Of a stretch of 49,594 bases of DNA, positions 1-49,594 are shown piece after piece. The stretch covers positions 1 through 49,594 of the forward strand of contig MHWB01000008.1 of assembly GCA_001823925.1 (NCBI GenBank). The letters are read 5' to 3'. A program made the position numbers and the translations under genes. Source of the DNA: Candidatus Zambryskibacteria bacterium RIFCSPLOWO2_01_FULL_39_39 (lineage in GTDB: Bacteria; Patescibacteriota; Minisyncoccia; Phycocordibacterales; WO2-35-19). The number at the start of each line of letters is the position of its first letter. Within the stretch, counting starts at the first letter, position 1. The notes beneath the pieces are model-generated. The model was not told the origin of the DNA and did no database searches. It worked only from the letters and a program-made list of their open reading frames with translations.

Positions 1-1518
1 GATATAACCAGAGTTATTCGTAATATAGATGACTCGTTTGATGGGATTATTGGAAGCTTACCCAACGATCTTTCTCCGGCAGATTATAAAATGGTTCAGA
101 TTAGTATTTCCTGCAATTCGTGTAAAAACCCGTTGGATTTTTCAGCTGTTTCTAATATTTCTCCCAAAAATCTTGAAACAGCTTCAACCAATGGAGCTTT
201 ATTTATAAAAGTATTTAATGCCAATGGTGATCCGCTACCTCTCGCCAATGTTCATATAGAAAATGCTTCTCTGGGAGTTGACATCAACGAGACTACAGAT
301 AACGATGGTCTTTTGGCCATAGTGGATGCTCCTCCGGCTCAAAATTCTTACAAGATAACGGTAAGTAAAAATGGATTTACCACCGACAGGACTTACGCTA
401 CTACTACTTATCCAAACCCCCTGAAGCCAGAGGCCACTGTGCTTTTACAGCAAGTGACCCAGATATCTTTCGTTATTGATCGGGTTAGCGATATTAGTTT
501 GCGGACAATTACCAATACCTGTTTGCCGGTTCCAGATGTGCCGTTTGCCATAAGTGGCACAAAATTGGTTGCTACCGCTCCAGATGTTTATAAATGGTCA
601 CTATCAAACCCAAGTACCGATGCATTAGGAATCAAGAATATTGCAAATGTAGAGTGGGATGTTTACTCGTTTACCACCTCTCCAGGGTTTTATCTAGCTG
701 GCACCAATCCAATATCTCCTATTTCTATTCTGCCAAATTCTAGCCAAAATGTTGACTTAATAATGACCAATGATAGTCCGGCTTTTATTCTCGTAAATGT
801 AAAAGATGGTTCTACTGGCCTACCTATCTCTGGGGCCAGTGTCTCTATTGGTAGTCAAACTTTGGTGACAGATCAAGGGTATTTAAGGCAGACTGATTGG
901 TCGGGTGGCTCTGGTCAGCTGAACTTTACCGATGCATCTTCCTTCTTTTCTTCTGATGGTAATGTGGAAATAAATAATCCAGCGGGGGAATTAAAACTTT
1001 TAGAATCTTTGGGCAATTTTGTTCCAAGTGGTGAACTTACATCCTCAATTTTTGATACAGGCACCTCTTCTAATTGGAGTAGAGTAGATATTTTGCCCAC
1101 AGACCAACCCCCCCTTGCTGGTTTAAATTCTGTCAGATTTTTGATTGCCACATCAGAAGATAATACCGCTACCACAACTTGGGATTTTTTGGGCCCAGAT
1201 GGTACAGTTGGAAATTTTAGCAATAATTTTTATACTATTACAAACAACAACATTAATCCCATACACAACGGAGACAGGTATATAAGATACAAAATATTTC
1301 TAAGTACTATTGATGATTCCTTTTCGCCAAATGTTTCTGATTTTGTGATTTCTTTTTCTTCTTTTTGTATTCCTCCGGGTCAAGTTTTGTTTTCAAATTT
1401 GACTGAACCACAAGATTATACCTTGGAAGTGCAGGCAACAGGTTACACAACTCAAATTATTAATCCAGTTTCGGTAAATTCCAGTTGGGTTAATCAAGAT
1501 GTATCATTATCACCATAA
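1..1518 (+). CDS. Carboxypeptidase-regulatory-like repeat surface protein (5' end missing)
   Basis: The reading frame is open from the first base of the window, so the gene starts upstream. Two segments look like carboxypeptidase regulatory-like (CarboxypepD_reg, beta-sandwich) modules: one around ANVHIENASLGVDINETT with the usual 'dg..a..dap....y.i.v.k.GF' pattern, and one around GLPISGASVSIGSQTLVTD. The C-terminus ends in a PEGA-like YTLEVQATGYTTQ. The stop overlaps the start of the next gene by one base, and the next two genes are pilin-like, so this is probably a secreted or pilus-associated protein in one type IV pilus operon. The binding partner is unknown. No catalytic residues are visible; the protein looks structural or adhesive. 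Confidence 0.7.
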   Translation, partial: DITRVIRNIDDSFDGIIGSLPNDLSPADYKMVQISISCNSCKNPLDFSAVSNISPKNLETASTNGALFIKVFNANGDPLPLANVHIENASLGVDINETTDNDGLLAIVDAPPAQNSYKITVSKNGFTTDRTYATTTYPNPLKPEATVLLQQVTQISFVIDRVSDISLRTITNTCLPVPDVPFAISGTKLVATAPDVYKWSLSNPSTDALGIKNIANVEWDVYSFTTSPGFYLAGTNPISPISILPNSSQNVDLIMTNDSPAFILVNVKDGSTGLPISGASVSIGSQTLVTDQGYLRQTDWSGGSGQLNFTDASSFFSSDGNVEINNPAGELKLLESLGNFVPSGELTSSIFDTGTSSNWSRVDILPTDQPPLAGLNSVRFLIATSEDNTATTTWDFLGPDGTVGNFSNNFYTITNNNINPIHNGDRYIRYKIFLSTIDDSFSPNVSDFVISFSSFCIPPGQVLFSNLTEPQDYTLEVQATGYTTQIINPVSVNSSWVNQDVSLSP

Positions 1519-2126
1519 TGAGAATTTTTAACGAAAAAGCTTTTAGTTTAGTTGAGATCGTGGTAGCAGTTGCCATTGCGTCTGCCATATTTATTACAGT
1601 TTTTAATTTTGGTAATAGTATTTTTTCTTTTAATTCAAATGCCCAAAAGAATCTAAGTGCTCAGACAGACGCTAGGCGGGTACTCAAAAACATAGTCAAA
1701 GAACTTAGAAGCGCTTCTCCTTCTAGCTTAGGTTCGTATCCGATCACTTTGGCTGGTACTTCCACCATCACATTTTTTGCAAATATTGATACTGATGCTT
1801 ATAAAGAACAAATAAGGTATTTTCTTTCTGGCCCAGAATTAAAAAGGGGAGTAATAAAGCCTTCTGACTCACCACTTACTTATAATCCAGCAAATGAACA
1901 AGTGATTACTTTGATTCGAGCTATAAACAATGAAACTACACCAATATTTGAATACTTTGATTCTAGCTACGCCGGTACCAGTACTTCCTTGGTACAACCG
2001 GTTCAAATCACCCAAATAAGATTAGTTCGTGTTACCTTAAAAATAGAAGAAGACCCAAACAAATCTTTAGGTCCTCTTATTGTTGAAAGTCAGGTATTTT
2101 TACGTAATCTCAAAGATAATTTATAA
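1518..2126 (+). CDS. Type IV prepilin-like protein (PilW/GspJ type)
   Basis: The 202-residue protein opens with a class III signal: short basic leader, Ala at -1, Phe at +1 and Glu at +5 (KAFSLVEIVV), followed by one hydrophobic helix at about residues 10-31. This is the prepilin peptidase signature, except that Ala replaces the usual Gly before the cleavage site. The rest is a hydrophilic beta-rich domain without cysteines, as in minor pseudopilins. The start overlaps the stop of the upstream gene (ATG sharing bases with TAA) and the stop overlaps the next start, so the three genes are translationally coupled. Expected role: minor pilin in a type IV pilus used for attachment or DNA uptake. 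Confidence 0.8.
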   Translation: MRIFNEKAFSLVEIVVAVAIASAIFITVFNFGNSIFSFNSNAQKNLSAQTDARRVLKNIVKELRSASPSSLGSYPITLAGTSTITFFANIDTDAYKEQIRYFLSGPELKRGVIKPSDSPLTYNPANEQVITLIRAINNETTPIFEYFDSSYAGTSTSLVQPVQITQIRLVRVTLKIEEDPNKSLGPLIVESQVFLRNLKDNL

Positions 2127-3604
2127 TGAAAAATTTAAATTTAAAAAACAAAGGTGGACTTTTGGTGCCGATCATCATATTTTCTTCCGTTGCTTTGGTG
2201 GTTATTGGAAGTATTATTAAATGGACTCAAATAACCATAGAAGCAAATAGACAGCTCATAACGAGAGAAAAGGCCATCCAACTTGCCGAATCTGGCATTG
2301 ATTATTACAGGTGGCATCTGGCCCATAGCCAAAGTGATTATCAAGATGGTACTGGGCTCCCCGGTCCATACGTCCACGAAGTAAGAGACAAAGATGGAAA
2401 TGTTGTGGGTGAGTTTGTTTTAGATATTACTCCGCCGATCATTGGTTCCACCAAGGTGAGGATTGAATCTACTGGTACTCTGGCAAGCTCTACTATCTCA
2501 AGAAAAATTAGAGTAGAGATGGCCATACCATCGCTCGCAAAATATGCCGTAGCCGCCAATGATGTGATGCGTTTTGGCGAAGGAACAGAAGTCTTTGGTC
2601 CAGTTCACTCAAATCAGGGTATTCATTTTGACGGTTTGGCTCACAACATTATCACTAGCTCGCTTGCTTTATATAATGATCCCGATCATGAAAACAATGA
2701 TGAATTTGGTGTGCATACCCATGTAAATATCCCACCAGATTCTGGTATTAATGAAAATTTTCGTCCACTTGAAGCCTCACCAAACTCAGTTATGTCACGT
2801 ACGGATGTTTTTGAAGTGGGAAGACAATTCCCGGTGCCAGTTATTGATTTTGTAGGCTTGACAGGAAATTTGGCAAATATAAAATCAGATGCCCAAGCAA
2901 ATGGTCACTATTTCGCAGCATCTGGATCTCAGGGGTATCATTTAGTTTTGAAAACAGATGATACTTTTGATGTTTATGTTGTTAATAATCTTGAGCCAAC
3001 TCCTAATGGTTGTACCCTTGTGATCGGACAACAAGGGTGGGGGACTTGGAGTATTCGTTCAGTTGGGGGGGAAGTTTTCTTAGGTAATTACGGGTTTCCT
3101 TCAAATGGTCTTATCTTTGTGGAAGATAATGTTTGGGTTAATGGACAGATAAATGGAGCAAGACTTACGATAGCCGCTGGCCGTTTTCCAGATAATCCAG
3201 CTCAAAGAAAATCAATAACTGTCAACAATGATCTTTTATACACCAATTACGACGGTACCGACGTTCTGGCTCTTGTTGCCCAAAACAACATCAATGCTGG
3301 TTTGGTTAGTGAAAATGACTTGCGTATTGATGCTGCGATGATTGCTCAAAATGGTCGCGTTGGGAGATACTACTACAGGCCACCTACGGGTGGAAATGAT
3401 AGATGTTCTCCATATCACTTACGAAACGAAATTACTCTCTACGGCATGATCGCCACTTATCAGAGATATGGTTTCTCTTATAATGATGGTACCGGTTATC
3501 AAATAAGGAATATAATTTATGATGCAAACTTACTATATAGCCCACCCCCGTCTTTCCCCCTAACTTCTGACCAATATGAGATTCTTTCTTGGGAGGAAAT
3601 TTGA
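2126..3604 (+). CDS. PilX-like pilus assembly protein
   Basis: The 492-residue protein has a short polar N-terminus, one membrane helix at about residues 11-31 (GLLVPIIIFSSVALVVIGSI), and then the sequence EKAIQLAESGIDYYRWHL. That last stretch is typical of PilX/GspK-type proteins, where a Glu-Ser-Gly-rich helix follows the membrane segment. The long C-terminal part has several Gly/Asn-rich beta segments that resemble a polymer-forming beta-helix. It is the last gene of the pilin-like operon and ends just before the tpiA promoter. Likely a minor pilin or pilus-tip component; the exact class is uncertain. Confidence 0.7.
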   Translation: MKNLNLKNKGGLLVPIIIFSSVALVVIGSIIKWTQITIEANRQLITREKAIQLAESGIDYYRWHLAHSQSDYQDGTGLPGPYVHEVRDKDGNVVGEFVLDITPPIIGSTKVRIESTGTLASSTISRKIRVEMAIPSLAKYAVAANDVMRFGEGTEVFGPVHSNQGIHFDGLAHNIITSSLALYNDPDHENNDEFGVHTHVNIPPDSGINENFRPLEASPNSVMSRTDVFEVGRQFPVPVIDFVGLTGNLANIKSDAQANGHYFAASGSQGYHLVLKTDDTFDVYVVNNLEPTPNGCTLVIGQQGWGTWSIRSVGGEVFLGNYGFPSNGLIFVEDNVWVNGQINGARLTIAAGRFPDNPAQRKSITVNNDLLYTNYDGTDVLALVAQNNINAGLVSENDLRIDAAMIAQNGRVGRYYYRPPTGGNDRCSPYHLRNEITLYGMIATYQRYGFSYNDGTGYQIRNIIYDANLLYSPPPSFPLTSDQYEILSWEEI

Positions 3605-3606
3605 GG

Positions 3607-3612
3607 TATAAT
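3607..3612 (+). promoter_or_regulatory. -10 box of tpiA (leaderless type)
   Basis: A perfect TATAAT ends 6 nt before the chosen ATG of tpiA, so transcription would begin at or next to the start codon. No good -35 is visible. Confidence 0.5.
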
Positions 3613-3618
3613 GGAAGC

Positions 3619-4389
3619 ATGAAAAAGCGTAATATAGTTGTGGCTAATTGGAAAATGAACCCGGAGATGTTAGACATAGCTAAAGAAATATTTAATAATA
3701 CTAGGCTGACGGCAAAGAGTTTGAAAAATACAGACGTTTGTTTATGTCCACCTTTTCCATTTCTACATCCACTCTTAAAATTAAATTATCCAAAAAATAT
3801 GTTTTTGGGCGTTCAAAATATTTCAAGTGAAATAAAAGGTGCTTTTACCGGAGAGGTAAGCGCTTATATGGTAAAAAGCTTGGGAGCAAGCTTTTCTATT
3901 ATTGGCCATTCTGAAAGAAGGGCGATGGGGGAGAGCAATGAAATGATCAGAAAAAAAATGCAGACTGCATTTGATGCAGATTTAACACCCATACTCTGTG
4001 TAGGAGAAAAAGAAAGAGATAAAGATGGCAATCATTTGGAATTTATAAAAAATCAAATAAAAGAGTCTCTCTTTGGTCTGCAAAAAAAATATTTGGTCGG
4101 CATTACGATTGCCTACGAGCCCATTTGGGCGATTGGTAAATCATACCTCGATGCCATGAGCCCTACCGATATTCATGAGACAGTTTTATTTATTAAAAAA
4201 ATTATAGGTGAACTTTTCGGTAGAGATATTGCTTTGGGATCAAAAATTCTTTACGGGGCCTCTGTTGAAGCGGAAAATGTTTCCGAAATTGTCCGTATCG
4301 GCAATGTTGACGGCTTCCTCGTCGGCCACGCTTCTCTCGTCCCCAAACAATTTTCAGCCATCTTAAAAGCCACAGATATGAAAAGATAA
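3619..4389 (+). CDS. tpiA: Triosephosphate isomerase
   Basis: Interconverts dihydroxyacetone phosphate and glyceraldehyde 3-phosphate in glycolysis. The catalytic residues are visible: Lys12 in ANWKMNP, His97 in GHSERR and Glu167 in AYEPIWAIG. Length, 256 residues, is normal. Loop 6 after the catalytic Glu reads IGKSYLDAMSP instead of the common IGTGKTAT, a variant form of the phosphate-gripping lid. The start was placed at 3619 because the standard N-terminal strand follows at once and TATAAT lies 6 nt upstream; a TTG at 3589 would add ten unlikely residues. pgk follows 930 bp downstream, with a toxin-antitoxin pair inserted between the two glycolytic genes. Confidence 0.96.
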   Translation: MKKRNIVVANWKMNPEMLDIAKEIFNNTRLTAKSLKNTDVCLCPPFPFLHPLLKLNYPKNMFLGVQNISSEIKGAFTGEVSAYMVKSLGASFSIIGHSERRAMGESNEMIRKKMQTAFDADLTPILCVGEKERDKDGNHLEFIKNQIKESLFGLQKKYLVGITIAYEPIWAIGKSYLDAMSPTDIHETVLFIKKIIGELFGRDIALGSKILYGASVEAENVSEIVRIGNVDGFLVGHASLVPKQFSAILKATDMKR

Positions 4390-4424
4390 CCTATTCCTCA
4401 ATTTTTATTTTATATTGATTTTCA

Positions 4425-4462
4425 ATACACACATCCTAGACGGTCGTCAGTAATCTGTGTAT
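4425..4462. repeat. 38-nt imperfect palindrome, copy 1 (orphan)
   Basis: On the minus strand it reads ATACACAGATTACTGACGAC then CGTCTAGGATGTGTGTAT. It shares the left half, GACGACCGTC core and TGTGT end with copies at 15137 and 15774. Outer flanks add a further inverted AATTTTTATTTT / AAAATAAAAATT arm. It lies between tpiA and the HigBA-like genes, 86 bp before the toxin start. Confidence 0.8.
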
Positions 4463-4548
4463 GGAGGAAAAATAAAAATTAGAAACAGGATCGGATTAAA
4501 CTCGAGTCGGTAAAAATGGAGGAATCTGATAAGATAAAATAATATAAA

Positions 4549-4860
4549 ATGAAAGTATCCTATTTACCCAAGGTCACAAAATTTATAGAATCTCTGAGCA
4601 ACGATTTAGTAGACAAAATTGTTTCTTTGGTTGATGTTTTAGAAGAAAAGAATGGTTTACTCAACACTCTTAATTCAAAAAGTTTTGGCAAGGGGCTCTT
4701 TGAATTAAGACTGGTTGGTTCCGTTAACATAAGAGTATTTTATTGTTTTCATAAAGATACGATCTATTTGTTACATGGAATAATCAAGAAAACCCGAAAG
4801 ACACCAAAAAGAGAAATAGAATTTGCTAGAAAAATAAAAAAGGTAGTTGAACAATTATAA
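4549..4860 (+). CDS. HigB/RelE-type toxin (phage Gp49-like family)
   Basis: A 103-residue basic protein with the compact RelE/HigB architecture: a leading beta-strand and helix, then 'LRLVGSVNIRVFYCFHKDTIYLLHGIIKKTRKTP..EIEFARK'. The conserved Arg in the central strand, the 'F.K...KTP..EI..A' tail and the ending helix are diagnostic of the Gp49-like HigB group, which are ribosome-associated mRNA nucleases. An XRE-type antitoxin gene starts 22 bp after the stop; toxin-first order is typical of higBA. AAAATAATATAAA just upstream provides an AT-rich -10 region, with palindrome copy 1 about 90 bp further up. Confidence 0.85.
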   Translation: MKVSYLPKVTKFIESLSNDLVDKIVSLVDVLEEKNGLLNTLNSKSFGKGLFELRLVGSVNIRVFYCFHKDTIYLLHGIIKKTRKTPKREIEFARKIKKVVEQL

Positions 4861-4882
4861 CACGTATGTTATCATAGATTTT

Positions 4883-5176
4883 ATGGAAAACACATATAAA
4901 AAAATAAAACTAATTTCTCACGAAGATTTCAAAAAAAAGCTTTTAAAAAAGCCATCTTTTCGTAAATATTATGAAGAAACAAGTTTTGAAAGAGAAATTT
5001 TTAAAGCAATAATAAGGGCAAGAGCCCAAAAAAACCTTACTCAAAGAGAATTAGCGGAAAAAATTGGTGTTAAACAATCAGCTTTGGCACGCTTTGAATC
5101 CGGCAGGACCAACCCCACCCTCGGTTTTCTCAAAAAAGTAGTTTCTGGTTTGGGTTTGAGTGTGACGGTTAAATAA
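4883..5176 (+). CDS. HigA-like antitoxin with XRE helix-turn-helix
   Basis: A 97-residue protein whose C-terminal half (about residues 48-95) is an XRE/Cro helix-turn-helix: RAQKNLTQRELAEKIGVKQS followed by ALARFESGRTNPTLGFLKKV. The N-terminal half (YKKIKLISHEDFKKKLL) is the usual partner-binding extension. The start chosen is the ATG that gives MENTYKKI; an upstream TTG overlapping the toxin gene would add residues read through the toxin stop region. It should neutralise the upstream toxin and repress their shared promoter. This is the first of three toxin-antitoxin-like loci in the window. Confidence 0.85.
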   Translation: MENTYKKIKLISHEDFKKKLLKKPSFRKYYEETSFEREIFKAIIRARAQKNLTQRELAEKIGVKQSALARFESGRTNPTLGFLKKVVSGLGLSVTVK

Positions 5177-5275
5177 AGCATGATGAATCCCGTAGTAGAA
5201 AATGGCATAGGAAAGTTTTTGCATTTAGATTAGAAATGTTATATTCAGTAAGTAGATTATTAATATTTAATATAT

Positions 5276-5309
5276 AAAAATGGCACTTTCCAAAAACAAT
5301 GCCATTTTT
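5276..5309 (+). promoter_or_regulatory. Hairpin upstream of pgk
   Basis: AAAAATGGCA and TGCCATTTTT form a perfect 10-bp stem with a 14-nt loop, ending 10 nt before the chosen pgk start. Its own T-run could act as a weak terminator or attenuator, or the site may be an operator. Function not known. Confidence 0.4.
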
Positions 5310-5319
5310 CACTAACGGG

Positions 5320-6360
5320 ATGAAATCAATTGAAGATGCGGATATAGTAGAGGGGACAATTGTTTTGGTGAGGACAGACTGGAATGTCCCCGTCGGATAC
5401 TCCGAGGGGAATCCCGAGCGTAGTCTAAGAGTGCTCGATACTTCCAGAATAGAAGTGACTTTGCCAACCATAAATTTTGCTCTTAACAAGGGAGCCAAGG
5501 TAATAGTAATGAGTCATTTTGGTGACGGCACAGATTCGCTTGAAATTGTTGTAAAAGAAGCGGCAAATTTTTTCCCAAATACGCAATTGAAGTTTGTGCG
5601 GGATCCTTGGAACACTTCGTCGGAAGATGGGAAAAAAGTTTTAGAAAATTTGAAAAATGGGGAAGTGGCTGTCTTTGAAAATTTAAGATTTTGGGCGGAA
5701 AAGGAAAATGATGAAATTTTTGTAAAACAACTCGCGGAATTTGCTGATATTTATATAAATGAAGCATTCTCCACTTCACACCGAGCGCATGCCTCTATTG
5801 TCGGAATACCAAAGTTTTTACCACATTTTGCCGGATTTCATTTTTTGGAAGAATTTAAAAAATTAGGAGAAGCTTTTAATCCAGAACACCCATTTCTTTT
5901 TATATTAGGTGGGGTGAAGTTTGAAACCAAACTTCCTTTGGTAGAAAAGTTTTTAAATATTGCAGATGAGATTTTTATAGGCGGTGCTTTGGCCGTTAAG
6001 GCCAAGGCTCTGCCACTTGCTCTCAATCCCAAAATAATTTTTCCTGTTGGTGACATTGCTTTGCTTGATGCAAATACTGAAACCCTGGAGATGTTGGGTG
6101 AAAAAATAAAAAAAGCTAAATTTGTTTTATGGAATGGGCCTTTGGGAAATTATGAGGTGGGTTATAAAGAGGGCACCCTCACTCTCGCCAGAGTGTTAGC
6201 CGACTCTTATGCTAAAGTAATAGTTGGTGGAGGGGATACAGAAAATGTGATAGATGAGTTAAATATGAAAGATAAGTTTTACTTTATTTCTCTCGCTGGT
6301 GGCGCGATGCTCGACTTCCTTGCAAACGGAACCCTTCCCGGAATTGAAGCCTTGAAATAA
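5320..6360 (+). CDS. pgk: Phosphoglycerate kinase
   Basis: Transfers phosphate from 1,3-bisphosphoglycerate to ADP in glycolysis. Visible family motifs are VLVRTDWNVP near the N-terminus (normally R-V-D-F/Y-N-V-P), VIVMSHFG, the ENLRFW segment, INEAFSTSHRAHAS, the LGGVKFETKLPL hinge, FVLWNGPLGNYE and the nucleotide-binding VGGGDTE. At 346 residues it is about 40 shorter than the usual enzyme, as is common in reduced genomes. The start at 5320 gives MKSIEDADI, aligning with normal PGK starts; the ATG at 5299 lies inside the upstream hairpin. A repeat-derived segment (GYSEGNPERSLRVL) is inserted in frame right after the NVP motif. Confidence 0.95.
   Translation: MKSIEDADIVEGTIVLVRTDWNVPVGYSEGNPERSLRVLDTSRIEVTLPTINFALNKGAKVIVMSHFGDGTDSLEIVVKEAANFFPNTQLKFVRDPWNTSSEDGKKVLENLKNGEVAVFENLRFWAEKENDEIFVKQLAEFADIYINEAFSTSHRAHASIVGIPKFLPHFAGFHFLEEFKKLGEAFNPEHPFLFILGGVKFETKLPLVEKFLNIADEIFIGGALAVKAKALPLALNPKIIFPVGDIALLDANTETLEMLGEKIKKAKFVLWNGPLGNYEVGYKEGTLTLARVLADSYAKVIVGGGDTENVIDELNMKDKFYFISLAGGAMLDFLANGTLPGIEALK
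5393..5440. repeat. In-frame repeat segment inside pgk
   Basis: Encodes SEGNPERSL between the NVP motif and the DTSRIEVTLPTI helix, where ordinary PGKs have a short turn. The base pattern (CCGAGGGGAATCCCGAGCG) resembles dispersed repeat modules of Patescibacteria. Assignment rests on the extra residues and recall of the motif, not on a second copy here. Confidence 0.4.
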
Positions 6361-6431
6361 AAAACAAAAATACTGTTCCAAGAGCCTTAACCTTGTTGAC
6401 CTAACGCAAGAATAGTATTTTTGTTTTTTTA
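6358..6431. terminator. Bidirectional terminator between pgk and the HIT gene
   Basis: A stem of roughly 14-16 bp (AAAACAAAAATACT pairing with AGTATTTTTGTTTT) encloses about 40 nt, with T-runs on both strands. It sits exactly between the convergent stops. Confidence 0.75.
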
Positions 6432-6435
6432 TTTA

Positions 6436-6789
6436 CTATAAATTCTCTATAATTTTGTTTCTATTTCCTTCAAAATCTTTGAGGTTGCCTTTGATGGCGG
6501 GGTAGACCCAAATATGAGCGTGTTCTACGTCTTCGCCGACCACTTTTGATAAAATCCATTGGGTTTTAAAGGCCCTTTTTTGAGCTAGAGCGACTTTCTT
6601 TACCACTTCAAAATAGTTTCCGGCGTTTGGAACGTCCCAAACCCACCTGTAATGTTTCTTGGGTATTATTTGGGAGTGGCCCGGAGATTGAGGATTAATA
6701 TCAAGAAAAGCTATAAAATCATCATCCTCATAAATAATGTGGGCCGGGATTTCTTTGTTTGCTATTTTACAAAAAATACAGTTATCCAT
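6436..6789 (-). CDS. HIT family nucleotide-binding hydrolase
   Basis: A 117-residue histidine-triad protein. The N-terminus [20 protein letters not shown] is the classic HIT opening with two zinc-type cysteines, followed by [20 protein letters not shown]. The triad region reads [10 protein letters not shown]: the first two histidines, including the middle nucleophile, are present, but the third position of His-x-His-x-His is Trp. Family members hydrolyse nucleoside phosphoramidates or dinucleotides by way of a His-AMP intermediate. It is divergent from recJ, and both use overlapping -10 boxes within one palindrome at 6796-6805. Substrate cannot be told. Confidence 0.9.
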
Positions 6790-6795
6790 TGTCCT

Positions 6796-6805
6796 ATGAT
6801 ATCAT
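6796..6805. promoter_or_regulatory. Shared palindromic -10 for HIT gene and recJ
   Basis: ATGATATCAT is a perfect 10-bp palindrome. On the minus strand it supplies TATCAT ending 6 nt before the HIT start; on the plus strand it supplies TATCAT (6800-6805) ending 7 nt before the recJ ATG at 6813. The two promoters therefore overlap physically and should exclude one another. Confidence 0.6.
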
Positions 6806-6812
6806 CTTTTTT

Positions 6813-8570
6813 ATGTCCAAGAAATACTCTATAAGGGGAAAAATCTCAAAGAAAGCGGAGGAAGAATTAAGTGGTCAAAATGTCTTAACTGCCCAACTTC
6901 TATATAACAGGGGTATAAAAACCAAAAAAGAGGCCGAAATCTTCCTTGCGCCTGACTTTGTAAATCATTTGCATGACCCATTTCTTTTGCCTGATATGAA
7001 AAAAGCGGTGGACAGGATTTTATTGGCAATTCTAAATAACGAGAGAGTGGGTATTTGGAGCGATTATGATGCGGACGGTATTCCCGGGGGAGCTCTGCTC
7101 CACGATTTTTTTAAACTTGTCGGTTTTAATAATTTTATAAATTATATTCCAGACAGACACATTGAAGGCTATGGTCTTAATAGCGAAGGGCTTGAAGAGT
7201 TAGCTAAAGACAAGGTTAAACTTTTGATCAGTGTTGATTGTGGTATTAGAGATCACAAAGAAATTTTGCATGCCAAAAAACTTGGAATGGAAGTAATTAT
7301 AACCGATCACCACGAGCAGTCCGATGGATTACCTAAGGCGTATGCGGTAATCAATCCAAAAAGGAAAGATTCAAAATATCCGGAGCAAATACTTTGTGGT
7401 ACTGGAGTTATTTGGAAACTGATTGAGGCTCTACTTCAAACAAAAAGAGATTTTATAAAAGATGGCCAACCTTTCGAATTGCCTCAAGGCAAAGAAAAAT
7501 GGCTTCTGGACTTGGTGGGACTTGCCACTTTGTCGGACATGGTGCCACTTACTGGAGAAAATAGAGTGCTCGCCCACTTCGGCCTTTCAGTTTTGAGAAA
7601 AAGCAGGAGACCTGGTTTGCAAAGACTTTTGTCTAACTTAAAAATAAATAAAGACAATATTACCGAAGATGATATCTCGTTTATGGTTACTCCTCGGATC
7701 AATGCCGCTTCTCGGATGGGTCATCCGCGGGATGCGTTTAAACTTTTGACCGTTTTGGATTTAACAGAGGCAGATATTTGCGCCAAACATTTAGATAATA
7801 TAAATAATGAAAGAAAGGGTGTGGTTGCTAGCATGGTCAAAGAAGCCAATAAAAAAATAAAAGAAAAATTTGAAAATGAGGGAGAAAAGCAACTCATTGT
7901 TTTGGGCAACCCAGACTGGAAGCCTAGTCTTTTGGGACTTGTTGCCAATTCAATTGCAGACGAATATAACAGGCCAGTGTTTCTTTGGGGTCGCGCATCT
8001 ACCGAAGTTTCTACAAGCGGAGTCGGAGATGTGTTTAAGGGATCCTGTCGGTCAGATGGCACCACCAATTTGGTGAGTCTCATGGAGAGAGCCAAGGATT
8101 CTTTTATTGAATTTGGGGGACATAAATTATCTGGCGGATTTTCGGTTTTGTTTGAAAAAATCCACACCCTTGAAGATGCTCTGGTAGAAGCCTCAACACA
8201 TATTGTAAATGGTGATTTAGAGATTTTAGTTGATGCCGAATTAAAACTAGAAAATATTACAGAAAAATCTGTAAACGAAATTTTAAAATTAGCGCCTTTT
8301 GGGGTCGGCAACGAAAAGCCGCTGTTTATCTTTAGAGATATTTTGCCAGAAAAAATAAATAGATTTGGCAAAGCTAAAGAACATCTTTCTATAAATTTAC
8401 GTGATGGCTCGTCTAGCATCAGAGCTATTTCATTTTTTGCCTCACCTGATCAATTTGGCGACGCCCTGAAAGAAGGTATCAAAACCAATCTGGTAGCCAG
8501 TGTTGAAAAATCAGATTTTGGTGGTCGCCGAGAGATTCGCCTACGCATCGTGGATTTCTTTATATGCTAA
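6813..8570 (+). CDS. recJ: Single-stranded-DNA-specific exonuclease RecJ
   Basis: A 585-residue DHH-family 5'-3' single-strand exonuclease acting in recombination and mismatch or base-excision repair. The catalytic motifs are clear: GIWSDYDADGIPGGALL (motif I, DYDADG), LISVDCGIRD (II), VIITDHHEQ (III, DHH) and NPKRKDSKYP with LCGTGVIWKL after it. The DHHA1 domain shows the FGGHKLSGGFSV segment, and an OB-like C-terminal domain follows. The start at 6813 (MSKKYSIRGK) was chosen because a TATCAT box ends 7 nt before it; an upstream TTG would read back through the divergent promoter. The ORF6N gene follows after 9 bp. Confidence 0.95.
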   Translation: MSKKYSIRGKISKKAEEELSGQNVLTAQLLYNRGIKTKKEAEIFLAPDFVNHLHDPFLLPDMKKAVDRILLAILNNERVGIWSDYDADGIPGGALLHDFFKLVGFNNFINYIPDRHIEGYGLNSEGLEELAKDKVKLLISVDCGIRDHKEILHAKKLGMEVIITDHHEQSDGLPKAYAVINPKRKDSKYPEQILCGTGVIWKLIEALLQTKRDFIKDGQPFELPQGKEKWLLDLVGLATLSDMVPLTGENRVLAHFGLSVLRKSRRPGLQRLLSNLKINKDNITEDDISFMVTPRINAASRMGHPRDAFKLLTVLDLTEADICAKHLDNINNERKGVVASMVKEANKKIKEKFENEGEKQLIVLGNPDWKPSLLGLVANSIADEYNRPVFLWGRASTEVSTSGVGDVFKGSCRSDGTTNLVSLMERAKDSFIEFGGHKLSGGFSVLFEKIHTLEDALVEASTHIVNGDLEILVDAELKLENITEKSVNEILKLAPFGVGNEKPLFIFRDILPEKINRFGKAKEHLSINLRDGSSSIRAISFFASPDQFGDALKEGIKTNLVASVEKSDFGGRREIRLRIVDFFIC

Positions 8571-8573
8571 AAT
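8566..8573 (+). promoter_or_regulatory. Extended -10 of the ORF6N gene
   Basis: TGC-TAAAAT ends 6 nt before the ATG at 8580. It overlaps the recJ stop region, so the ORF6N gene has its own leaderless-type promoter. Confidence 0.5.
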
Positions 8574-8579
8574 AGTTTC

Positions 8580-9125
8580 ATGAGAAAAAATTTGGCTATA
8601 GTGCCGACAGAAATTATTGAAAGAAAGATATATTTAGTGAGAGGTACTAAAGTAATGTTTGATAGTGATTTGGCAAAGCTCTACGAAATAGAAACCAAGT
8701 TTTTTAACAGAGCCGTAAAGCGTAACAAAGATCGTTTTCCTGTTGATTTTATGTTTCAACTTACAGAAAAAGAATCACAAAACTTGAGGTTCCAAATTGG
8801 CACCTCAAGTTCTGGGTATGGGGGTAGAAGATATTTCCCATATGTTTTTACTGAACATGGTGTCGCCATGCTCTCCTCGGTGTTAAATAGCAAAAGGGCA
8901 GTTCAGATAAATATTGCAATTGTAAAAGCTTTCATAAAACTTCGCGAACTTTTGGCTACCCATAAAGATTTAATTTTGGAAATTGATAAAATAAAAAGAG
9001 AACAAAAAGGTCAAAATAAAAAAATCCAATCAATAATTAGTATCATTAATCAAATGCTCAATCCTCCGGTTAACGAAAATAAAGAACCAATGGGTTTTAG
9101 AGATAGAAGTAAAGGCAAGAAATAA
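8580..9125 (+). CDS. ORF6N-domain DNA-binding protein
   Basis: A 181-residue protein whose first 100 residues match the ORF6N domain: IYLVRGTKVMFDSDLAKLYE, then FNRAVKRNKDRFPVDFMFQL and the 'YFPYVFTEHGVAMLSSVLNS' block, which is highly characteristic. The domain was first recognised in phage antirepressors but is common in free-standing bacterial genes. The C-terminal part (about residues 115-160) is a Lys/Ile-rich coiled coil (LILEIDKIKREQKGQNKKIQ), then a basic tail. Presumed sequence-specific DNA binder; no target can be named. It lies between recJ and rnhA with its own -10 box. Possibly acquired from a mobile element. Confidence 0.85.
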   Translation: MRKNLAIVPTEIIERKIYLVRGTKVMFDSDLAKLYEIETKFFNRAVKRNKDRFPVDFMFQLTEKESQNLRFQIGTSSSGYGGRRYFPYVFTEHGVAMLSSVLNSKRAVQINIAIVKAFIKLRELLATHKDLILEIDKIKREQKGQNKKIQSIISIINQMLNPPVNENKEPMGFRDRSKGKK

Positions 9126-9129
9126 TTTT

Positions 9130-9675
9130 ATGAATAAAATAATTATTTATACAGATGGGTCGTCTAGGGGTAATCCTGGGCCGGGAGGATGGGGGGCAAT
9201 AATAATAAGTAATAAGAATCTAGAATCTAGAATCTGGGTAAAAGAGATGGGGGGAAGGGAAGAGGGGACGACAAATAATAGAATGGAAATGATGGCGGCG
9301 ATTGTGGCACTTCAAAATATCCCAGAAAGAAATGGGGTAGAAATTTATTCTGATTCAGAATATTTAATAAATGGGATTACTGTTTGGATCAAAAATTGGC
9401 AAAAAAATAATTGGCGGACCAAAGATAAAAGAGAAGTTTTAAATAAAGATCTGTGGCAAAAACTTTTGGTGGAGACAGAAAAAAGAAGTGTGGAATGGAA
9501 AAAGGTTTTAGGTCACTCTGGTCACGAATTTAATGATAGGTGTGATGAGATCGCCACAAGTTTTGCTGATAGGGAAAATATAAAGCTTTATAACGGTTCC
9601 AGAGATGGTTATAAGTTTCATAACGACCTCACCCCTTACCCCTCTCCTAGAATAGGAGAGGGGAACCATAGTTAA
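9130..9675 (+). CDS. rnhA: Ribonuclease HI with repeat-derived tail
   Basis: Cleaves RNA in RNA-DNA hybrids. The four acidic residues and the flap histidine are present: YTDGSSRGNPGPGG, NNRMEMMAAI, YSDSEYLING and LGHSGHEFNDRCDEIA. The usual enzyme is about 150 residues; this one is 181. An insert near residue 30 (NKNLESRIW) comes from a CTAGAATCTAGAATCT repeat, and the last dozen or so residues (DLTPYPSPRIGEGNHS) are encoded by one arm of a palindromic repeat that runs past the stop. The gene follows the ORF6N gene after only 4 bp. Confidence 0.93.
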   Translation: MNKIIIYTDGSSRGNPGPGGWGAIIISNKNLESRIWVKEMGGREEGTTNNRMEMMAAIVALQNIPERNGVEIYSDSEYLINGITVWIKNWQKNNWRTKDKREVLNKDLWQKLLVETEKRSVEWKKVLGHSGHEFNDRCDEIATSFADRENIKLYNGSRDGYKFHNDLTPYPSPRIGEGNHS

Positions 9676-9752
9676 TAATTTAGCAATTCTTGTGTTTTTT
9701 CTTTTTTCCCTCCCCTGAACAAGGGGAGGGTCACGCGGGGCGAGGGGTGGGG
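9627..9752. repeat. Compound palindromic repeat, rnhA end to comEC
   Basis: Contains a hairpin CCCCTCTCCTAGAATAGGAGAGGGG, a second hairpin TCCCCTGAACAAGGGGA, and outer arms CTCACCCC / GGGGTGGGG. A related CTCACCCCTAACCCCTCTCT hairpin occurs at 14181. It provides the rnhA C-terminus and fills the gap before comEC. Confidence 0.75.
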
Positions 9753-9763
9753 TTTTAAGAAGT

Positions 9764-11284
9764 ATGATATATCAATTTGTCGTTTCATTTATTTTAGGAA
9801 TAGTTTTTGAATCTGTTTTGGGTGGTGGATGGAGTGTTGGAGTTTTGGTATTTCTGATTTCTTTAGTTTTGTTTTTTTATTTTAAAAAAGAGGATGCCTT
9901 TCTTGGAAAAATTATTTTTATAATTGGTATTGCTTTTTCTCTGGGAATTTTAAGAATGACTTTTGTAGACGTTTCTCCTGATCCACACCTTTCTAAATTT
10001 GTCGGAGAAAAAATTTCTTTCGAAGCGACTATCTCCGAAGAGGCTGATGTGAGGGATGATTCAACACGTTACACAGTTTCCGTGAGTCAAAATTCTTTTT
10101 CTGATGACACCCACTCAAAGAATTTTGACTCTCAGATTTTATTAGTTGCCAATCGCTTCCCCGAATTTAAATATGGAGACAAAATAAAAGTTTCTGGCAA
10201 ATTACAACTGCCTGAAAACTTCGATTCGGGAAACGGCACAGAATTTGACTATATTTCATACTTATCAAAAGACAAAATCCACTTTTTAATTTATCGCCCT
10301 GAAATTAAAAAATTAGAAAGTAATCCATCAATAAATTCAGGGCAAGCAGTTATCTCTTCTTTGTATGCTCTAAAAAATATTTTTATTAAAAATATTTCTG
10401 CCATAGTGCCGGAACCAAACTCGTCACTTTTAAGCGGAGTTATTTTTGGCACCAAACAATCTTTGGGGCAAGAGTTACTCCAAGACTTTAGAAAAGTTGG
10501 ACTTGTTCATATCGTAGTTCTTTCCGGTTACAATATAACCATTATTGCTATTGGCATTTTCTATTTAACTTCTTTTTTAAACAGAAGAAAATTAAGTTTT
10601 ATATTAAGTGCCATTTTTATAATTTTATTTGCCATGATGGTTGGTTTGGGGGCTACGGTTATTCGCGCTTGTATTATGGCTATAATCGCCTTACTTGCCA
10701 GATTTTTAGGGAGACCCGCGGACGCTTTGCGCTGGCTTTTTATAGCTGGACTCCTTATGCTCATTTGGAATCCTTTAATTCTCTTTTCAGACCCATCTTT
10801 CCAGCTCTCTTTTATGGCTACATTGGGTTTGATATTATTTTCTCCGCATATCTTTTACTTCATATCAAAAAGTAAATTCAGTAAATTTATACCAATAAAA
10901 TTTGGCTTTCGAGAAATTGTCGCAAGTACTTTAGCTGTCCAGTTTTTTGTCCTCCCCTTGCTTGTTAAGATGTCAGGTTTTATTTCCTTGATTTCTTTTG
11001 TGGTTAATCCACTTATTTTGCCACTAGTACCATGGGTGATGGCTCTAGGGGCTCTAACTGGCACTTTGGGAATCATTCCCTCTGTTCTTGGTCAAATTTT
11101 ATCTTGGCCGTTTGGTATCCTCTCATACCTTCTCACTCAAATAATGATTACCACTGTAGAACTCTCTGCTCGCATTCCTCTCGCCACTCTCCAGACTGGT
11201 AGCATTCCTTTTTCAATAATTTTTATCTGGTACCTAGCTTATGGTTTTTTGTTTATGAAGTTAAAGAAAAATTTTCCTCAATAA
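9764..11284 (+). CDS. comEC: ComEC/Rec2 DNA-uptake channel, membrane part only
   Basis: A 506-residue polytopic membrane protein. Two N-terminal helices are followed by an OB-like extracellular domain (about residues 75-160, GEKISFEATISEEADV and YGDKIKVSGKLQLPENFD). Then comes the Competence domain with GVIFGTKQSLGQELLQDFRK and VGLVHIVVLSGYNITIIAIG, which are hallmark ComEC motifs, and about eight more helices. The C-terminal metallo-beta-lactamase domain of full ComEC is absent; it is encoded separately at 11893, beyond a convergent sod gene. Expected role: passage of single-stranded DNA across the cytoplasmic membrane. A repeat-derived NPSINSGQA lies in the OB-Competence linker. Confidence 0.92.
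   Translation: MIYQFVVSFILGIVFESVLGGGWSVGVLVFLISLVLFFYFKKEDAFLGKIIFIIGIAFSLGILRMTFVDVSPDPHLSKFVGEKISFEATISEEADVRDDSTRYTVSVSQNSFSDDTHSKNFDSQILLVANRFPEFKYGDKIKVSGKLQLPENFDSGNGTEFDYISYLSKDKIHFLIYRPEIKKLESNPSINSGQAVISSLYALKNIFIKNISAIVPEPNSSLLSGVIFGTKQSLGQELLQDFRKVGLVHIVVLSGYNITIIAIGIFYLTSFLNRRKLSFILSAIFIILFAMMVGLGATVIRACIMAIIALLARFLGRPADALRWLFIAGLLMLIWNPLILFSDPSFQLSFMATLGLILFSPHIFYFISKSKFSKFIPIKFGFREIVASTLAVQFFVLPLLVKMSGFISLISFVVNPLILPLVPWVMALGALTGTLGIIPSVLGQILSWPFGILSYLLTQIMITTVELSARIPLATLQTGSIPFSIIFIWYLAYGFLFMKLKKNFPQ
10323..10350. repeat. In-frame repeat fragment in comEC
   Basis: Encodes NPSINSGQA in the linker before the Competence domain. The TTCAGGGCAAGC motif is of the same style as the GCTCAGGATAAA segment in pnp. 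Inferred from pattern only. Confidence 0.35.
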
Positions 11285-11846
11285 CTTGCCAGTTTAAATT
11301 TTCAAAAAAGTCTTCAATATAATTCTTTTTTCCAGAAGGTTGGTAGTCTGCGATGAATGAATGCTCCCACATATCAAGTCCGAGTAAGAGGGCGCAGTCT
11401 TGCAGTTGTCCTAAGTGTTGCTCATCAACCCATGCATTAAGTAACCTTTTTTCTTTTTTATCATAGTAGAGCATTGCCCAGCCTATGCCACGAGTGAGTG
11501 CAATTGCTTTAAATTTATTTAACCATGCCTCAAAAGATCCAAAATCATTTTCTATTTGTTTCTTAAGCTCACTTGTTTCTTCCAAATCTTTTACTCCACC
11601 TGAAAGAGATTCAAAATAAACTTCATGATTTCTCATACCATTGTATTCAAAACCAAATCTTCTTTGGACTTCTCCTAAGGCATAAGCATTTTTCTCTGAA
11701 TCTACCATCATCTCTTCTATTTTTTCTAAAATTAAATTACTGTGCTTTACATACCCAGCATAGAGCTTTAAATGCTCTTCTATATTTTTTTCTGAAATAC
11801 CTTTTAATTTTCCTATATTAAACTTTTTTTCTTCAAATTGCTTCAT
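11253..11846 (-). CDS. Iron/manganese superoxide dismutase
   Basis: Dismutates superoxide in the cytoplasm. The 197-residue protein has the four metal ligands of the Fe/Mn family: His in IEEHLKLYAGYVKH, His in RNHEVYFESL, and Asp and His in LGLDMWEHSF. Metal preference cannot be settled from the sequence. It is convergent with comEC, their 3' ends overlapping by 32 bp, and it separates the two halves of the split ComEC. A TAATAT box on the minus strand ends 6 nt before its start (rc of 11853-11858), which is the leaderless arrangement seen throughout this window. Confidence 0.93.
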   Translation of the reverse strand: MKQFEEKKFNIGKLKGISEKNIEEHLKLYAGYVKHSNLILEKIEEMMVDSEKNAYALGEVQRRFGFEYNGMRNHEVYFESLSGGVKDLEETSELKKQIENDFGSFEAWLNKFKAIALTRGIGWAMLYYDKKEKRLLNAWVDEQHLGQLQDCALLLGLDMWEHSFIADYQPSGKKNYIEDFFENLNWQVIEENFSLTS

Positions 11847-11879
11847 ATTTTTATATTAGTTAATAGTCATCCATTATTA

Positions 11880-11885
11880 TATCAT
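11880..11885 (+). promoter_or_regulatory. -10 box of the ComEC-type metallo-beta-lactamase gene
   Basis: TATCAT ends 7 nt before the ATG at 11893. The sod promoter faces away about 25 bp upstream, giving a divergent leaderless pair. Confidence 0.45.
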
Positions 11886-11892
11886 TTAAATA

Positions 11893-12789
11893 ATGAGAAC
11901 TCGTAAATTAAAATTGGTCGCCATGATTGTTTTGTTGTTTTTGGCCATTTTTTCTTTTTATGTCGCTTTCCGTGAAGAAAGAAAGGGTATTTTAACTGTC
12001 GCTTTCTTAAATATTGGTCAAGGGGACGCTATATTTATTGAGGCACCAAGTGGCAATCAAATACTTATCGATGGGGGGCCGGGCAAATCAATACTTCGGG
12101 AATTATCAAAAGTAATGCCATTTTATGATCGTTCTGTTGATGTGGTCTTAGCAACACACGCAGACCAAGATCATGTTGGTGGGTTGCCAGATGTTTTTAA
12201 AAAATACAAAGTGAGTCTTTTTCTGGAAACGGGAGTAGCTGGACCCTCTTCGTCATATGAAGAGTTGGAGAAAATAGTTAATAATGATAAGGCTGATATC
12301 AAAAAGATAATAGCAAAAAGAGGAATGATGGTTGATTTGGGAGATGGGGCTGTTTTGCAAATTTTTTTTCCAGATAGAGATCCGAGCGGAATGGAGACAA
12401 ACACCTCTTCTATTGTTACCAGATTAGTTTATGGAGAAAATGAGTTTCTCCTTACTGGTGATTCGCCTAAAGCGATTGAACAATATTTAGTCTCTTTAGG
12501 GAGTCAAGGACGTTCCTTGACAGATGCCCCAAAAGGAACGCCCTTGACTCTCCAAAGCGATGTATTAAAAGCAGGGCACCATGGTTCAAAAACTTCTAGT
12601 TCGGATAATTTTGTAAGAGCTGTTAACCCAGAGTATGTAGTTATCTCTGCAGGGAAGGATAATAGATATGGTCACCCGCACCAAGAGGTGGTAGACCTCT
12701 TTAATAAACTAAACATAAAAATCCTCCGCACCGATACAGAAGGCAGAATTGTTTTTAAGAGCGATGGGGTGGATTTGGAAGTTAAATAA
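11893..12789 (+). CDS. ComEC-type metallo-beta-lactamase domain protein
   Basis: A 298-residue protein with an N-terminal membrane anchor (about residues 8-24) and one metallo-beta-lactamase fold of the ComEC C-terminal type: FLNIGQGDAIFIEAPSGNQI, LIDGGPGKS, the metal site THADQDHVGG, then LLTGDSP, LKAGHHGSKTS and the closing YGHPHQEV. In full ComEC this domain is thought to degrade the non-transported DNA strand. Here it is a free gene on the same strand as the channel gene, about 600 bp downstream, with sod between. A palindromic element (12501-12550) adds about 17 residues before the LKAGHHGSK motif. Its stop overlaps that of the convergent rpmB. Confidence 0.88.
   Translation: MRTRKLKLVAMIVLLFLAIFSFYVAFREERKGILTVAFLNIGQGDAIFIEAPSGNQILIDGGPGKSILRELSKVMPFYDRSVDVVLATHADQDHVGGLPDVFKKYKVSLFLETGVAGPSSSYEELEKIVNNDKADIKKIIAKRGMMVDLGDGAVLQIFFPDRDPSGMETNTSSIVTRLVYGENEFLLTGDSPKAIEQYLVSLGSQGRSLTDAPKGTPLTLQSDVLKAGHHGSKTSSSDNFVRAVNPEYVVISAGKDNRYGHPHQEVVDLFNKLNIKILRTDTEGRIVFKSDGVDLEVK
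12501..12550. repeat. In-frame palindrome inside the MBL gene
   Basis: GAGTCAAGG-A-CGTTCCTT pairs with AAGGAACG-C-CCTTGACTC (17 of 18 bp) around a 14-nt loop. It encodes SQGRSLTDAPKGTPLTL, which has no counterpart in the usual domain. Confidence 0.8.
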
Positions 12790-13024
12790 CCCCGGCTTTT
12801 TTCAAAGTGGCGTAGGCGCCGTTTTTTTGGATAGTTTTGATGGCTTTGGTGGAAAGGGTGAGATTAAAAGATTTGTTAAGTTCTGGCACAAAGACTTTCT
12901 TTTTCTGTAAATTAGCAAACTTCCTTGAGTTACCACAAGGGTTGAATTGGGTAGCGCGGGTCCTGTTTGAATAGGATCCGCTTACTTGTGATGATTTTCC
13001 TGTTACTGCACAACTTTTTGCCAT
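12782..13024 (-). CDS. rpmB: Large ribosomal subunit protein bL28
   Basis: An 80-residue basic protein starting MAKSCAVTGKSSQVSGSYSN, followed by RKFANLQKKKVFV and LSTKAIKTIQKNGAYATLKK, the ordinary bL28 pattern. Only one of the zinc-type cysteines near the N-terminus is followed by a second (FNPCGNSRKF), so zinc binding is doubtful. The start at 13024 was preferred over an upstream codon that would add 13 non-homologous residues. The gene is convergent with the MBL gene (8-bp overlap of stops) and divergent from the M50 protease gene. TAGCAT on the minus strand is a candidate -10. Confidence 0.93.
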   Translation of the reverse strand: MAKSCAVTGKSSQVSGSYSNRTRATQFNPCGNSRKFANLQKKKVFVPELNKSFNLTLSTKAIKTIQKNGAYATLKKAGVI

Positions 13025-13069
13025 AGTGATAAGTATGCTAACATAAAGATCTAATAGGCGCAAATCAGT

Positions 13070-13699
13070 ATGGATTTCTTATTTATAATTATCATTTTAA
13101 TAATGTCGGTGGTAGTGCATGAAGTCTCACACGGCTACGCAGCTTTGGCTTTGGGTGATTCTACCGCCAAATATGAAGGTCGTCTGACCCTTAATCCGCT
13201 ATCTCACCTTGACCCCATGGGTTCAGTTGTCGTTCCTTTGCTTGGATATTTTGCTGGAGGTTTTATTATCGGTTGGGCTAAGCCGGTACCATTTAATCCT
13301 TATAATTTGAGACCAGAGAAATGGGGCATGCCTGTGCGAGCGGGCGAAGCGATAGTGGCGATAGCGGGCCCCCTTTCAAATGTTTCTTTGGCAATTATCT
13401 TTGGACTCATTATAAGATTGATGTCTGGATATGGACTCATGAACCCAGCATTTTTAAGTTTGGCCAGCTTTGTAGTTATGATAAATATCACTTTGGCCAT
13501 ATTTAATCTCATACCTATCCCGCCCCTTGATGGCTCTAAAATACTTTTTGCGCTTCTGCCTTACAAGTGGCAAGGCGTAAGAGAGTCTTTTGAAAAATTT
13601 GGTCTTATTTTTATCATCATATTTATTTTTTTTCTCTGGCAGGTAATGAGTCCTCTAGTGAGCTTTTTGTTTACCCTGCTCACGGGATTTCCCATCTAA
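13070..13699 (+). CDS. Site-2 protease family (M50) intramembrane metalloprotease
   Basis: A 209-residue membrane protein of the short M50 group. The zinc-binding HExxH is in the first helix (VVHEVSHGYAALALGD), and the third ligand is in the NLIPIPPLDGSKIL motif (Asp of the N-x-x-P-x-x-x-x-D-G type). About five hydrophobic segments are visible, with GPLSNV between. Homologues cleave within membranes or act as uncharacterised peptidases (YwhC/Rip3 type). Substrate unknown. It is divergent from rpmB and precedes rpsL by 57 bp. Confidence 0.88.
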   Translation: MDFLFIIIILIMSVVVHEVSHGYAALALGDSTAKYEGRLTLNPLSHLDPMGSVVVPLLGYFAGGFIIGWAKPVPFNPYNLRPEKWGMPVRAGEAIVAIAGPLSNVSLAIIFGLIIRLMSGYGLMNPAFLSLASFVVMINITLAIFNLIPIPPLDGSKILFALLPYKWQGVRESFEKFGLIFIIIFIFFLWQVMSPLVSFLFTLLTGFPI

Positions 13700-13736
13700 C
13701 TTGCAAATTTCCTTGCTTTATATTAGATTAGTATTG

Positions 13737-13750
13737 TCCGCGAAAGCGGA
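13737..13750 (+). promoter_or_regulatory. Small GAAA-capped hairpin before rpsL
   Basis: TCCGC-GAAA-GCGGA followed by TTTT ends 6 nt before the rpsL ATG. It could be a minimal attenuator or a protein-binding site for feedback control of the str operon. A TAGTAT at 13729-13734 is a candidate -10 that would place the start of transcription inside the stem. Confidence 0.35.
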
Positions 13751-13756
13751 TTTTAT

Positions 13757-14173
13757 ATGCCGACTATAAACCAACTCATAAAGAAAAAAAGAAAATCTCT
13801 ACACGCCAAATCAAAGGCGGTAGCTTTGGCGCGCGGTTTCAATAGTATTAAAAACAGACCAATCTACTATCCGTCACCTTTTAAGAGGGGGGTTTGTGTC
13901 AAAGTGACAACCAAAACACCAAGGAAACCCAACTCAGCTATTAGAAAGATCGCCAGAGTTCGCTTGACCAATGGCATGGAAGTAACCGCTTATATACCGG
14001 GTATTGGACACAATCTGCAAGAACATTCAGTGGTAATGCTTCGTGGCGGAAGAGTAAAGGATATTGGGGTGCGCTATACCATAGTGAGAGGACGTCTGGA
14101 CGCTCAAGGGGTAGATAAAAGGAGGACTTCTAGATCAAGTTATGGTGTTAAAAGACCCAAAGATAACAAATAA
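13757..14173 (+). CDS. rpsL: Small ribosomal subunit protein uS12
   Basis: First gene of the str operon; uS12 sits at the decoding centre. The 138-residue protein has [20 protein letters not shown] with the conserved Lys of the first streptomycin loop. Two departures are visible. Between KSKAVAL and KRGVC there are about ten more residues than usual ([17 protein letters not shown]). The second decoding loop reads [10 protein letters not shown], one residue shorter than the near-universal GRVKDLPGVRY: the proline is missing. The bases at this point (AAGGATATTGGGGTG) are unambiguous and the frame is intact. Confidence 0.95.
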
Positions 14174-14180
14174 TAAATAA

Positions 14181-14222
14181 CTCACCCCTAACCCCTCTCT
14201 TACTTTAAGAGAGGGGGGGGGA
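14181..14222. repeat. CTCACCCC-type palindromic repeat between rpsL and rpsG
   Basis: CCCCTCTCTTACTTTAAGAGAGGGG hairpin preceded by CTCACCCCTAA, the same family as the element at 9627-9752. Confidence 0.75.
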
Positions 14223-14243
14223 AGGAAAAAAACAAACAAAAAT

Positions 14244-14714
14244 ATGAGAGGCGCAGTTAAAAACAGAAATATAGCAGGGCCGGATATAATTTTTAATTCT
14301 CAAAAAGTAGAGAAGTTTATTAACTATGTGATGCAAGAAGGTAAAAAAAATACCGCCCGAAAAATAGTTTATACAGCTTTTGATTTAATCAAGGAAAAAG
14401 CTAAAGTAGAAAATCCGATGGAAGTTTTTGATACCGCTTTGAAAAATGCTGGGCCTACTATGGAGGTGCGTTCTCGCAGGGTTGGGGGCGCTAATTATCA
14501 GGTGCCAAGAGAGGTGAGGCCGGAGAGACGAACCTATCTTTCAATGAAATGGATAATAGACGCTGCAAAGAATAAAAAAGGCAAACCTATGGCCGAAAAA
14601 CTTTCTGAAGAAATAATAATGGCTTCTAAAAACGAAGGCGAGGCTATTAAAAAACGCGAAAACGTCCACAAAATGGCCGAGGCCAACAAAGCTTTTGCCC
14701 ATTTTGCTTGGTAA
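14244..14714 (+). CDS. rpsG: Small ribosomal subunit protein uS7
   Basis: A 156-residue primary 16S rRNA-binding protein of the small subunit head. Recognisable blocks are KVEKFINYVMQEGKKNTARK, ALKNAGPTMEVRSRRVGGAN, YQVPREVRPERR and the C-terminal helix ending NKAFAHFAW. The last 45 bases, encoding KMAEANKAFAHFAW-stop, occur a second time at 15835-15879 with six synonymous differences. fusA should follow directly in a normal str operon but is displaced by 1.9 kb. Confidence 0.96.
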   Translation: MRGAVKNRNIAGPDIIFNSQKVEKFINYVMQEGKKNTARKIVYTAFDLIKEKAKVENPMEVFDTALKNAGPTMEVRSRRVGGANYQVPREVRPERRTYLSMKWIIDAAKNKKGKPMAEKLSEEIIMASKNEGEAIKKRENVHKMAEANKAFAHFAW

Positions 14715-14767
14715 TCTATTGAATTAAACATTGAAAGGGTGTAGTACCCTTAAACGGAGGGCAAGTA

Positions 14768-15037
14768 ATGGATAAAACCATTGGCGAATTTCGTAGTCTG
14801 GCTAGTTGGTTCATCACCCACAACAGTCTTCATGGCTTTAATGAGGATTTCTGTAATAGGGTGGATGAGAAATACAGAGCATTGTTAGAAGAAATCGCTT
14901 TTCAATTCATGATTGATGTCAACAAATTTGGGCAATTGGGAGACGCTGACGTACTTACTACTGCTCGAGCCATCTCATTATTCGAAGAGTTCAAGGATTT
15001 GATTGGTGGGGCAAAAAAAGCTTGGGAAAGAATGTAA
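14768..15037 (+). CDS. Small hypothetical protein with strong ribosome-binding site
   Basis: An 89-residue acidic, mostly helical protein (MDKTIGEFRSLASWFITHNS at the start) that I do not recognise. No signal peptide or membrane segment. It has a clear Shine-Dalgarno (GGAGG, 8 nt before ATG), unlike most genes here. A hairpin AAGGGT-GTAGT-ACCCTT lies just before it (14735-14752) and a factor-independent terminator just after it, so it forms its own small unit. It lies between the two copies of the rpsG 3' end, so it is part of the inserted segment. Confidence 0.7.
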   Translation: MDKTIGEFRSLASWFITHNSLHGFNEDFCNRVDEKYRALLEEIAFQFMIDVNKFGQLGDADVLTTARAISLFEEFKDLIGGAKKAWERM

Positions 15038-15070
15038 GCCGTGGAACAAAAAGCCTCGGCTTTTTGTTTG
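15036..15070 (+). terminator. Terminator of the 89-residue protein gene
   Basis: AAGCCG pairs with CGGCTT, followed by TTTTGTTT. An alternative pairing AACAAAAAGCC / GGCTTTTTGTT is also possible. Confidence 0.75.
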
Positions 15071-15136
15071 CATAAAAATTGATTTTTTCAATCCATTTCC
15101 TCTCCCCAAACTTCATAAATTTTTTACTTTTTAACA

Positions 15137-15174
15137 ATACACAGATTACTGACGACCGTCATTCATTTGTGTAT
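15137..15174. repeat. 38-nt imperfect palindrome, copy 2
   Basis: Reads ATACACAGATTACTGACGAC then CGTCATTCATTTGTGTAT. It abuts the TATAAT (15175-15180) of the PaaX/Cas2-like gene, the position of a repressor operator. Seven outer base pairs (ATACACA/TGTGTAT) and the GACG/CGTC core are symmetric. Confidence 0.85.
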
Positions 15175-15180
15175 TATAAT
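15175..15180 (+). promoter_or_regulatory. -10 box of the PaaX/Cas2-like gene
   Basis: TATAAT ending 9 nt before the ATG at 15190 and directly adjoining palindrome copy 2. Confidence 0.55.
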
Positions 15181-15189
15181 AAGGGCAAG

Positions 15190-15753
15190 ATGAATTTGGA
15201 GAAAAAGGTTAAAAAGGCAAATATACAAAAAGTTATTTTGGAAATAGTAAAACTGGCTGGAATTATTGGTATTGGAATGATTGCCCCAAATGTTTTGGTG
15301 GCTATGAAAAAAATGGGTTTCATTGTACACCCAAGGCAAATTGAATCAATAAAAAGATCCAGAGATGTTCTTATTGAAAGAGGTTTACTTGAAAACAAAA
15401 ATGGGCAACTGAAAATAACACAAGGAGGAAAAAGATATTTGTTCAGATACTTGTCTCTGGGGGATAATAGGAAATTAAATAAAAATAAAAAATGGGATGG
15501 AAAATGGCGAGTACTTATTTTTGATATTCCTGAAAGTAGGAGATTTGACAGAACAAATATTCGTCAAGCTCTCATCTCAATCGGGTTTATGAGATTGCAA
15601 GACAGTGTCTGGGTTTATCCATATAGTTGTGAAAATATAATATCTCTTTTAAAAACTGAAACCGAAACAGAGGAGAATGTCTTATATATGATTGTAGAAG
15701 CATTGGAAAATGACGAAGAAGTAAAAAAATACTTTGGACTTAATAAAAAATAG
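15190..15753 (+). CDS. PaaX-family protein: winged helix plus Cas2-like domain
   Basis: A 187-residue basic protein. Residues about 10-75 form a winged helix (KVILEIVKLAGIIGIGM, then SIKRSRDVLIERGLLENKNG and QLKITQGGKRYL). Residues about 100-160 match the Cas2-like ferredoxin fold of PaaX proteins: KWDGKWRVLIFDIPESRR, IRQALISIGFMRLQDSVWVY and PYSCENIISLL. Patescibacterial relatives are often labelled Cas2 or PaaX, but there is no CRISPR array or cas1 here, so a CRISPR role is unlikely. It is bracketed by two copies of one palindrome, the upstream one touching its -10 box. It may be a self-regulating repressor or the gene of a small mobile unit. The start at 15190 fits the promoter; an earlier frame would read through the palindrome. 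Confidence 0.82.
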   Translation: MNLEKKVKKANIQKVILEIVKLAGIIGIGMIAPNVLVAMKKMGFIVHPRQIESIKRSRDVLIERGLLENKNGQLKITQGGKRYLFRYLSLGDNRKLNKNKKWDGKWRVLIFDIPESRRFDRTNIRQALISIGFMRLQDSVWVYPYSCENIISLLKTETETEENVLYMIVEALENDEEVKKYFGLNKK

Positions 15754-15773
15754 ATATTATTTAATTTTTGGAT

Positions 15774-15811
15774 ATACACAGATTATAGACGACCGTCAGT
15801 AATGTGTGTAA
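15774..15811. repeat. 38-nt imperfect palindrome, copy 3
   Basis: Reads ATACACAGATTATAGACGAC then CGTCAGTAATGTGTGTAA, 20 bp after the stop of the PaaX/Cas2-like gene and in the same orientation as copy 2. An outer TAGATAT ... GATATCTA arm extends the symmetry. Confidence 0.85.
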
Positions 15812-15834
15812 GTGATATCTATATAAAATCTACA

Positions 15835-15879
15835 AAAATGGCCGAAGCCAACAAGGCCTTTGCTCACTTCGCTTGGTAA
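15835..15879 (+). pseudogene. Second copy of the rpsG 3' end
   Basis: Encodes KMAEANKAFAHFAW and a stop, identical in protein to the last 14 codons of rpsG. It differs at six bases (GAG/GAA, AAA/AAG, GCT/GCC, GCC/GCT, CAT/CAC, TTT/TTC), every one synonymous. There is no homology upstream of the Lys codon. It looks like the displaced gene end left when an element inserted into the 3' end of rpsG and supplied a replacement end, or an end brought from a related genome. Confidence 0.85.
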
Positions 15880-15892
15880 TTTTTATACAAAA

Positions 15893-16061
15893 ATAAAGCC
15901 ACCAGTATGCATACCAGTGGCTAGCTCTTTCCCGTACCTTAGAACCAGTTTGAACCCCAACATCTAGGGTTTGTGGACACTTGTGGCGTCCAATGTTACA
16001 GGTCCATCGTTTCAACTCGCTCACCCAAAACGAGTTCCCAGCCTTTGGATCCGAGGGAGCT
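15893..16061 (-). ncRNA. Candidate small structured RNA
   Basis: Flanked on the minus strand by a TTGACA/TAGTAT promoter and a terminator (AGCCAC...GTGGCT then TTATTTTT, 15891-15922). Inside are several hairpins: AACTCG/CGAGTT, TGGAC/GTCCA, AACCC/GGGTT, and a closing AGCTC/GAGCT. An open frame crosses it but runs on through the terminator and the rpsG remnant, so it is probably not coding. I do not recognise it as 6S, SRP, RNase P or tmRNA. Confidence 0.45.
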
Positions 16062-16067
16062 AATGAC

Positions 16068-16095
16068 ATACTACCCCCATCCAATCTCTTGTCAA
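16068..16095 (-). promoter_or_regulatory. Promoter of the candidate small RNA
   Basis: On the minus strand, TTGACA (16090-16095) is followed after 16 nt by TAGTAT (16068-16073), close to the sigma-70 consensus. Confidence 0.5.
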
Positions 16096-16106
16096 GAGTT
16101 ATCCAC

Positions 16107-16147
16107 TTTTTGCAATTTATAAGAGAGTTGGTGTATATTTCTGAATT
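16107..16147. repeat. Direct repeat, copy A
   Basis: TTTTGCAATTTAT...GTGTATATTTCTGAAT matches 16524-16560. The two copies flank the 92-residue protein gene; each lies upstream of a minus-strand unit, suggesting a duplicated promoter region. Confidence 0.6.
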
Positions 16148-16149
16148 TT

Positions 16150-16181
16150 ACAAAAAAAGAAGCTCCGAAATCTCGGAGCTC
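16150..16181 (-). terminator. Terminator of the 92-residue protein gene
   Basis: On the minus strand AGCTCCGA-GATT-TCGGAGCT is followed by TCTTTTTTTG: a strong, 8-bp GC-rich stem with a T-tract. Confidence 0.85.
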
Positions 16182-16203
16182 AATACTTGGTGTTGTGGCG
16201 GGA

Positions 16204-16482
16204 TTATTTCTTCCGCCGCTCAATTTCCTTCTGGAGCAATTGAATTTCTCTCCGGTAGTCCGTTCCGCCATCATCATCTCCTGTTTCTGCATCTGTCAAT
16301 CTTTGGGCCGCACGAAGTTTTGCTAGATCCTCTGCCAGTTCCCATGGTGTCCACGTGGACAAATCATTACCATACATTTTTCCAAGGATAACATAAGCAG
16401 TATTGTGGGTGCGGTGGAATTCTCCGAGGGTGACGAAAATCTTCATTTCGGGGGTTAAAGCGTTTGGGTCAAATGGTCCCAT
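16204..16482 (-). CDS. Small hypothetical protein, charged C-terminus
   Basis: A 92-residue protein (MGPFDPNALTPEMKIFVTLG at the start) ending in a Lys/Arg/Glu helix (QLLQKEIERRKK). I do not recognise it. AAGGAG lies 7 nt before the chosen ATG; an in-frame ATG further up would place that site inside the gene. It has its own terminator and lies antisense between rpsG and fusA. Together with the 89-residue gene at 14768 and the 139-residue gene at 39841 it belongs to a style of small genes with strong Shine-Dalgarno and hairpin terminators that differs from the leaderless majority. Confidence 0.7.
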   Translation of the reverse strand: MGPFDPNALTPEMKIFVTLGEFHRTHNTAYVILGKMYGNDLSTWTPWELAEDLAKLRAAQRLTDAETGDDDGGTDYRREIQLLQKEIERRKK

Positions 16483-16523
16483 AAAGTTCTCCTTCTGGTT
16501 TGAATCTAACATCTGGGGGTCTA

Positions 16524-16560
16524 TTTTGCAATTTATTATATATTAGTGTATATTTTGAAT
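16524..16560. repeat. Direct repeat, copy B
   Basis: TTTTGCAATTTATTATATAT then TAGTGTATATTTTGAAT, matching 16107-16147. On the minus strand it includes TATAAT-like boxes upstream of the 92-residue protein gene. Confidence 0.6.
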
Positions 16561-16583
16561 GTTCCTAAGGGGATTTTTTATTT

Positions 16584-16628
16584 GCTTCGCCAAGCCGAAG
16601 CCCTTCAAATATTTCAGGGCGAAGGCTG
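16584..16628. repeat. Palindromic element before fusA
   Basis: GCTTCGCC ... GGCGAAGG arms with an internal AGCCGAAGCCC; same GCTTCGCCAAGC-type module as seen inside recG (43769). Lies in the fusA leader region. Confidence 0.45.
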
Positions 16629-16646
16629 GTCTAATTTATAATTTAC

Positions 16647-18800
16647 ATGAATCGCGATTATCCATTAGAGAGAGTTAGAAATTTTGGGATTATAGCCCAC
16701 ATTGATGCTGGCAAGACTACTGTCTCCGAGTGCATTTTGTATTACACTGGTAGCCAACACAAAATAGGTGAGGTGCACGAAGGAGAGACTACTACCGACT
16801 GGATGGAACAGGAGCGTGAGCGCGGCATTACTATTACCGCCGCCGCCATCACTTGTTTTTGGGCGCCAACATATTTGAGTGTGGAAGAGCGAAAAAACAA
16901 AGATAACAAATGTCGTTTTAATATTATAGATACTCCGGGACACATTGATTTCACGGTAGAAGTGAAAAGATCAATGCGGGTGTTGGACGCGGCAGTTTGT
17001 GTATTTGATGGAGTGGCTGGGGTAGAACCACAATCAGAAACCAACTGGCGATATGCCGAAGAGGCGCAAGTACCCAGACTTTGTTTTATAAACAAGTTGG
17101 ATCGAACTGGCGCTAACTTTGAAAAATCTTACCAATCTATTTTAAGTAGGCTTTCTAAAAAAGCGGTGCGTATGCAGATACCAATAGGTGAAGAAGACAA
17201 GCACGAAGGTGAGATTGATTTACTAAAAATGAAGGCCTATAAATTTGAAGGTCAGCTTGGTGGGGATGTAATAGAAGGAGAAATACCAGAAAATCTAAAA
17301 GCAGACGCTTTAAAATACCGAGCTGAACTTGTAGAAAGAATTGTAGAAAATGATGAAGAGATGATGAATAAATATTTGGCTGGTGAAGAAATTGCTGTAG
17401 CCGATTTGAAAAAGATTTTGCGTCAGGCCGTTATTGCCAACAAAATATTTCCTGTTTTTTGCGGTTCAGCCTTAAAAAACAAAGGAGTTCAACTGGTTTT
17501 GGATGCGGTGGTTGATTTTCTTCCCTCACCTTTGGATATGCCAGCCATCAAGGGTATTGATCCAAGAAGTGGCGAAGAGATAGAGAGACATCCGGATGAT
17601 AAAGAGCCTTTTTCGGCCCTCGCCTTCAAACTTCAAGCCGACCCATTTGTGGGACAACTCACGTTCTTTAGGGTTTATTCGGGGACCATTGAATCTGGCT
17701 CCTATATTTATAATGCAACCACTGGAGACAAAGAAAGATTGGGTCGTATTGTGAGGCTCCAAGCTGACCAGAGAGAAGAAGTTAAAAAAGTATTTGCCGG
17801 AGAAATCGCTGCTGCCGTTGGTCTTAAAAGTGCCAAAACCTCTCACACTTTTTGTGACGAAAACAATCCTATTATTCTAGAAGAGATTATATTTCCAGAA
17901 CCAGTTATCTCTTTGCGGATAGAACCAAAAACTAAAGTAGACCAAGAGAAAATGGGTATGGCCTTAAAAAGACTTTCAGATGAAGATCCGACTTTCCGCA
18001 TCAAGGGGGATTCTGAGACGGGCGAGACCGTGATTTCTGGTATGGGCGAGCTCCATTTGGATATTATTGTAGATAGGATGAAGAGGGAATTTGGCGTAGA
18101 AGCCAATGTTGGTGCTCCGCAAGTGGCTTATAAAGAAACTATCACTGGCACTGCTGAAGCGGAAACCAAATACATCAAACAAACTGGAGGTAAAGGTCAA
18201 TACGGTCACGTCAAGCTAAACATTAAACCTTTGGAACCAGAAGTGGAAAATAAAAAGAAACAAAAAAATATTCACAGAAGTGAAGATTTTGAATTTATTG
18301 ATTCTATCAAGGGTGGTGTTATCCCTGCCGAATTTATCCCAGCGGTTGAAAAGGGGGTGAAAGAAGCAATGGAGCGAGGCATTGTAGCGGGCTACAAAAT
18401 GGTCAATGTCTCTTGTGAGCTTACTTTTGGTTCTTACCATGATGTTGACTCATCTGAAATCGCTTACAAGATTGCCGCCTCCCAAGCTTTCCAGGAAGCC
18501 GCTAAAAAAGCAAGGCCAGTTATTCTGGAGCCAATTATGAAAGTGGAAGTGGTTGTCCCTGAAAAATTTATGGGTGATATTACTGGACACCTATCTTCCA
18601 AGCGAGGACTAATAGAGGGTATGGATGATCGTGCTGGTCTCAAGGTAGTCAAAGCCAAGGTGCCCCTCTCTGAACTTTTTGGTTATGTTACCACTCTCCG
18701 CTCAATGACTGAAGGCCGTGGCTCCGCCAACATTGAATTTGACCACTATGCCATTGTGCCTCCAAACGTGGCCCTCTCTATTGTTGAGTCAAGGAAGTAA
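16647..18800 (+). CDS. fusA: Elongation factor G
   Basis: The ribosomal translocase, 717 residues. GTPase motifs are complete: G1 AHIDAGKTT, G2 with RGITITAAA, G3 DTPGHIDF, G4 NKLDR. Domains II-V follow, with GETVISGMGELHLDII in domain III and GQYGHVKL in domain IV. About 15 extra residues (KKKQKNIHRSEDFE) lie in domain IV. TATAAT at 16637-16642 ends only 4 nt before the ATG, so fusA appears to have its own promoter, which would be needed because the insertion cuts it off from rpsG. Confidence 0.97.
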   Translation: MNRDYPLERVRNFGIIAHIDAGKTTVSECILYYTGSQHKIGEVHEGETTTDWMEQERERGITITAAAITCFWAPTYLSVEERKNKDNKCRFNIIDTPGHIDFTVEVKRSMRVLDAAVCVFDGVAGVEPQSETNWRYAEEAQVPRLCFINKLDRTGANFEKSYQSILSRLSKKAVRMQIPIGEEDKHEGEIDLLKMKAYKFEGQLGGDVIEGEIPENLKADALKYRAELVERIVENDEEMMNKYLAGEEIAVADLKKILRQAVIANKIFPVFCGSALKNKGVQLVLDAVVDFLPSPLDMPAIKGIDPRSGEEIERHPDDKEPFSALAFKLQADPFVGQLTFFRVYSGTIESGSYIYNATTGDKERLGRIVRLQADQREEVKKVFAGEIAAAVGLKSAKTSHTFCDENNPIILEEIIFPEPVISLRIEPKTKVDQEKMGMALKRLSDEDPTFRIKGDSETGETVISGMGELHLDIIVDRMKREFGVEANVGAPQVAYKETITGTAEAETKYIKQTGGKGQYGHVKLNIKPLEPEVENKKKQKNIHRSEDFEFIDSIKGGVIPAEFIPAVEKGVKEAMERGIVAGYKMVNVSCELTFGSYHDVDSSEIAYKIAASQAFQEAAKKARPVILEPIMKVEVVVPEKFMGDITGHLSSKRGLIEGMDDRAGLKVVKAKVPLSELFGYVTTLRSMTEGRGSANIEFDHYAIVPPNVALSIVESRK

Positions 18801-18845
18801 ATTTTAATTTCTAAAATATTAAATTTGATTATAGAAAGAAGATTT

Positions 18846-18853
18846 GCTATAAT
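18846..18853 (+). promoter_or_regulatory. Extended -10 of the second toxin-antitoxin pair
   Basis: TGC-TATAAT ends 6 nt before the ATG at 18860: a textbook example of the leaderless arrangement in this window. Confidence 0.6.
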
Positions 18854-18859
18854 CGTTTC

Positions 18860-19066
18860 ATGTCAAGTATGACTTTTAAAATAAAACAAGCTGAACCTAA
18901 GTCAAAAAATGTAACTATTAGTTTTGATGCACAGAAATTTGAAAGAATCGCAGGCAATTTTGGTTTTTTTAATCAAGATTTTTTAGAAAGTCTAAATAGA
19001 GCAGAGAAAGATATTAAAGCTGGTAGAGTTCAAAAAATAAAAAGTTTAGCTTTTCTTCGTAAATAA
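18860..19066 (+). CDS. Probable antitoxin of a RelE-type pair
   Basis: A 68-residue protein with a mixed beta/helical N-terminus (VTISFDAQKFERIAGNFGFF) and the tail 'LNRAEKDIKAGRVQKIKSLA', which resembles the C-terminal partner-wrapping segment of small RelB/DinJ-like antitoxins (helix with 'd...GrV.ki.sl..lr'). It ends one base before the toxin gene. The family itself is not certain; the call rests on size, tail and position. A second in-frame ATG at 18869 is possible, but the -10 box favours 18860. Confidence 0.7.
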   Translation: MSSMTFKIKQAEPKSKNVTISFDAQKFERIAGNFGFFNQDFLESLNRAEKDIKAGRVQKIKSLAFLRK

Positions 19067-19067
19067 A

Positions 19068-19349
19068 ATGTTTGAAGTAGTTGTTACTCAAGAGTTTGTT
19101 AAAAGATATTCGCTTTTGCCCATAAGTATTCAGAAGAAAGCAGAGAAACAAGAAAAATTTTTTAGACAAAATCCTTTTTATCCATCGCTAAATACTGAAA
19201 AATTAGAGCCAAAAGGAAAACAACTTTGGAGTTTTAGAGTTGATAAGAGTTACAGAGTACTTTTTAGATTTGGTTTCAATAAGACAGTCATGTTTCTTAC
19301 AATAGGTCCCCATGATTGGATATATAAAATAGCTTTTAAATCTTTTTAA
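19068..19349 (+). CDS. RelE/ParE-type toxin
   Basis: A 93-residue basic protein of the YafQ/RelE group: VVVTQEFVKRYSLLPISIQK, NPFYPSLNTEKLEPKG, 'LWSFRVDKSYRVLFRFGF' and the closing 'MFLTIGPHDWIYK'. The conserved Arg pair in the central strand and the terminal His-Asp-x-x-Tyr are features of ribosome-dependent mRNA interferases. Paired with the antitoxin just upstream and followed after 4 bp by pnp, so the toxin and PNPase may be co-transcribed. Confidence 0.85.
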   Translation: MFEVVVTQEFVKRYSLLPISIQKKAEKQEKFFRQNPFYPSLNTEKLEPKGKQLWSFRVDKSYRVLFRFGFNKTVMFLTIGPHDWIYKIAFKSF

Positions 19350-19353
19350 TAAT

Positions 19354-21510
19354 ATGAAATCCAAAAAATACGAGCTGGAGATTGGCGGGGAGAGACTTAT
19401 TGCAGAGTTTACAGATTTGGCTGAAAATGCGCACGGTTCGGTGATATTGCGACTAGGGGACACGGTAGTATTGGCTACCGCAGTTATGTCTAAAGGAGAA
19501 AAAGATTTGGAGTATTTTCCTCTCTCGGTTGAATACGAAGAAAGATTTTATGCCTCGGGGCAAATTTTAGGTTCCCGATTTGTGAGGAGAGAGGGCAGGC
19601 CTTCGGATGAAGCCATACTTTCTGGGCGCATTGTTGATAGGACTATCCGGCCTCTTTTTGACAGTGATTTGAGAAATGAAATCCAAGTGGTGGTGACAGT
19701 GCTCTCGCTTGATAAATACGACCCCGATGTTTTGGGGGTGATTGCTTCTTCGCTTGCTCTTGGTGTTTCCGACATTCCTTGGAATGGCCCAGTAAGCGCT
19801 GTGAGAATCGGTAAATTAAAAAACCTACCTGCGCAGGCAGGTAGCGAAGAATTTTTAGTAAACCCTTCTTACGAAATTAGAGAAGGGGGTGTTGAATTAG
19901 ATATGATGGCTTGTGGCAGAGACGGTACTATAAATATGATTGAGGTGGGGGCAAGCGAACTTCCAGAAGAGATACTCGTAAAAGCTTTGGAAAGGGCTAA
20001 GATTGAATTAGAAAAGTTACAAAAATTTCAAGAAAAAATAATAGGAGAGGTTGGTAAGAAAAAAATAGAAGTCAAGAAAACAGAAGTACCCAAAAATTTA
20101 GAAGAAGCTTTTAAAATACAAGTAATTTCAAAGTTGGCGAGCGTTTTGGGTGAGGCTGGCAAACATAAGATATACGCTTTAGAGGATGAATGGTTTAAAT
20201 ATTTAAATGAAAATATACCAGAAGCAGACCAGAGAATTGCTAAAAAACTTTTTCATGAAGCCATAAATGATTTTATTCACAAAATTTCTATTGACGACAA
20301 TAAACGTATAGATGGTAGAGGTTTTGATGAATTGCGAAATTTATTCGCTAAAGCCGGAGGTCTTTCTTCCGTGCTTCATGGCTCGGGCATCTTTTATAGA
20401 GGGGGGACACATATACTTTCGGCACTGACTCTGGGCGCCCCGGGAGACTCTCAGGTTATAGATGGTATGGAGAGTCATACTGACAAAAGATTTATGCATC
20501 ATTACAATTTCCCCCCATTTTCTTCTGGTGAGGTAGGGAGAATAGGGGTGACAAATAGAAGGATGGTTGGGCATGGTGCTCTAGCAGAAAAAGCTTTAAT
20601 CCCGGTAATCCCGAACAAAGACACTTTTCCCTACACAATTCGTATCGTATCTGAAGCGCTCTCATCAAACGGTTCCACCTCTATGGGTTCAGTCTGTGCT
20701 TCCACCTTGGCTCTTATGGATGCTGGGGTACCTATTTCTAAACCGGTGGCCGGTATTGCTTCAGGATTGATGATGTCCCTCGACCCCTTCGACAAAGCTC
20801 AGGATAAATCCGCTCGGGATAAAATTTTGTCATACAAAATTTTAACTGATATTCAAGGTCCAGAAGACGAGCATGGCGATATGGATTTTAAGGTTGCGGG
20901 CACAAGAGATGGGGTGACGGCGGTCCAAATGGACGTCAAGGTTGATGGTATCCCCATCTCCATTCTCAAAGAAGCGTTTGAAAAAGCTAAAGTGGCGAGA
21001 ATGAAAATTTTGGATGTGATGGAGGCTGAAATAAAGAGCCCCAGAAAAGAGTTGTCGCCCAAAGCGCCAAGAATTATTTCCATCAAAATCAAGCCAGAGC
21101 AGATTGGGATGGTTATTGGCACGGGCGGTAAAGTAATAAATGAAATAAAAGATTTGACCGGGGTGGAGATTGATATAGAAGAAGACGGCATGGTTTATAT
21201 AACCGGTGAAGGTGGAGGCGCCGAAAAAGCTAAAGCTTTAATCGAAGATATAGTTAAAGAATACAAAGAAGGGGATAGGGTCTTGGGGGAGGTGGTACGA
21301 GTGGCCGACTTTGGAGTCATCGTAAAGATTGGTCCAAAGAGCGATGGACTAGTTCATGTCTCCGAAATTGCTCCATTTAGAATAGAAAAAGTAGAAACAT
21401 ATATGAAGGTTGGTATGAAAGTGCCAGTGATGATAAAAGGTATAGATGACAAGGGACGACTCAAACTTTCTATCAAAGATGCTGACCCAAATTTTATTCA
21501 GAAGAAATAG
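19354..21510 (+). CDS. pnp: Polyribonucleotide nucleotidyltransferase (PNPase)
   Basis: A 3'-5' phosphorolytic exoribonuclease, 718 residues. The two RNase PH domains are clear (LRLGDTVVLATAVMSKGEKD and VLHGSGIFYRGGTHILSAL, with TDIQGPEDEHGDMDFKVAGT in the second), followed by KH (IGMVIGTGGKVINEI) and S1 (GDRVLGEVVRVADFGVIVKI) domains. Two in-frame repeat segments are present: LPAQAG in the first PH domain and PFDKAQDKSARDK in the second. Both lie in surface loops and keep the frame. Confidence 0.96.
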   Translation: MKSKKYELEIGGERLIAEFTDLAENAHGSVILRLGDTVVLATAVMSKGEKDLEYFPLSVEYEERFYASGQILGSRFVRREGRPSDEAILSGRIVDRTIRPLFDSDLRNEIQVVVTVLSLDKYDPDVLGVIASSLALGVSDIPWNGPVSAVRIGKLKNLPAQAGSEEFLVNPSYEIREGGVELDMMACGRDGTINMIEVGASELPEEILVKALERAKIELEKLQKFQEKIIGEVGKKKIEVKKTEVPKNLEEAFKIQVISKLASVLGEAGKHKIYALEDEWFKYLNENIPEADQRIAKKLFHEAINDFIHKISIDDNKRIDGRGFDELRNLFAKAGGLSSVLHGSGIFYRGGTHILSALTLGAPGDSQVIDGMESHTDKRFMHHYNFPPFSSGEVGRIGVTNRRMVGHGALAEKALIPVIPNKDTFPYTIRIVSEALSSNGSTSMGSVCASTLALMDAGVPISKPVAGIASGLMMSLDPFDKAQDKSARDKILSYKILTDIQGPEDEHGDMDFKVAGTRDGVTAVQMDVKVDGIPISILKEAFEKAKVARMKILDVMEAEIKSPRKELSPKAPRIISIKIKPEQIGMVIGTGGKVINEIKDLTGVEIDIEEDGMVYITGEGGGAEKAKALIEDIVKEYKEGDRVLGEVVRVADFGVIVKIGPKSDGLVHVSEIAPFRIEKVETYMKVGMKVPVMIKGIDDKGRLKLSIKDADPNFIQKK
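19825..19844. repeat. In-frame palindrome 1 inside pnp
   Basis: CTACCTGC-GCAG-GCAGGTAG, a perfect 8-bp stem with a 4-nt loop, encoding LPAQAG. The same module occurs in recG at 44726. Confidence 0.8.
20783..20825. repeat. In-frame repeat 2 inside pnp
   Basis: CCTTCGACAAAGCTCAGG followed by ATAAATCCGCTCGGGAT; encodes PFDKAQDKSARD. A shorter relative (CTTCGATAAGCTCAGTGTAAA) lies just after the tRNA at 43462. Confidence 0.6.
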
Positions 21511-21536
21511 TTCCTTTTCTCAAATAGAATAAATAG

Positions 21537-21542
21537 TATAAT
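21537..21542 (+). promoter_or_regulatory. -10 box of the 327-residue membrane protein gene
   Basis: TATAAT ending 6 nt before the ATG at 21549. Confidence 0.5.
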
Positions 21543-21548
21543 ATAAAT

Positions 21549-22532
21549 ATGAATCCAGAAGAAAAGGAAGATACCTCCAAAGATTTCGGAAAAGTAATTG
21601 ACGCTTTGCATAACAAGCAGAAGCTCTCTTCCTTGCGTACTTATCAGGGCGATATGGCCGAGTTTATAAAAGATAAAAATGAATCGGTGATTTCGGTCGC
21701 GGTTAAAGAAAAAGTTCGTGACGAAAGAAGAGAAGAACAGATAGAAAAAGTAGAAGAAAAAATAGATCTTTATCATCCAATCCAAACACCAACTTCAAAT
21801 AAAAAAGGTTTTCAAATAAATTTAACAATGATTTTTTTAAGTCTGCTACTCATCGTTGGTGGCTCGGTCGGCTTCTTTTATGCTTTTGAATTTATAAAAA
21901 ATGGCTCTCCACCCAAAACTGCTACTAAAGAAGAAATAATTCCTTATAACAATTTAATTACCCTAGCCAATGTAACAAATGTAAATTTGGGAGAAGAGTT
22001 TGGGAAACTTTCCTCTAGCGCCGGTATTAATATCGTAAAAATATCTGATGCAAATGGAGAGTCTTTCCAAAAAATTCAAGATTTCTTAAATTTTTTACAA
22101 ATATCGCCACCTTCTGAACTCGTCAGAACTTTGAGAGATGAGTATGCGCTTGGGGTAATTTCTCAAAATGAAGTTAATTCTTCTTTTATGGTGATAACCG
22201 TGGATGATTTTGGTAGAGCTTTTGCCGGTATGCTCGATTGGGAGAAAAGTTTAGAGAAAGATTTATTTTTTTTGAGTAGAGAATTGCCCAAGGAGCCTGA
22301 AGTGCAAACTGATCTTGAAGAACCAATCCAACCCACCCAACCATCTGAAACCATTTTTACATGGAAAGATGTGATTATTAAAAACAAAGACACGAGGGCT
22401 CTAGTAGATGAAGGCGGTAGAAGTATTATTGCATATACGTTTCTTGATAAAAACACCATTCTTATAACCGACAACACTTTGGTTATAGGAGATATTACCT
22501 CTGCCTACAATACTCGCTCAGTTGCTAGATAG
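21549..22532 (+). CDS. Single-pass membrane protein, unknown function
   Basis: A 327-residue protein with a charged cytoplasmic N-terminus (about 90 residues, including a Glu/Lys/Arg coiled stretch DERREEQIEKVEEKIDLYHP), one membrane helix at about residues 95-117 (MIFLSLLLIVGGSVGFFYAF) and a 210-residue outer domain with no recognised motif. The topology and the late Pro/Glu/Gln-rich linker are typical of Patescibacteria envelope proteins. I cannot assign a function. It has its own -10 box and follows pnp. Confidence 0.75.
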   Translation: MNPEEKEDTSKDFGKVIDALHNKQKLSSLRTYQGDMAEFIKDKNESVISVAVKEKVRDERREEQIEKVEEKIDLYHPIQTPTSNKKGFQINLTMIFLSLLLIVGGSVGFFYAFEFIKNGSPPKTATKEEIIPYNNLITLANVTNVNLGEEFGKLSSSAGINIVKISDANGESFQKIQDFLNFLQISPPSELVRTLRDEYALGVISQNEVNSSFMVITVDDFGRAFAGMLDWEKSLEKDLFFLSRELPKEPEVQTDLEEPIQPTQPSETIFTWKDVIIKNKDTRALVDEGGRSIIAYTFLDKNTILITDNTLVIGDITSAYNTRSVAR

Positions 22533-22575
22533 TTTAATTTGGGAGAAGTAAATACCTATAAACTAATTAAATAAC

Positions 22576-22923
22576 ATGGAAGCAATAAATAATCCAGAAA
22601 GTTTTGAAATTTTTAAGAGTAGGGTTGCGGAAATTTTTAAAAATGAAGGGCTTTCTGAGGGTTTAAAATCTGAGATTGAAGATTGGATCAAGTTAGCATA
22701 TGAGAGGCATCATAAATATGGTAGCTCTGCAGAAGAAAGAATTTTAATTCAATTGCAAATGGCCCAAATATATGGATCTACAGAGCAATATGATAGCTCG
22801 TGGAAACTTTTATCTGAAGCGTGGGATTATGCAGATGGGATGAAAAATACTGAATTAGTCAAAGAAGCTGAAGATTTGATAGATTCTATACATGGAAGAA
22901 AAGACCAGAACGAGCTTTCATAA
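22576..22923 (+). CDS. Small helical (TPR-like) hypothetical protein
   Basis: A 115-residue, all-helical acidic protein. The stretch AEERILIQLQMAQIYGSTEQ followed by YDSSWKLLSEAWDYADGM has the spacing of a tetratricopeptide-type helix pair (A..y...g.y..a...l..a...a). It has no signal peptide. It is 44 bp after the membrane protein gene and may share its transcript. Function unknown. Confidence 0.65.
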   Translation: MEAINNPESFEIFKSRVAEIFKNEGLSEGLKSEIEDWIKLAYERHHKYGSSAEERILIQLQMAQIYGSTEQYDSSWKLLSEAWDYADGMKNTELVKEAEDLIDSIHGRKDQNELS

Positions 22924-22936
22924 ATTTACTATTTAT

Positions 22937-22944
22937 GCTAAAAT
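22937..22944 (+). promoter_or_regulatory. Extended -10 of the DksA/TraR-type gene
   Basis: TGC-TAAAAT ends 6 nt before the ATG at 22951; identical in form to the box at 8566. Confidence 0.55.
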
Positions 22945-22950
22945 GGTGCC

Positions 22951-23316
22951 ATGAGAAAGGACATAGACACAAAATATTTTAAGAATAAATTGGCCGAAGA
23001 GCTTCTTTTGGTTGAAAAAGAGCTTAATGATATTGGCCGAAGAAATCCAGATAATAAAAATGATTGGGAAGCCGAGCCAACGGTGATGAATCAAGATAGC
23101 GCAGACGAAAATGAAACGGCTGATAATATAGAAGAATTTGAGAGTAATACGGCCGTCCTCAAAGAATTGGAAATAAGATACAACGATATAAAAGATGCTC
23201 TAGTGAAAATTGAAAAAGATGAGTATGGTTTTTGTGAAGTCTGTAAGGCTCCAATCGAAGAAGATCGCCTTATCGCCAACCAAGCCGCTCGCACCTGCAA
23301 AGAACATATGCAATAA
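22951..23316 (+). CDS. DksA/TraR-family zinc-finger protein
   Basis: A 121-residue protein: an N-terminal coiled coil (KNKLAEELLLVEKELNDIGR and LKELEIRYNDIKDALVKIEK), then a C4-type finger region YGFCEVCKAPIEEDRLIANQ followed by AARTCKEHM. Three cysteines plus a late His are seen, so the zinc site may be C3H rather than C4. The family binds the RNA polymerase secondary channel or acts as general stress factors; the acidic Asp pair at the coiled-coil tip of true DksA is not obvious. It has its own leaderless promoter. Confidence 0.85.
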   Translation: MRKDIDTKYFKNKLAEELLLVEKELNDIGRRNPDNKNDWEAEPTVMNQDSADENETADNIEEFESNTAVLKELEIRYNDIKDALVKIEKDEYGFCEVCKAPIEEDRLIANQAARTCKEHMQ

Positions 23317-23414
23317 TGTTGCTAGTTTGAATTTATGGACAATAATAACTCTCAAAATTATAGATAAAATTCTTTCCACCTTTAAATTTACAAATTAACT
23401 AATCACTAAATAAA

Positions 23415-24512
23415 ATGAATAATCAAAATCTAGGCAGTCAAATACCGCCGGTAGAACCGCAAAATCAAGGTGTGCCGGTAGCTCAAAGCAACAAGAAGCT
23501 AACTACAGGCTTGAGCCTGTTAGTTACTGCGCTTTTAGTATTGGTAGGTTACTTATTATTTGGCAACAAAACTGTTGCTCCGGAAAAAGTAGAGGATAAC
23601 AAACAAACTAACGACCAAATTCAGCCAATAGAAAACCAAGTCGCCGGTTGGAAAACTTATAGTAATGCAAGAGCAAATTTTGAAGTTAGATATCCTAGTG
23701 AATTAGCAATCAAAGCTGGCAGATCTATCTCTGGAGGGGAAACAGTTCAGTTTAGTTCAGGAAAAAGCGAGGTTGCGGAAATTCTAGTCAATGTAGAGGG
23801 CGGAACATTGTCTGATGTATATTCTTCCTTAGAGAATGCCTTAGATGGCATGCGCGGCGTTAATAAATTTTCTTCCAACGTAAACCAAGAAGCTGGTACC
23901 ATCTCTGTCGGCGGAGTAATTGGTTATAAATTCCAAACGGTTATGGCGAATAATACAAATGAAATAGTAAGAGAAGATATTGTGTTTGGCAAGTACGGTC
24001 TTATATATATTATAACTTTCCAAGAACAAATTTCGGGTCAATCCAAGGAATTCCTATCTAGTTTTAAATTTACAACCCAAGCTGAAACCGCTAATTGGAA
24101 AACTTATAGTTTAAGTGGAACCAATACTAGCTTGCAGTTTAGTTATCCTGAAAGCATGGGTTTGGTAGAAAAAAATCAAAAAAAATTTCTCGATGGAAGT
24201 AATTTTAGTTTGGTTACTCTAGAGAATAATCAATTGCTTGTTTCGGTATTCGTTAATGACCCTGGCAGAGGACTCGGCGGGGAGTTAACCGTTAACAAAA
24301 AAATTCAGGTAGCAGGAATTGAAGCTAGCTATCAAGGTTTGGCGACTTCAGCAGAAATGGAACCCGATGTAAGTAAAAGGAAAAAAGGAGCCCTCATACA
24401 ATTTTTTAAAGATGGAGATGAATATGCAATACTCTTTTGGTATTCCGCATCAGGAATAGACCAAACCCAAGTAATCAATGAAATTCTGGCCAGTGTTAAA
24501 TTTACTCAGTAA
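23415..24512 (+). CDS. Membrane-anchored protein with two PsbP-like repeats
   Basis: A 365-residue protein with a Pro/Gln-rich N-terminus, a membrane helix at about residues 31-50 (GLSLLVTALLVLVGYLLFGN) and two internally similar outer domains. Each starts W-K-T-Y (WKTYSNARANFEVRYPSEL and WKTYSLSGTNTSLQFSYPES) and ends F-K-F-T or V-K-F-T after 'I.(A/S)S', a pattern of PsbP-like/DUF-type beta domains common in Patescibacteria. So it arose by domain duplication. Likely extracytoplasmic; function unknown. A small membrane peptide gene follows after 6 bp. Confidence 0.75.
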   Translation: MNNQNLGSQIPPVEPQNQGVPVAQSNKKLTTGLSLLVTALLVLVGYLLFGNKTVAPEKVEDNKQTNDQIQPIENQVAGWKTYSNARANFEVRYPSELAIKAGRSISGGETVQFSSGKSEVAEILVNVEGGTLSDVYSSLENALDGMRGVNKFSSNVNQEAGTISVGGVIGYKFQTVMANNTNEIVREDIVFGKYGLIYIITFQEQISGQSKEFLSSFKFTTQAETANWKTYSLSGTNTSLQFSYPESMGLVEKNQKKFLDGSNFSLVTLENNQLLVSVFVNDPGRGLGGELTVNKKIQVAGIEASYQGLATSAEMEPDVSKRKKGALIQFFKDGDEYAILFWYSASGIDQTQVINEILASVKFTQ

Positions 24513-24518
24513 AAAATT

Positions 24519-24722
24519 ATGAAAAAAATAACAATTATTATCTCAATTATTGTTGCAAGTTATCTCGTATTAACCAGTATTCTAACTGCAACAGGAGTTT
24601 GTCCAAAATATAGAAATTTAATGCCTAGAATTGTTGGAACTGGTATAGAAAATATTAAAGGTCCAAATGATGCAAAACCTTGGCATATTTTGTTTTGTCC
24701 ATTTGCAGAAAAAGTTTATTAA
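24519..24722 (+). CDS. Small membrane-anchored protein
   Basis: A 67-residue protein with an N-terminal hydrophobic helix (ITIIISIIVASYLVLTSILT), which could be a signal peptide or anchor, and a short outer part with two cysteines (CPKY and LFCPF) that might form a disulfide. It starts 6 bp after the PsbP-like gene, so the two are likely co-transcribed. Not recognised further. Confidence 0.6.
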   Translation: MKKITIIISIIVASYLVLTSILTATGVCPKYRNLMPRIVGTGIENIKGPNDAKPWHILFCPFAEKVY

Positions 24723-24782
24723 ATTACCCCCTTTTCTTTTTAGTTTTTAAAAATTCTACTTGAGTAATTTCAGATTGTTCGA

Positions 24783-24986
24783 TTATTTAAAAAAGAATAC
24801 TTTATTTTGATTCAATTCTTCAATCCAGAGTTCCAAAGCCTCTCGGGCATATCTTTTAGCATCTTCAAAGGAATTACCGAAAGTAACGCACCCTGGAAAA
24901 TCCGGAAAAGAAACATTAAACCCTTTTTGTTCGTTAGGGGTAAAAATGGCATTATAAGATAATATCTTTTGGGATTTTTTATTCAT
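24783..24986 (-). CDS. HicB-like antitoxin, solitary and possibly truncated
   Basis: A 67-residue HicB-fold protein: YNAIFTPNEQKGFNVSFPDF followed by PGCVTFGNSFEDAKRYAREA and LELWIEEL, the standard HicB N-terminal domain. No HicA toxin gene is adjacent. After the stop, the next reading frame continues with IIEQSEITQVEFLKTKKKRG, resembling the normal HicB continuation, so a one-base loss in the T/A run before the stop may have truncated it. TATCAT ends 6 nt before its start, and the comM promoter overlaps on the other strand. Confidence 0.75.
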   Translation of the reverse strand: MNKKSQKILSYNAIFTPNEQKGFNVSFPDFPGCVTFGNSFEDAKRYAREALELWIEELNQNKVFFFK

Positions 24987-24991
24987 GAAAA

Positions 24992-25002
24992 TATGATAAC
25001 AT
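24992..25002. promoter_or_regulatory. Overlapping divergent -10 boxes, hicB-like gene and comM
   Basis: On the minus strand TATCAT (24993-24998) ends 6 nt before the HicB-like start. On the plus strand TAACAT (24997-25002) ends 6 nt before the comM ATG at 25009. Second case, after 6796, of mutually overlapping leaderless promoters. Confidence 0.5.
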
Positions 25003-25008
25003 GAATAT

Positions 25009-25929
25009 ATGTCCTACGCTAAAGTTCATAGCGCTCAAGCCTCTCTTTTGAAACCCTATATTGTTGACGTAGAAGCAGACCTCTCGCGAGGTCTTAATTC
25101 TTTTTCCATTGTAGGGCTAGGGGATAAAGCTGTTGATGAGGCCAAAGACAGGATAAGCGCTGCTGTCAAAAATAGCGGATTTGAATCTCCAAAGTCCAAA
25201 AATCATAAAGTAGTTATCTCCCTTGCTCCCGCAGAAGTCAAAAAAGAAGGCTCTGGGCTTGATGTGGCCATTGCTCTTTCATATCTTTTAGCAAGTGGCG
25301 ACATTATTTTCGATCCAAAAAATAAAATATTTTTAGGCGAGCTTTCACTTGACGGCTCTTTACGAGGAGTCAAAGGCGCTTTAGCTTTTGCGAGGAAAGC
25401 TAAAGAAAAAGGTTTTAAAGAAATATATTTACCTTTGCAAAATGCTCCGGAGGCTGCTTTGGTAGACGGCTTACTTATTTATGGCGCGGAAACTCTAATG
25501 GAAATAATAAATCATGTTTCTCGCGATACTGATATAAATCAAAAATTAAAACAAGAAAAAAAGAAAGAAATAAAAAATTTGCATAACATTTCTCTAGACC
25601 TCTCTGACATAAAAGGACAGGAGGGTGCTAAGAGAGCCTTGGAGATAGCGGCCGCCGGCGGACACAATATAGCCTTGTACGGCCCTCCGGGGACCGGCAA
25701 GACAATGCTGGCCAAAGCTCTTCCCGGGATACTTCCACCACTTTCTTTCGATGAAGTTTTGGAAGTAACAGAAATACATTCTATGGTCGGGGCTTTAAGT
25801 GATATTTTGCTTGCCGAGCGACCCTTCCGCTCGCCCCATCATACCGCTTCCCATGTCGCCATTATTGGCGGTGGCTCAAATCCAAGGCCGGGAGAAGTTA
25901 CTCTGGCCCACAAAGGAGTGCTTTTCTTA
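25009..25929 (+). pseudogene. comM: comM (yifB), 5' part, interrupted
   Basis: The first 307 codons of a Mg-chelatase-like AAA+ ATPase, ComM, a branch-migration helicase used in natural transformation. Seen are the N-terminal Lon-like S5 domain (SIVGLGDKAVDEAKDRISAA, ISLAPAEVKKEGSGLDVAIA, FLGELSLDGSLRGVKGAL) and Walker A (ALYGPPGTGKTMLAKALPGI), then FRSPHHTASHVAIIGGG. After HKGVLFL the island begins; the frame runs on for seven island-encoded residues to a stop at 25953. The missing Walker B continuation (DEFPEF) lies at 36558. As sequenced the protein lacks sensor and C-terminal domains and cannot be an active helicase. Confidence 0.93.
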
Positions 25930-25950
25930 AATAATTATGCACTCTTGAAC
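25930..25950 (+). repeat. Left terminal inverted repeat of the island
   Basis: AATAATTATGCACTCTTGAAC; 18 of 21 bases match the reverse complement of 36533-36553. Confidence 0.85.
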
Positions 25951-26230
25951 TAATGTTTATAAGGTTCATACTATTTCAAATAAAGATTCTGTAAGCCACT
26001 ATAGAATGTCCACACAATTAGTTGAAGTTTTTTGATTTTTTGCTATTATTATGATGACAATTTAATAGTCTTTGCGGTGCTGTAGAATCCGTCTATAAAT
26101 GATACTTAGGATTCGCTTTTCGCCTTCAAAGCATAGAGATTGAGTCTTATTTCCATTTTGGAAATAACGCTTAGCCTTTGTGTAATGACGGCGATTTTTG
26201 TTTTCAAGAACGCCTCACAGCAGAAAAAGT
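25951..26230. other. Island left flank without a recognisable gene
   Basis: About 280 bp of AT-rich DNA. A short CCATTTTGG hairpin at about 26153 and TATTAT/TATGAT boxes near 26045 are the only signals; no coding sequence is evident. Confidence 0.4.
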
Positions 26231-26407
26231 ATGAATGCCAAGAAATTGGATTCTACGGAAAAATCTGTCGGCACCTCAAAGACATACATACCAAAAGTAA
26301 GTGTGGATATTGAAGGGAAACTGCTTACAGAAAAAATGCGAGAAAAATTAGGAAAAAGAATTTTTCTTGTGTTGACTAATTCCTTAGAAACAAATGTGAA
26401 GATGTAA
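26231..26407 (+). CDS. Possible 58-residue protein
   Basis: An open frame MNAKKLDSTEKSVGTSKTYI continuing to KRIFLVLTNSLETNVKM. It is basic with a weak hydrophobic end, has no clear ribosome-binding site or promoter, and is not recognised. It directly precedes the structured stretch. It could be real or chance. Confidence 0.3.
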   Translation: MNAKKLDSTEKSVGTSKTYIPKVSVDIEGKLLTEKMREKLGKRIFLVLTNSLETNVKM

Positions 26408-26424
26408 CGAGAATTAAAAATAAA

Positions 26425-27060
26425 ATATCCATTGCGGCCGAAACAAAAGCTCTGTCTTACCGCCGCAATGGGGATGGGGCTTTTGTTTCGCATAAGCCCC
26501 CAGAATTGGCAGACAATCCATTACAGTTCTTGCCAATTTGGACATAGAGATTCCGAGAAAAATGGCCACTGCCGAATGTGCGTAGTTTTCAAGATTACGG
26601 ACTGGGAGACCCCCTAAGCTGTAAGCCATCGCCAGTTTCTGCGTTCTGGTGTATTCAAAACGCAAACTGCATATGATATAGGAACCTGGGTATGCGGTTA
26701 AAGTATAGGTCTCACGACTACCAAATGTGCATAAATTTACTATGCGACCGTTCCGAAAAGGGGTGCTGGGCTGTGGCTTGCTCTAAATACGCCACCTTTA
26801 CGCCAAGGAGGACACCCAAAAATCGATGGCAAATCTCGGATAACTCTCCCATATGGGAGCTTAGCTCGATGAAATCGGGGTAACTACAGCTATATCCAAA
26901 TTTGTGAGGGTTAGACATTAAAAGAGGTTAGCGACTCAAACATCATAAAAATCCAAGGAGGACACTCAAAAAAAGTAAGGACGCTAAGCAAATATAATGA
27001 TGAGCGACAAACATCAAGATTTGATTAAGATTAATATTCAAATAATTTGAGTCGCGAAAG
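26425..27060 (+). ncRNA. Candidate large structured noncoding RNA in the island
   Basis: About 640 bp without a credible gene, richer in G+C than the flanks, and full of local helices: CCATTGCGGC/GCCGCAATGG crossed with CGAAACAAAAGC/GCTTTTGTTTCG (order A-B-A'-B'), GGGGCTT/AAGCCCC, AATTGGCA/TGCCAATT, TGCGTT/AACGCA, GCATA/TATGC, GTGGC/GCCAC, CTCCCATATGGGAG, and an outer GCGACTCAAA (26931) with TTTGAGTCGC (27046). CCAAGGAGGACAC occurs twice (about 26802 and 26953). Strand is inferred from the neighbouring genes. Large ornate RNAs of mobile elements (for example GOLLD or ROOL) are the analogy; no family match is claimed. Confidence 0.45.
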
Positions 27061-27102
27061 CATCTTTTTGTCTAAAAAATTATTAGTAACAATTTTAACA
27101 AG

Positions 27103-27588
27103 ATGAATAAAATAAAACCTAAAAAAGAATTGGGCGAAAAATTAACGGAGTTATTGACTTCAATGGAAGACCATACCCACTTAGCTCTTATTCAGTCTTT
27201 TGATTCAACCTATCAATTGCTGGCCAAAGAATTTTGCAGTCAAATGATAAGAGAATATGGTTGCCAAACAAGTCTGGAAAAGTCATTGGTTGAAGTAATT
27301 GCCAATTCATACATAAGAACAATAGAAACTTCCAAAAGATTAAACAACTGCCTAAACGCAAACAGATATATTGATGATGCATCAACAAGATACTTAGCCA
27401 TGTTAAGCAAGCAAATAGACAGGAGTAATCGCCAATTTTTGAGCGGAATCATTGCTCTTAAACAACTGATGTCTCCCGCTGTTGAAGTTAATGTAAAGAC
27501 AAAAAACGCCTTTATTGCTCAAAATCAACAAATAAATAGCGATTATAAACCTAAGCCGACAAAAAATGAAAACAATGAGTCCAAATGA
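27103..27588 (+). CDS. Hypothetical island protein, helical
   Basis: A 161-residue, mostly alpha-helical protein (KKELGEKLTELLTSMEDHTH at the start, then SLVEVIANSYIRTIETSKRL). The tail is polar (NQQINSDYKPKPTKNENNES). No membrane segment or catalytic motif. Its 3' end overlaps the start of the zinc-ribbon gene by 23 bp, so they are probably made together. Not recognised; the helical pattern with repeated Arg/Asn resembles small phage DNA-binding or packaging proteins, but that is only a guess. Confidence 0.6.
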   Translation: MNKIKPKKELGEKLTELLTSMEDHTHLALIQSFDSTYQLLAKEFCSQMIREYGCQTSLEKSLVEVIANSYIRTIETSKRLNNCLNANRYIDDASTRYLAMLSKQIDRSNRQFLSGIIALKQLMSPAVEVNVKTKNAFIAQNQQINSDYKPKPTKNENNESK

Positions 27589-27901
27589 TTTAGGAAAAAA
27601 ATTTATTGTGGAAGAATGCCAAAAGTTAAAAATTGGAGACTGTTTGAAGAATTTCAAACTTAGCTTCAAAGAAACCGTCTTGAAGTCTGAATTAGATGTT
27701 TTTAAGCAATCTGTTGAACTAACCACTACAAAAACAGGGTTTAACGGCATTCGCTTTTGGTTCAAATGTCCACTATGCTTAAAAGGGATAGGGGTGCTAT
27801 TTGTTCATCCGTTGGACGGCAGAATTGGTTGCAGAGAATGCCTTAATCTTGAATATAGGAAAAGGAGATATAAGGGTATGGCTGAGTGCGATTTATTATA
27901 A
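27566..27901 (+). CDS. Small zinc-ribbon protein
   Basis: A 111-residue protein whose C-terminal third is a C4 zinc ribbon: FKCPLCLKGIGVLFVHPLDG followed by RIGCRECLNLEYRKRRYKG. This pattern (C-P-x-C ... C-R-x-C-x-x-L-x-Y) is common in small proteins of mobile elements and DNA-binding accessory proteins. It overlaps the upstream gene. An ATG at 27575 is an alternative start. Function unknown; nucleic-acid binding is likely. Confidence 0.7.
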   Translation: MKTMSPNDLGKKFIVEECQKLKIGDCLKNFKLSFKETVLKSELDVFKQSVELTTTKTGFNGIRFWFKCPLCLKGIGVLFVHPLDGRIGCRECLNLEYRKRRYKGMAECDLL

Positions 27902-27947
27902 GCATCCTCGTGAAATGTTTCAGATTTTTTAATATAATCCTATGTAA

Positions 27948-28730
27948 ATGACAATTTTACCTAATAAAATCTCTTGGGCTATTCTGGGAATTATAGTGAC
28001 CATTTTCTCCCTTGTCTTGGTTTTGCAACCAAATGACAGTTACACGGGTAATGAAAGTGTCATTACCAAAGAAGTTGCCGATGTTTCCCAAACAATTCAA
28101 GAAACAGAAGCTATTAAGGAAGTGAGTGCTTTATATCCAGTTATAAAGATAACTGATGGGGATACAATTGATGTCAGCATAGATGGTCAAAAACAAACCA
28201 TACGACTCATCGGACTAAATACTCCAGAAACTGTTGACCCCCGCAAACCCGTAGAGTGTTTTGGAAAGGAAGCTTCAAACAAAGCCAAAGAACTATTGAC
28301 TGGAAAGAGAGTGGTGATTGAGAAAGACGATAGTCAAGGAACTTACGACAAATATCAAAGACTGCTTGCCTATGTGTTTTTGGAAGACGGAACAAATTTT
28401 AATAAATGGATGATAGAGAATGGCTATGGCTACGAATATACATATAATTTGCCATACAAGTATCAAAAAGAATTTAAGATGGCTCAAGAGCAAGCAAAAG
28501 CACAAGGAAAAGGCTTATGGGCTGATAACGCTTGCCAAAAAGAAACCGAGACCACTGTTGTCCCAACAGAAAGCACCAAATATATTTGCACATACGATGC
28601 TTATAATTGTGGTGATTTCTCAACTCACAATGAGGCACAGTCAGTTTACGAGGCTTGTGGAGGAGTAAATAACGATATCCATAAGTTAGACCGAGACAAA
28701 GATGGATTAGCCTGCGAAACTTTACCTTAA
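27948..28730 (+). CDS. Membrane-anchored thermonuclease with Excalibur domain
   Basis: A 260-residue protein with an N-terminal membrane helix (about residues 10-27) and a staphylococcal-nuclease (SNase) domain: VIKITDGDTIDVSIDGQKQT, IRLIGLNTPETVDPRKP with the catalytic Arg and Asp/Glu, RVVIEKDDSQGTYDKYQRLL and NGYGYEYTYN. A C-terminal Excalibur calcium motif (NCGDFSTHNEAQ and LDRDKDGLACE) follows. Expected: a cell-surface calcium-dependent nuclease degrading DNA or RNA, perhaps for nucleotide scavenging or against rivals. TATAAT ends 9 nt before the start. Confidence 0.9.
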   Translation: MTILPNKISWAILGIIVTIFSLVLVLQPNDSYTGNESVITKEVADVSQTIQETEAIKEVSALYPVIKITDGDTIDVSIDGQKQTIRLIGLNTPETVDPRKPVECFGKEASNKAKELLTGKRVVIEKDDSQGTYDKYQRLLAYVFLEDGTNFNKWMIENGYGYEYTYNLPYKYQKEFKMAQEQAKAQGKGLWADNACQKETETTVVPTESTKYICTYDAYNCGDFSTHNEAQSVYEACGGVNNDIHKLDRDKDGLACETLP

Positions 28731-28757
28731 AGATTCTCTAATCCTTATAGAATCTCT

Positions 28758-29105
28758 TTACAATCCAGCTTCTGAACAATCCACTTTTTCAATTGCTTTC
28801 CATTGTTGATAGCTCATTTCATTTTTTTCTTGTAGGTAAGCCGCTGAAACCATTCCAGCCTGGACACATATCTGTATTTTATCCCCTTGGCGTTTAGCTA
28901 TTTCATATTGTTGAACTGCGTCTGCCGAAACCTGTTTATAAATATCATCCAGCTCTCTTTTAGATTGTTTTTCTAATCCACCACCAAAGAGATACCACAC
29001 AGCACCTATTAATAAAACTAATCCTACTGCTACACTAGCCGCCGAATTATTTCCTTTTTCTTCATTATCATTTTCGTCCCCATTTGATAGTCTGAATGAT
29101 TTCAT
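28758..29105 (-). CDS. Single-pass membrane protein of the island
   Basis: A 115-residue protein with a polar N-terminus, one membrane helix (SAASVAVGLVLLIGAVWYLF) and an outer helical domain with two cysteines (QICVQAG and VDCSEAGL) that may be disulfide-bonded. The tail motif 'QICVQAGMVSAAYLQEKNE' resembles small lipoprotein-like entries of mobile elements. It is on the same strand as, and 21 bp downstream of, the 273-residue membrane protein; both are probably one transcript. Function unknown. Confidence 0.65.
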   Translation of the reverse strand: MKSFRLSNGDENDNEEKGNNSAASVAVGLVLLIGAVWYLFGGGLEKQSKRELDDIYKQVSADAVQQYEIAKRQGDKIQICVQAGMVSAAYLQEKNEMSYQQWKAIEKVDCSEAGL

Positions 29106-29125
29106 ATTTATAGAATTACTAATGA

Positions 29126-29947
29126 TTAATTATAAGCATCCATTATGTCATCCTCATTCCTGTCATAGAAACAACTCGGCTTATAGTCGTGCCAACAGTA
29201 TTGATATTGTGTGCCACGACCATAATTTGAGGGATTTATTGAATTCGGCTTTCCCCGTAAATAAACGAGCATATCATAAGTCATACCAATCCATATTTTT
29301 CTATCAGCTAAGGCTTCACATTCTTTCTCGCTCCATTCAGGATGAGACTTGCATATTATTCCTGCTGGGGTTGCATAGTATGCTTGTAGTTCTGCTTCAG
29401 CCTCGGCTTTTACTCTGGCCTCTGCTTCTTTTGCTAATCTTTCTTCTTCCTCTTTTTGGGCTATTTCATCTAGCGTGAATATTCTTTTCACAGATATGTT
29501 GGTGCTTACCATTTTGTCTCCATTCTCTGCAACAATATTCAAAACATTATCTCCGTTTTTCAATGGTATTTCTCTAGCAAAATATCCGTTCTTATCAACT
29601 TCAATGGGTAGGTAATTTATTGTTAGTTTTGAATCTGAAGGATTTACATTTCCTTTTACCAAAACCCTATTCGCCTGTATTGAAAAATTATTTGCTGGCT
29701 CACTGATTGTAATTACTGGAGCCTTACCTCCATACATACTCATAGCACCCAACAAGATAAAAACGATTGAAACGATAGTTGAAGTAATGAGTTTTGTTTT
29801 TGCCGAAAACTTCTTATTCTTTTTATATAAATACCAAATGATTATGGCTGGAATTGCCAGATACCAAGCCGCGATTACAACCACTGGCAGAATTGCATAA
29901 CCTATAATTTTGAAAATCTTAGACGAGCTTTTTGGTGCATTTTCCAT
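29126..29947 (-). CDS. Membrane protein with Ig-like outer domain
   Basis: A 273-residue protein with three hydrophobic segments in the first 85 residues (YAILPVVVIAAWYLAIPAII and LITSTIVSIVFILLGAM) and then an Ig-like/Glucodextranase_B-type beta domain (VITISEPANNFSIQANRVLV, YFAREIPLKNGDNVLNIVAE). A Glu/Ala-rich coiled coil follows (EEEERLAKEAEARVKAEAEA). The C-terminal part has several cysteines and a short WIGMTYDMLVYLRGKP block like SmpA/OmlA-type small domains. Probably on the cell surface. TAATTT ends 6 nt before the start on the minus strand. Confidence 0.7.
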   Translation of the reverse strand: MENAPKSSSKIFKIIGYAILPVVVIAAWYLAIPAIIIWYLYKKNKKFSAKTKLITSTIVSIVFILLGAMSMYGGKAPVITISEPANNFSIQANRVLVKGNVNPSDSKLTINYLPIEVDKNGYFAREIPLKNGDNVLNIVAENGDKMVSTNISVKRIFTLDEIAQKEEEERLAKEAEARVKAEAEAELQAYYATPAGIICKSHPEWSEKECEALADRKIWIGMTYDMLVYLRGKPNSINPSNYGRGTQYQYCWHDYKPSCFYDRNEDDIMDAYN

Positions 29948-29969
29948 ACATCTAAATTAGTTGTTAATT

Positions 29970-30110
29970 TGATGGCGGAAAACACAAAGCCCGCCACCAG
30001 GAAGGCACCTTTCGGTTACCTCTACCAGAGTTTCCCCTGGTAACGCTACCAACGCCCTGATGACGGGTTTTCTATGTTGGTAGCGATTTTAGACCATGCC
30101 TCCTAGTTTG
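29970..30110. other. Structured intergenic segment in the island
   Basis: The gap 29948-30316 holds no gene. Its first part has stacked hairpins: CGCTACCAAC/GTTGGTAGCG (10 bp, with inner CCC/GGG), TACCAG/CTGGTA, ACC-GAAA-GGT and TGGCGG/CCGCCA. It could be an RNA leader on the minus strand for the 273-residue membrane protein gene, a noncoding RNA, or a recombination site. The remainder is AT-rich with no clear signal. Confidence 0.4.
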
Positions 30111-30316
30111 AAGCCAAAAGGGTTAGGTCTCTCTGCTTATTCAATTGTGAATTGATTATATATCAAATAGAGCCAAAAATATAGGCTAAACAATAAACGC
30201 GTAAAATCGCGTATAACAGTTTGAAATGCTCAAGAGCATATTTGGTATATATTTCGTAATTGAAACGCAGGCACGCTTGTATACTGCGAAATAGAGCTAT
30301 AAAAAACTAAATTCAC

Positions 30317-31450
30317 TTATATAAAACTATTTTCTCTAAAATTTTCCAGAATTGATTTTGCTATCGCATTAGATAAAAATGTTGGCACAGCATTACCAAC
30401 TTGTAAATTTCTATCTCCTCTTGACCCATAAAATTGGTAATCATCTGGAAAACATTGAATTCTTGCGCCTTCCCTTGTTGTTAAAGGTCTTGGGGCTTTA
30501 GGGTGAATACAACGAGACGATGATGGTGTGCTTAAGTTGCGAGTAATTGTTGTTGATGGTCTGTTCCACCAAAGGCGACAGTATGTATTCTTGAAACCAG
30601 AAGTGGGTCTTAAATCTTCAGGTAAATCTTCTGGGGTTCCGCCATCAGGTAATAATTCCATTATTTTTACTAACTTTTCATTATTTTTTGGCGAGCTATG
30701 GTCCATTAATCTTACTGATGCATTCTGTCGCATTAATTTTTGGAATTCATTTTTTGGTTCTGAAGCATATTCAAAACTTTCTTCGTTTGTTTTTATAAAA
30801 GGTAAATCACTTATAGCTTCTTCAAGAGTTAAATACGGTTTTAATTTTGCATCAAATAAATCAAGGACTTCTTCTGGATTGTAATGAGTGCTTTTTGGAT
30901 ATTTGAAATCTACCTTAAGTTTTGAACCAATGATTATAACCCTCTCCCTAATTTGTGGTGCACCATAGTCGGCGGCATTTAACAGCTTGTATTGCACCTT
31001 ATATCCGAGTGATTCAAAAAGGGAAATTATTGTTGTTAATAACTCACCACCCTGCATTGATAAAAGCCCCTTCACATTTTCAAAAAGAAATAATTTAGGA
31101 CTAAATTCTTTTAGGACTCTAAAGTATTCTTGAAAAAGTTTTCCTCTCGGGTCATCAATTAATCTTTTCCCAACAGTTGAATACGCCTGACAAGGAGGTC
31201 CTCCAACAATAATGTCTATCTCATCCGCTTTAATATTTAAGTCTTTTTCAATTTTTTCTGCCCCGAAATTTTTTATATCCTCTGCATAGACCTTTACTGC
31301 CGGATGATTTAGAGAATATGCTTCTGCCATATTTTTTAGTATTTCATTTGCGGCTACAATTTCAAAACCATCATTATGTGCAAAACCATAACTTAATCCA
31401 CCGACTCCAGAAAACAAATCAATTACTTTTAATTTCTTACTCTTAATCAT
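30317..31450 (-). CDS. DNA (cytosine-5)-methyltransferase
   Basis: A 377-residue C5 methyltransferase with the ordered motifs: I VIDLFSGVGGLSYGF, IV GGPPCQAYSTVGKR with the catalytic Cys, VI FLFENVKGLL, VIII QIRERVIIIG, IX REGARIQCFPDDY and X QVGNAVP. The target-recognition region lies between VIII and IX (about residues 180-300). The start at 31450 (MIKSKKLKVID) is the first ATG; it is 13 bp beyond the stop of the endonuclease gene transcribed before it. Together they form a type II restriction-modification pair. Recognition sequence cannot be read from the sequence. Confidence 0.94.
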   Translation of the reverse strand: MIKSKKLKVIDLFSGVGGLSYGFAHNDGFEIVAANEILKNMAEAYSLNHPAVKVYAEDIKNFGAEKIEKDLNIKADEIDIIVGGPPCQAYSTVGKRLIDDPRGKLFQEYFRVLKEFSPKLFLFENVKGLLSMQGGELLTTIISLFESLGYKVQYKLLNAADYGAPQIRERVIIIGSKLKVDFKYPKSTHYNPEEVLDLFDAKLKPYLTLEEAISDLPFIKTNEESFEYASEPKNEFQKLMRQNASVRLMDHSSPKNNEKLVKIMELLPDGGTPEDLPEDLRPTSGFKNTYCRLWWNRPSTTITRNLSTPSSSRCIHPKAPRPLTTREGARIQCFPDDYQFYGSRGDRNLQVGNAVPTFLSNAIAKSILENFRENSFI

Positions 31451-31463
31451 AAAATAAAGACTA

Positions 31464-32255
31464 CTAATCAAAATTAATTTCTTTATATTTTATTGGATTT
31501 TCTGTAATTTTCCAAATAAAATAATTTTGGTCAATATTAAAAACAGTTTGACCTTCCATTTGTTGTCTTGTAATCCAGTTTACGCTGTCATCTTCTATTT
31601 CATCCAATTTAATAAAAGCAACCTGACCATTATATAAATCAAAATGAACAGCTAAAGTGTGGGTGCTTAAATCACGAAAAACTCTTTTTGCTTCTAAAAC
31701 CTTATGTTGTTTTATATCATTAATACCTGTAAAACCAGATTGCATTTCAATTCTCACTTTTTCTTTTCCATTCAATCTAATTTCCAAATCTGCCTTGGGT
31801 GTTCTCTTAAAAATCTCAATGTTTCTTAAGTCATCATCGCCGATTAAATCTATGTTTGAAGTATCAACTTCGAAAACTAATCCAAGTGCTTTCAAAAAAT
31901 AATTTGATAAAACATATCCTCTCATCCAAGAGTAATAAACTTGTTCTGGTCGTCTACCTTGATTATTCAAGATAGGTAAAATATTGCTTTCCTTCATAAT
32001 CTCAAAAGTGCGGTCTACATATTCTTTTTTGAAAGCAACAGGGTCATCCAGTTTTATTTCTTGTGCGACAACATCGTTTATTTTATCAATAATTTTATAA
32101 AGTCTTTCGTTCAAAAGTTTGATGTAATTTAGGTCAACTGCTGGTGTAATATCTTTTGCACCAAAGAAATTTTTAACATCTGCTTGATTAGAAAAGCCTA
32201 ATTTTTGTCTATATTGGCGAAAATATTCGGCTGTGATTGTAATTTGTCTGGGCAT
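31464..32255 (-). CDS. Probable type II restriction endonuclease
   Basis: A 263-residue protein directly upstream of the C5 methyltransferase on the same strand. A PD-(D/E)XK-like core is visible: TPKADLEIRLNGKEKVRIEM followed by QSG, so Asp ... Glu-x-Gln replaces Glu-x-Lys, as in some restriction enzymes (BglII type). Flanking features are helical at the N-terminus (ITAEYFRQYRQKLGFSNQAD) and DINDVVAQE-type linkers. Pairing and core fit a restriction enzyme; the subfamily is not recognised. Confidence 0.75.
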   Translation of the reverse strand: MPRQITITAEYFRQYRQKLGFSNQADVKNFFGAKDITPAVDLNYIKLLNERLYKIIDKINDVVAQEIKLDDPVAFKKEYVDRTFEIMKESNILPILNNQGRRPEQVYYSWMRGYVLSNYFLKALGLVFEVDTSNIDLIGDDDLRNIEIFKRTPKADLEIRLNGKEKVRIEMQSGFTGINDIKQHKVLEAKRVFRDLSTHTLAVHFDLYNGQVAFIKLDEIEDDSVNWITRQQMEGQTVFNIDQNYFIWKITENPIKYKEINFD

Positions 32256-32401
32256 ATTATTTTGTTTTTACTCTTTTTAATAAATTTACTAATTCAGTTT
32301 TATGTTTTAACCAAAAAACTGGTAAAAATAAGGATTTTCTGATACATTATACATTATTTTAATAAGTTTTGCGATTATATTCGCATTAAAAAAGCGTGCA
32401 A

Positions 32402-33574
32402 ATGGGAGTGCAATATCAAAAAATCGGCAGAAATGATAAATGTCCTTGTGGTAGTAATAAAAAATATAAAAAATGTTGTTTATTAAGAAATGAGATAGAT
32501 AAACAGGAAATCATTAAAGAAATGATGGCAGTTTTAGAGAGACAAAAAAAAGAAAAAGAAGGACTCGCAGAAAGGGGTATATTGATAAACTATGTAAAAC
32601 CAACAACTTTTAATAATCCCAGAGTTAATAAACCATTAAAATATTGGGCTATCGGCAGTAAAGTTTTGACTCACGGTTTAGAGCACGAGACATTCCACGA
32701 ATTCATAATTAGATATTTCAGGAATAAGTTAGGAGAAGACTGGTTTGAAGAACAATCAAAACAGGAAGGTAAGCATTTCATATACCAATGTTTTGAAAAA
32801 TATGAAGAGTGGTGCAGGAAAAATGCCACAAAGGAAAGAATGGTTGATGAGCACACTTGGGTAGCTACGACAGATGGGTGGGCAAGCACTTTGGTAACTT
32901 TAGCTTTTGATGTTTGTTCGCTTGAGAACACACTCCAGCTTCCCGAGCACCTTATATTAAGACTTAAGAATAAAGGAGAATATCAAGGTGCTCATTATGA
33001 AATATCCGTAGCGGCACTTTTCGCAAGGCTCGGTTGCTCAATAAATTTTTTGGACAAAGAAAAACTATCAAATCCACATTGTGAATTTATTGCGACCCAT
33101 AACGAAACTGGTGTGTCCATATCAGTTGAAGCAAAGAGCAGACATAGGGCTGGCGTTAAACATATGCCTGGCTCAACAGAGGAAAGACAACTTTTAAGAG
33201 GTGATGTGACAAGGCTCTTAAATAAAGCTCTGGAACAAAATCCTGGAGATAGACCTTTTATGATTTTTATTGATGTAAATACACCTTTAACTCCCGCTAT
33301 TCCTATGCAAAATAAACAATGGTTCATAGATGTGCAAAATATGATGTCAAAATACAAGACCCCAACACCAGAAAATCCAGACAATTATACTGCAATATTT
33401 TTCACAAATTTTTCTTCTCACTATCTCAAAGAAAAAGATTCAGACCCAAATGAATATTTAACTGTTATACCTTTGTATAAAAAGCACCCTTTGCCCAGTG
33501 AAACCTTTGGAAATATATTGATAAAAGCTGTGGCAAATTATGGATTTATTCCTAACATTGTGGAGGATAAATAA
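32402..33574 (+). CDS. SEC-C zinc-finger protein with PD-(D/E)XK-like nuclease domain
   Basis: A 390-residue protein. Residues about 8-28 form a SEC-C zinc motif (GRNDKCPCGSNKKYKKCCLL). A helical middle follows (about 30-190). From about 195 to 260 a nuclease-like core appears: GAHYEISVAALFARLGCSIN, then PHCEFIATHNETGVSISVEA with K-S-R after it, i.e. Glu ... Asp/Glu ... Glu-x-Lys spacing. The C-terminus (MIFIDVNTPLTPAIPM) is a mixed alpha/beta domain. It is next to restriction-modification genes and divergent from them, as expected of an accessory defence nuclease, but I know no named system of this form. GTG at 32396 is an alternative start. Confidence 0.7.
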   Translation: MGVQYQKIGRNDKCPCGSNKKYKKCCLLRNEIDKQEIIKEMMAVLERQKKEKEGLAERGILINYVKPTTFNNPRVNKPLKYWAIGSKVLTHGLEHETFHEFIIRYFRNKLGEDWFEEQSKQEGKHFIYQCFEKYEEWCRKNATKERMVDEHTWVATTDGWASTLVTLAFDVCSLENTLQLPEHLILRLKNKGEYQGAHYEISVAALFARLGCSINFLDKEKLSNPHCEFIATHNETGVSISVEAKSRHRAGVKHMPGSTEERQLLRGDVTRLLNKALEQNPGDRPFMIFIDVNTPLTPAIPMQNKQWFIDVQNMMSKYKTPTPENPDNYTAIFFTNFSSHYLKEKDSDPNEYLTVIPLYKKHPLPSETFGNILIKAVANYGFIPNIVEDK

Positions 33575-33648
33575 CTACTTTCATCTTTGCCTTGCACTTT
33601 TTCATAAAGACATTAAAAATTATTTTATTAATAGCTAATAATAAAGTA

Positions 33649-34587
33649 ATGAAAAATGAAGTAGAAAAAGTATCAGATTTATTTTTGGATAAAAATCTAA
33701 TAGAAGATATATTTGAACATATAGATGTTAAAGAACAAACAAAAAAGGAATACTGCTATTTTGTTAGAAATTTTATTGTTTTTATGCAAAATAAACTCTT
33801 TAATGAAAATAGTTTTCTTGAGTTCAAAAAATACTTATCTGAACGGACAAATTTATCTGTGGCAACAAAAAATAAATATTTAACTTCTGCAAGAATTTTT
33901 CTCAAAGAATTAAATCGTCGTCGTATTATACCCATAGACATAACGCATAATATAAAATCATTTTCCCAGAGTAAGAAGCATAAACGAGAGGGAATGAGTG
34001 AAAAAGAAATTGCCTTACTTACAAAAAAAGTAAGGCAATTTTCTAACAAAGAAAACAATATACGGATAAAAGCTATCCTGTGCCTGCTAACCCTCCAAGG
34101 ACTAAGGCAATGCGAGATAGTTAGATTGGATGTTGAAGATTTGGATTTGGTCAATAATCTAATTTTTGTTAGAGGGAAAGGTGAAGATGATAAGGAACCT
34201 ATAAATTTGCACCCAGAAACAAGTATTGTGCTTTCGGAATATGTCAAAAAGTGCAGGATTGCAGATGGGGCGGTCTTTACCAGTTGGAGTAATAATAATA
34301 AGGGCAATAGAATAAGTGTCGCATCTCTTAGGCAAATAATTAGAGAGTTACTGCAAAAGTTAGAAATTATAAAACCAGTGCATGGCTTTAGGCATTACTT
34401 CACCACCAAGCTAATAAATACATATAAAGGAGACTTGCTTGAGGTTGCTAGATATACAAGACACAAAAGCATAGAGATGCTTCAGGTTTATAATGATAAT
34501 ATTAAGCTGAAAGCAGATTTGCCGAGATACTATCGAGCCTTTGAAGGTGTGAGTTTTGAAAGGAAAACAGACTTGAGCCCTTTATAA
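33649..34587 (+). CDS. Tyrosine recombinase (phage integrase family)
   Basis: A 312-residue site-specific recombinase. The N-terminal SAM-like core-binding domain (EYCYFVRNFIVFMQNKLF) is followed by the catalytic domain with Arg in LTLQGLRQCEIVRLD, His-x-x-Arg in VHGFRHYFTT, TRHKS and the nucleophile Tyr in MLQVYNDN. It is of XerC/D-like size. The start at 33649 was preferred over an upstream non-ATG codon because the fold begins there. It lies 54 bp before the serine recombinase gene, an unusual pairing in one island. Confidence 0.92.
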   Translation: MKNEVEKVSDLFLDKNLIEDIFEHIDVKEQTKKEYCYFVRNFIVFMQNKLFNENSFLEFKKYLSERTNLSVATKNKYLTSARIFLKELNRRRIIPIDITHNIKSFSQSKKHKREGMSEKEIALLTKKVRQFSNKENNIRIKAILCLLTLQGLRQCEIVRLDVEDLDLVNNLIFVRGKGEDDKEPINLHPETSIVLSEYVKKCRIADGAVFTSWSNNNKGNRISVASLRQIIRELLQKLEIIKPVHGFRHYFTTKLINTYKGDLLEVARYTRHKSIEMLQVYNDNIKLKADLPRYYRAFEGVSFERKTDLSPL

Positions 34588-34641
34588 ATATAATTATAAA
34601 GGGTTGAGAAATTTCCCAATAAATGTTCAAGAAAATGTATT

Positions 34642-36207
34642 ATGGAAAATGAAAAACCAATTTATAAATGCAGAATTTACATAAGAGTATCAACCGTTGG
34701 TCAGGCTGATAAAATTAAAGGTTCTTTGCCTAAGCAGTTAAAATTATGTAGAGAAGTAATAAAAGAAAGGAATTGGGTTGAGGATGGAGATAATGTATAC
34801 ACTGATGTAGAAAGCGGTAGAGACACAGAAAATAGAGAAGCATTGCTCCAGGCACTGGAGGACGCAAAGTCAAAAAGCTACAATCTTTTAGTAATTTATC
34901 ATTTTGATAGGTTGGCACGCAGTATGGGGGATTGCCTTAACTTGGTGCAGAGAGATTTTTTGAATAAAGGAGTTCAGGTCTACTCCTATACGCAAAGACC
35001 AGAACTTGACCCGCCAGATAAAATTATCCGCTATAACAGCAAAAGGCTCTTGAGCCTTGTTTTCTCAGCCTATTCATCAGAACAGGAAATTATAAATACC
35101 AGAGATAGATATTGGACAGGGATGGAAAAGAAATGGGAACGGGGGGAACTGCCACACCCAAAAACTCCTCCATATGGGTATCGTTCAAAAGCAAAAATAC
35201 ACAAACTCGGCGATAATGCAGTTAGGGTAGAGTGGCAAATAAAGATACACGAACCAGAGGCGAAAGTTGTGAGGAGAATATTTAATGATTACTTAAAAGG
35301 CAAATCATATCGTCTTATTGCAAGAGAGCTTACTGATGACAACATTCCAACTCCAAGAGGAAAAAAGTGGTGGAATTACAGCACAGTGCAAATTATTTTA
35401 GAAAATCCAGTTTATGCTGGCAGAACTCGGTGGCAATGGAAGTTATCTCCAGAGCCAAAGAGGCAAAAGAAGCAACCTAAAGATAAGTGGAGAGTTAAGA
35501 AAGGTAACCACCCATATATCATAAAACCACAGAATTTTGATTCAGTTCAGGAACTAATAAAGACTAAAAGCAGGCTACCTGGAAGATTTTCCCAAGGTAA
35601 ATTACTACTAGCTGGTCTAATAAAGTGCAAACATTGTGGTAAAAATATGTGGTCTACAGCAGAAACAAAAACGGCTCAAGCGTATTATGTTTGTCAGACT
35701 TGGCACCAATTTAGAAAGTGTGTTTCTAATTTTGTAAGTGTAAAAGAAATTGACGAAATAGTAGTAAACGACCTGTTAAAAAACATAAATGATGAAGATA
35801 AGTTTGTTCGTATGTTCCAAAAAAATCAAAACCAAAAGGATGAGGCACCTGATGCGATAGAACTTAAACAAAAGATAGTTGAAAAGTTAAATCAAGAAAA
35901 AAAGAACGTTTGGAAAGCCATTAGACAAGGAATGTCAGCAAAGGAAGGAAAGCAGTCAGTAAAAGACATAGAAGAAGAACTAAAGCCAGTTTTGAAAGAG
36001 ATTGAAATAATGAAAAAAGAAAAATTGAATAAAGATTTGGTGGTAAATACAATGAAAGATATTCAGAATATTTCCGATGTTAAAAAATATTATGAAGAAA
36101 ACAAACCCCTACTTCGGACTTATCTTTTCAGATTGTTAAATTTTGTTGAAGCAACGAAGATTGATAGAGGAAAGCATAACTATAGAATAAGCTATAGAAA
36201 ATTCTAA
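34642..36207 (+). CDS. Large serine recombinase of the comM island
   Basis: A 521-residue large serine recombinase. The N-terminal resolvase domain has the catalytic Ser in RIYIRVSTVGQADK and the Arg cluster FDRLARSMGD; then the Recombinase domain (YGYRSKAKIHKL, NDYLKGKSYRLIARELTDDN, TVQIILENPVYAGRTRW) and a zinc ribbon (LIKCKHCGKNMWST ... YVCQTWHQFRKC). A C-terminal coiled coil (KIVEKLNQEKKNVWKAIRQG) is the kind that controls integration versus excision. It ends 350 bp from the right border, the usual position next to the attachment site. Most likely the integrase that put the island into comM. Confidence 0.94.
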   Translation: MENEKPIYKCRIYIRVSTVGQADKIKGSLPKQLKLCREVIKERNWVEDGDNVYTDVESGRDTENREALLQALEDAKSKSYNLLVIYHFDRLARSMGDCLNLVQRDFLNKGVQVYSYTQRPELDPPDKIIRYNSKRLLSLVFSAYSSEQEIINTRDRYWTGMEKKWERGELPHPKTPPYGYRSKAKIHKLGDNAVRVEWQIKIHEPEAKVVRRIFNDYLKGKSYRLIARELTDDNIPTPRGKKWWNYSTVQIILENPVYAGRTRWQWKLSPEPKRQKKQPKDKWRVKKGNHPYIIKPQNFDSVQELIKTKSRLPGRFSQGKLLLAGLIKCKHCGKNMWSTAETKTAQAYYVCQTWHQFRKCVSNFVSVKEIDEIVVNDLLKNINDEDKFVRMFQKNQNQKDEAPDAIELKQKIVEKLNQEKKNVWKAIRQGMSAKEGKQSVKDIEEELKPVLKEIEIMKKEKLNKDLVVNTMKDIQNISDVKKYYEENKPLLRTYLFRLLNFVEATKIDRGKHNYRISYRKF

Positions 36208-36435
36208 CTAACGCATATAGGCAGAGAAACTAACCATTTTATGTTTTTTCCCATATCTTTTGGCAACAATCCCCATCCCTTTATTCAACAAATTCAATGG
36301 CGCTTTTGACATCTCTACCGCTTGCGAATATGAAATATCACCAACTTTCATCAGACTTTTTATTTCGTCTAATCTATACTTAGATAGGCGAGCTTCTCTA
36401 AGAATATTCTTGACCAACGACCTTTTTTGTTTCAT
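36208..36435 (-). CDS. Small basic protein at the island's right end
   Basis: A 75-residue basic protein (KQKRSLVKNILREARLSKYR) convergent with the serine recombinase gene; the stops are adjacent. TATATT ends 6 nt before its start, the leaderless pattern used by real genes here. Position beside a serine integrase and size would suit a recombination directionality factor or a small regulator, but no sequence motif supports either. Not recognised. Confidence 0.55.
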   Translation of the reverse strand: MKQKRSLVKNILREARLSKYRLDEIKSLMKVGDISYSQAVEMSKAPLNLLNKGMGIVAKRYGKKHKMVSFSAYMR

Positions 36436-36532
36436 ATATTTAATATAATTTCAAAAAGGCCAAAATCAAGGCTATTTTTTAGTTTTTTGATACAGGTGTG
36501 GACAATATTGGTTAAAAACCCTTATTTTTAAG

Positions 36533-36553
36533 GTTCAAGAGCATATAATTATT
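36533..36553 (-). repeat. Right terminal inverted repeat of the island
   Basis: GTTCAAGAGCATATAATTATT; with the left end it would form a palindromic attP of about 48 bp around GCTA when the island is circular. Confidence 0.85.
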
Positions 36554-36557
36554 GCTA

Positions 36558-37175
36558 GATGAGTTTCCAGAATTTGAAAATAAGGCAATTGAGTCTTTGC
36601 GTGAGCCTTTGGAAGAAAGATCGGTTTCTGTCTCTCGAGCTCGGGGTACTGTTAAATTTCCGGCACATTTTATACTTGTGGCGGCCATGAACCCTTGCCC
36701 TTGTGGCAACTTCGGTATTAAAGGCAAACCCTGCACTTGTGCACCCCTTCAAATTGAGAGATACAAAAGAAAAATCTCGGGGCCCATAGTCGATCGTATT
36801 GATATTTGGACTGAAGTTTCTAAAGTAGATCATGAAAAACTCACAGAAAAAGCAGAACAAAGCGAAAGCATTCCCGCCAGAGAAAGGATAATAAAGGCAA
36901 GAGGATTGCAGGCAAAAAGGTTTAGAGACGCTGGAAGAAAAATCAGCACCAATTCTGAAATGAGCGCCCGCGATATCTCTACAGTTCTGAAAATATCAGA
37001 TGAAGTCAAAGAAATTTTAAACAAATCTGCTCGCACCTTGGACCTCTCGGCTCGTTCTTATCATAAAATAATAAAACTAGCTCGGACTATAGCCGATCTA
37101 GAATCTTCCCTTGAAATTTCTCCTTCCCATATTTTGGAAGCCATCTCTTATCGCCCAAAACAAGCACAGTATTAG
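36558..37175 (+). pseudogene. comM: comM (yifB), 3' part
   Basis: Starts with DEFPEFENKAIESLREPLEE, completing Walker B of the AAA+ domain, then SVSRARGTVKFPAHFILVAA, the zinc-type NPCPCGNFGIKGKPC and the C-terminal GPIVDRIDIWTEV and STVLKISDEVKEIL ... LDLSARSYHKIIKLARTIAD segments. All these are standard ComM features. In frame with the 5' part once the island is removed (307 + 205 codons), giving 512 residues, the normal length. A TTG at 36552 within the island could permit translation of this fragment, but it would lack Walker A. Confidence 0.93.
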
Positions 37176-37233
37176 GTAATTTGTTCGAAACATATCACCT
37201 GATAATACTTAAAAAGATATCCACATCAAAATA

Positions 37234-37262
37234 TTGACATTCTGATATATATAGAATAATAT
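37234..37262 (+). promoter_or_regulatory. Promoter of the Fic gene
   Basis: TTGACA (37234-37239), 17-nt spacer, TAATAT (37257-37262), then exactly 6 nt to the ATG. The best sigma-70 promoter in the window, and still leaderless in layout. Confidence 0.7.
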
Positions 37263-37268
37263 ATTTGT

Positions 37269-38360
37269 ATGGTCACTCGTCATAATAACCCAAAAAGATT
37301 ATCAAAAGAAGGTCCAAAATTGGACTACAATTATTTTGCTTCGGAATTAGCTGATGCGGAGTATGCTCTAGGTTTATTAGAAGGATCTCAAAAGAAGCTT
37401 CAAAATTCTGAATTGCTTATATCGCCACTTACGGCTAAAGAGGCGGCAGTAAGCTCAAAAATTGAAGGAACCCAGAGTACAGTTTCTGATGTTTTTCTTC
37501 ATGAAGCTGTTGGTGCAACTAGATATCCCGATATTGCAGAGGTGGCAAATTACAGAACAGCAATGCAATTTGCCATAAAAGAACTAAAAGATAAAAAAAT
37601 TCTTTCTAAACATCTTATTCGTTCAATGCATAAAATGTTATTAGACAATACTAGACACAGAGGATTACTCGGGACTTTTCGAACTGGAGATGTTTGGATT
37701 GCAAAAAAAATTGGAGACCCGATTGAAAAAGCTATCTATGTTCCACCAGAAGCACATTTTGTTGATGAATACATTGATGATTTATTGGAATATTTAAAAA
37801 ATGGGACAGAATGCACTTTAATAAAAGCGGGTGTTGTCCACTATCAATTTGAAGCAATTCATCCCTTTGAAGACGGAAATGGGCGCATTGGACGTTTGAT
37901 GATTCCCTTAGTTTTACATCACAACAATAGATTATCCAAGCCAATTCTTTACATAAGCGGATATATGGAAGCTAATAGAGATGAATATATAGAAGTACTT
38001 CATTCTGTAGATGAAAGTGGAAGAATGGAACCGTGGTTAAAATTTTTCTTAAAGTCTGTGGCGGCACAGTTGAGAGAAACACAAGAATTAGTAAGTGGTA
38101 TTTATATGCTCTATGATTCTATAAAAACACGCTTCGATACCAGTAAATCCCCTTATCTGGTTGGTTTTCTTGATTTTATATTTAGGTCCCCATTTTTTAC
38201 GGTTCCTATGGTATTAGATGAAACTAAAATTTCTTCTAATTTAACTGCAAAAAGATTAATAAAAACTTTTGTAGAAGCAAAGTACCTTGTCGAAATTCCG
38301 GAGAGATTTCATAGAGCAAAAGTATATAGGTTTAAGCCTTTACTTGATTTATTGAAATAA
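37269..38360 (+). CDS. Fic family adenylyltransferase-like protein
   Basis: A 363-residue Fic protein. The catalytic motif is intact: HPFEDGNGRIGR with the active His and the phosphate-binding loop. The N-terminal helix carries the inhibitory (S/T)xxxE(G/N) motif as SSKIEGTQ, which folds back to block ATP, so activity should be self-restrained (class II). A C-terminal winged-helix region (TKISSNLTAKRLIKTFVEAK) is present. Family members AMPylate or otherwise nucleotidylate proteins; the target is unknown. It starts just beyond comM and has a strong promoter of its own; capA-like follows immediately. Confidence 0.93.
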   Translation: MVTRHNNPKRLSKEGPKLDYNYFASELADAEYALGLLEGSQKKLQNSELLISPLTAKEAAVSSKIEGTQSTVSDVFLHEAVGATRYPDIAEVANYRTAMQFAIKELKDKKILSKHLIRSMHKMLLDNTRHRGLLGTFRTGDVWIAKKIGDPIEKAIYVPPEAHFVDEYIDDLLEYLKNGTECTLIKAGVVHYQFEAIHPFEDGNGRIGRLMIPLVLHHNNRLSKPILYISGYMEANRDEYIEVLHSVDESGRMEPWLKFFLKSVAAQLRETQELVSGIYMLYDSIKTRFDTSKSPYLVGFLDFIFRSPFFTVPMVLDETKISSNLTAKRLIKTFVEAKYLVEIPERFHRAKVYRFKPLLDLLK

Positions 38361-39239
38361 ATGAAAAATGTTTATTTAGTTATTTTTGTTGCAGTTATAT
38401 TACTTGGTGTATTTTTTTCATACCAAAAAAGAGAGATAAAAATTTTGTTTGTTGGTGATATGTTTTTTGATAGATATATAAGGCAGGTGGGCGAGAGCAA
38501 GGGAGAAGATTTTATTTTTTATTGTATTAGTAATTTTTTGAAAGACTCAAGTTTGGTGGTGGGAAATTTGGAAGGTCCGATTACAGATAGCCCTTCGGTG
38601 AGCCAAGGGACAGTGGTAGGAAGTCCGGAAAATTATGTATTTACATTTCCGCCCAGCACCGCCAAACTTTTGGCGCGTAATAATATAAAAATCGTAAATT
38701 TAGGAAATAATCATATAAACAACTTTGGAGGGTGGGGAGTATCTTCAACTAAAAAATATTTGGCCGAAGCTGGAATTAAATACTTTGGCCAACCCCGCGA
38801 AGCTCGTAGCGATAGCGAAGATGTGAAGTGGGGCAACATTTCTTTCATTTCCTATAACGAGTTCGGTGGAGATTCTAAAGAAAAGGTGGCTCAAAAAATT
38901 AAAGAAGAAAAAGAAAGTGGGCAAATGGTTTTTGTTTATGCTCATTGGGGAGATGAATACGCGGAAGTCCCGCTACGAGTTAAAAATGTAGCCAAACTTT
39001 TTGCCAAAAGTGGCGCAGATTTTATTATTGGTTCGCATCCCCACGTTATTTTACCTTCACAAAAAGTGAGTGATACCATTGTTTATTATTCTCTAGGCAA
39101 CTTTATATTTGATCAATATTGGAACAAAGAAGTTTCTACCGGCTTGGTCTTGGAATTAAATATAAAAGGTAAAGAAATAAATGTTATTGAACACAAAGTC
39201 TCTTTAAACCGAGACGGAAGAACGTGCTTGGTAAATTGA
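38361..39239 (+). CDS. CapA-family metallophosphatase-like protein
   Basis: A 292-residue protein with an N-terminal membrane anchor (YLVIFVAVILLGVFFSYQ) and the PGA_cap/CapA fold: ILFVGDMFFDRYIR, VVGNLEGPI, VNLGNNHINNFGGWG, VYAHWGDEY, IIGSHPHVILPSQ and YSLGNFIFDQ. CapA proteins take part in poly-gamma-glutamate capsule export or related envelope chemistry. It starts right after the Fic stop. The repeat-derived stretch PREARSDSEDV is inserted at about residue 148 before the strand VKWGNISFISYNE. Confidence 0.88.
   Translation: MKNVYLVIFVAVILLGVFFSYQKREIKILFVGDMFFDRYIRQVGESKGEDFIFYCISNFLKDSSLVVGNLEGPITDSPSVSQGTVVGSPENYVFTFPPSTAKLLARNNIKIVNLGNNHINNFGGWGVSSTKKYLAEAGIKYFGQPREARSDSEDVKWGNISFISYNEFGGDSKEKVAQKIKEEKESGQMVFVYAHWGDEYAEVPLRVKNVAKLFAKSGADFIIGSHPHVILPSQKVSDTIVYYSLGNFIFDQYWNKEVSTGLVLELNIKGKEINVIEHKVSLNRDGRTCLVN
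38793..38818. repeat. In-frame repeat segment in the CapA-like gene
   Basis: GCGAAGCTCGTAGCGATAGC then GAAG; an internally repetitive module encoding REARSDSE with no counterpart in usual CapA proteins. Inferred. Confidence 0.4.
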
Positions 39240-39297
39240 CTGAAAAGACTACCATTTAAATACAAAAAATCAAAGTTGAGAATCACTATTAAACAAA

Positions 39298-39336
39298 AAC
39301 AACCCCGCCCATAATTCTGGCGGAGTTGTTTTGTGA
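39298..39336 (-). terminator. Terminator of the 96-residue secreted protein gene
   Basis: On the minus strand AACAAC-TCCGCC ... GGCGGGGTTGTT is followed by TTTGTTT. Stem of about 11 bp with one mismatch. Confidence 0.75.
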
Positions 39337-39348
39337 CATTGAGATTTA

Positions 39349-39639
39349 CTATCTGTCGGCAAGTTGAGATCGTAAGATGAAAACATGTTTTTCTAAAAGA
39401 CCGATGAGCTGGGTTTGTAGATTCTTGAGCCTTTGCTCCATTACAATCCTCCACTCCATTTGCAGAATTGCAACTTTTTTGTTGAGCAACACAATTAATT
39501 CTTTCTGGAGGGTGTTTAATTGCATCTCAAGAGTGGTTGTATTTTGTGTATTGACTTGGGCGTAGATTTTACCTGAAGGCAAAACTAAAACCGAGAACAC
39601 CAACGTAATTACCAAGAATGTACCAATAAGATTTTTCAT
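39349..39639 (-). CDS. Secreted coiled-coil protein
   Basis: A 96-residue protein with a signal peptide (LIGTFLVITLVFSVLVLPSG, cleavage near YAQ) and then a continuous Leu/Gln heptad helix (LEMQLNTLQKELIVLLNKKV, and LKNLQTQLIGLLEKHVFI). Probably a short extracytoplasmic coiled coil. It has its own terminator. Many Patescibacteria encode similar small proteins; no function is known. Confidence 0.7.
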   Translation of the reverse strand: MKNLIGTFLVITLVFSVLVLPSGKIYAQVNTQNTTTLEMQLNTLQKELIVLLNKKVAILQMEWRIVMEQRLKNLQTQLIGLLEKHVFILRSQLADR

Positions 39640-39840
39640 AAGCCTGTTTATTTTAATGTGCTTATAAAACCGACCCTACTTTATTGTAAGACGTATGATT
39701 CTGGTATTTCTTTCAGACAAAATATACCGCTTGACCGTGAAATTTTTGGAGTTTTGTGGGTGAGTAACACGAAGAGAGAGATAAATGTTATTACTACACA
39801 CTCAAACTGAAATGTGCTAGATTATGGGCGGAGGTGAGCC

Positions 39841-40260
39841 GTGCAAAATTTAACGACTACAGAAGGGGTTGTGAGAACTGACCCTAGACAAGTGGAAATT
39901 TTGAAGAATGCGGGTTTTGTTCATGTCACGGGGCTTGTTGTGAGAAACAAGTTTGGTGGACAATGGATTCTTAGACCTGCCAATGAGCATCTGAGGGGGT
40001 ACTTTGGATTTTGCTTGGGGAGTGCTCTTTTAGTGGCTGTGACAGAAGTTGGTGAATGGTGGATAAGTTCGGCGGACCATCACGATGTTACAGGGAAAGC
40101 CCTGAAGACAGTATGTCCTAAGGGGCGACATACTGAAATCAATCAAGAGATGAGTTTTATCGAAGGCACGTTTTTTGTACCGTATGCCTTATTGAAGAGG
40201 GTGTATGATCCGTACTGTCGCCCATATGCATCCGAAAACAAGAGCAGTTCTGAGGTGTAG
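39841..40260 (+). CDS. Hypothetical protein, GTG start with strong Shine-Dalgarno
   Basis: A 139-residue soluble protein (MQNLTTTEGVVRTDPRQVEI at the start). I do not recognise the family. GGAGGTGA lies 5 nt before the GTG start, an almost perfect anti-16S match, and TAGATT upstream is a -10 candidate. A strong terminator follows. Trp and Cys content is high (EVGEWWISSADHHD), and two His-rich spots could bind metal. With its own signals it is an independent unit next to the tmRNA gene; codon style is less AT-biased than the neighbours. Confidence 0.7.
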   Translation: MQNLTTTEGVVRTDPRQVEILKNAGFVHVTGLVVRNKFGGQWILRPANEHLRGYFGFCLGSALLVAVTEVGEWWISSADHHDVTGKALKTVCPKGRHTEINQEMSFIEGTFFVPYALLKRVYDPYCRPYASENKSSSEV

Positions 40261-40293
40261 TCGGCCACCACGCTGCACTCCGTCTGATGACAT

Positions 40294-40326
40294 GCCGCCC
40301 GGCTTTCGTTGGGCGGCTTTTTATTT
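40294..40326 (+). terminator. Terminator of the 139-residue protein gene
   Basis: GCCGCCC-(10 nt)-GGGCGGC followed by TTTTTATTT. Strong factor-independent terminator. Confidence 0.9.
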
Positions 40327-40358
40327 ACCGTTACATTTAAATATTAAATTTTGCGAAG

Positions 40359-40787
40359 TGGTGGAGATGCCGATATTGAAACCGGATGCAAACAAGTTTT
40401 GATAATGCTTCTACGCGATGTATTCAACTTTATTCTGTCTTGCGACAGAAATTTGATATTTGTTCTATAAAGTTAACGAAACAAACAAATATCTAGTTTC
40501 TTATTTCAAATATAGAGCGAAACACTTTCTATATTCTAAGCCCGATTTATTACAATCATTCTTTTCTCCGGACGAAAAAAAGATGACCGTCGCTTAGGCG
40601 AACTTAATAAAATTAAGTTCTGACATAAGCGAAAGCAAAGTCATTGACTCCAAAATATGGAGAAACAACAGCTTTTGCTTGTGCAACAATGTTTTTAGCA
40701 TTTATGCTTTCCAAACTTTTAAAGAGTTTTTGGAGCTCTACCGCGCGCATTGTCAAAGAATCTCATTTGTCTAAACCTGTCATCCCC
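40359..40787 (-). ncRNA. ssrA: tmRNA
   Basis: The ends form a tRNA-like domain: 5' GGGGATG pairs over 7 bp (one G-U) with 3' CATCTCC, followed by A and an encoded CCA. Near the 5' end ACAGGTTTAGACAAATGAGA matches the conserved tmRNA start (GGTTTCGAC type). The T arm CCGGTTTCAATATCGG precedes the acceptor. A nested hairpin TCGCTTA ... GAACTTAAT/ATTAAGTTC ... TAAGCGA (40590-40632) corresponds to helix H5 holding the tag stop codon. From the likely GCA resume codon (40684) the tag would be 23 residues ending NDFAFAYVRT. It is just downstream of smpB on the same strand. Rescues stalled ribosomes with SmpB. Confidence 0.85.
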
Positions 40788-40826
40788 GTTCTAGAATCTA
40801 GAGTCTGGAATCTAGAGTCCAGGACG
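40788..40826. repeat. CTAGAATCTAGA-type repeat between smpB and ssrA
   Basis: TTCTAGAATCTAGAGTCTGG then AATCTAGAGTCCAGG: tandem and inverted copies of a TCTAGA-based unit. A related CTAGAATCTAGAATCT stretch is inside rnhA at about 9220. Confidence 0.65.
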
Positions 40827-40895
40827 GGAACTTTTGGATATTTATTTTTTCATTTTACGTCCACCAGCTTGTTTCCAGATTCTGGTTCCTGGATT

Positions 40896-41336
40896 CTAGC
40901 TTCTGGTTTCTCTCCTCACCTCTCTCTCCGTATCTCTCTTTTTAATACTCTCGCGTTTGTCGTATTTTTTCTTGCCACGAACCATGGCGATTTCTAATTT
41001 GAGCTTTCTACCCTTATTATACACCGAAATTGGTATAATTGTCAATCCTTTCTGTGACTCCTCTTTTGAAAGACGTTCTATTTCCTTTTTTGTTACAAGC
41101 AGGCGGCGATTTCGCAAGGGATTGTAACCATTGGGGGTGTTCCCCGACTGGTAAGGGGGGATTTGCATATTGATGACATAAGCCTCGCTGCCCCTTATGG
41201 TGATATGGCCCCCCTCCAAAGAGCCTTGCCCTTTTTTGAGAGATTTAACCTCAAAACCAAGCAATTCTATGCCGGCCTCGATTTTTTCAAGGATTTCGTA
41301 ATTAAAATATGCTTTTTTGTTCTGTATCAGGGGCAT
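40896..41336 (-). CDS. smpB: SsrA-binding protein SmpB
   Basis: A 146-residue protein with all SmpB blocks: NKKAYFNYEILEKIEAGIEL, LGFEVKSLKKGQGSLEGGHI, YVINMQIPPYQSGN, NPLRNRRLLVTKKEIERL and LTIIPISVYNKGRKLKLEIA. It binds tmRNA and takes the place of an anticodon arm in trans-translation. The C-terminus is very basic and charged (KRDTEREVRRETRS), running into a repeat. tmRNA lies about 110 bp downstream on the same strand, so the two partners sit together. Confidence 0.95.
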   Translation of the reverse strand: MPLIQNKKAYFNYEILEKIEAGIELLGFEVKSLKKGQGSLEGGHITIRGSEAYVINMQIPPYQSGNTPNGYNPLRNRRLLVTKKEIERLSKEESQKGLTIIPISVYNKGRKLKLEIAMVRGKKKYDKRESIKKRDTEREVRRETRS

Positions 41337-41443
41337 TTATAGTGAGTTTACTTGTACTGAGGGATTCGAAGTATTAAACCCATATTTCATATAATATCAT
41401 TTTCGTGCTATTATTGCTCCGTTACTTCGGTAACTCAAAAATT

Positions 41444-43360
41444 ATGGCAAAGCAAAACAAAAAAAATGACCCTAAAAAAGTTTTTTTGGACAAAATTCCA
41501 AATGGAGCAATGAAGAGTTCTTTTTTTGGTAATTTTGCAATTAGTATTTTGATTTTGTTTTTTGTAATCTCTATTTATTCTTTAGTTTCTAATAATAAAA
41601 ACAAAGAGAAGATAAGCATTTCCGAACTGGCAAAATCGGTGCAAGGGGGTGTAATTAAAGAAATTTCAGTCAAAAACGGAGTGATTGAAGCCGTATTTAA
41701 AGACGAAACGATTAAGACTTCAAAAAAAGAAGATAGTTCAAGTATTGCCGAAACTCTTGCTAGTTATGGAGTTACCACCGAAGATCTTAGTAAAATAAAG
41801 GTAAGTGTAAATCAGGATGGCGGGTTTTTCTACTGGCTCTTAAATCTTTCGCCAATATTATTCCCCATTCTTTTCATTGCTGTTTTTATTTGGCTTATGA
41901 CTCGTCAGATAAAAGGGGCGGGGATGCAAGCATTTTCGTTTGGTCAATCAAGAGCAAGGCTCACAGCTCCAGATGATACTAAACAAAAAGTAACATTTAA
42001 AGACGTGGCTGGATGTAAAGAAGCCAAAGAAGAGCTATCGGAAATTGTAGATTTTCTTAAAAATCCTAAAAAGTTTTTTGAAATTGGTGCCAGGATCCCC
42101 AAGGGAATACTCCTCATGGGCGCTCCCGGGACTGGTAAAACGCTTTTGGCTAGGGCGGTGGCCGGTGAAGCAAATGTCGCCTTCTTTTCTATTTCTGGCT
42201 CTGAATTTGTAGAAATGTTTGTTGGGGTAGGAGCTTCTAGAGTTAGAGATCTTTTTAATGTTGCCAAAAAAGCGGCGCCCGCCATTATCTTTATGGATGA
42301 GATTGATGCCGTGGGTAGAGTGCGTGGTGGAGGTATGGGTGGTGGCAATGATGAAAGAGAACAAACTTTGAACCAGATTTTAGTTGAAATGGATGGTTTT
42401 GAACCGGCTGAAAAGGTGGTGGTAATGGCGGCTACCAATCGGCCAGATGTTTTAGACCCCGCCTTACTTCGTCCGGGAAGGTTTGACAGGAGGGTTACTA
42501 TTGATTTACCAGATAGAGCCGACAGAGAAGAAATTTTAAAAATTCACTCAAAAGAAAAACCGTTTGCCGAAGATGTAAACTTGGCCGTTGTAGCTGAGAG
42601 GACGCCTGGGTTTTCTGGGGCTGATTTATACTCACTTATGAATGAGGCGGCAATCTTGGCCGCCAGAGAAAACAGGACTAAGGTGGCTCAATTTGATTTG
42701 GTGCGTTCTATTGAAAAGGTGATGCTTGGTCCAGAAAGACGTAGCCACATCTTGTCCAAAAAAGAAAAAGAAATCACCGCTTATCATGAAGCTGGGCACG
42801 CATTGGTCGCAAGTGTCTTGCCATATGCCGATCCGGTACACAAAATTTCTATAATTTCTCGTGGTCGGGCTGCAGGATACACCTTGAAACTTCCGATTGA
42901 AGATAGAAAGCTCCAGTCTAAAAATGAATTTTTAGATGATATTGCAATGTCTCTAGGTGGTTATGTTACGGAACAAGTGGTTTTTGGAGATTTGACTACG
43001 GGCCCATCAAATGATTTGCAGGTTTCTACCGCCTTAGCTCGAGATATGGTGACCAAGTATGGTATGTCAGAAAATCTGGGACCTATAGCCCTTGAAGGTG
43101 CGGGAGGTAAAGCGCTTTTTGGCAGGGGAGTAAATGAAAAAGAATATTCAGAAGAAGTGGGCTCTTTGATAGACAAAGAAGTTTCCAAAATAATGAAAGA
43201 CGCACATGAAAAAGCCTTGAAAATTATTACCGAAAACAGAGCGCTCCTTGATATTATTGCCAAAAGGCTCGTAGAAACAGAATCAATTGAACGCGACGAA
43301 TTTGAAAATATTTTGATCTCAAACGGTATCCAACCCAAGAAAAAAGAAATTTTGGTCTAA
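41444..43360 (+). CDS. ftsH: ATP-dependent zinc metalloprotease FtsH
   Basis: Membrane-bound AAA+ protease that degrades unassembled or misfolded membrane proteins; 638 residues. Two membrane helices flank an outer domain ([39 protein letters not shown]). Then Walker A ([20 protein letters not shown]), Walker B ([15 protein letters not shown]), second region of homology ([14 protein letters not shown]) and the zinc site HEAGH in [14 protein letters not shown]. The start at 41444 (MAKQNKK) fits the usual short N-terminus; an upstream TTG would add residues read from the promoter. TGC-TATTAT lies about 30 nt upstream. Confidence 0.97.
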
Positions 43361-43389
43361 TTATTTTTTTGTGTTATATTTTGAGCTAT

Positions 43390-43462
43390 GCGCGGTTAGC
43401 TCAGTTGGTAGAGCAGACGACTTATACTCGTCCTGTCGGGGGTTCGAATCCCTCACCGCGCA
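43390..43462 (+). tRNA. tRNA-Ile, anticodon UAU
   Basis: Full cloverleaf: acceptor GCGCGGT/ACCGCGC, D arm GCTCAGTTGGTAGAGC, anticodon arm GACGA-CTTATAC-TCGTC, T arm GGGGGTTCGAATCCCTC. Loop bases 34-36 are T-A-T, reading AUA. CCA is not encoded. Confidence 0.93.
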
Positions 43463-43768
43463 CTTCGATAAGCTCAGTGTAAACTATTTTACTCCATATG
43501 TACTGCCATTTTTTGGATTAAATATTTGGCGAGGAGGGGGTACTTTTTTAATTCAAAATCTTCTTCAATGAGGAGACGAGCTTCTAGACGAGCCGCTTCT
43601 ACCATTTTGATATTTTTGAGCGCTTCCATTGCCAAGTCGGAGACACCCCACTGCTTCCCGCCGGCCAAGTCGCCCGTGCCCCTTTGCTTTAAATCAGCCT
43701 CGGCTAATTCAAAGCCATTTTTGGCGGTGGTAAAAGATTTTAAACGGGCAATGGTTTTGTTCCCGCCT

Positions 43769-43792
43769 TCGCCAAAGCTTCGGCGTGGCAAG
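43769..43792. repeat. In-frame palindrome in recG (LPRRSFGEGG type)
   Basis: CTTCGCCAAAGCTTCGGCG core, encoding LPRRSFGEGG between motif V and VI regions. The same GCTTCGCCAAGC unit precedes fusA. Confidence 0.65.
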
Positions 43793-44531
43793 TCAGCAAA
43801 AACAAAACAATAAGGTTTGTAAGAACTTCTTAAAACTCTACCTCGAAGCTGGTGCAGTTGGGCCATGCCAAATCTTTCAGCATTTTCAATGATGATAACG
43901 GTGGCATTTGGCACGTTGACCCCTACTTCTACGACCGAAGTTGCTACCAAAATATCAATTTTGCCGTCTTTAAAATTTCTCATAACATTTTCTTTTTCTG
44001 CTGGTTTTAATTTTCCCGTAATAGCCCCCACTTTGAATTCTGGAAAAACCTTTCCTTGAAGTCTTGCGGTTTCTGATGTGACAGATCTGGTGTTGATAGC
44101 ATTTTCCTTGTCCGGATCTGGGTCATTTATGCGAGGACAAATAACAAATACTTGTCGGCCAGTTTTTAATTCTGCTCTTACTCTTTCATAAATTTCTTCT
44201 CTTTCGTGTGGTAAAACTATTTTTGTTTCTGGTATCTGCCTTCCCGGAGGCAGTTCATCGAGGATAGAGAGATCCAAATCTCCAAATATGGTGAGAGCCA
44301 AGGTGCGCGGTATTGGGGTAGCGGTCATAGATAAAAGATGTGGTGCGATGTCGTGCTTCTTGCGGAGATCTTTCCTTTGTTTTACACCAAAGCGATGTTG
44401 CTCGTCTATGATTATGAGGGCCAAATTTTTGAAGCTGACAGTTTTTTGAATGAGAGAGTGGGTACCGATGAGGATCGGTATCTCTCCGTTTGCTACCCAT
44501 TTCAAAAGTTGAGGTTTTGATATCTTAGTCC

Positions 44532-44584
44532 AAGCCAAGGTCGGACCTTTGGGACTGGGGCAGTTTAAGGTCCGACCTTGGCTT
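44532..44584. repeat. In-frame 18-bp perfect palindrome in recG
   Basis: AAGCCAAGGTCGGACCTT (44532-44549) pairs perfectly with AAGGTCCGACCTTGGCTT (44567-44584). It encodes GRTLNCPSPKGPTLAW-like extra residues between helicase motifs Ia and II. Confidence 0.85.
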
Positions 44585-44725
44585 ATTTTTGAGGGAAATT
44601 TTTTGGCACCACTGCTTGTAAGTAGACCAATTTGAAGTTTGTATTTAGAAAAATATTCTATAAAAGATTCAAAATGTTGCTCAGCCAAAATTTCGGTTGG
44701 TGCCATATAGGCTACTTGTAAATTG

Positions 44726-44745
44726 CCCGCCTGCGCAGGTAGGCC
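44726..44745. repeat. In-frame LPAQAG palindrome in recG
   Basis: CCTGCGCAGG core; encodes LPAQAG, the same insertion as in pnp at 19825. Confidence 0.75.
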
Positions 44746-45739
44746 AGACTTTTTATCGAGAGGCAGGGTGGAAACTGTGGCAAAGCTTGCGGTTGCAGCA
44801 ACTGCTGTTTTACCACTACCTACGTCCCCCTCTAAGAGTCGTGACATCGGATGGCCTGTTTTAAAATCATTAAGGATTGCTTTGATGGACTCGTTTTGGG
44901 CAGAAGTGAGAGGGAAGGGGAAAGTTTTTACAAAGTTTAAAATCTCTTCTTTCTTTTTTGATATGGTGAAAGAATTTTCTTTCTGGGCGATATATTTTTC
45001 TTTTTGTCTGTCGAGCTGAATAAAAATATTTCTTCAAAGGCAAATCTTTTTCGAGCTACTTCGGCGTCCTCTTTTTTTCTGGGGGCATGTATCCAAATAA
45101 GAGAAGTCTTAAGAGAAGGCAAATTATATTTTTTTAAAATCTCGGGAGGGATGTGGTCTTCTATATTTTCTAAAACATTGCTCCTAAATATTTTTTGTAA
45201 AAAATGATAAATCCAATTTGAAGAAATACCTCGACTTTCTGGATAAACAGGGGAGAGGCTGTGCCCGTCTTCTCCGGGGAACAGTGAGTCGCTCGCCCCT
45301 TCTGGGACTTCGGACACCTTTTCTATTTTTGGATTTGAAAAATAAAGTTCTGAAATTTTCGTCTCGTTAGTGCTTGGTATCTTTGTTCGCCTTTGGCTCA
45401 CCCGACCCTCAACTCGTACTAAATCACCTTCAAAAAACATTTTAGCGATATATGGTTGAGAAAACCAAATAATTTTTATTTTCCCGGTAGAGTCCTCCAC
45501 TTCGGCAGTTCCAATAGGGACGTGGGATTTAAAAGTTTTGGCTGTTTTTAAATTTGATATTTTGCCAAAAATTACCACATCTTCTCCTGCAATTAAAAAT
45601 TCAGTAGCTTTGATGCGACCAGCCTCCCCATATCTAACGGGGAAATGTCTCAATAAATCTGCTACTTTTTTGAGACGCATTTTAGAGAGCGCTTTTTTTT
45701 GAAAAGGTGATAGTCTTTGGATTGATTCAAGGGGAGTGT

Positions 45740-45994
45740 CTATTCTAATTGTATTGTTGGACATTGTTTTCCTCCTTCGCATAAATCTTCGGCGGGACAA
45801 AGAAATTCGCAATTGGGCCCCGTGCGACCAACATAAGATCCATCTGGGCAAAGTTTGGCGTCCATGGTGCAGGCTACCGGCTCTGTTTGGTTTGGATTGG
45901 TGTACTTTATTGGGTCTGGATTGTAAATATAAAGCAAGCCACCAAGAATAAAGACGACGATGGTAAATATGATGATTAAAATTCTGTTATTCAT
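45740..45994 (-). CDS. Small membrane-anchored Cys-rich protein
   Basis: An 84-residue protein: N-terminal membrane helix (ILIIIFTIVVFILGGLLYIY) and a Cys-rich outer domain, CTMDAKLCPDGSYVGRTGPN then CEFLCPAEDLCEGGKQCP. The 'CPDGSxVGRxGPxCEF' motif is common in small secreted Patescibacteria proteins; Kazal-like in cysteine spacing. Its 3' end overlaps the recG start by 25 bp, so translation may be coupled. Function unknown. Confidence 0.75.
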   Translation of the reverse strand: MNNRILIIIFTIVVFILGGLLYIYNPDPIKYTNPNQTEPVACTMDAKLCPDGSYVGRTGPNCEFLCPAEDLCEGGKQCPTIQLE

Positions 45995-45998
45995 CTCG

Positions 45999-46466
45999 CT
46001 ATTCTACGGTTACCATACCGACCGCAGAAGAATTTAAGTGGTTGTGATAACCCCATGATCCAATTTTGTCAAAAACAAAAGTATATGATTTCTTTCCCTT
46101 TTCTGCGCTTTTGTATTGATCAAATTCTGGGTAGATGGTGTGTGATGGATGGGGGTCTGAAGCGACAGACATACCACCATTACTTTCGTTTATAAATGTT
46201 ACCGAGTCACCCTTTTTAACCGTGATAGTTTTTGGTGAAAATACACTTCCATTGTAAGTTACTGTCACTACGCTTTCACTCACTGTGCCCGTCTCCATTT
46301 TGGTTCCGTCTGGGACCGGTACACCGTTTACTTGCGGACCAGCCTCATTTGCACCAGAAGTGGTCTCTTTGTTATCTATCACCGGAGCGTTGCTTTTGCC
46401 AAAAAATAAGAAGAACCCTCCAATAATAACTATAATAATTGCGATAACTATGAGTGTTTTGTTCAT
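45999..46466 (-). CDS. Membrane-anchored cupredoxin-like protein
   Basis: A 155-residue protein with an N-terminal anchor (TLIVIAIIIVIIGGFFLFFG), a flexible Asn/Glu/Pro linker and a cupredoxin-like beta-sandwich: VTVTYNGSVFSPKTITVKKG, DSVTFINESN, HPSHTIYPEFDQ and GSWGYHNHLNSSAVGMVTVE. The His ligands are present, but the Cys of the blue-copper site (normally Y-x-C-x-x-H) is replaced, the segment reading YHNHLN. If it binds copper the site is not type 1. The start at 46466 begins the membrane helix. It stops 4 bp before the Cys-rich protein gene. Confidence 0.8.
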   Translation of the reverse strand: MNKTLIVIAIIIVIIGGFFLFFGKSNAPVIDNKETTSGANEAGPQVNGVPVPDGTKMETGTVSESVVTVTYNGSVFSPKTITVKKGDSVTFINESNGGMSVASDPHPSHTIYPEFDQYKSAEKGKKSYTFVFDKIGSWGYHNHLNSSAVGMVTVE

Positions 46467-46528
46467 AATATTTTTTAAAATAAATTGATAATTTCGTGTC
46501 CCAAGCTTATCTTTTAATTGTACAAAAA

Positions 46529-47398
46529 TCAATGACTTAATGATTGAGCAATCTTTTTAAAGGTCCCAGTACCTGATGTTGATTCTACTAGGGTGGCGAG
46601 CTCCTTAACTTCTCCTGTCATAGCAGCTCTTGCAAATATATTGAATACCTCTTCTCTCGAAGAAAAGCTATCTTTTTTCTTCTCGTATATCTTATCGATA
46701 AGTTCATTAAATTTTTTTCTTACTTCTGCATATGCAAAATCTTTCATGGTTATTTCAAGAGAAGGAATTTGTCCAGCTTCGATTTCCTTAACACGAATAG
46801 CGGCAACATCGGGATTAGAAAATTTTTCTCTAGCCTTTAATATATTCTTATATTCGTTCTCCAACGGTGGGATATCTTGTAGTTGAGGATAAAATCGCTT
46901 GGTCAACTCTTCTGTTACGGCTTCGTCTATGTCGTTGAAATAAGTTGATCTGGTGGATGGGGTAGCGACATTTTTTTGTCGCACTGCCAGCCCGGTTCTA
47001 TGAGAAACGAAGCCGTCATTATATTTTTCATCGATTTGAACTGCGTTAAACGCTAAAAAATGAATGAGTTCGTGAGAGATCACTTGTGCAAACTGTAAAG
47101 GGCTTTTTATTGTCCAACCCAAAACAACCACAATCTGTTTATCTTGTTCATAAAATGCACTTGTATTTACATCCCCACCTTCAAGATGTCTAATTAAATC
47201 ATCTGACATTTTTGATTTATCTAGTATATGAACATGTGTTTCTCTGATATCTAGAGGTTTTGCTCCGTATTGGGATAAAAACACATTCAGCTTTTCTATT
47301 ATCGCCCCAATAATCTCTTTTTCTTCATTTGTCTTTTCTCTTTCCGAATCCTCATATCGTCTTTCTGCCAAAAACTTCTCTTCCAGTTTTTTAACCAC
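46529..47398 (-). CDS. Zinc-peptidase-like protein, start uncertain
   Basis: A 289-residue protein with a HExxH motif in QFAQVISHELIHFLAFNAVQ, then DEAVTEELTKRFYPQ about 60 residues later, which could give the third ligand (Glu). That pattern is gluzincin-like. The GTG at 47398 is the only usual start, but the frame stays open upstream to about 47510 and encodes a hydrophobic, natural-looking extension (ILAINLTTINPERISSVDKI) with TATAAT at 47493-47498 ahead of it. No ATG, GTG or TTG occurs there; an ATA at 47488 lies 4 nt after that box. The true start may be mutated or non-standard. Confidence 0.65.
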   Translation of the reverse strand: MVKKLEEKFLAERRYEDSEREKTNEEKEIIGAIIEKLNVFLSQYGAKPLDIRETHVHILDKSKMSDDLIRHLEGGDVNTSAFYEQDKQIVVVLGWTIKSPLQFAQVISHELIHFLAFNAVQIDEKYNDGFVSHRTGLAVRQKNVATPSTRSTYFNDIDEAVTEELTKRFYPQLQDIPPLENEYKNILKAREKFSNPDVAAIRVKEIEAGQIPSLEITMKDFAYAEVRKKFNELIDKIYEKKKDSFSSREEVFNIFARAAMTGEVKELATLVESTSGTGTFKKIAQSLSH

Positions 47399-47522
47399 TT
47401 CCTCCCGTTGCTCTGGAGTGCCGCCAACTATTTTATCTACTGATGATATGCGCTCCGGATTTATAGTAGTAAGGTTAATGGCTAATATCGCTATTATAAC
47501 CCAAAAAACAAAACTTTACCTT

Positions 47523-47681
47523 TTAATTTTTTCTAGTATCCGCCCAAAACGAGAGCACTCCTAAGGCCAAAAAGAGCCCGGCTTCCAACCAATTTTGTTT
47601 TTGAAAAGACTCAATTAAGGCAATTCCAAAAAAGAGCATAAATATCGCCAAGTTTGTATTTGTAAATTTTATATTTTTCAT
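47523..47681 (-). CDS. 52-residue two-helix membrane protein
   Basis: A short gene: MKNIKFTNTNLAIFMLFFGI, then ALIESFQKQN, and LEAGLFLALGVLSFWADTRK. Two hydrophobic helices with a polar turn make a hairpin in the membrane. It is supported by an ideal TGC-TATAAT promoter ending 7 nt before the ATG. It is followed by the zinc-peptidase-like gene on the same strand. Function unknown. Confidence 0.65.
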   Translation of the reverse strand: MKNIKFTNTNLAIFMLFFGIALIESFQKQNWLEAGLFLALGVLSFWADTRKN

Positions 47682-47688
47682 GTTTTAT

Positions 47689-47697
47689 ATTATAGCA
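47689..47697 (-). promoter_or_regulatory. Extended -10 of the 52-residue protein gene
   Basis: On the minus strand TGC-TATAAT ending 7 nt before the ATG. Confidence 0.6.
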
Positions 47698-47777
47698 TTT
47701 TTTCTCCACCTTAATTTTTTGAAACTTTGATAAAAGCTCAATTTCATGCAAGAATAATCAGACAAGTATATAAAAAT

Positions 47778-47865
47778 GGAAGGTTGCCGGAGCGGTTAAC
47801 GGAACGGTTTGCTAAACCGTGGCCCCCTTTAAAGGGGCCCGTGGGTTCGAATCCCACACCTTCCG
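47778..47865 (+). tRNA. tRNA-Ser, anticodon GCU
   Basis: Class II tRNA: acceptor GGAAGGT/ACCTTCC, anticodon arm GGTTT-GCT-AAACC, long variable arm GCCCCCTTTAAAGGGGC, T arm GTGGGTTCGAATCCCAC, discriminator G. Its last bases (CCG) start the left 120-bp inverted repeat. Confidence 0.95.
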
Positions 47866-49362
47866 CAAATTTTCGAAAAGGGTTTCTGAACCAAAAATAT
47901 GGTCGGCACGAAGCGCCGTCTGTTCTGCATTCCCCCCAAAAAATTCTGAATCTGAAAGGGTTTTCCACGCTCCGCGTGGCTCAAAAAGTACGGTTCGAGC
48001 TTCCAAAATAAAGTTCGAACCGACTTTTTTGAACAAATGAGTATTTTCCTCATTTGTTCGGTCGTTTGCCAATTCCATATTGTATTTCAAAAACTTTTCG
48101 GTAAGTTCGAACCGATTATTCGCTTTTTGCTCAAAAGCCAATAATTTCTCTTTGAGAAGCTGTTTGGAGGCAACCAGAGCGTTCTTTGCATCACGATATT
48201 CTTCGAGCGAAAGTGCGCTCTCCAAATAGGCGTTCATCAGCTTCTCTATTTTGGTTTCCAAAAGAGAAATTTCGGCTTTTATAGAGTCTGCAAAAAGCGT
48301 ACTCGATTGGATTTCGGATGATTGGTCTTTTCTGTTCTCCGCAATCATCCAAGAAAGCCAATCGAGTGGCAAAGAAACTTTTTTGATTTCCTCTTGGATT
48401 TGAGAAGTGATGAGCTCCTCACGGGCATACTTCTGCTCACAAGGATTTTTTCGTTTGGTACACCGCAAATAGTTATGACCTTTCTGTGTTTCGGTGGTAA
48501 TGAAGCAACCACATTCTCCGCAACGGAAAAATCCTCTGTACAAAAATGGTTTCAAACCTTTGGAATGCGGTTTAGATTTTCGGCTCATCACTTCTTGAAC
48601 TGTATCAAAAAGTTTCTTTGAAATAATCGGTTCGTGCTTTCCCTCAAAAATCTCTCCGTTGTATAACATCAAACCCGTGTAGATAGGATTTTTGAGAAGT
48701 TTTTGATAATTCGACACCGCAAGTTCCTTTCCGCTTTTTCGTTTCAATCCAAGTCCGTTAAATTTGTTACGAAGCTCCCGCAAAGTGAAGTTTCCTGTGG
48801 AATATGCCTCAAATGTCTTTTTGATAAGGGGAGCAATATCTACATCAACCACAATTCTTCCATCCTCGTTTCTATATCCCAACGGAGACATTTGAGGCCA
48901 TATACCGTCCTTCACTTTGTTATTCTTCCCACGCTTGATATTCTCACCGAGGTTATCAACGTAATACTTGGATTGCGAAAAAGCAATTGAAAGCATGAAC
49001 TTGCCTTGCGGTGTCGGATCAAACCAAAAAGTTGGAAATTTCATCTCGCTAATCACACCAGTATCAACGAGATAAATCACCTTTCCTCCATCAACACTAT
49101 TTCTCGCAAGTCTATCGGGGTGCCACGCCAAAATACCAGACGCCTCGCCTTTCTCCATTCGCTCCATCATTTCGTTAAACAAAGGACGGCCTGGTATTTT
49201 GGCGGTCTGCTTTTCGACAAAGACATCTACCACTTCAAGTTGTTCTTTCAGCGCGAGTTCCTTTAATTCACTCAACTGGTCTGCAATACTACGAACTTGC
49301 CTGTCTTTGTCGTCAGTGGACTTGCGAGTATAGATGAAAAACTTTTTGGTTTGATTATTCAT
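47812..49362 (-). CDS. Large serine recombinase framed by inverted repeats
   Basis: A 516-residue large serine recombinase: resolvase domain with the catalytic Ser in FIYTRKSTDDKDRQV and WHPDRLARNSVDGG, Recombinase domain (YGY-equivalent PLGYRNEDGRIVVD, LRELRNKFNGLGLK, LLKNPIYTGLM), zinc ribbon (GFFRCGECGCFITTE ... YLRCTKRKNPC) and a C-terminal coiled coil (SLLETKIEKLMNAYLESALS). The natural protein probably ends near residue 450; the last 65 residues are read through the left inverted repeat and into the antisense of tRNA-Ser (RKVWDSNPRAPLKG), which is typical of chance read-through. It starts 22 bp inside the right inverted repeat. Confidence 0.9.
   Translation of the reverse strand: MNNQTKKFFIYTRKSTDDKDRQVRSIADQLSELKELALKEQLEVVDVFVEKQTAKIPGRPLFNEMMERMEKGEASGILAWHPDRLARNSVDGGKVIYLVDTGVISEMKFPTFWFDPTPQGKFMLSIAFSQSKYYVDNLGENIKRGKNNKVKDGIWPQMSPLGYRNEDGRIVVDVDIAPLIKKTFEAYSTGNFTLRELRNKFNGLGLKRKSGKELAVSNYQKLLKNPIYTGLMLYNGEIFEGKHEPIISKKLFDTVQEVMSRKSKPHSKGLKPFLYRGFFRCGECGCFITTETQKGHNYLRCTKRKNPCEQKYAREELITSQIQEEIKKVSLPLDWLSWMIAENRKDQSSEIQSSTLFADSIKAEISLLETKIEKLMNAYLESALSLEEYRDAKNALVASKQLLKEKLLAFEQKANNRFELTEKFLKYNMELANDRTNEENTHLFKKVGSNFILEARTVLFEPRGAWKTLSDSEFFGGNAEQTALRADHIFGSETLFENLRKVWDSNPRAPLKGATV
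47863..47982 (+). repeat. 120-bp inverted repeat, left
   Basis: Begins CCGCAAATTTTCGAAAAGGG and ends GCTCCGCGTGGCTC. Matches 49384-49503 in reverse complement at 119 of 120 positions by eye. It contains nested small palindromes (CACGCTCCGCGTG and GGCACGAAGCGCC). Confidence 0.92.
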
Positions 49363-49383
49363 AGAATTGTATTGGCAAACGAC

Positions 49384-49503
49384 GAGCCACGCGGAGCGTG
49401 GAAAACCCTTTCAGATTCAGAATTTTTTGGGGGGAATGCAGAACAGACGGCGCTTCGCGCCGACCATATTTTTGGTTCAGAAACCCTTTTCGAAAATTTG
49501 CGG
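49384..49503 (-). repeat. 120-bp inverted repeat, right
   Basis: Begins GAGCCACGCGGAGCGTGG and ends AAAATTTGCGG. The one difference from the left copy is G for A in GGCGCGAAGCGCC, which here makes the inner hairpin perfect. The remaining 91 bp of the window (49504-49594) show no clear gene. Confidence 0.92.
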
Positions 49504-49594
49504 TGTTTATTGGACAAAGTTCGAATGTATTTTGAGTTAAATCCTGATTCAGACTAAATGCGCCTCGGACATGCTCGCGGACTCGCGTGTGCAA

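Follow-up and report, generated by a model that had tools for sequence, protein, structure and literature searches.

The spacer between rpsG and fusA in this Zambryskibacteria genome carries, on the minus strand, a candidate structured small RNA that we are confident is real as an RNA gene. The window (the whole stretch of DNA analysed, 49,594 nt) is contig C8 of an 800-kb genome in 13 contigs. As located by computation, the RNA has a promoter and an intrinsic terminator of its own, encodes no protein that we could detect, and folds into a shape that is kept in Candidatus Zambryskibacteria RIFCSPLOWO2_01_FULL_35_19 (G007, MHWA01000004.1), the closest relative with this feature. The RNA is so far uncatalogued and represents a new family, though one of a type already well known. 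We put at about even the chances of the fuller reading, in which this is a stand-alone non-coding RNA of ~170 nt that forms, with the G007 RNA, the first recognised members of a new structured family, borne on a cassette and acting by its fold. In the literature searched, little was found on non-coding RNAs of Patescibacteria. The features of the locus are as follows.

15889-16062, minus strand: candidate small RNA transcript, ~170 nt, based on the promoter and terminator positions, a folding z of -3.2 and a fold common with G007; the 5' end is approximate.
15924-16061, minus strand: conserved structured core, with closing helices P1-P3, hairpin PH1, arm P4-P5-P6, a 10-nt 3' bulge and a three-way junction.
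16068-16095, minus strand: promoter TTGACA-N16-TAGTAT, with -35 TTGACA at 16095-16090, a 16-nt spacer and -10 TAGTAT at 16073-16068.
15897-15922, minus strand: intrinsic terminator hairpin, an 11-bp stem (15922-15897) followed by TTATTTTTGT; the T-tract lies at 15896-15889.
15190-15753, plus strand: PaaX-like/Cas2-like gene, convergent with the RNA (PF20803, E 2.1e-20), with a G007 ortholog in the same place at 82% identity.
15835-15879, plus strand: duplicated rpsG 3' end (remnant), 45 bp, 87% identical to 14670-14714.
16108-16140, plus strand: duplicated fusA promoter region, copy 1 (repeats D3 and D6); copy 2 is at 16524-16555.

The sequence-only reading had described a near-consensus promoter and a terminator enclosing about 170 nt, and both were found where it had placed them, on the minus strand. 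Matches to generic promoter and terminator patterns are weak evidence: a generic scan returned 11 promoter-like sites and 2 terminators, with 6.1 and 1.7 expected from shuffled sequence. The window contains a single instance of the exact promoter pattern; 0.36 are expected with one mismatch allowed. Across nine genomes of the family TTGACA-16-TAGTAT was found 10 times as against 0 for a reversed control pattern, and a looser version was found 40 times as against 15 for its control. The RNA has the promoter and intrinsic terminator of its own that are expected of a stand-alone bacterial sRNA.

The folding energy of the RNA segment is -60.7 kcal/mol, which 1 of 200 shuffles equalled, and its G+C content is 50%, whereas 30-40% is the value over much of the adjoining spacer sequence. 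The core is supported by the minimum free energy (MFE) fold, by the match of covariance model R1 in G007 and by two-sided changes at pairs. The four or five hairpins described earlier correspond to the closing helix, the two branches of the three-way junction and the terminator. The description of the RNA as antisense holds in a positional sense, since it lies opposite the rpsG-fusA spacer, but it is not opposite any gene.

In G007 the rpsG-fusA spacer contains an ortholog of the PaaX-like gene, then a minus-strand RNA unit just before the fusA promoter. This unit comprises TTGACA-16-TAGTAT at L011:543-570, an RNA of ~180 nt and its own terminator, in the same position and orientation as in the window. 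The agreement of this congener with the window in synteny, promoter boxes, terminator and fold supports the earlier proposal that the minus strand bears a gene for a small non-coding RNA. Aligned by letters, the two transcripts score 80, no better than shuffles (82 +/- 6). Folded separately and without constraint, both RNAs have a closing helix, a short hairpin and a separate terminator, together with a long arm whose 3' side carries a 10-nt bulge. The G007 RNA is unexceptional in folding energy, 82 of 1000 shuffles being as stable.

The tree-edit distance between the unconstrained folds of the two cores is 58; over 1000 dinucleotide-shuffled versions of the G007 core it averaged 107 and never fell below 66. 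On repetition, the count of equally close shuffles was 0 of 800 in each direction, and it was 0 of 800 and 2 of 800 when only the interior was shuffled and the ends were kept. A homology search with covariance analysis had been proposed as a check, and it bore the proposal out for two members: the best match in the G007 locus to R1, a model that takes the window RNA as its single sequence and leaves out the terminator, is the full G007 core at L011:576-712 (12.5 bits, with an E of 0.011 that applies to that locus and is roughly calibrated), and two-sided changes are found at 20 of the 37 pairs in the alignment of the two RNAs. In that alignment 97% of cells are paired, as against 30-44% after partners are slid by 1-3 columns. 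Because the window fold guided this alignment, the covariation count leans towards that fold, and the unconstrained folds are the cleaner test; the MFE fold of G007 itself holds 26 of the 37 shared pairs, or 30 when a shift of one position is allowed. Covariation that preserves a common fold, the mark of a structured non-coding RNA family, is thus seen with n = 2 members. The minus strand folds better than the plus strand in both the window and G007, and the shared pairs include 10 G-U and no A-C. The complementary strand would give the reverse, and the minus strand is therefore the RNA.

We also propose, as a possible element of the model, a pseudoknot between the loop of the first hairpin and the bulge, which could pair as GGGU with ACCC in the window and as GGGAU with AUCCU in G007. 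Shuffled loops match this pairing in 38% (p 0.38) and 6% (p 0.06) of cases, so that it is not significant alone, and the pairs are out of register in the alignment by a shift of one column.

The claim that the segment holds no convincing protein was upheld. Its longest frame, 63-84 aa across the RNA segment, has no Pfam match and no relative, and six-frame comparison of the window with G007 found no protein in common; the absence of a conserved protein agrees with a stand-alone sRNA. In Rfam 15, no family reached the gathering threshold for the window RNA or for the G007 copy. ARAGORN found no tRNA in the RNA segment; it also missed, in the window, a tmRNA at 40359-40787 (minus strand) that matches Rfam. 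Among the known RNAs that come closest is 6S RNA (RF00013), which likewise spans ~170-185 nt, has its own promoter and brings its 5' and 3' ends together in a closing helix adjoining the terminator; it works by its fold, as is proposed here. The sequence-only reading had raised a 6S-like identity as a point to check, and it was rejected: at E<=10 neither this segment nor the rest of the genome matches RF00013, and both RNAs have a three-way junction where 6S has a rod with a large central bubble. Qrr sRNA (RF00378) gave a weak alignment, mostly to the terminator, which scored 15.9 bits (E 2.6) where the cut-off is 50, and was set aside as a chance match far under the gathering score. The rpsL motif of Ca. 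Pelagibacter, as described in PMC2704228, resembles the window RNA in being a structured RNA with a bulged P1 and a multi-stem junction that belongs to the rpsL-rpsG-fusA operon. It differs in lying ahead of rpsL, and occasionally of rpsG or fusA, in gene direction, while the window RNA runs against the genes from a promoter of its own. LOOT RNA (RF03000) is also a structured RNA of these genomes, but it occurs in several copies per genome as opposed to one for the window RNA, and it has no match to the RNA segment. The window itself has a LOOT RNA at 30002-30129 (minus strand), and the congener G003 has at least four copies (L239, L242, L235).

Searches for further members returned only the G007 RNA. 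By blastn, the window RNA had no homologue among nearly 500 genomes of the order and class (98 relatives, then 384 from the class), with only chance matches of 23-25 nt, two of which were checked and both lay inside reading frames. The G007 RNA, searched against 397 relatives, gave besides itself only partial matches of 18-35 nt. No homologue was found among phages, plasmids and viral contigs. In a strict first look, R1 found the window only among 98 genomes, and R2, a model built with G007, found only the window and G007 among 40 genomes. Searched over 1.85 Mb, which covered its own genome (G000) outside the window (all but ~11 kb) and large parts of G003, G004, G006 and G007, R2 detected no further member; weak matches at L030, L069 and L112 overlap genes, and another lies at L235:7150. 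The fold was seen at none of the promoter-anchored loci of nine genomes, and R2 matched none of the other sRNA-like units from the promoter and terminator scan. As the sequence drifts so fast, these searches show only weakly that the RNA is absent outside the rpsG-fusA spacer. Other congeners have no copy of this RNA in that spacer, indicating that it is not essential.

The spacer runs from the end of rpsG at 14714 to the start of fusA at 16647 (1932 nt) in the window, as compared with 73 nt in the congener G004, 84 nt in the congener G001 and 63 nt in the family member G008; in other relatives it is occupied by unrelated genes. Three blocks make it up here. The first contains a small ORF and the PaaX-like/Cas2-like gene and ends at the 45-bp rpsG remnant, the second is the RNA unit, and the third is a small ORF on the minus strand flanked by the two copies of the fusA promoter region. 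This last ORF (94-102 aa) has its own terminator. The element upstream of fusA is conserved in loci L007, L008 and L010-L013. The fusA promoter is duplicated as well as the rpsG end, which makes the spacer a hotspot of insertion, with the RNA as one of its three cassettes. Between the rpsG remnant and the rpsG end of the host itself there are 6 differences, as compared with 1 (G001), 2 (G006), 4 (G003) and 4 (G007) for the rpsG ends of congeners. Since it is nearer to the congeners, these 45 bases suggest import from a relative instead of local duplication. The earlier suggestion that the RNA and the remnant belong to the same insertion is plausible to this extent, as both also lie between duplicated boundary sequences. 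In G003 (L007), a partial second rpsG end likewise lies behind a different inserted gene.

The RNA probably acts through its fold, most likely by binding a protein. We infer this from what has been kept: the shape is preserved while the helix letters and most loop letters are not, unlike in an sRNA that pairs by a seed. In the mechanism we propose, an accessory cassette that a Zambryskibacteria genus carries between rpsG and fusA would give rise to an independently transcribed and terminated RNA of ~170 nt; this RNA would work by its fold, comprising the closing helix, the three-way junction and possibly the loop-bulge pseudoknot; and it may bind a protein or complex, so regulating or sequestering that partner. 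By position, the PaaX-like gene is a possible partner. The kept shape, the RNA's own promoter, the accessory site and the lack of a gene after the RNA together favour action by fold over seed pairing, a leader or riboswitch, and simple antisense. In the window the RNA is followed downstream on the minus strand by the rpsG remnant and the convergent PaaX-like gene, and in G007 by the PaaX-like gene; a riboswitch or mRNA leader was rejected for want of a regulated same-strand gene downstream.

A trans-acting sRNA, with exposed loops that pair with distant mRNAs, is the best of the other explanations, and we consider it unlikely. The size, promoter and terminator are typical of such RNAs, a few unpaired motifs are common to the two RNAs, namely GGG in the first loop and AAA..CC(U) in the bulge, and a 22-nt same-sense similarity to the leader of the neighbouring minus-strand gene (16488-16204) beats 500 shuffles. 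That similarity is absent from G007, however, and nearly all of the sequence, loops included, differs between the two congeners. It is doubtful that the RNA forms, with the PaaX-like/Cas2-like gene or a small ORF close by, a mobile or selfish cassette, such as a toxin-antitoxin or defence-like one, in which it would be the non-coding component. The accessory hotspot with duplicated boundaries, the PaaX-like ortholog adjoining the RNA in both genomes and the fast divergence would all fit such a cassette, but Pfam gave the small ORFs of the spacer no toxin-like match, and no such RNA was seen within the flanks examined at four other PaaX-like loci, for which reason PaaX-like genes were also rejected as a general partner of the RNA. 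We regard as rather improbable a cis-antisense RNA whose pairing with read-through mRNA of rpsG-fusA would keep the expression of the two genes apart by interference or RNase III processing: the RNA is opposite the spacer in both genomes and a separate fusA promoter is retained in both species, but any sequence would serve this purpose, leaving the conserved fold unexplained, and relatives manage with spacers of 63-84 nt. A chance arrangement or decaying, functionless sequence, in keeping with the near-expectation generic scans and the lack of blastn homologues, is highly improbable, since G007 has a copy in the syntenic position whose promoter is the same and whose fold covaries.

A bolder form of the fold-acting reading, which we hold only as an outside prospect, is that the RNA belongs to a new pseudoknotted class, part of a ribonucleoprotein or a defence or addiction cassette in Patescibacteria, and is selected for shape only. 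If so, with congeners sharing almost no sequence, homology searches would miss such shape-only RNAs, and they could be common in these genomes. As this RNA shows, a structured RNA of Patescibacteria can shed nearly all sequence identity within one genus yet keep its promoter, place and fold, and blast and single-genome searches therefore miss such an RNA. The window and G007 RNAs provide a seed pair for the family, and the rpsG-fusA spacer is a place to seek accessory cassettes and possibly more such RNAs.

Several minor observations were made in the relatives. PaaX-like (Cas2-like, PF20803) genes number up to 6 per genome among the relatives searched. Repeats around ACGACCGT or a variant flank them on both sides, at 15138-15174 and 15774-15810 in the window and at L046, L047, L048, L050 and L069; these may be operators on both sides or the ends of a one-gene mobile unit. 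The congener G003 has a group I intron match (RF00028) at L235:10296-10596. The same genus has additional units of promoter, strongly folded RNA and terminator that match nothing in Rfam, at L235:3457 (plus strand), L216 (minus strand), L195:11843 (plus strand) and L165/L257, the last of which looks orthologous between G007 and G004. In the sister genus (G008), L123:1501-1690 carries a promoter, TTGACA-17-TATTAT, followed by a structured segment of ~160 nt that is very stable (-75 kcal/mol) and lies upstream of a 170-aa frame.
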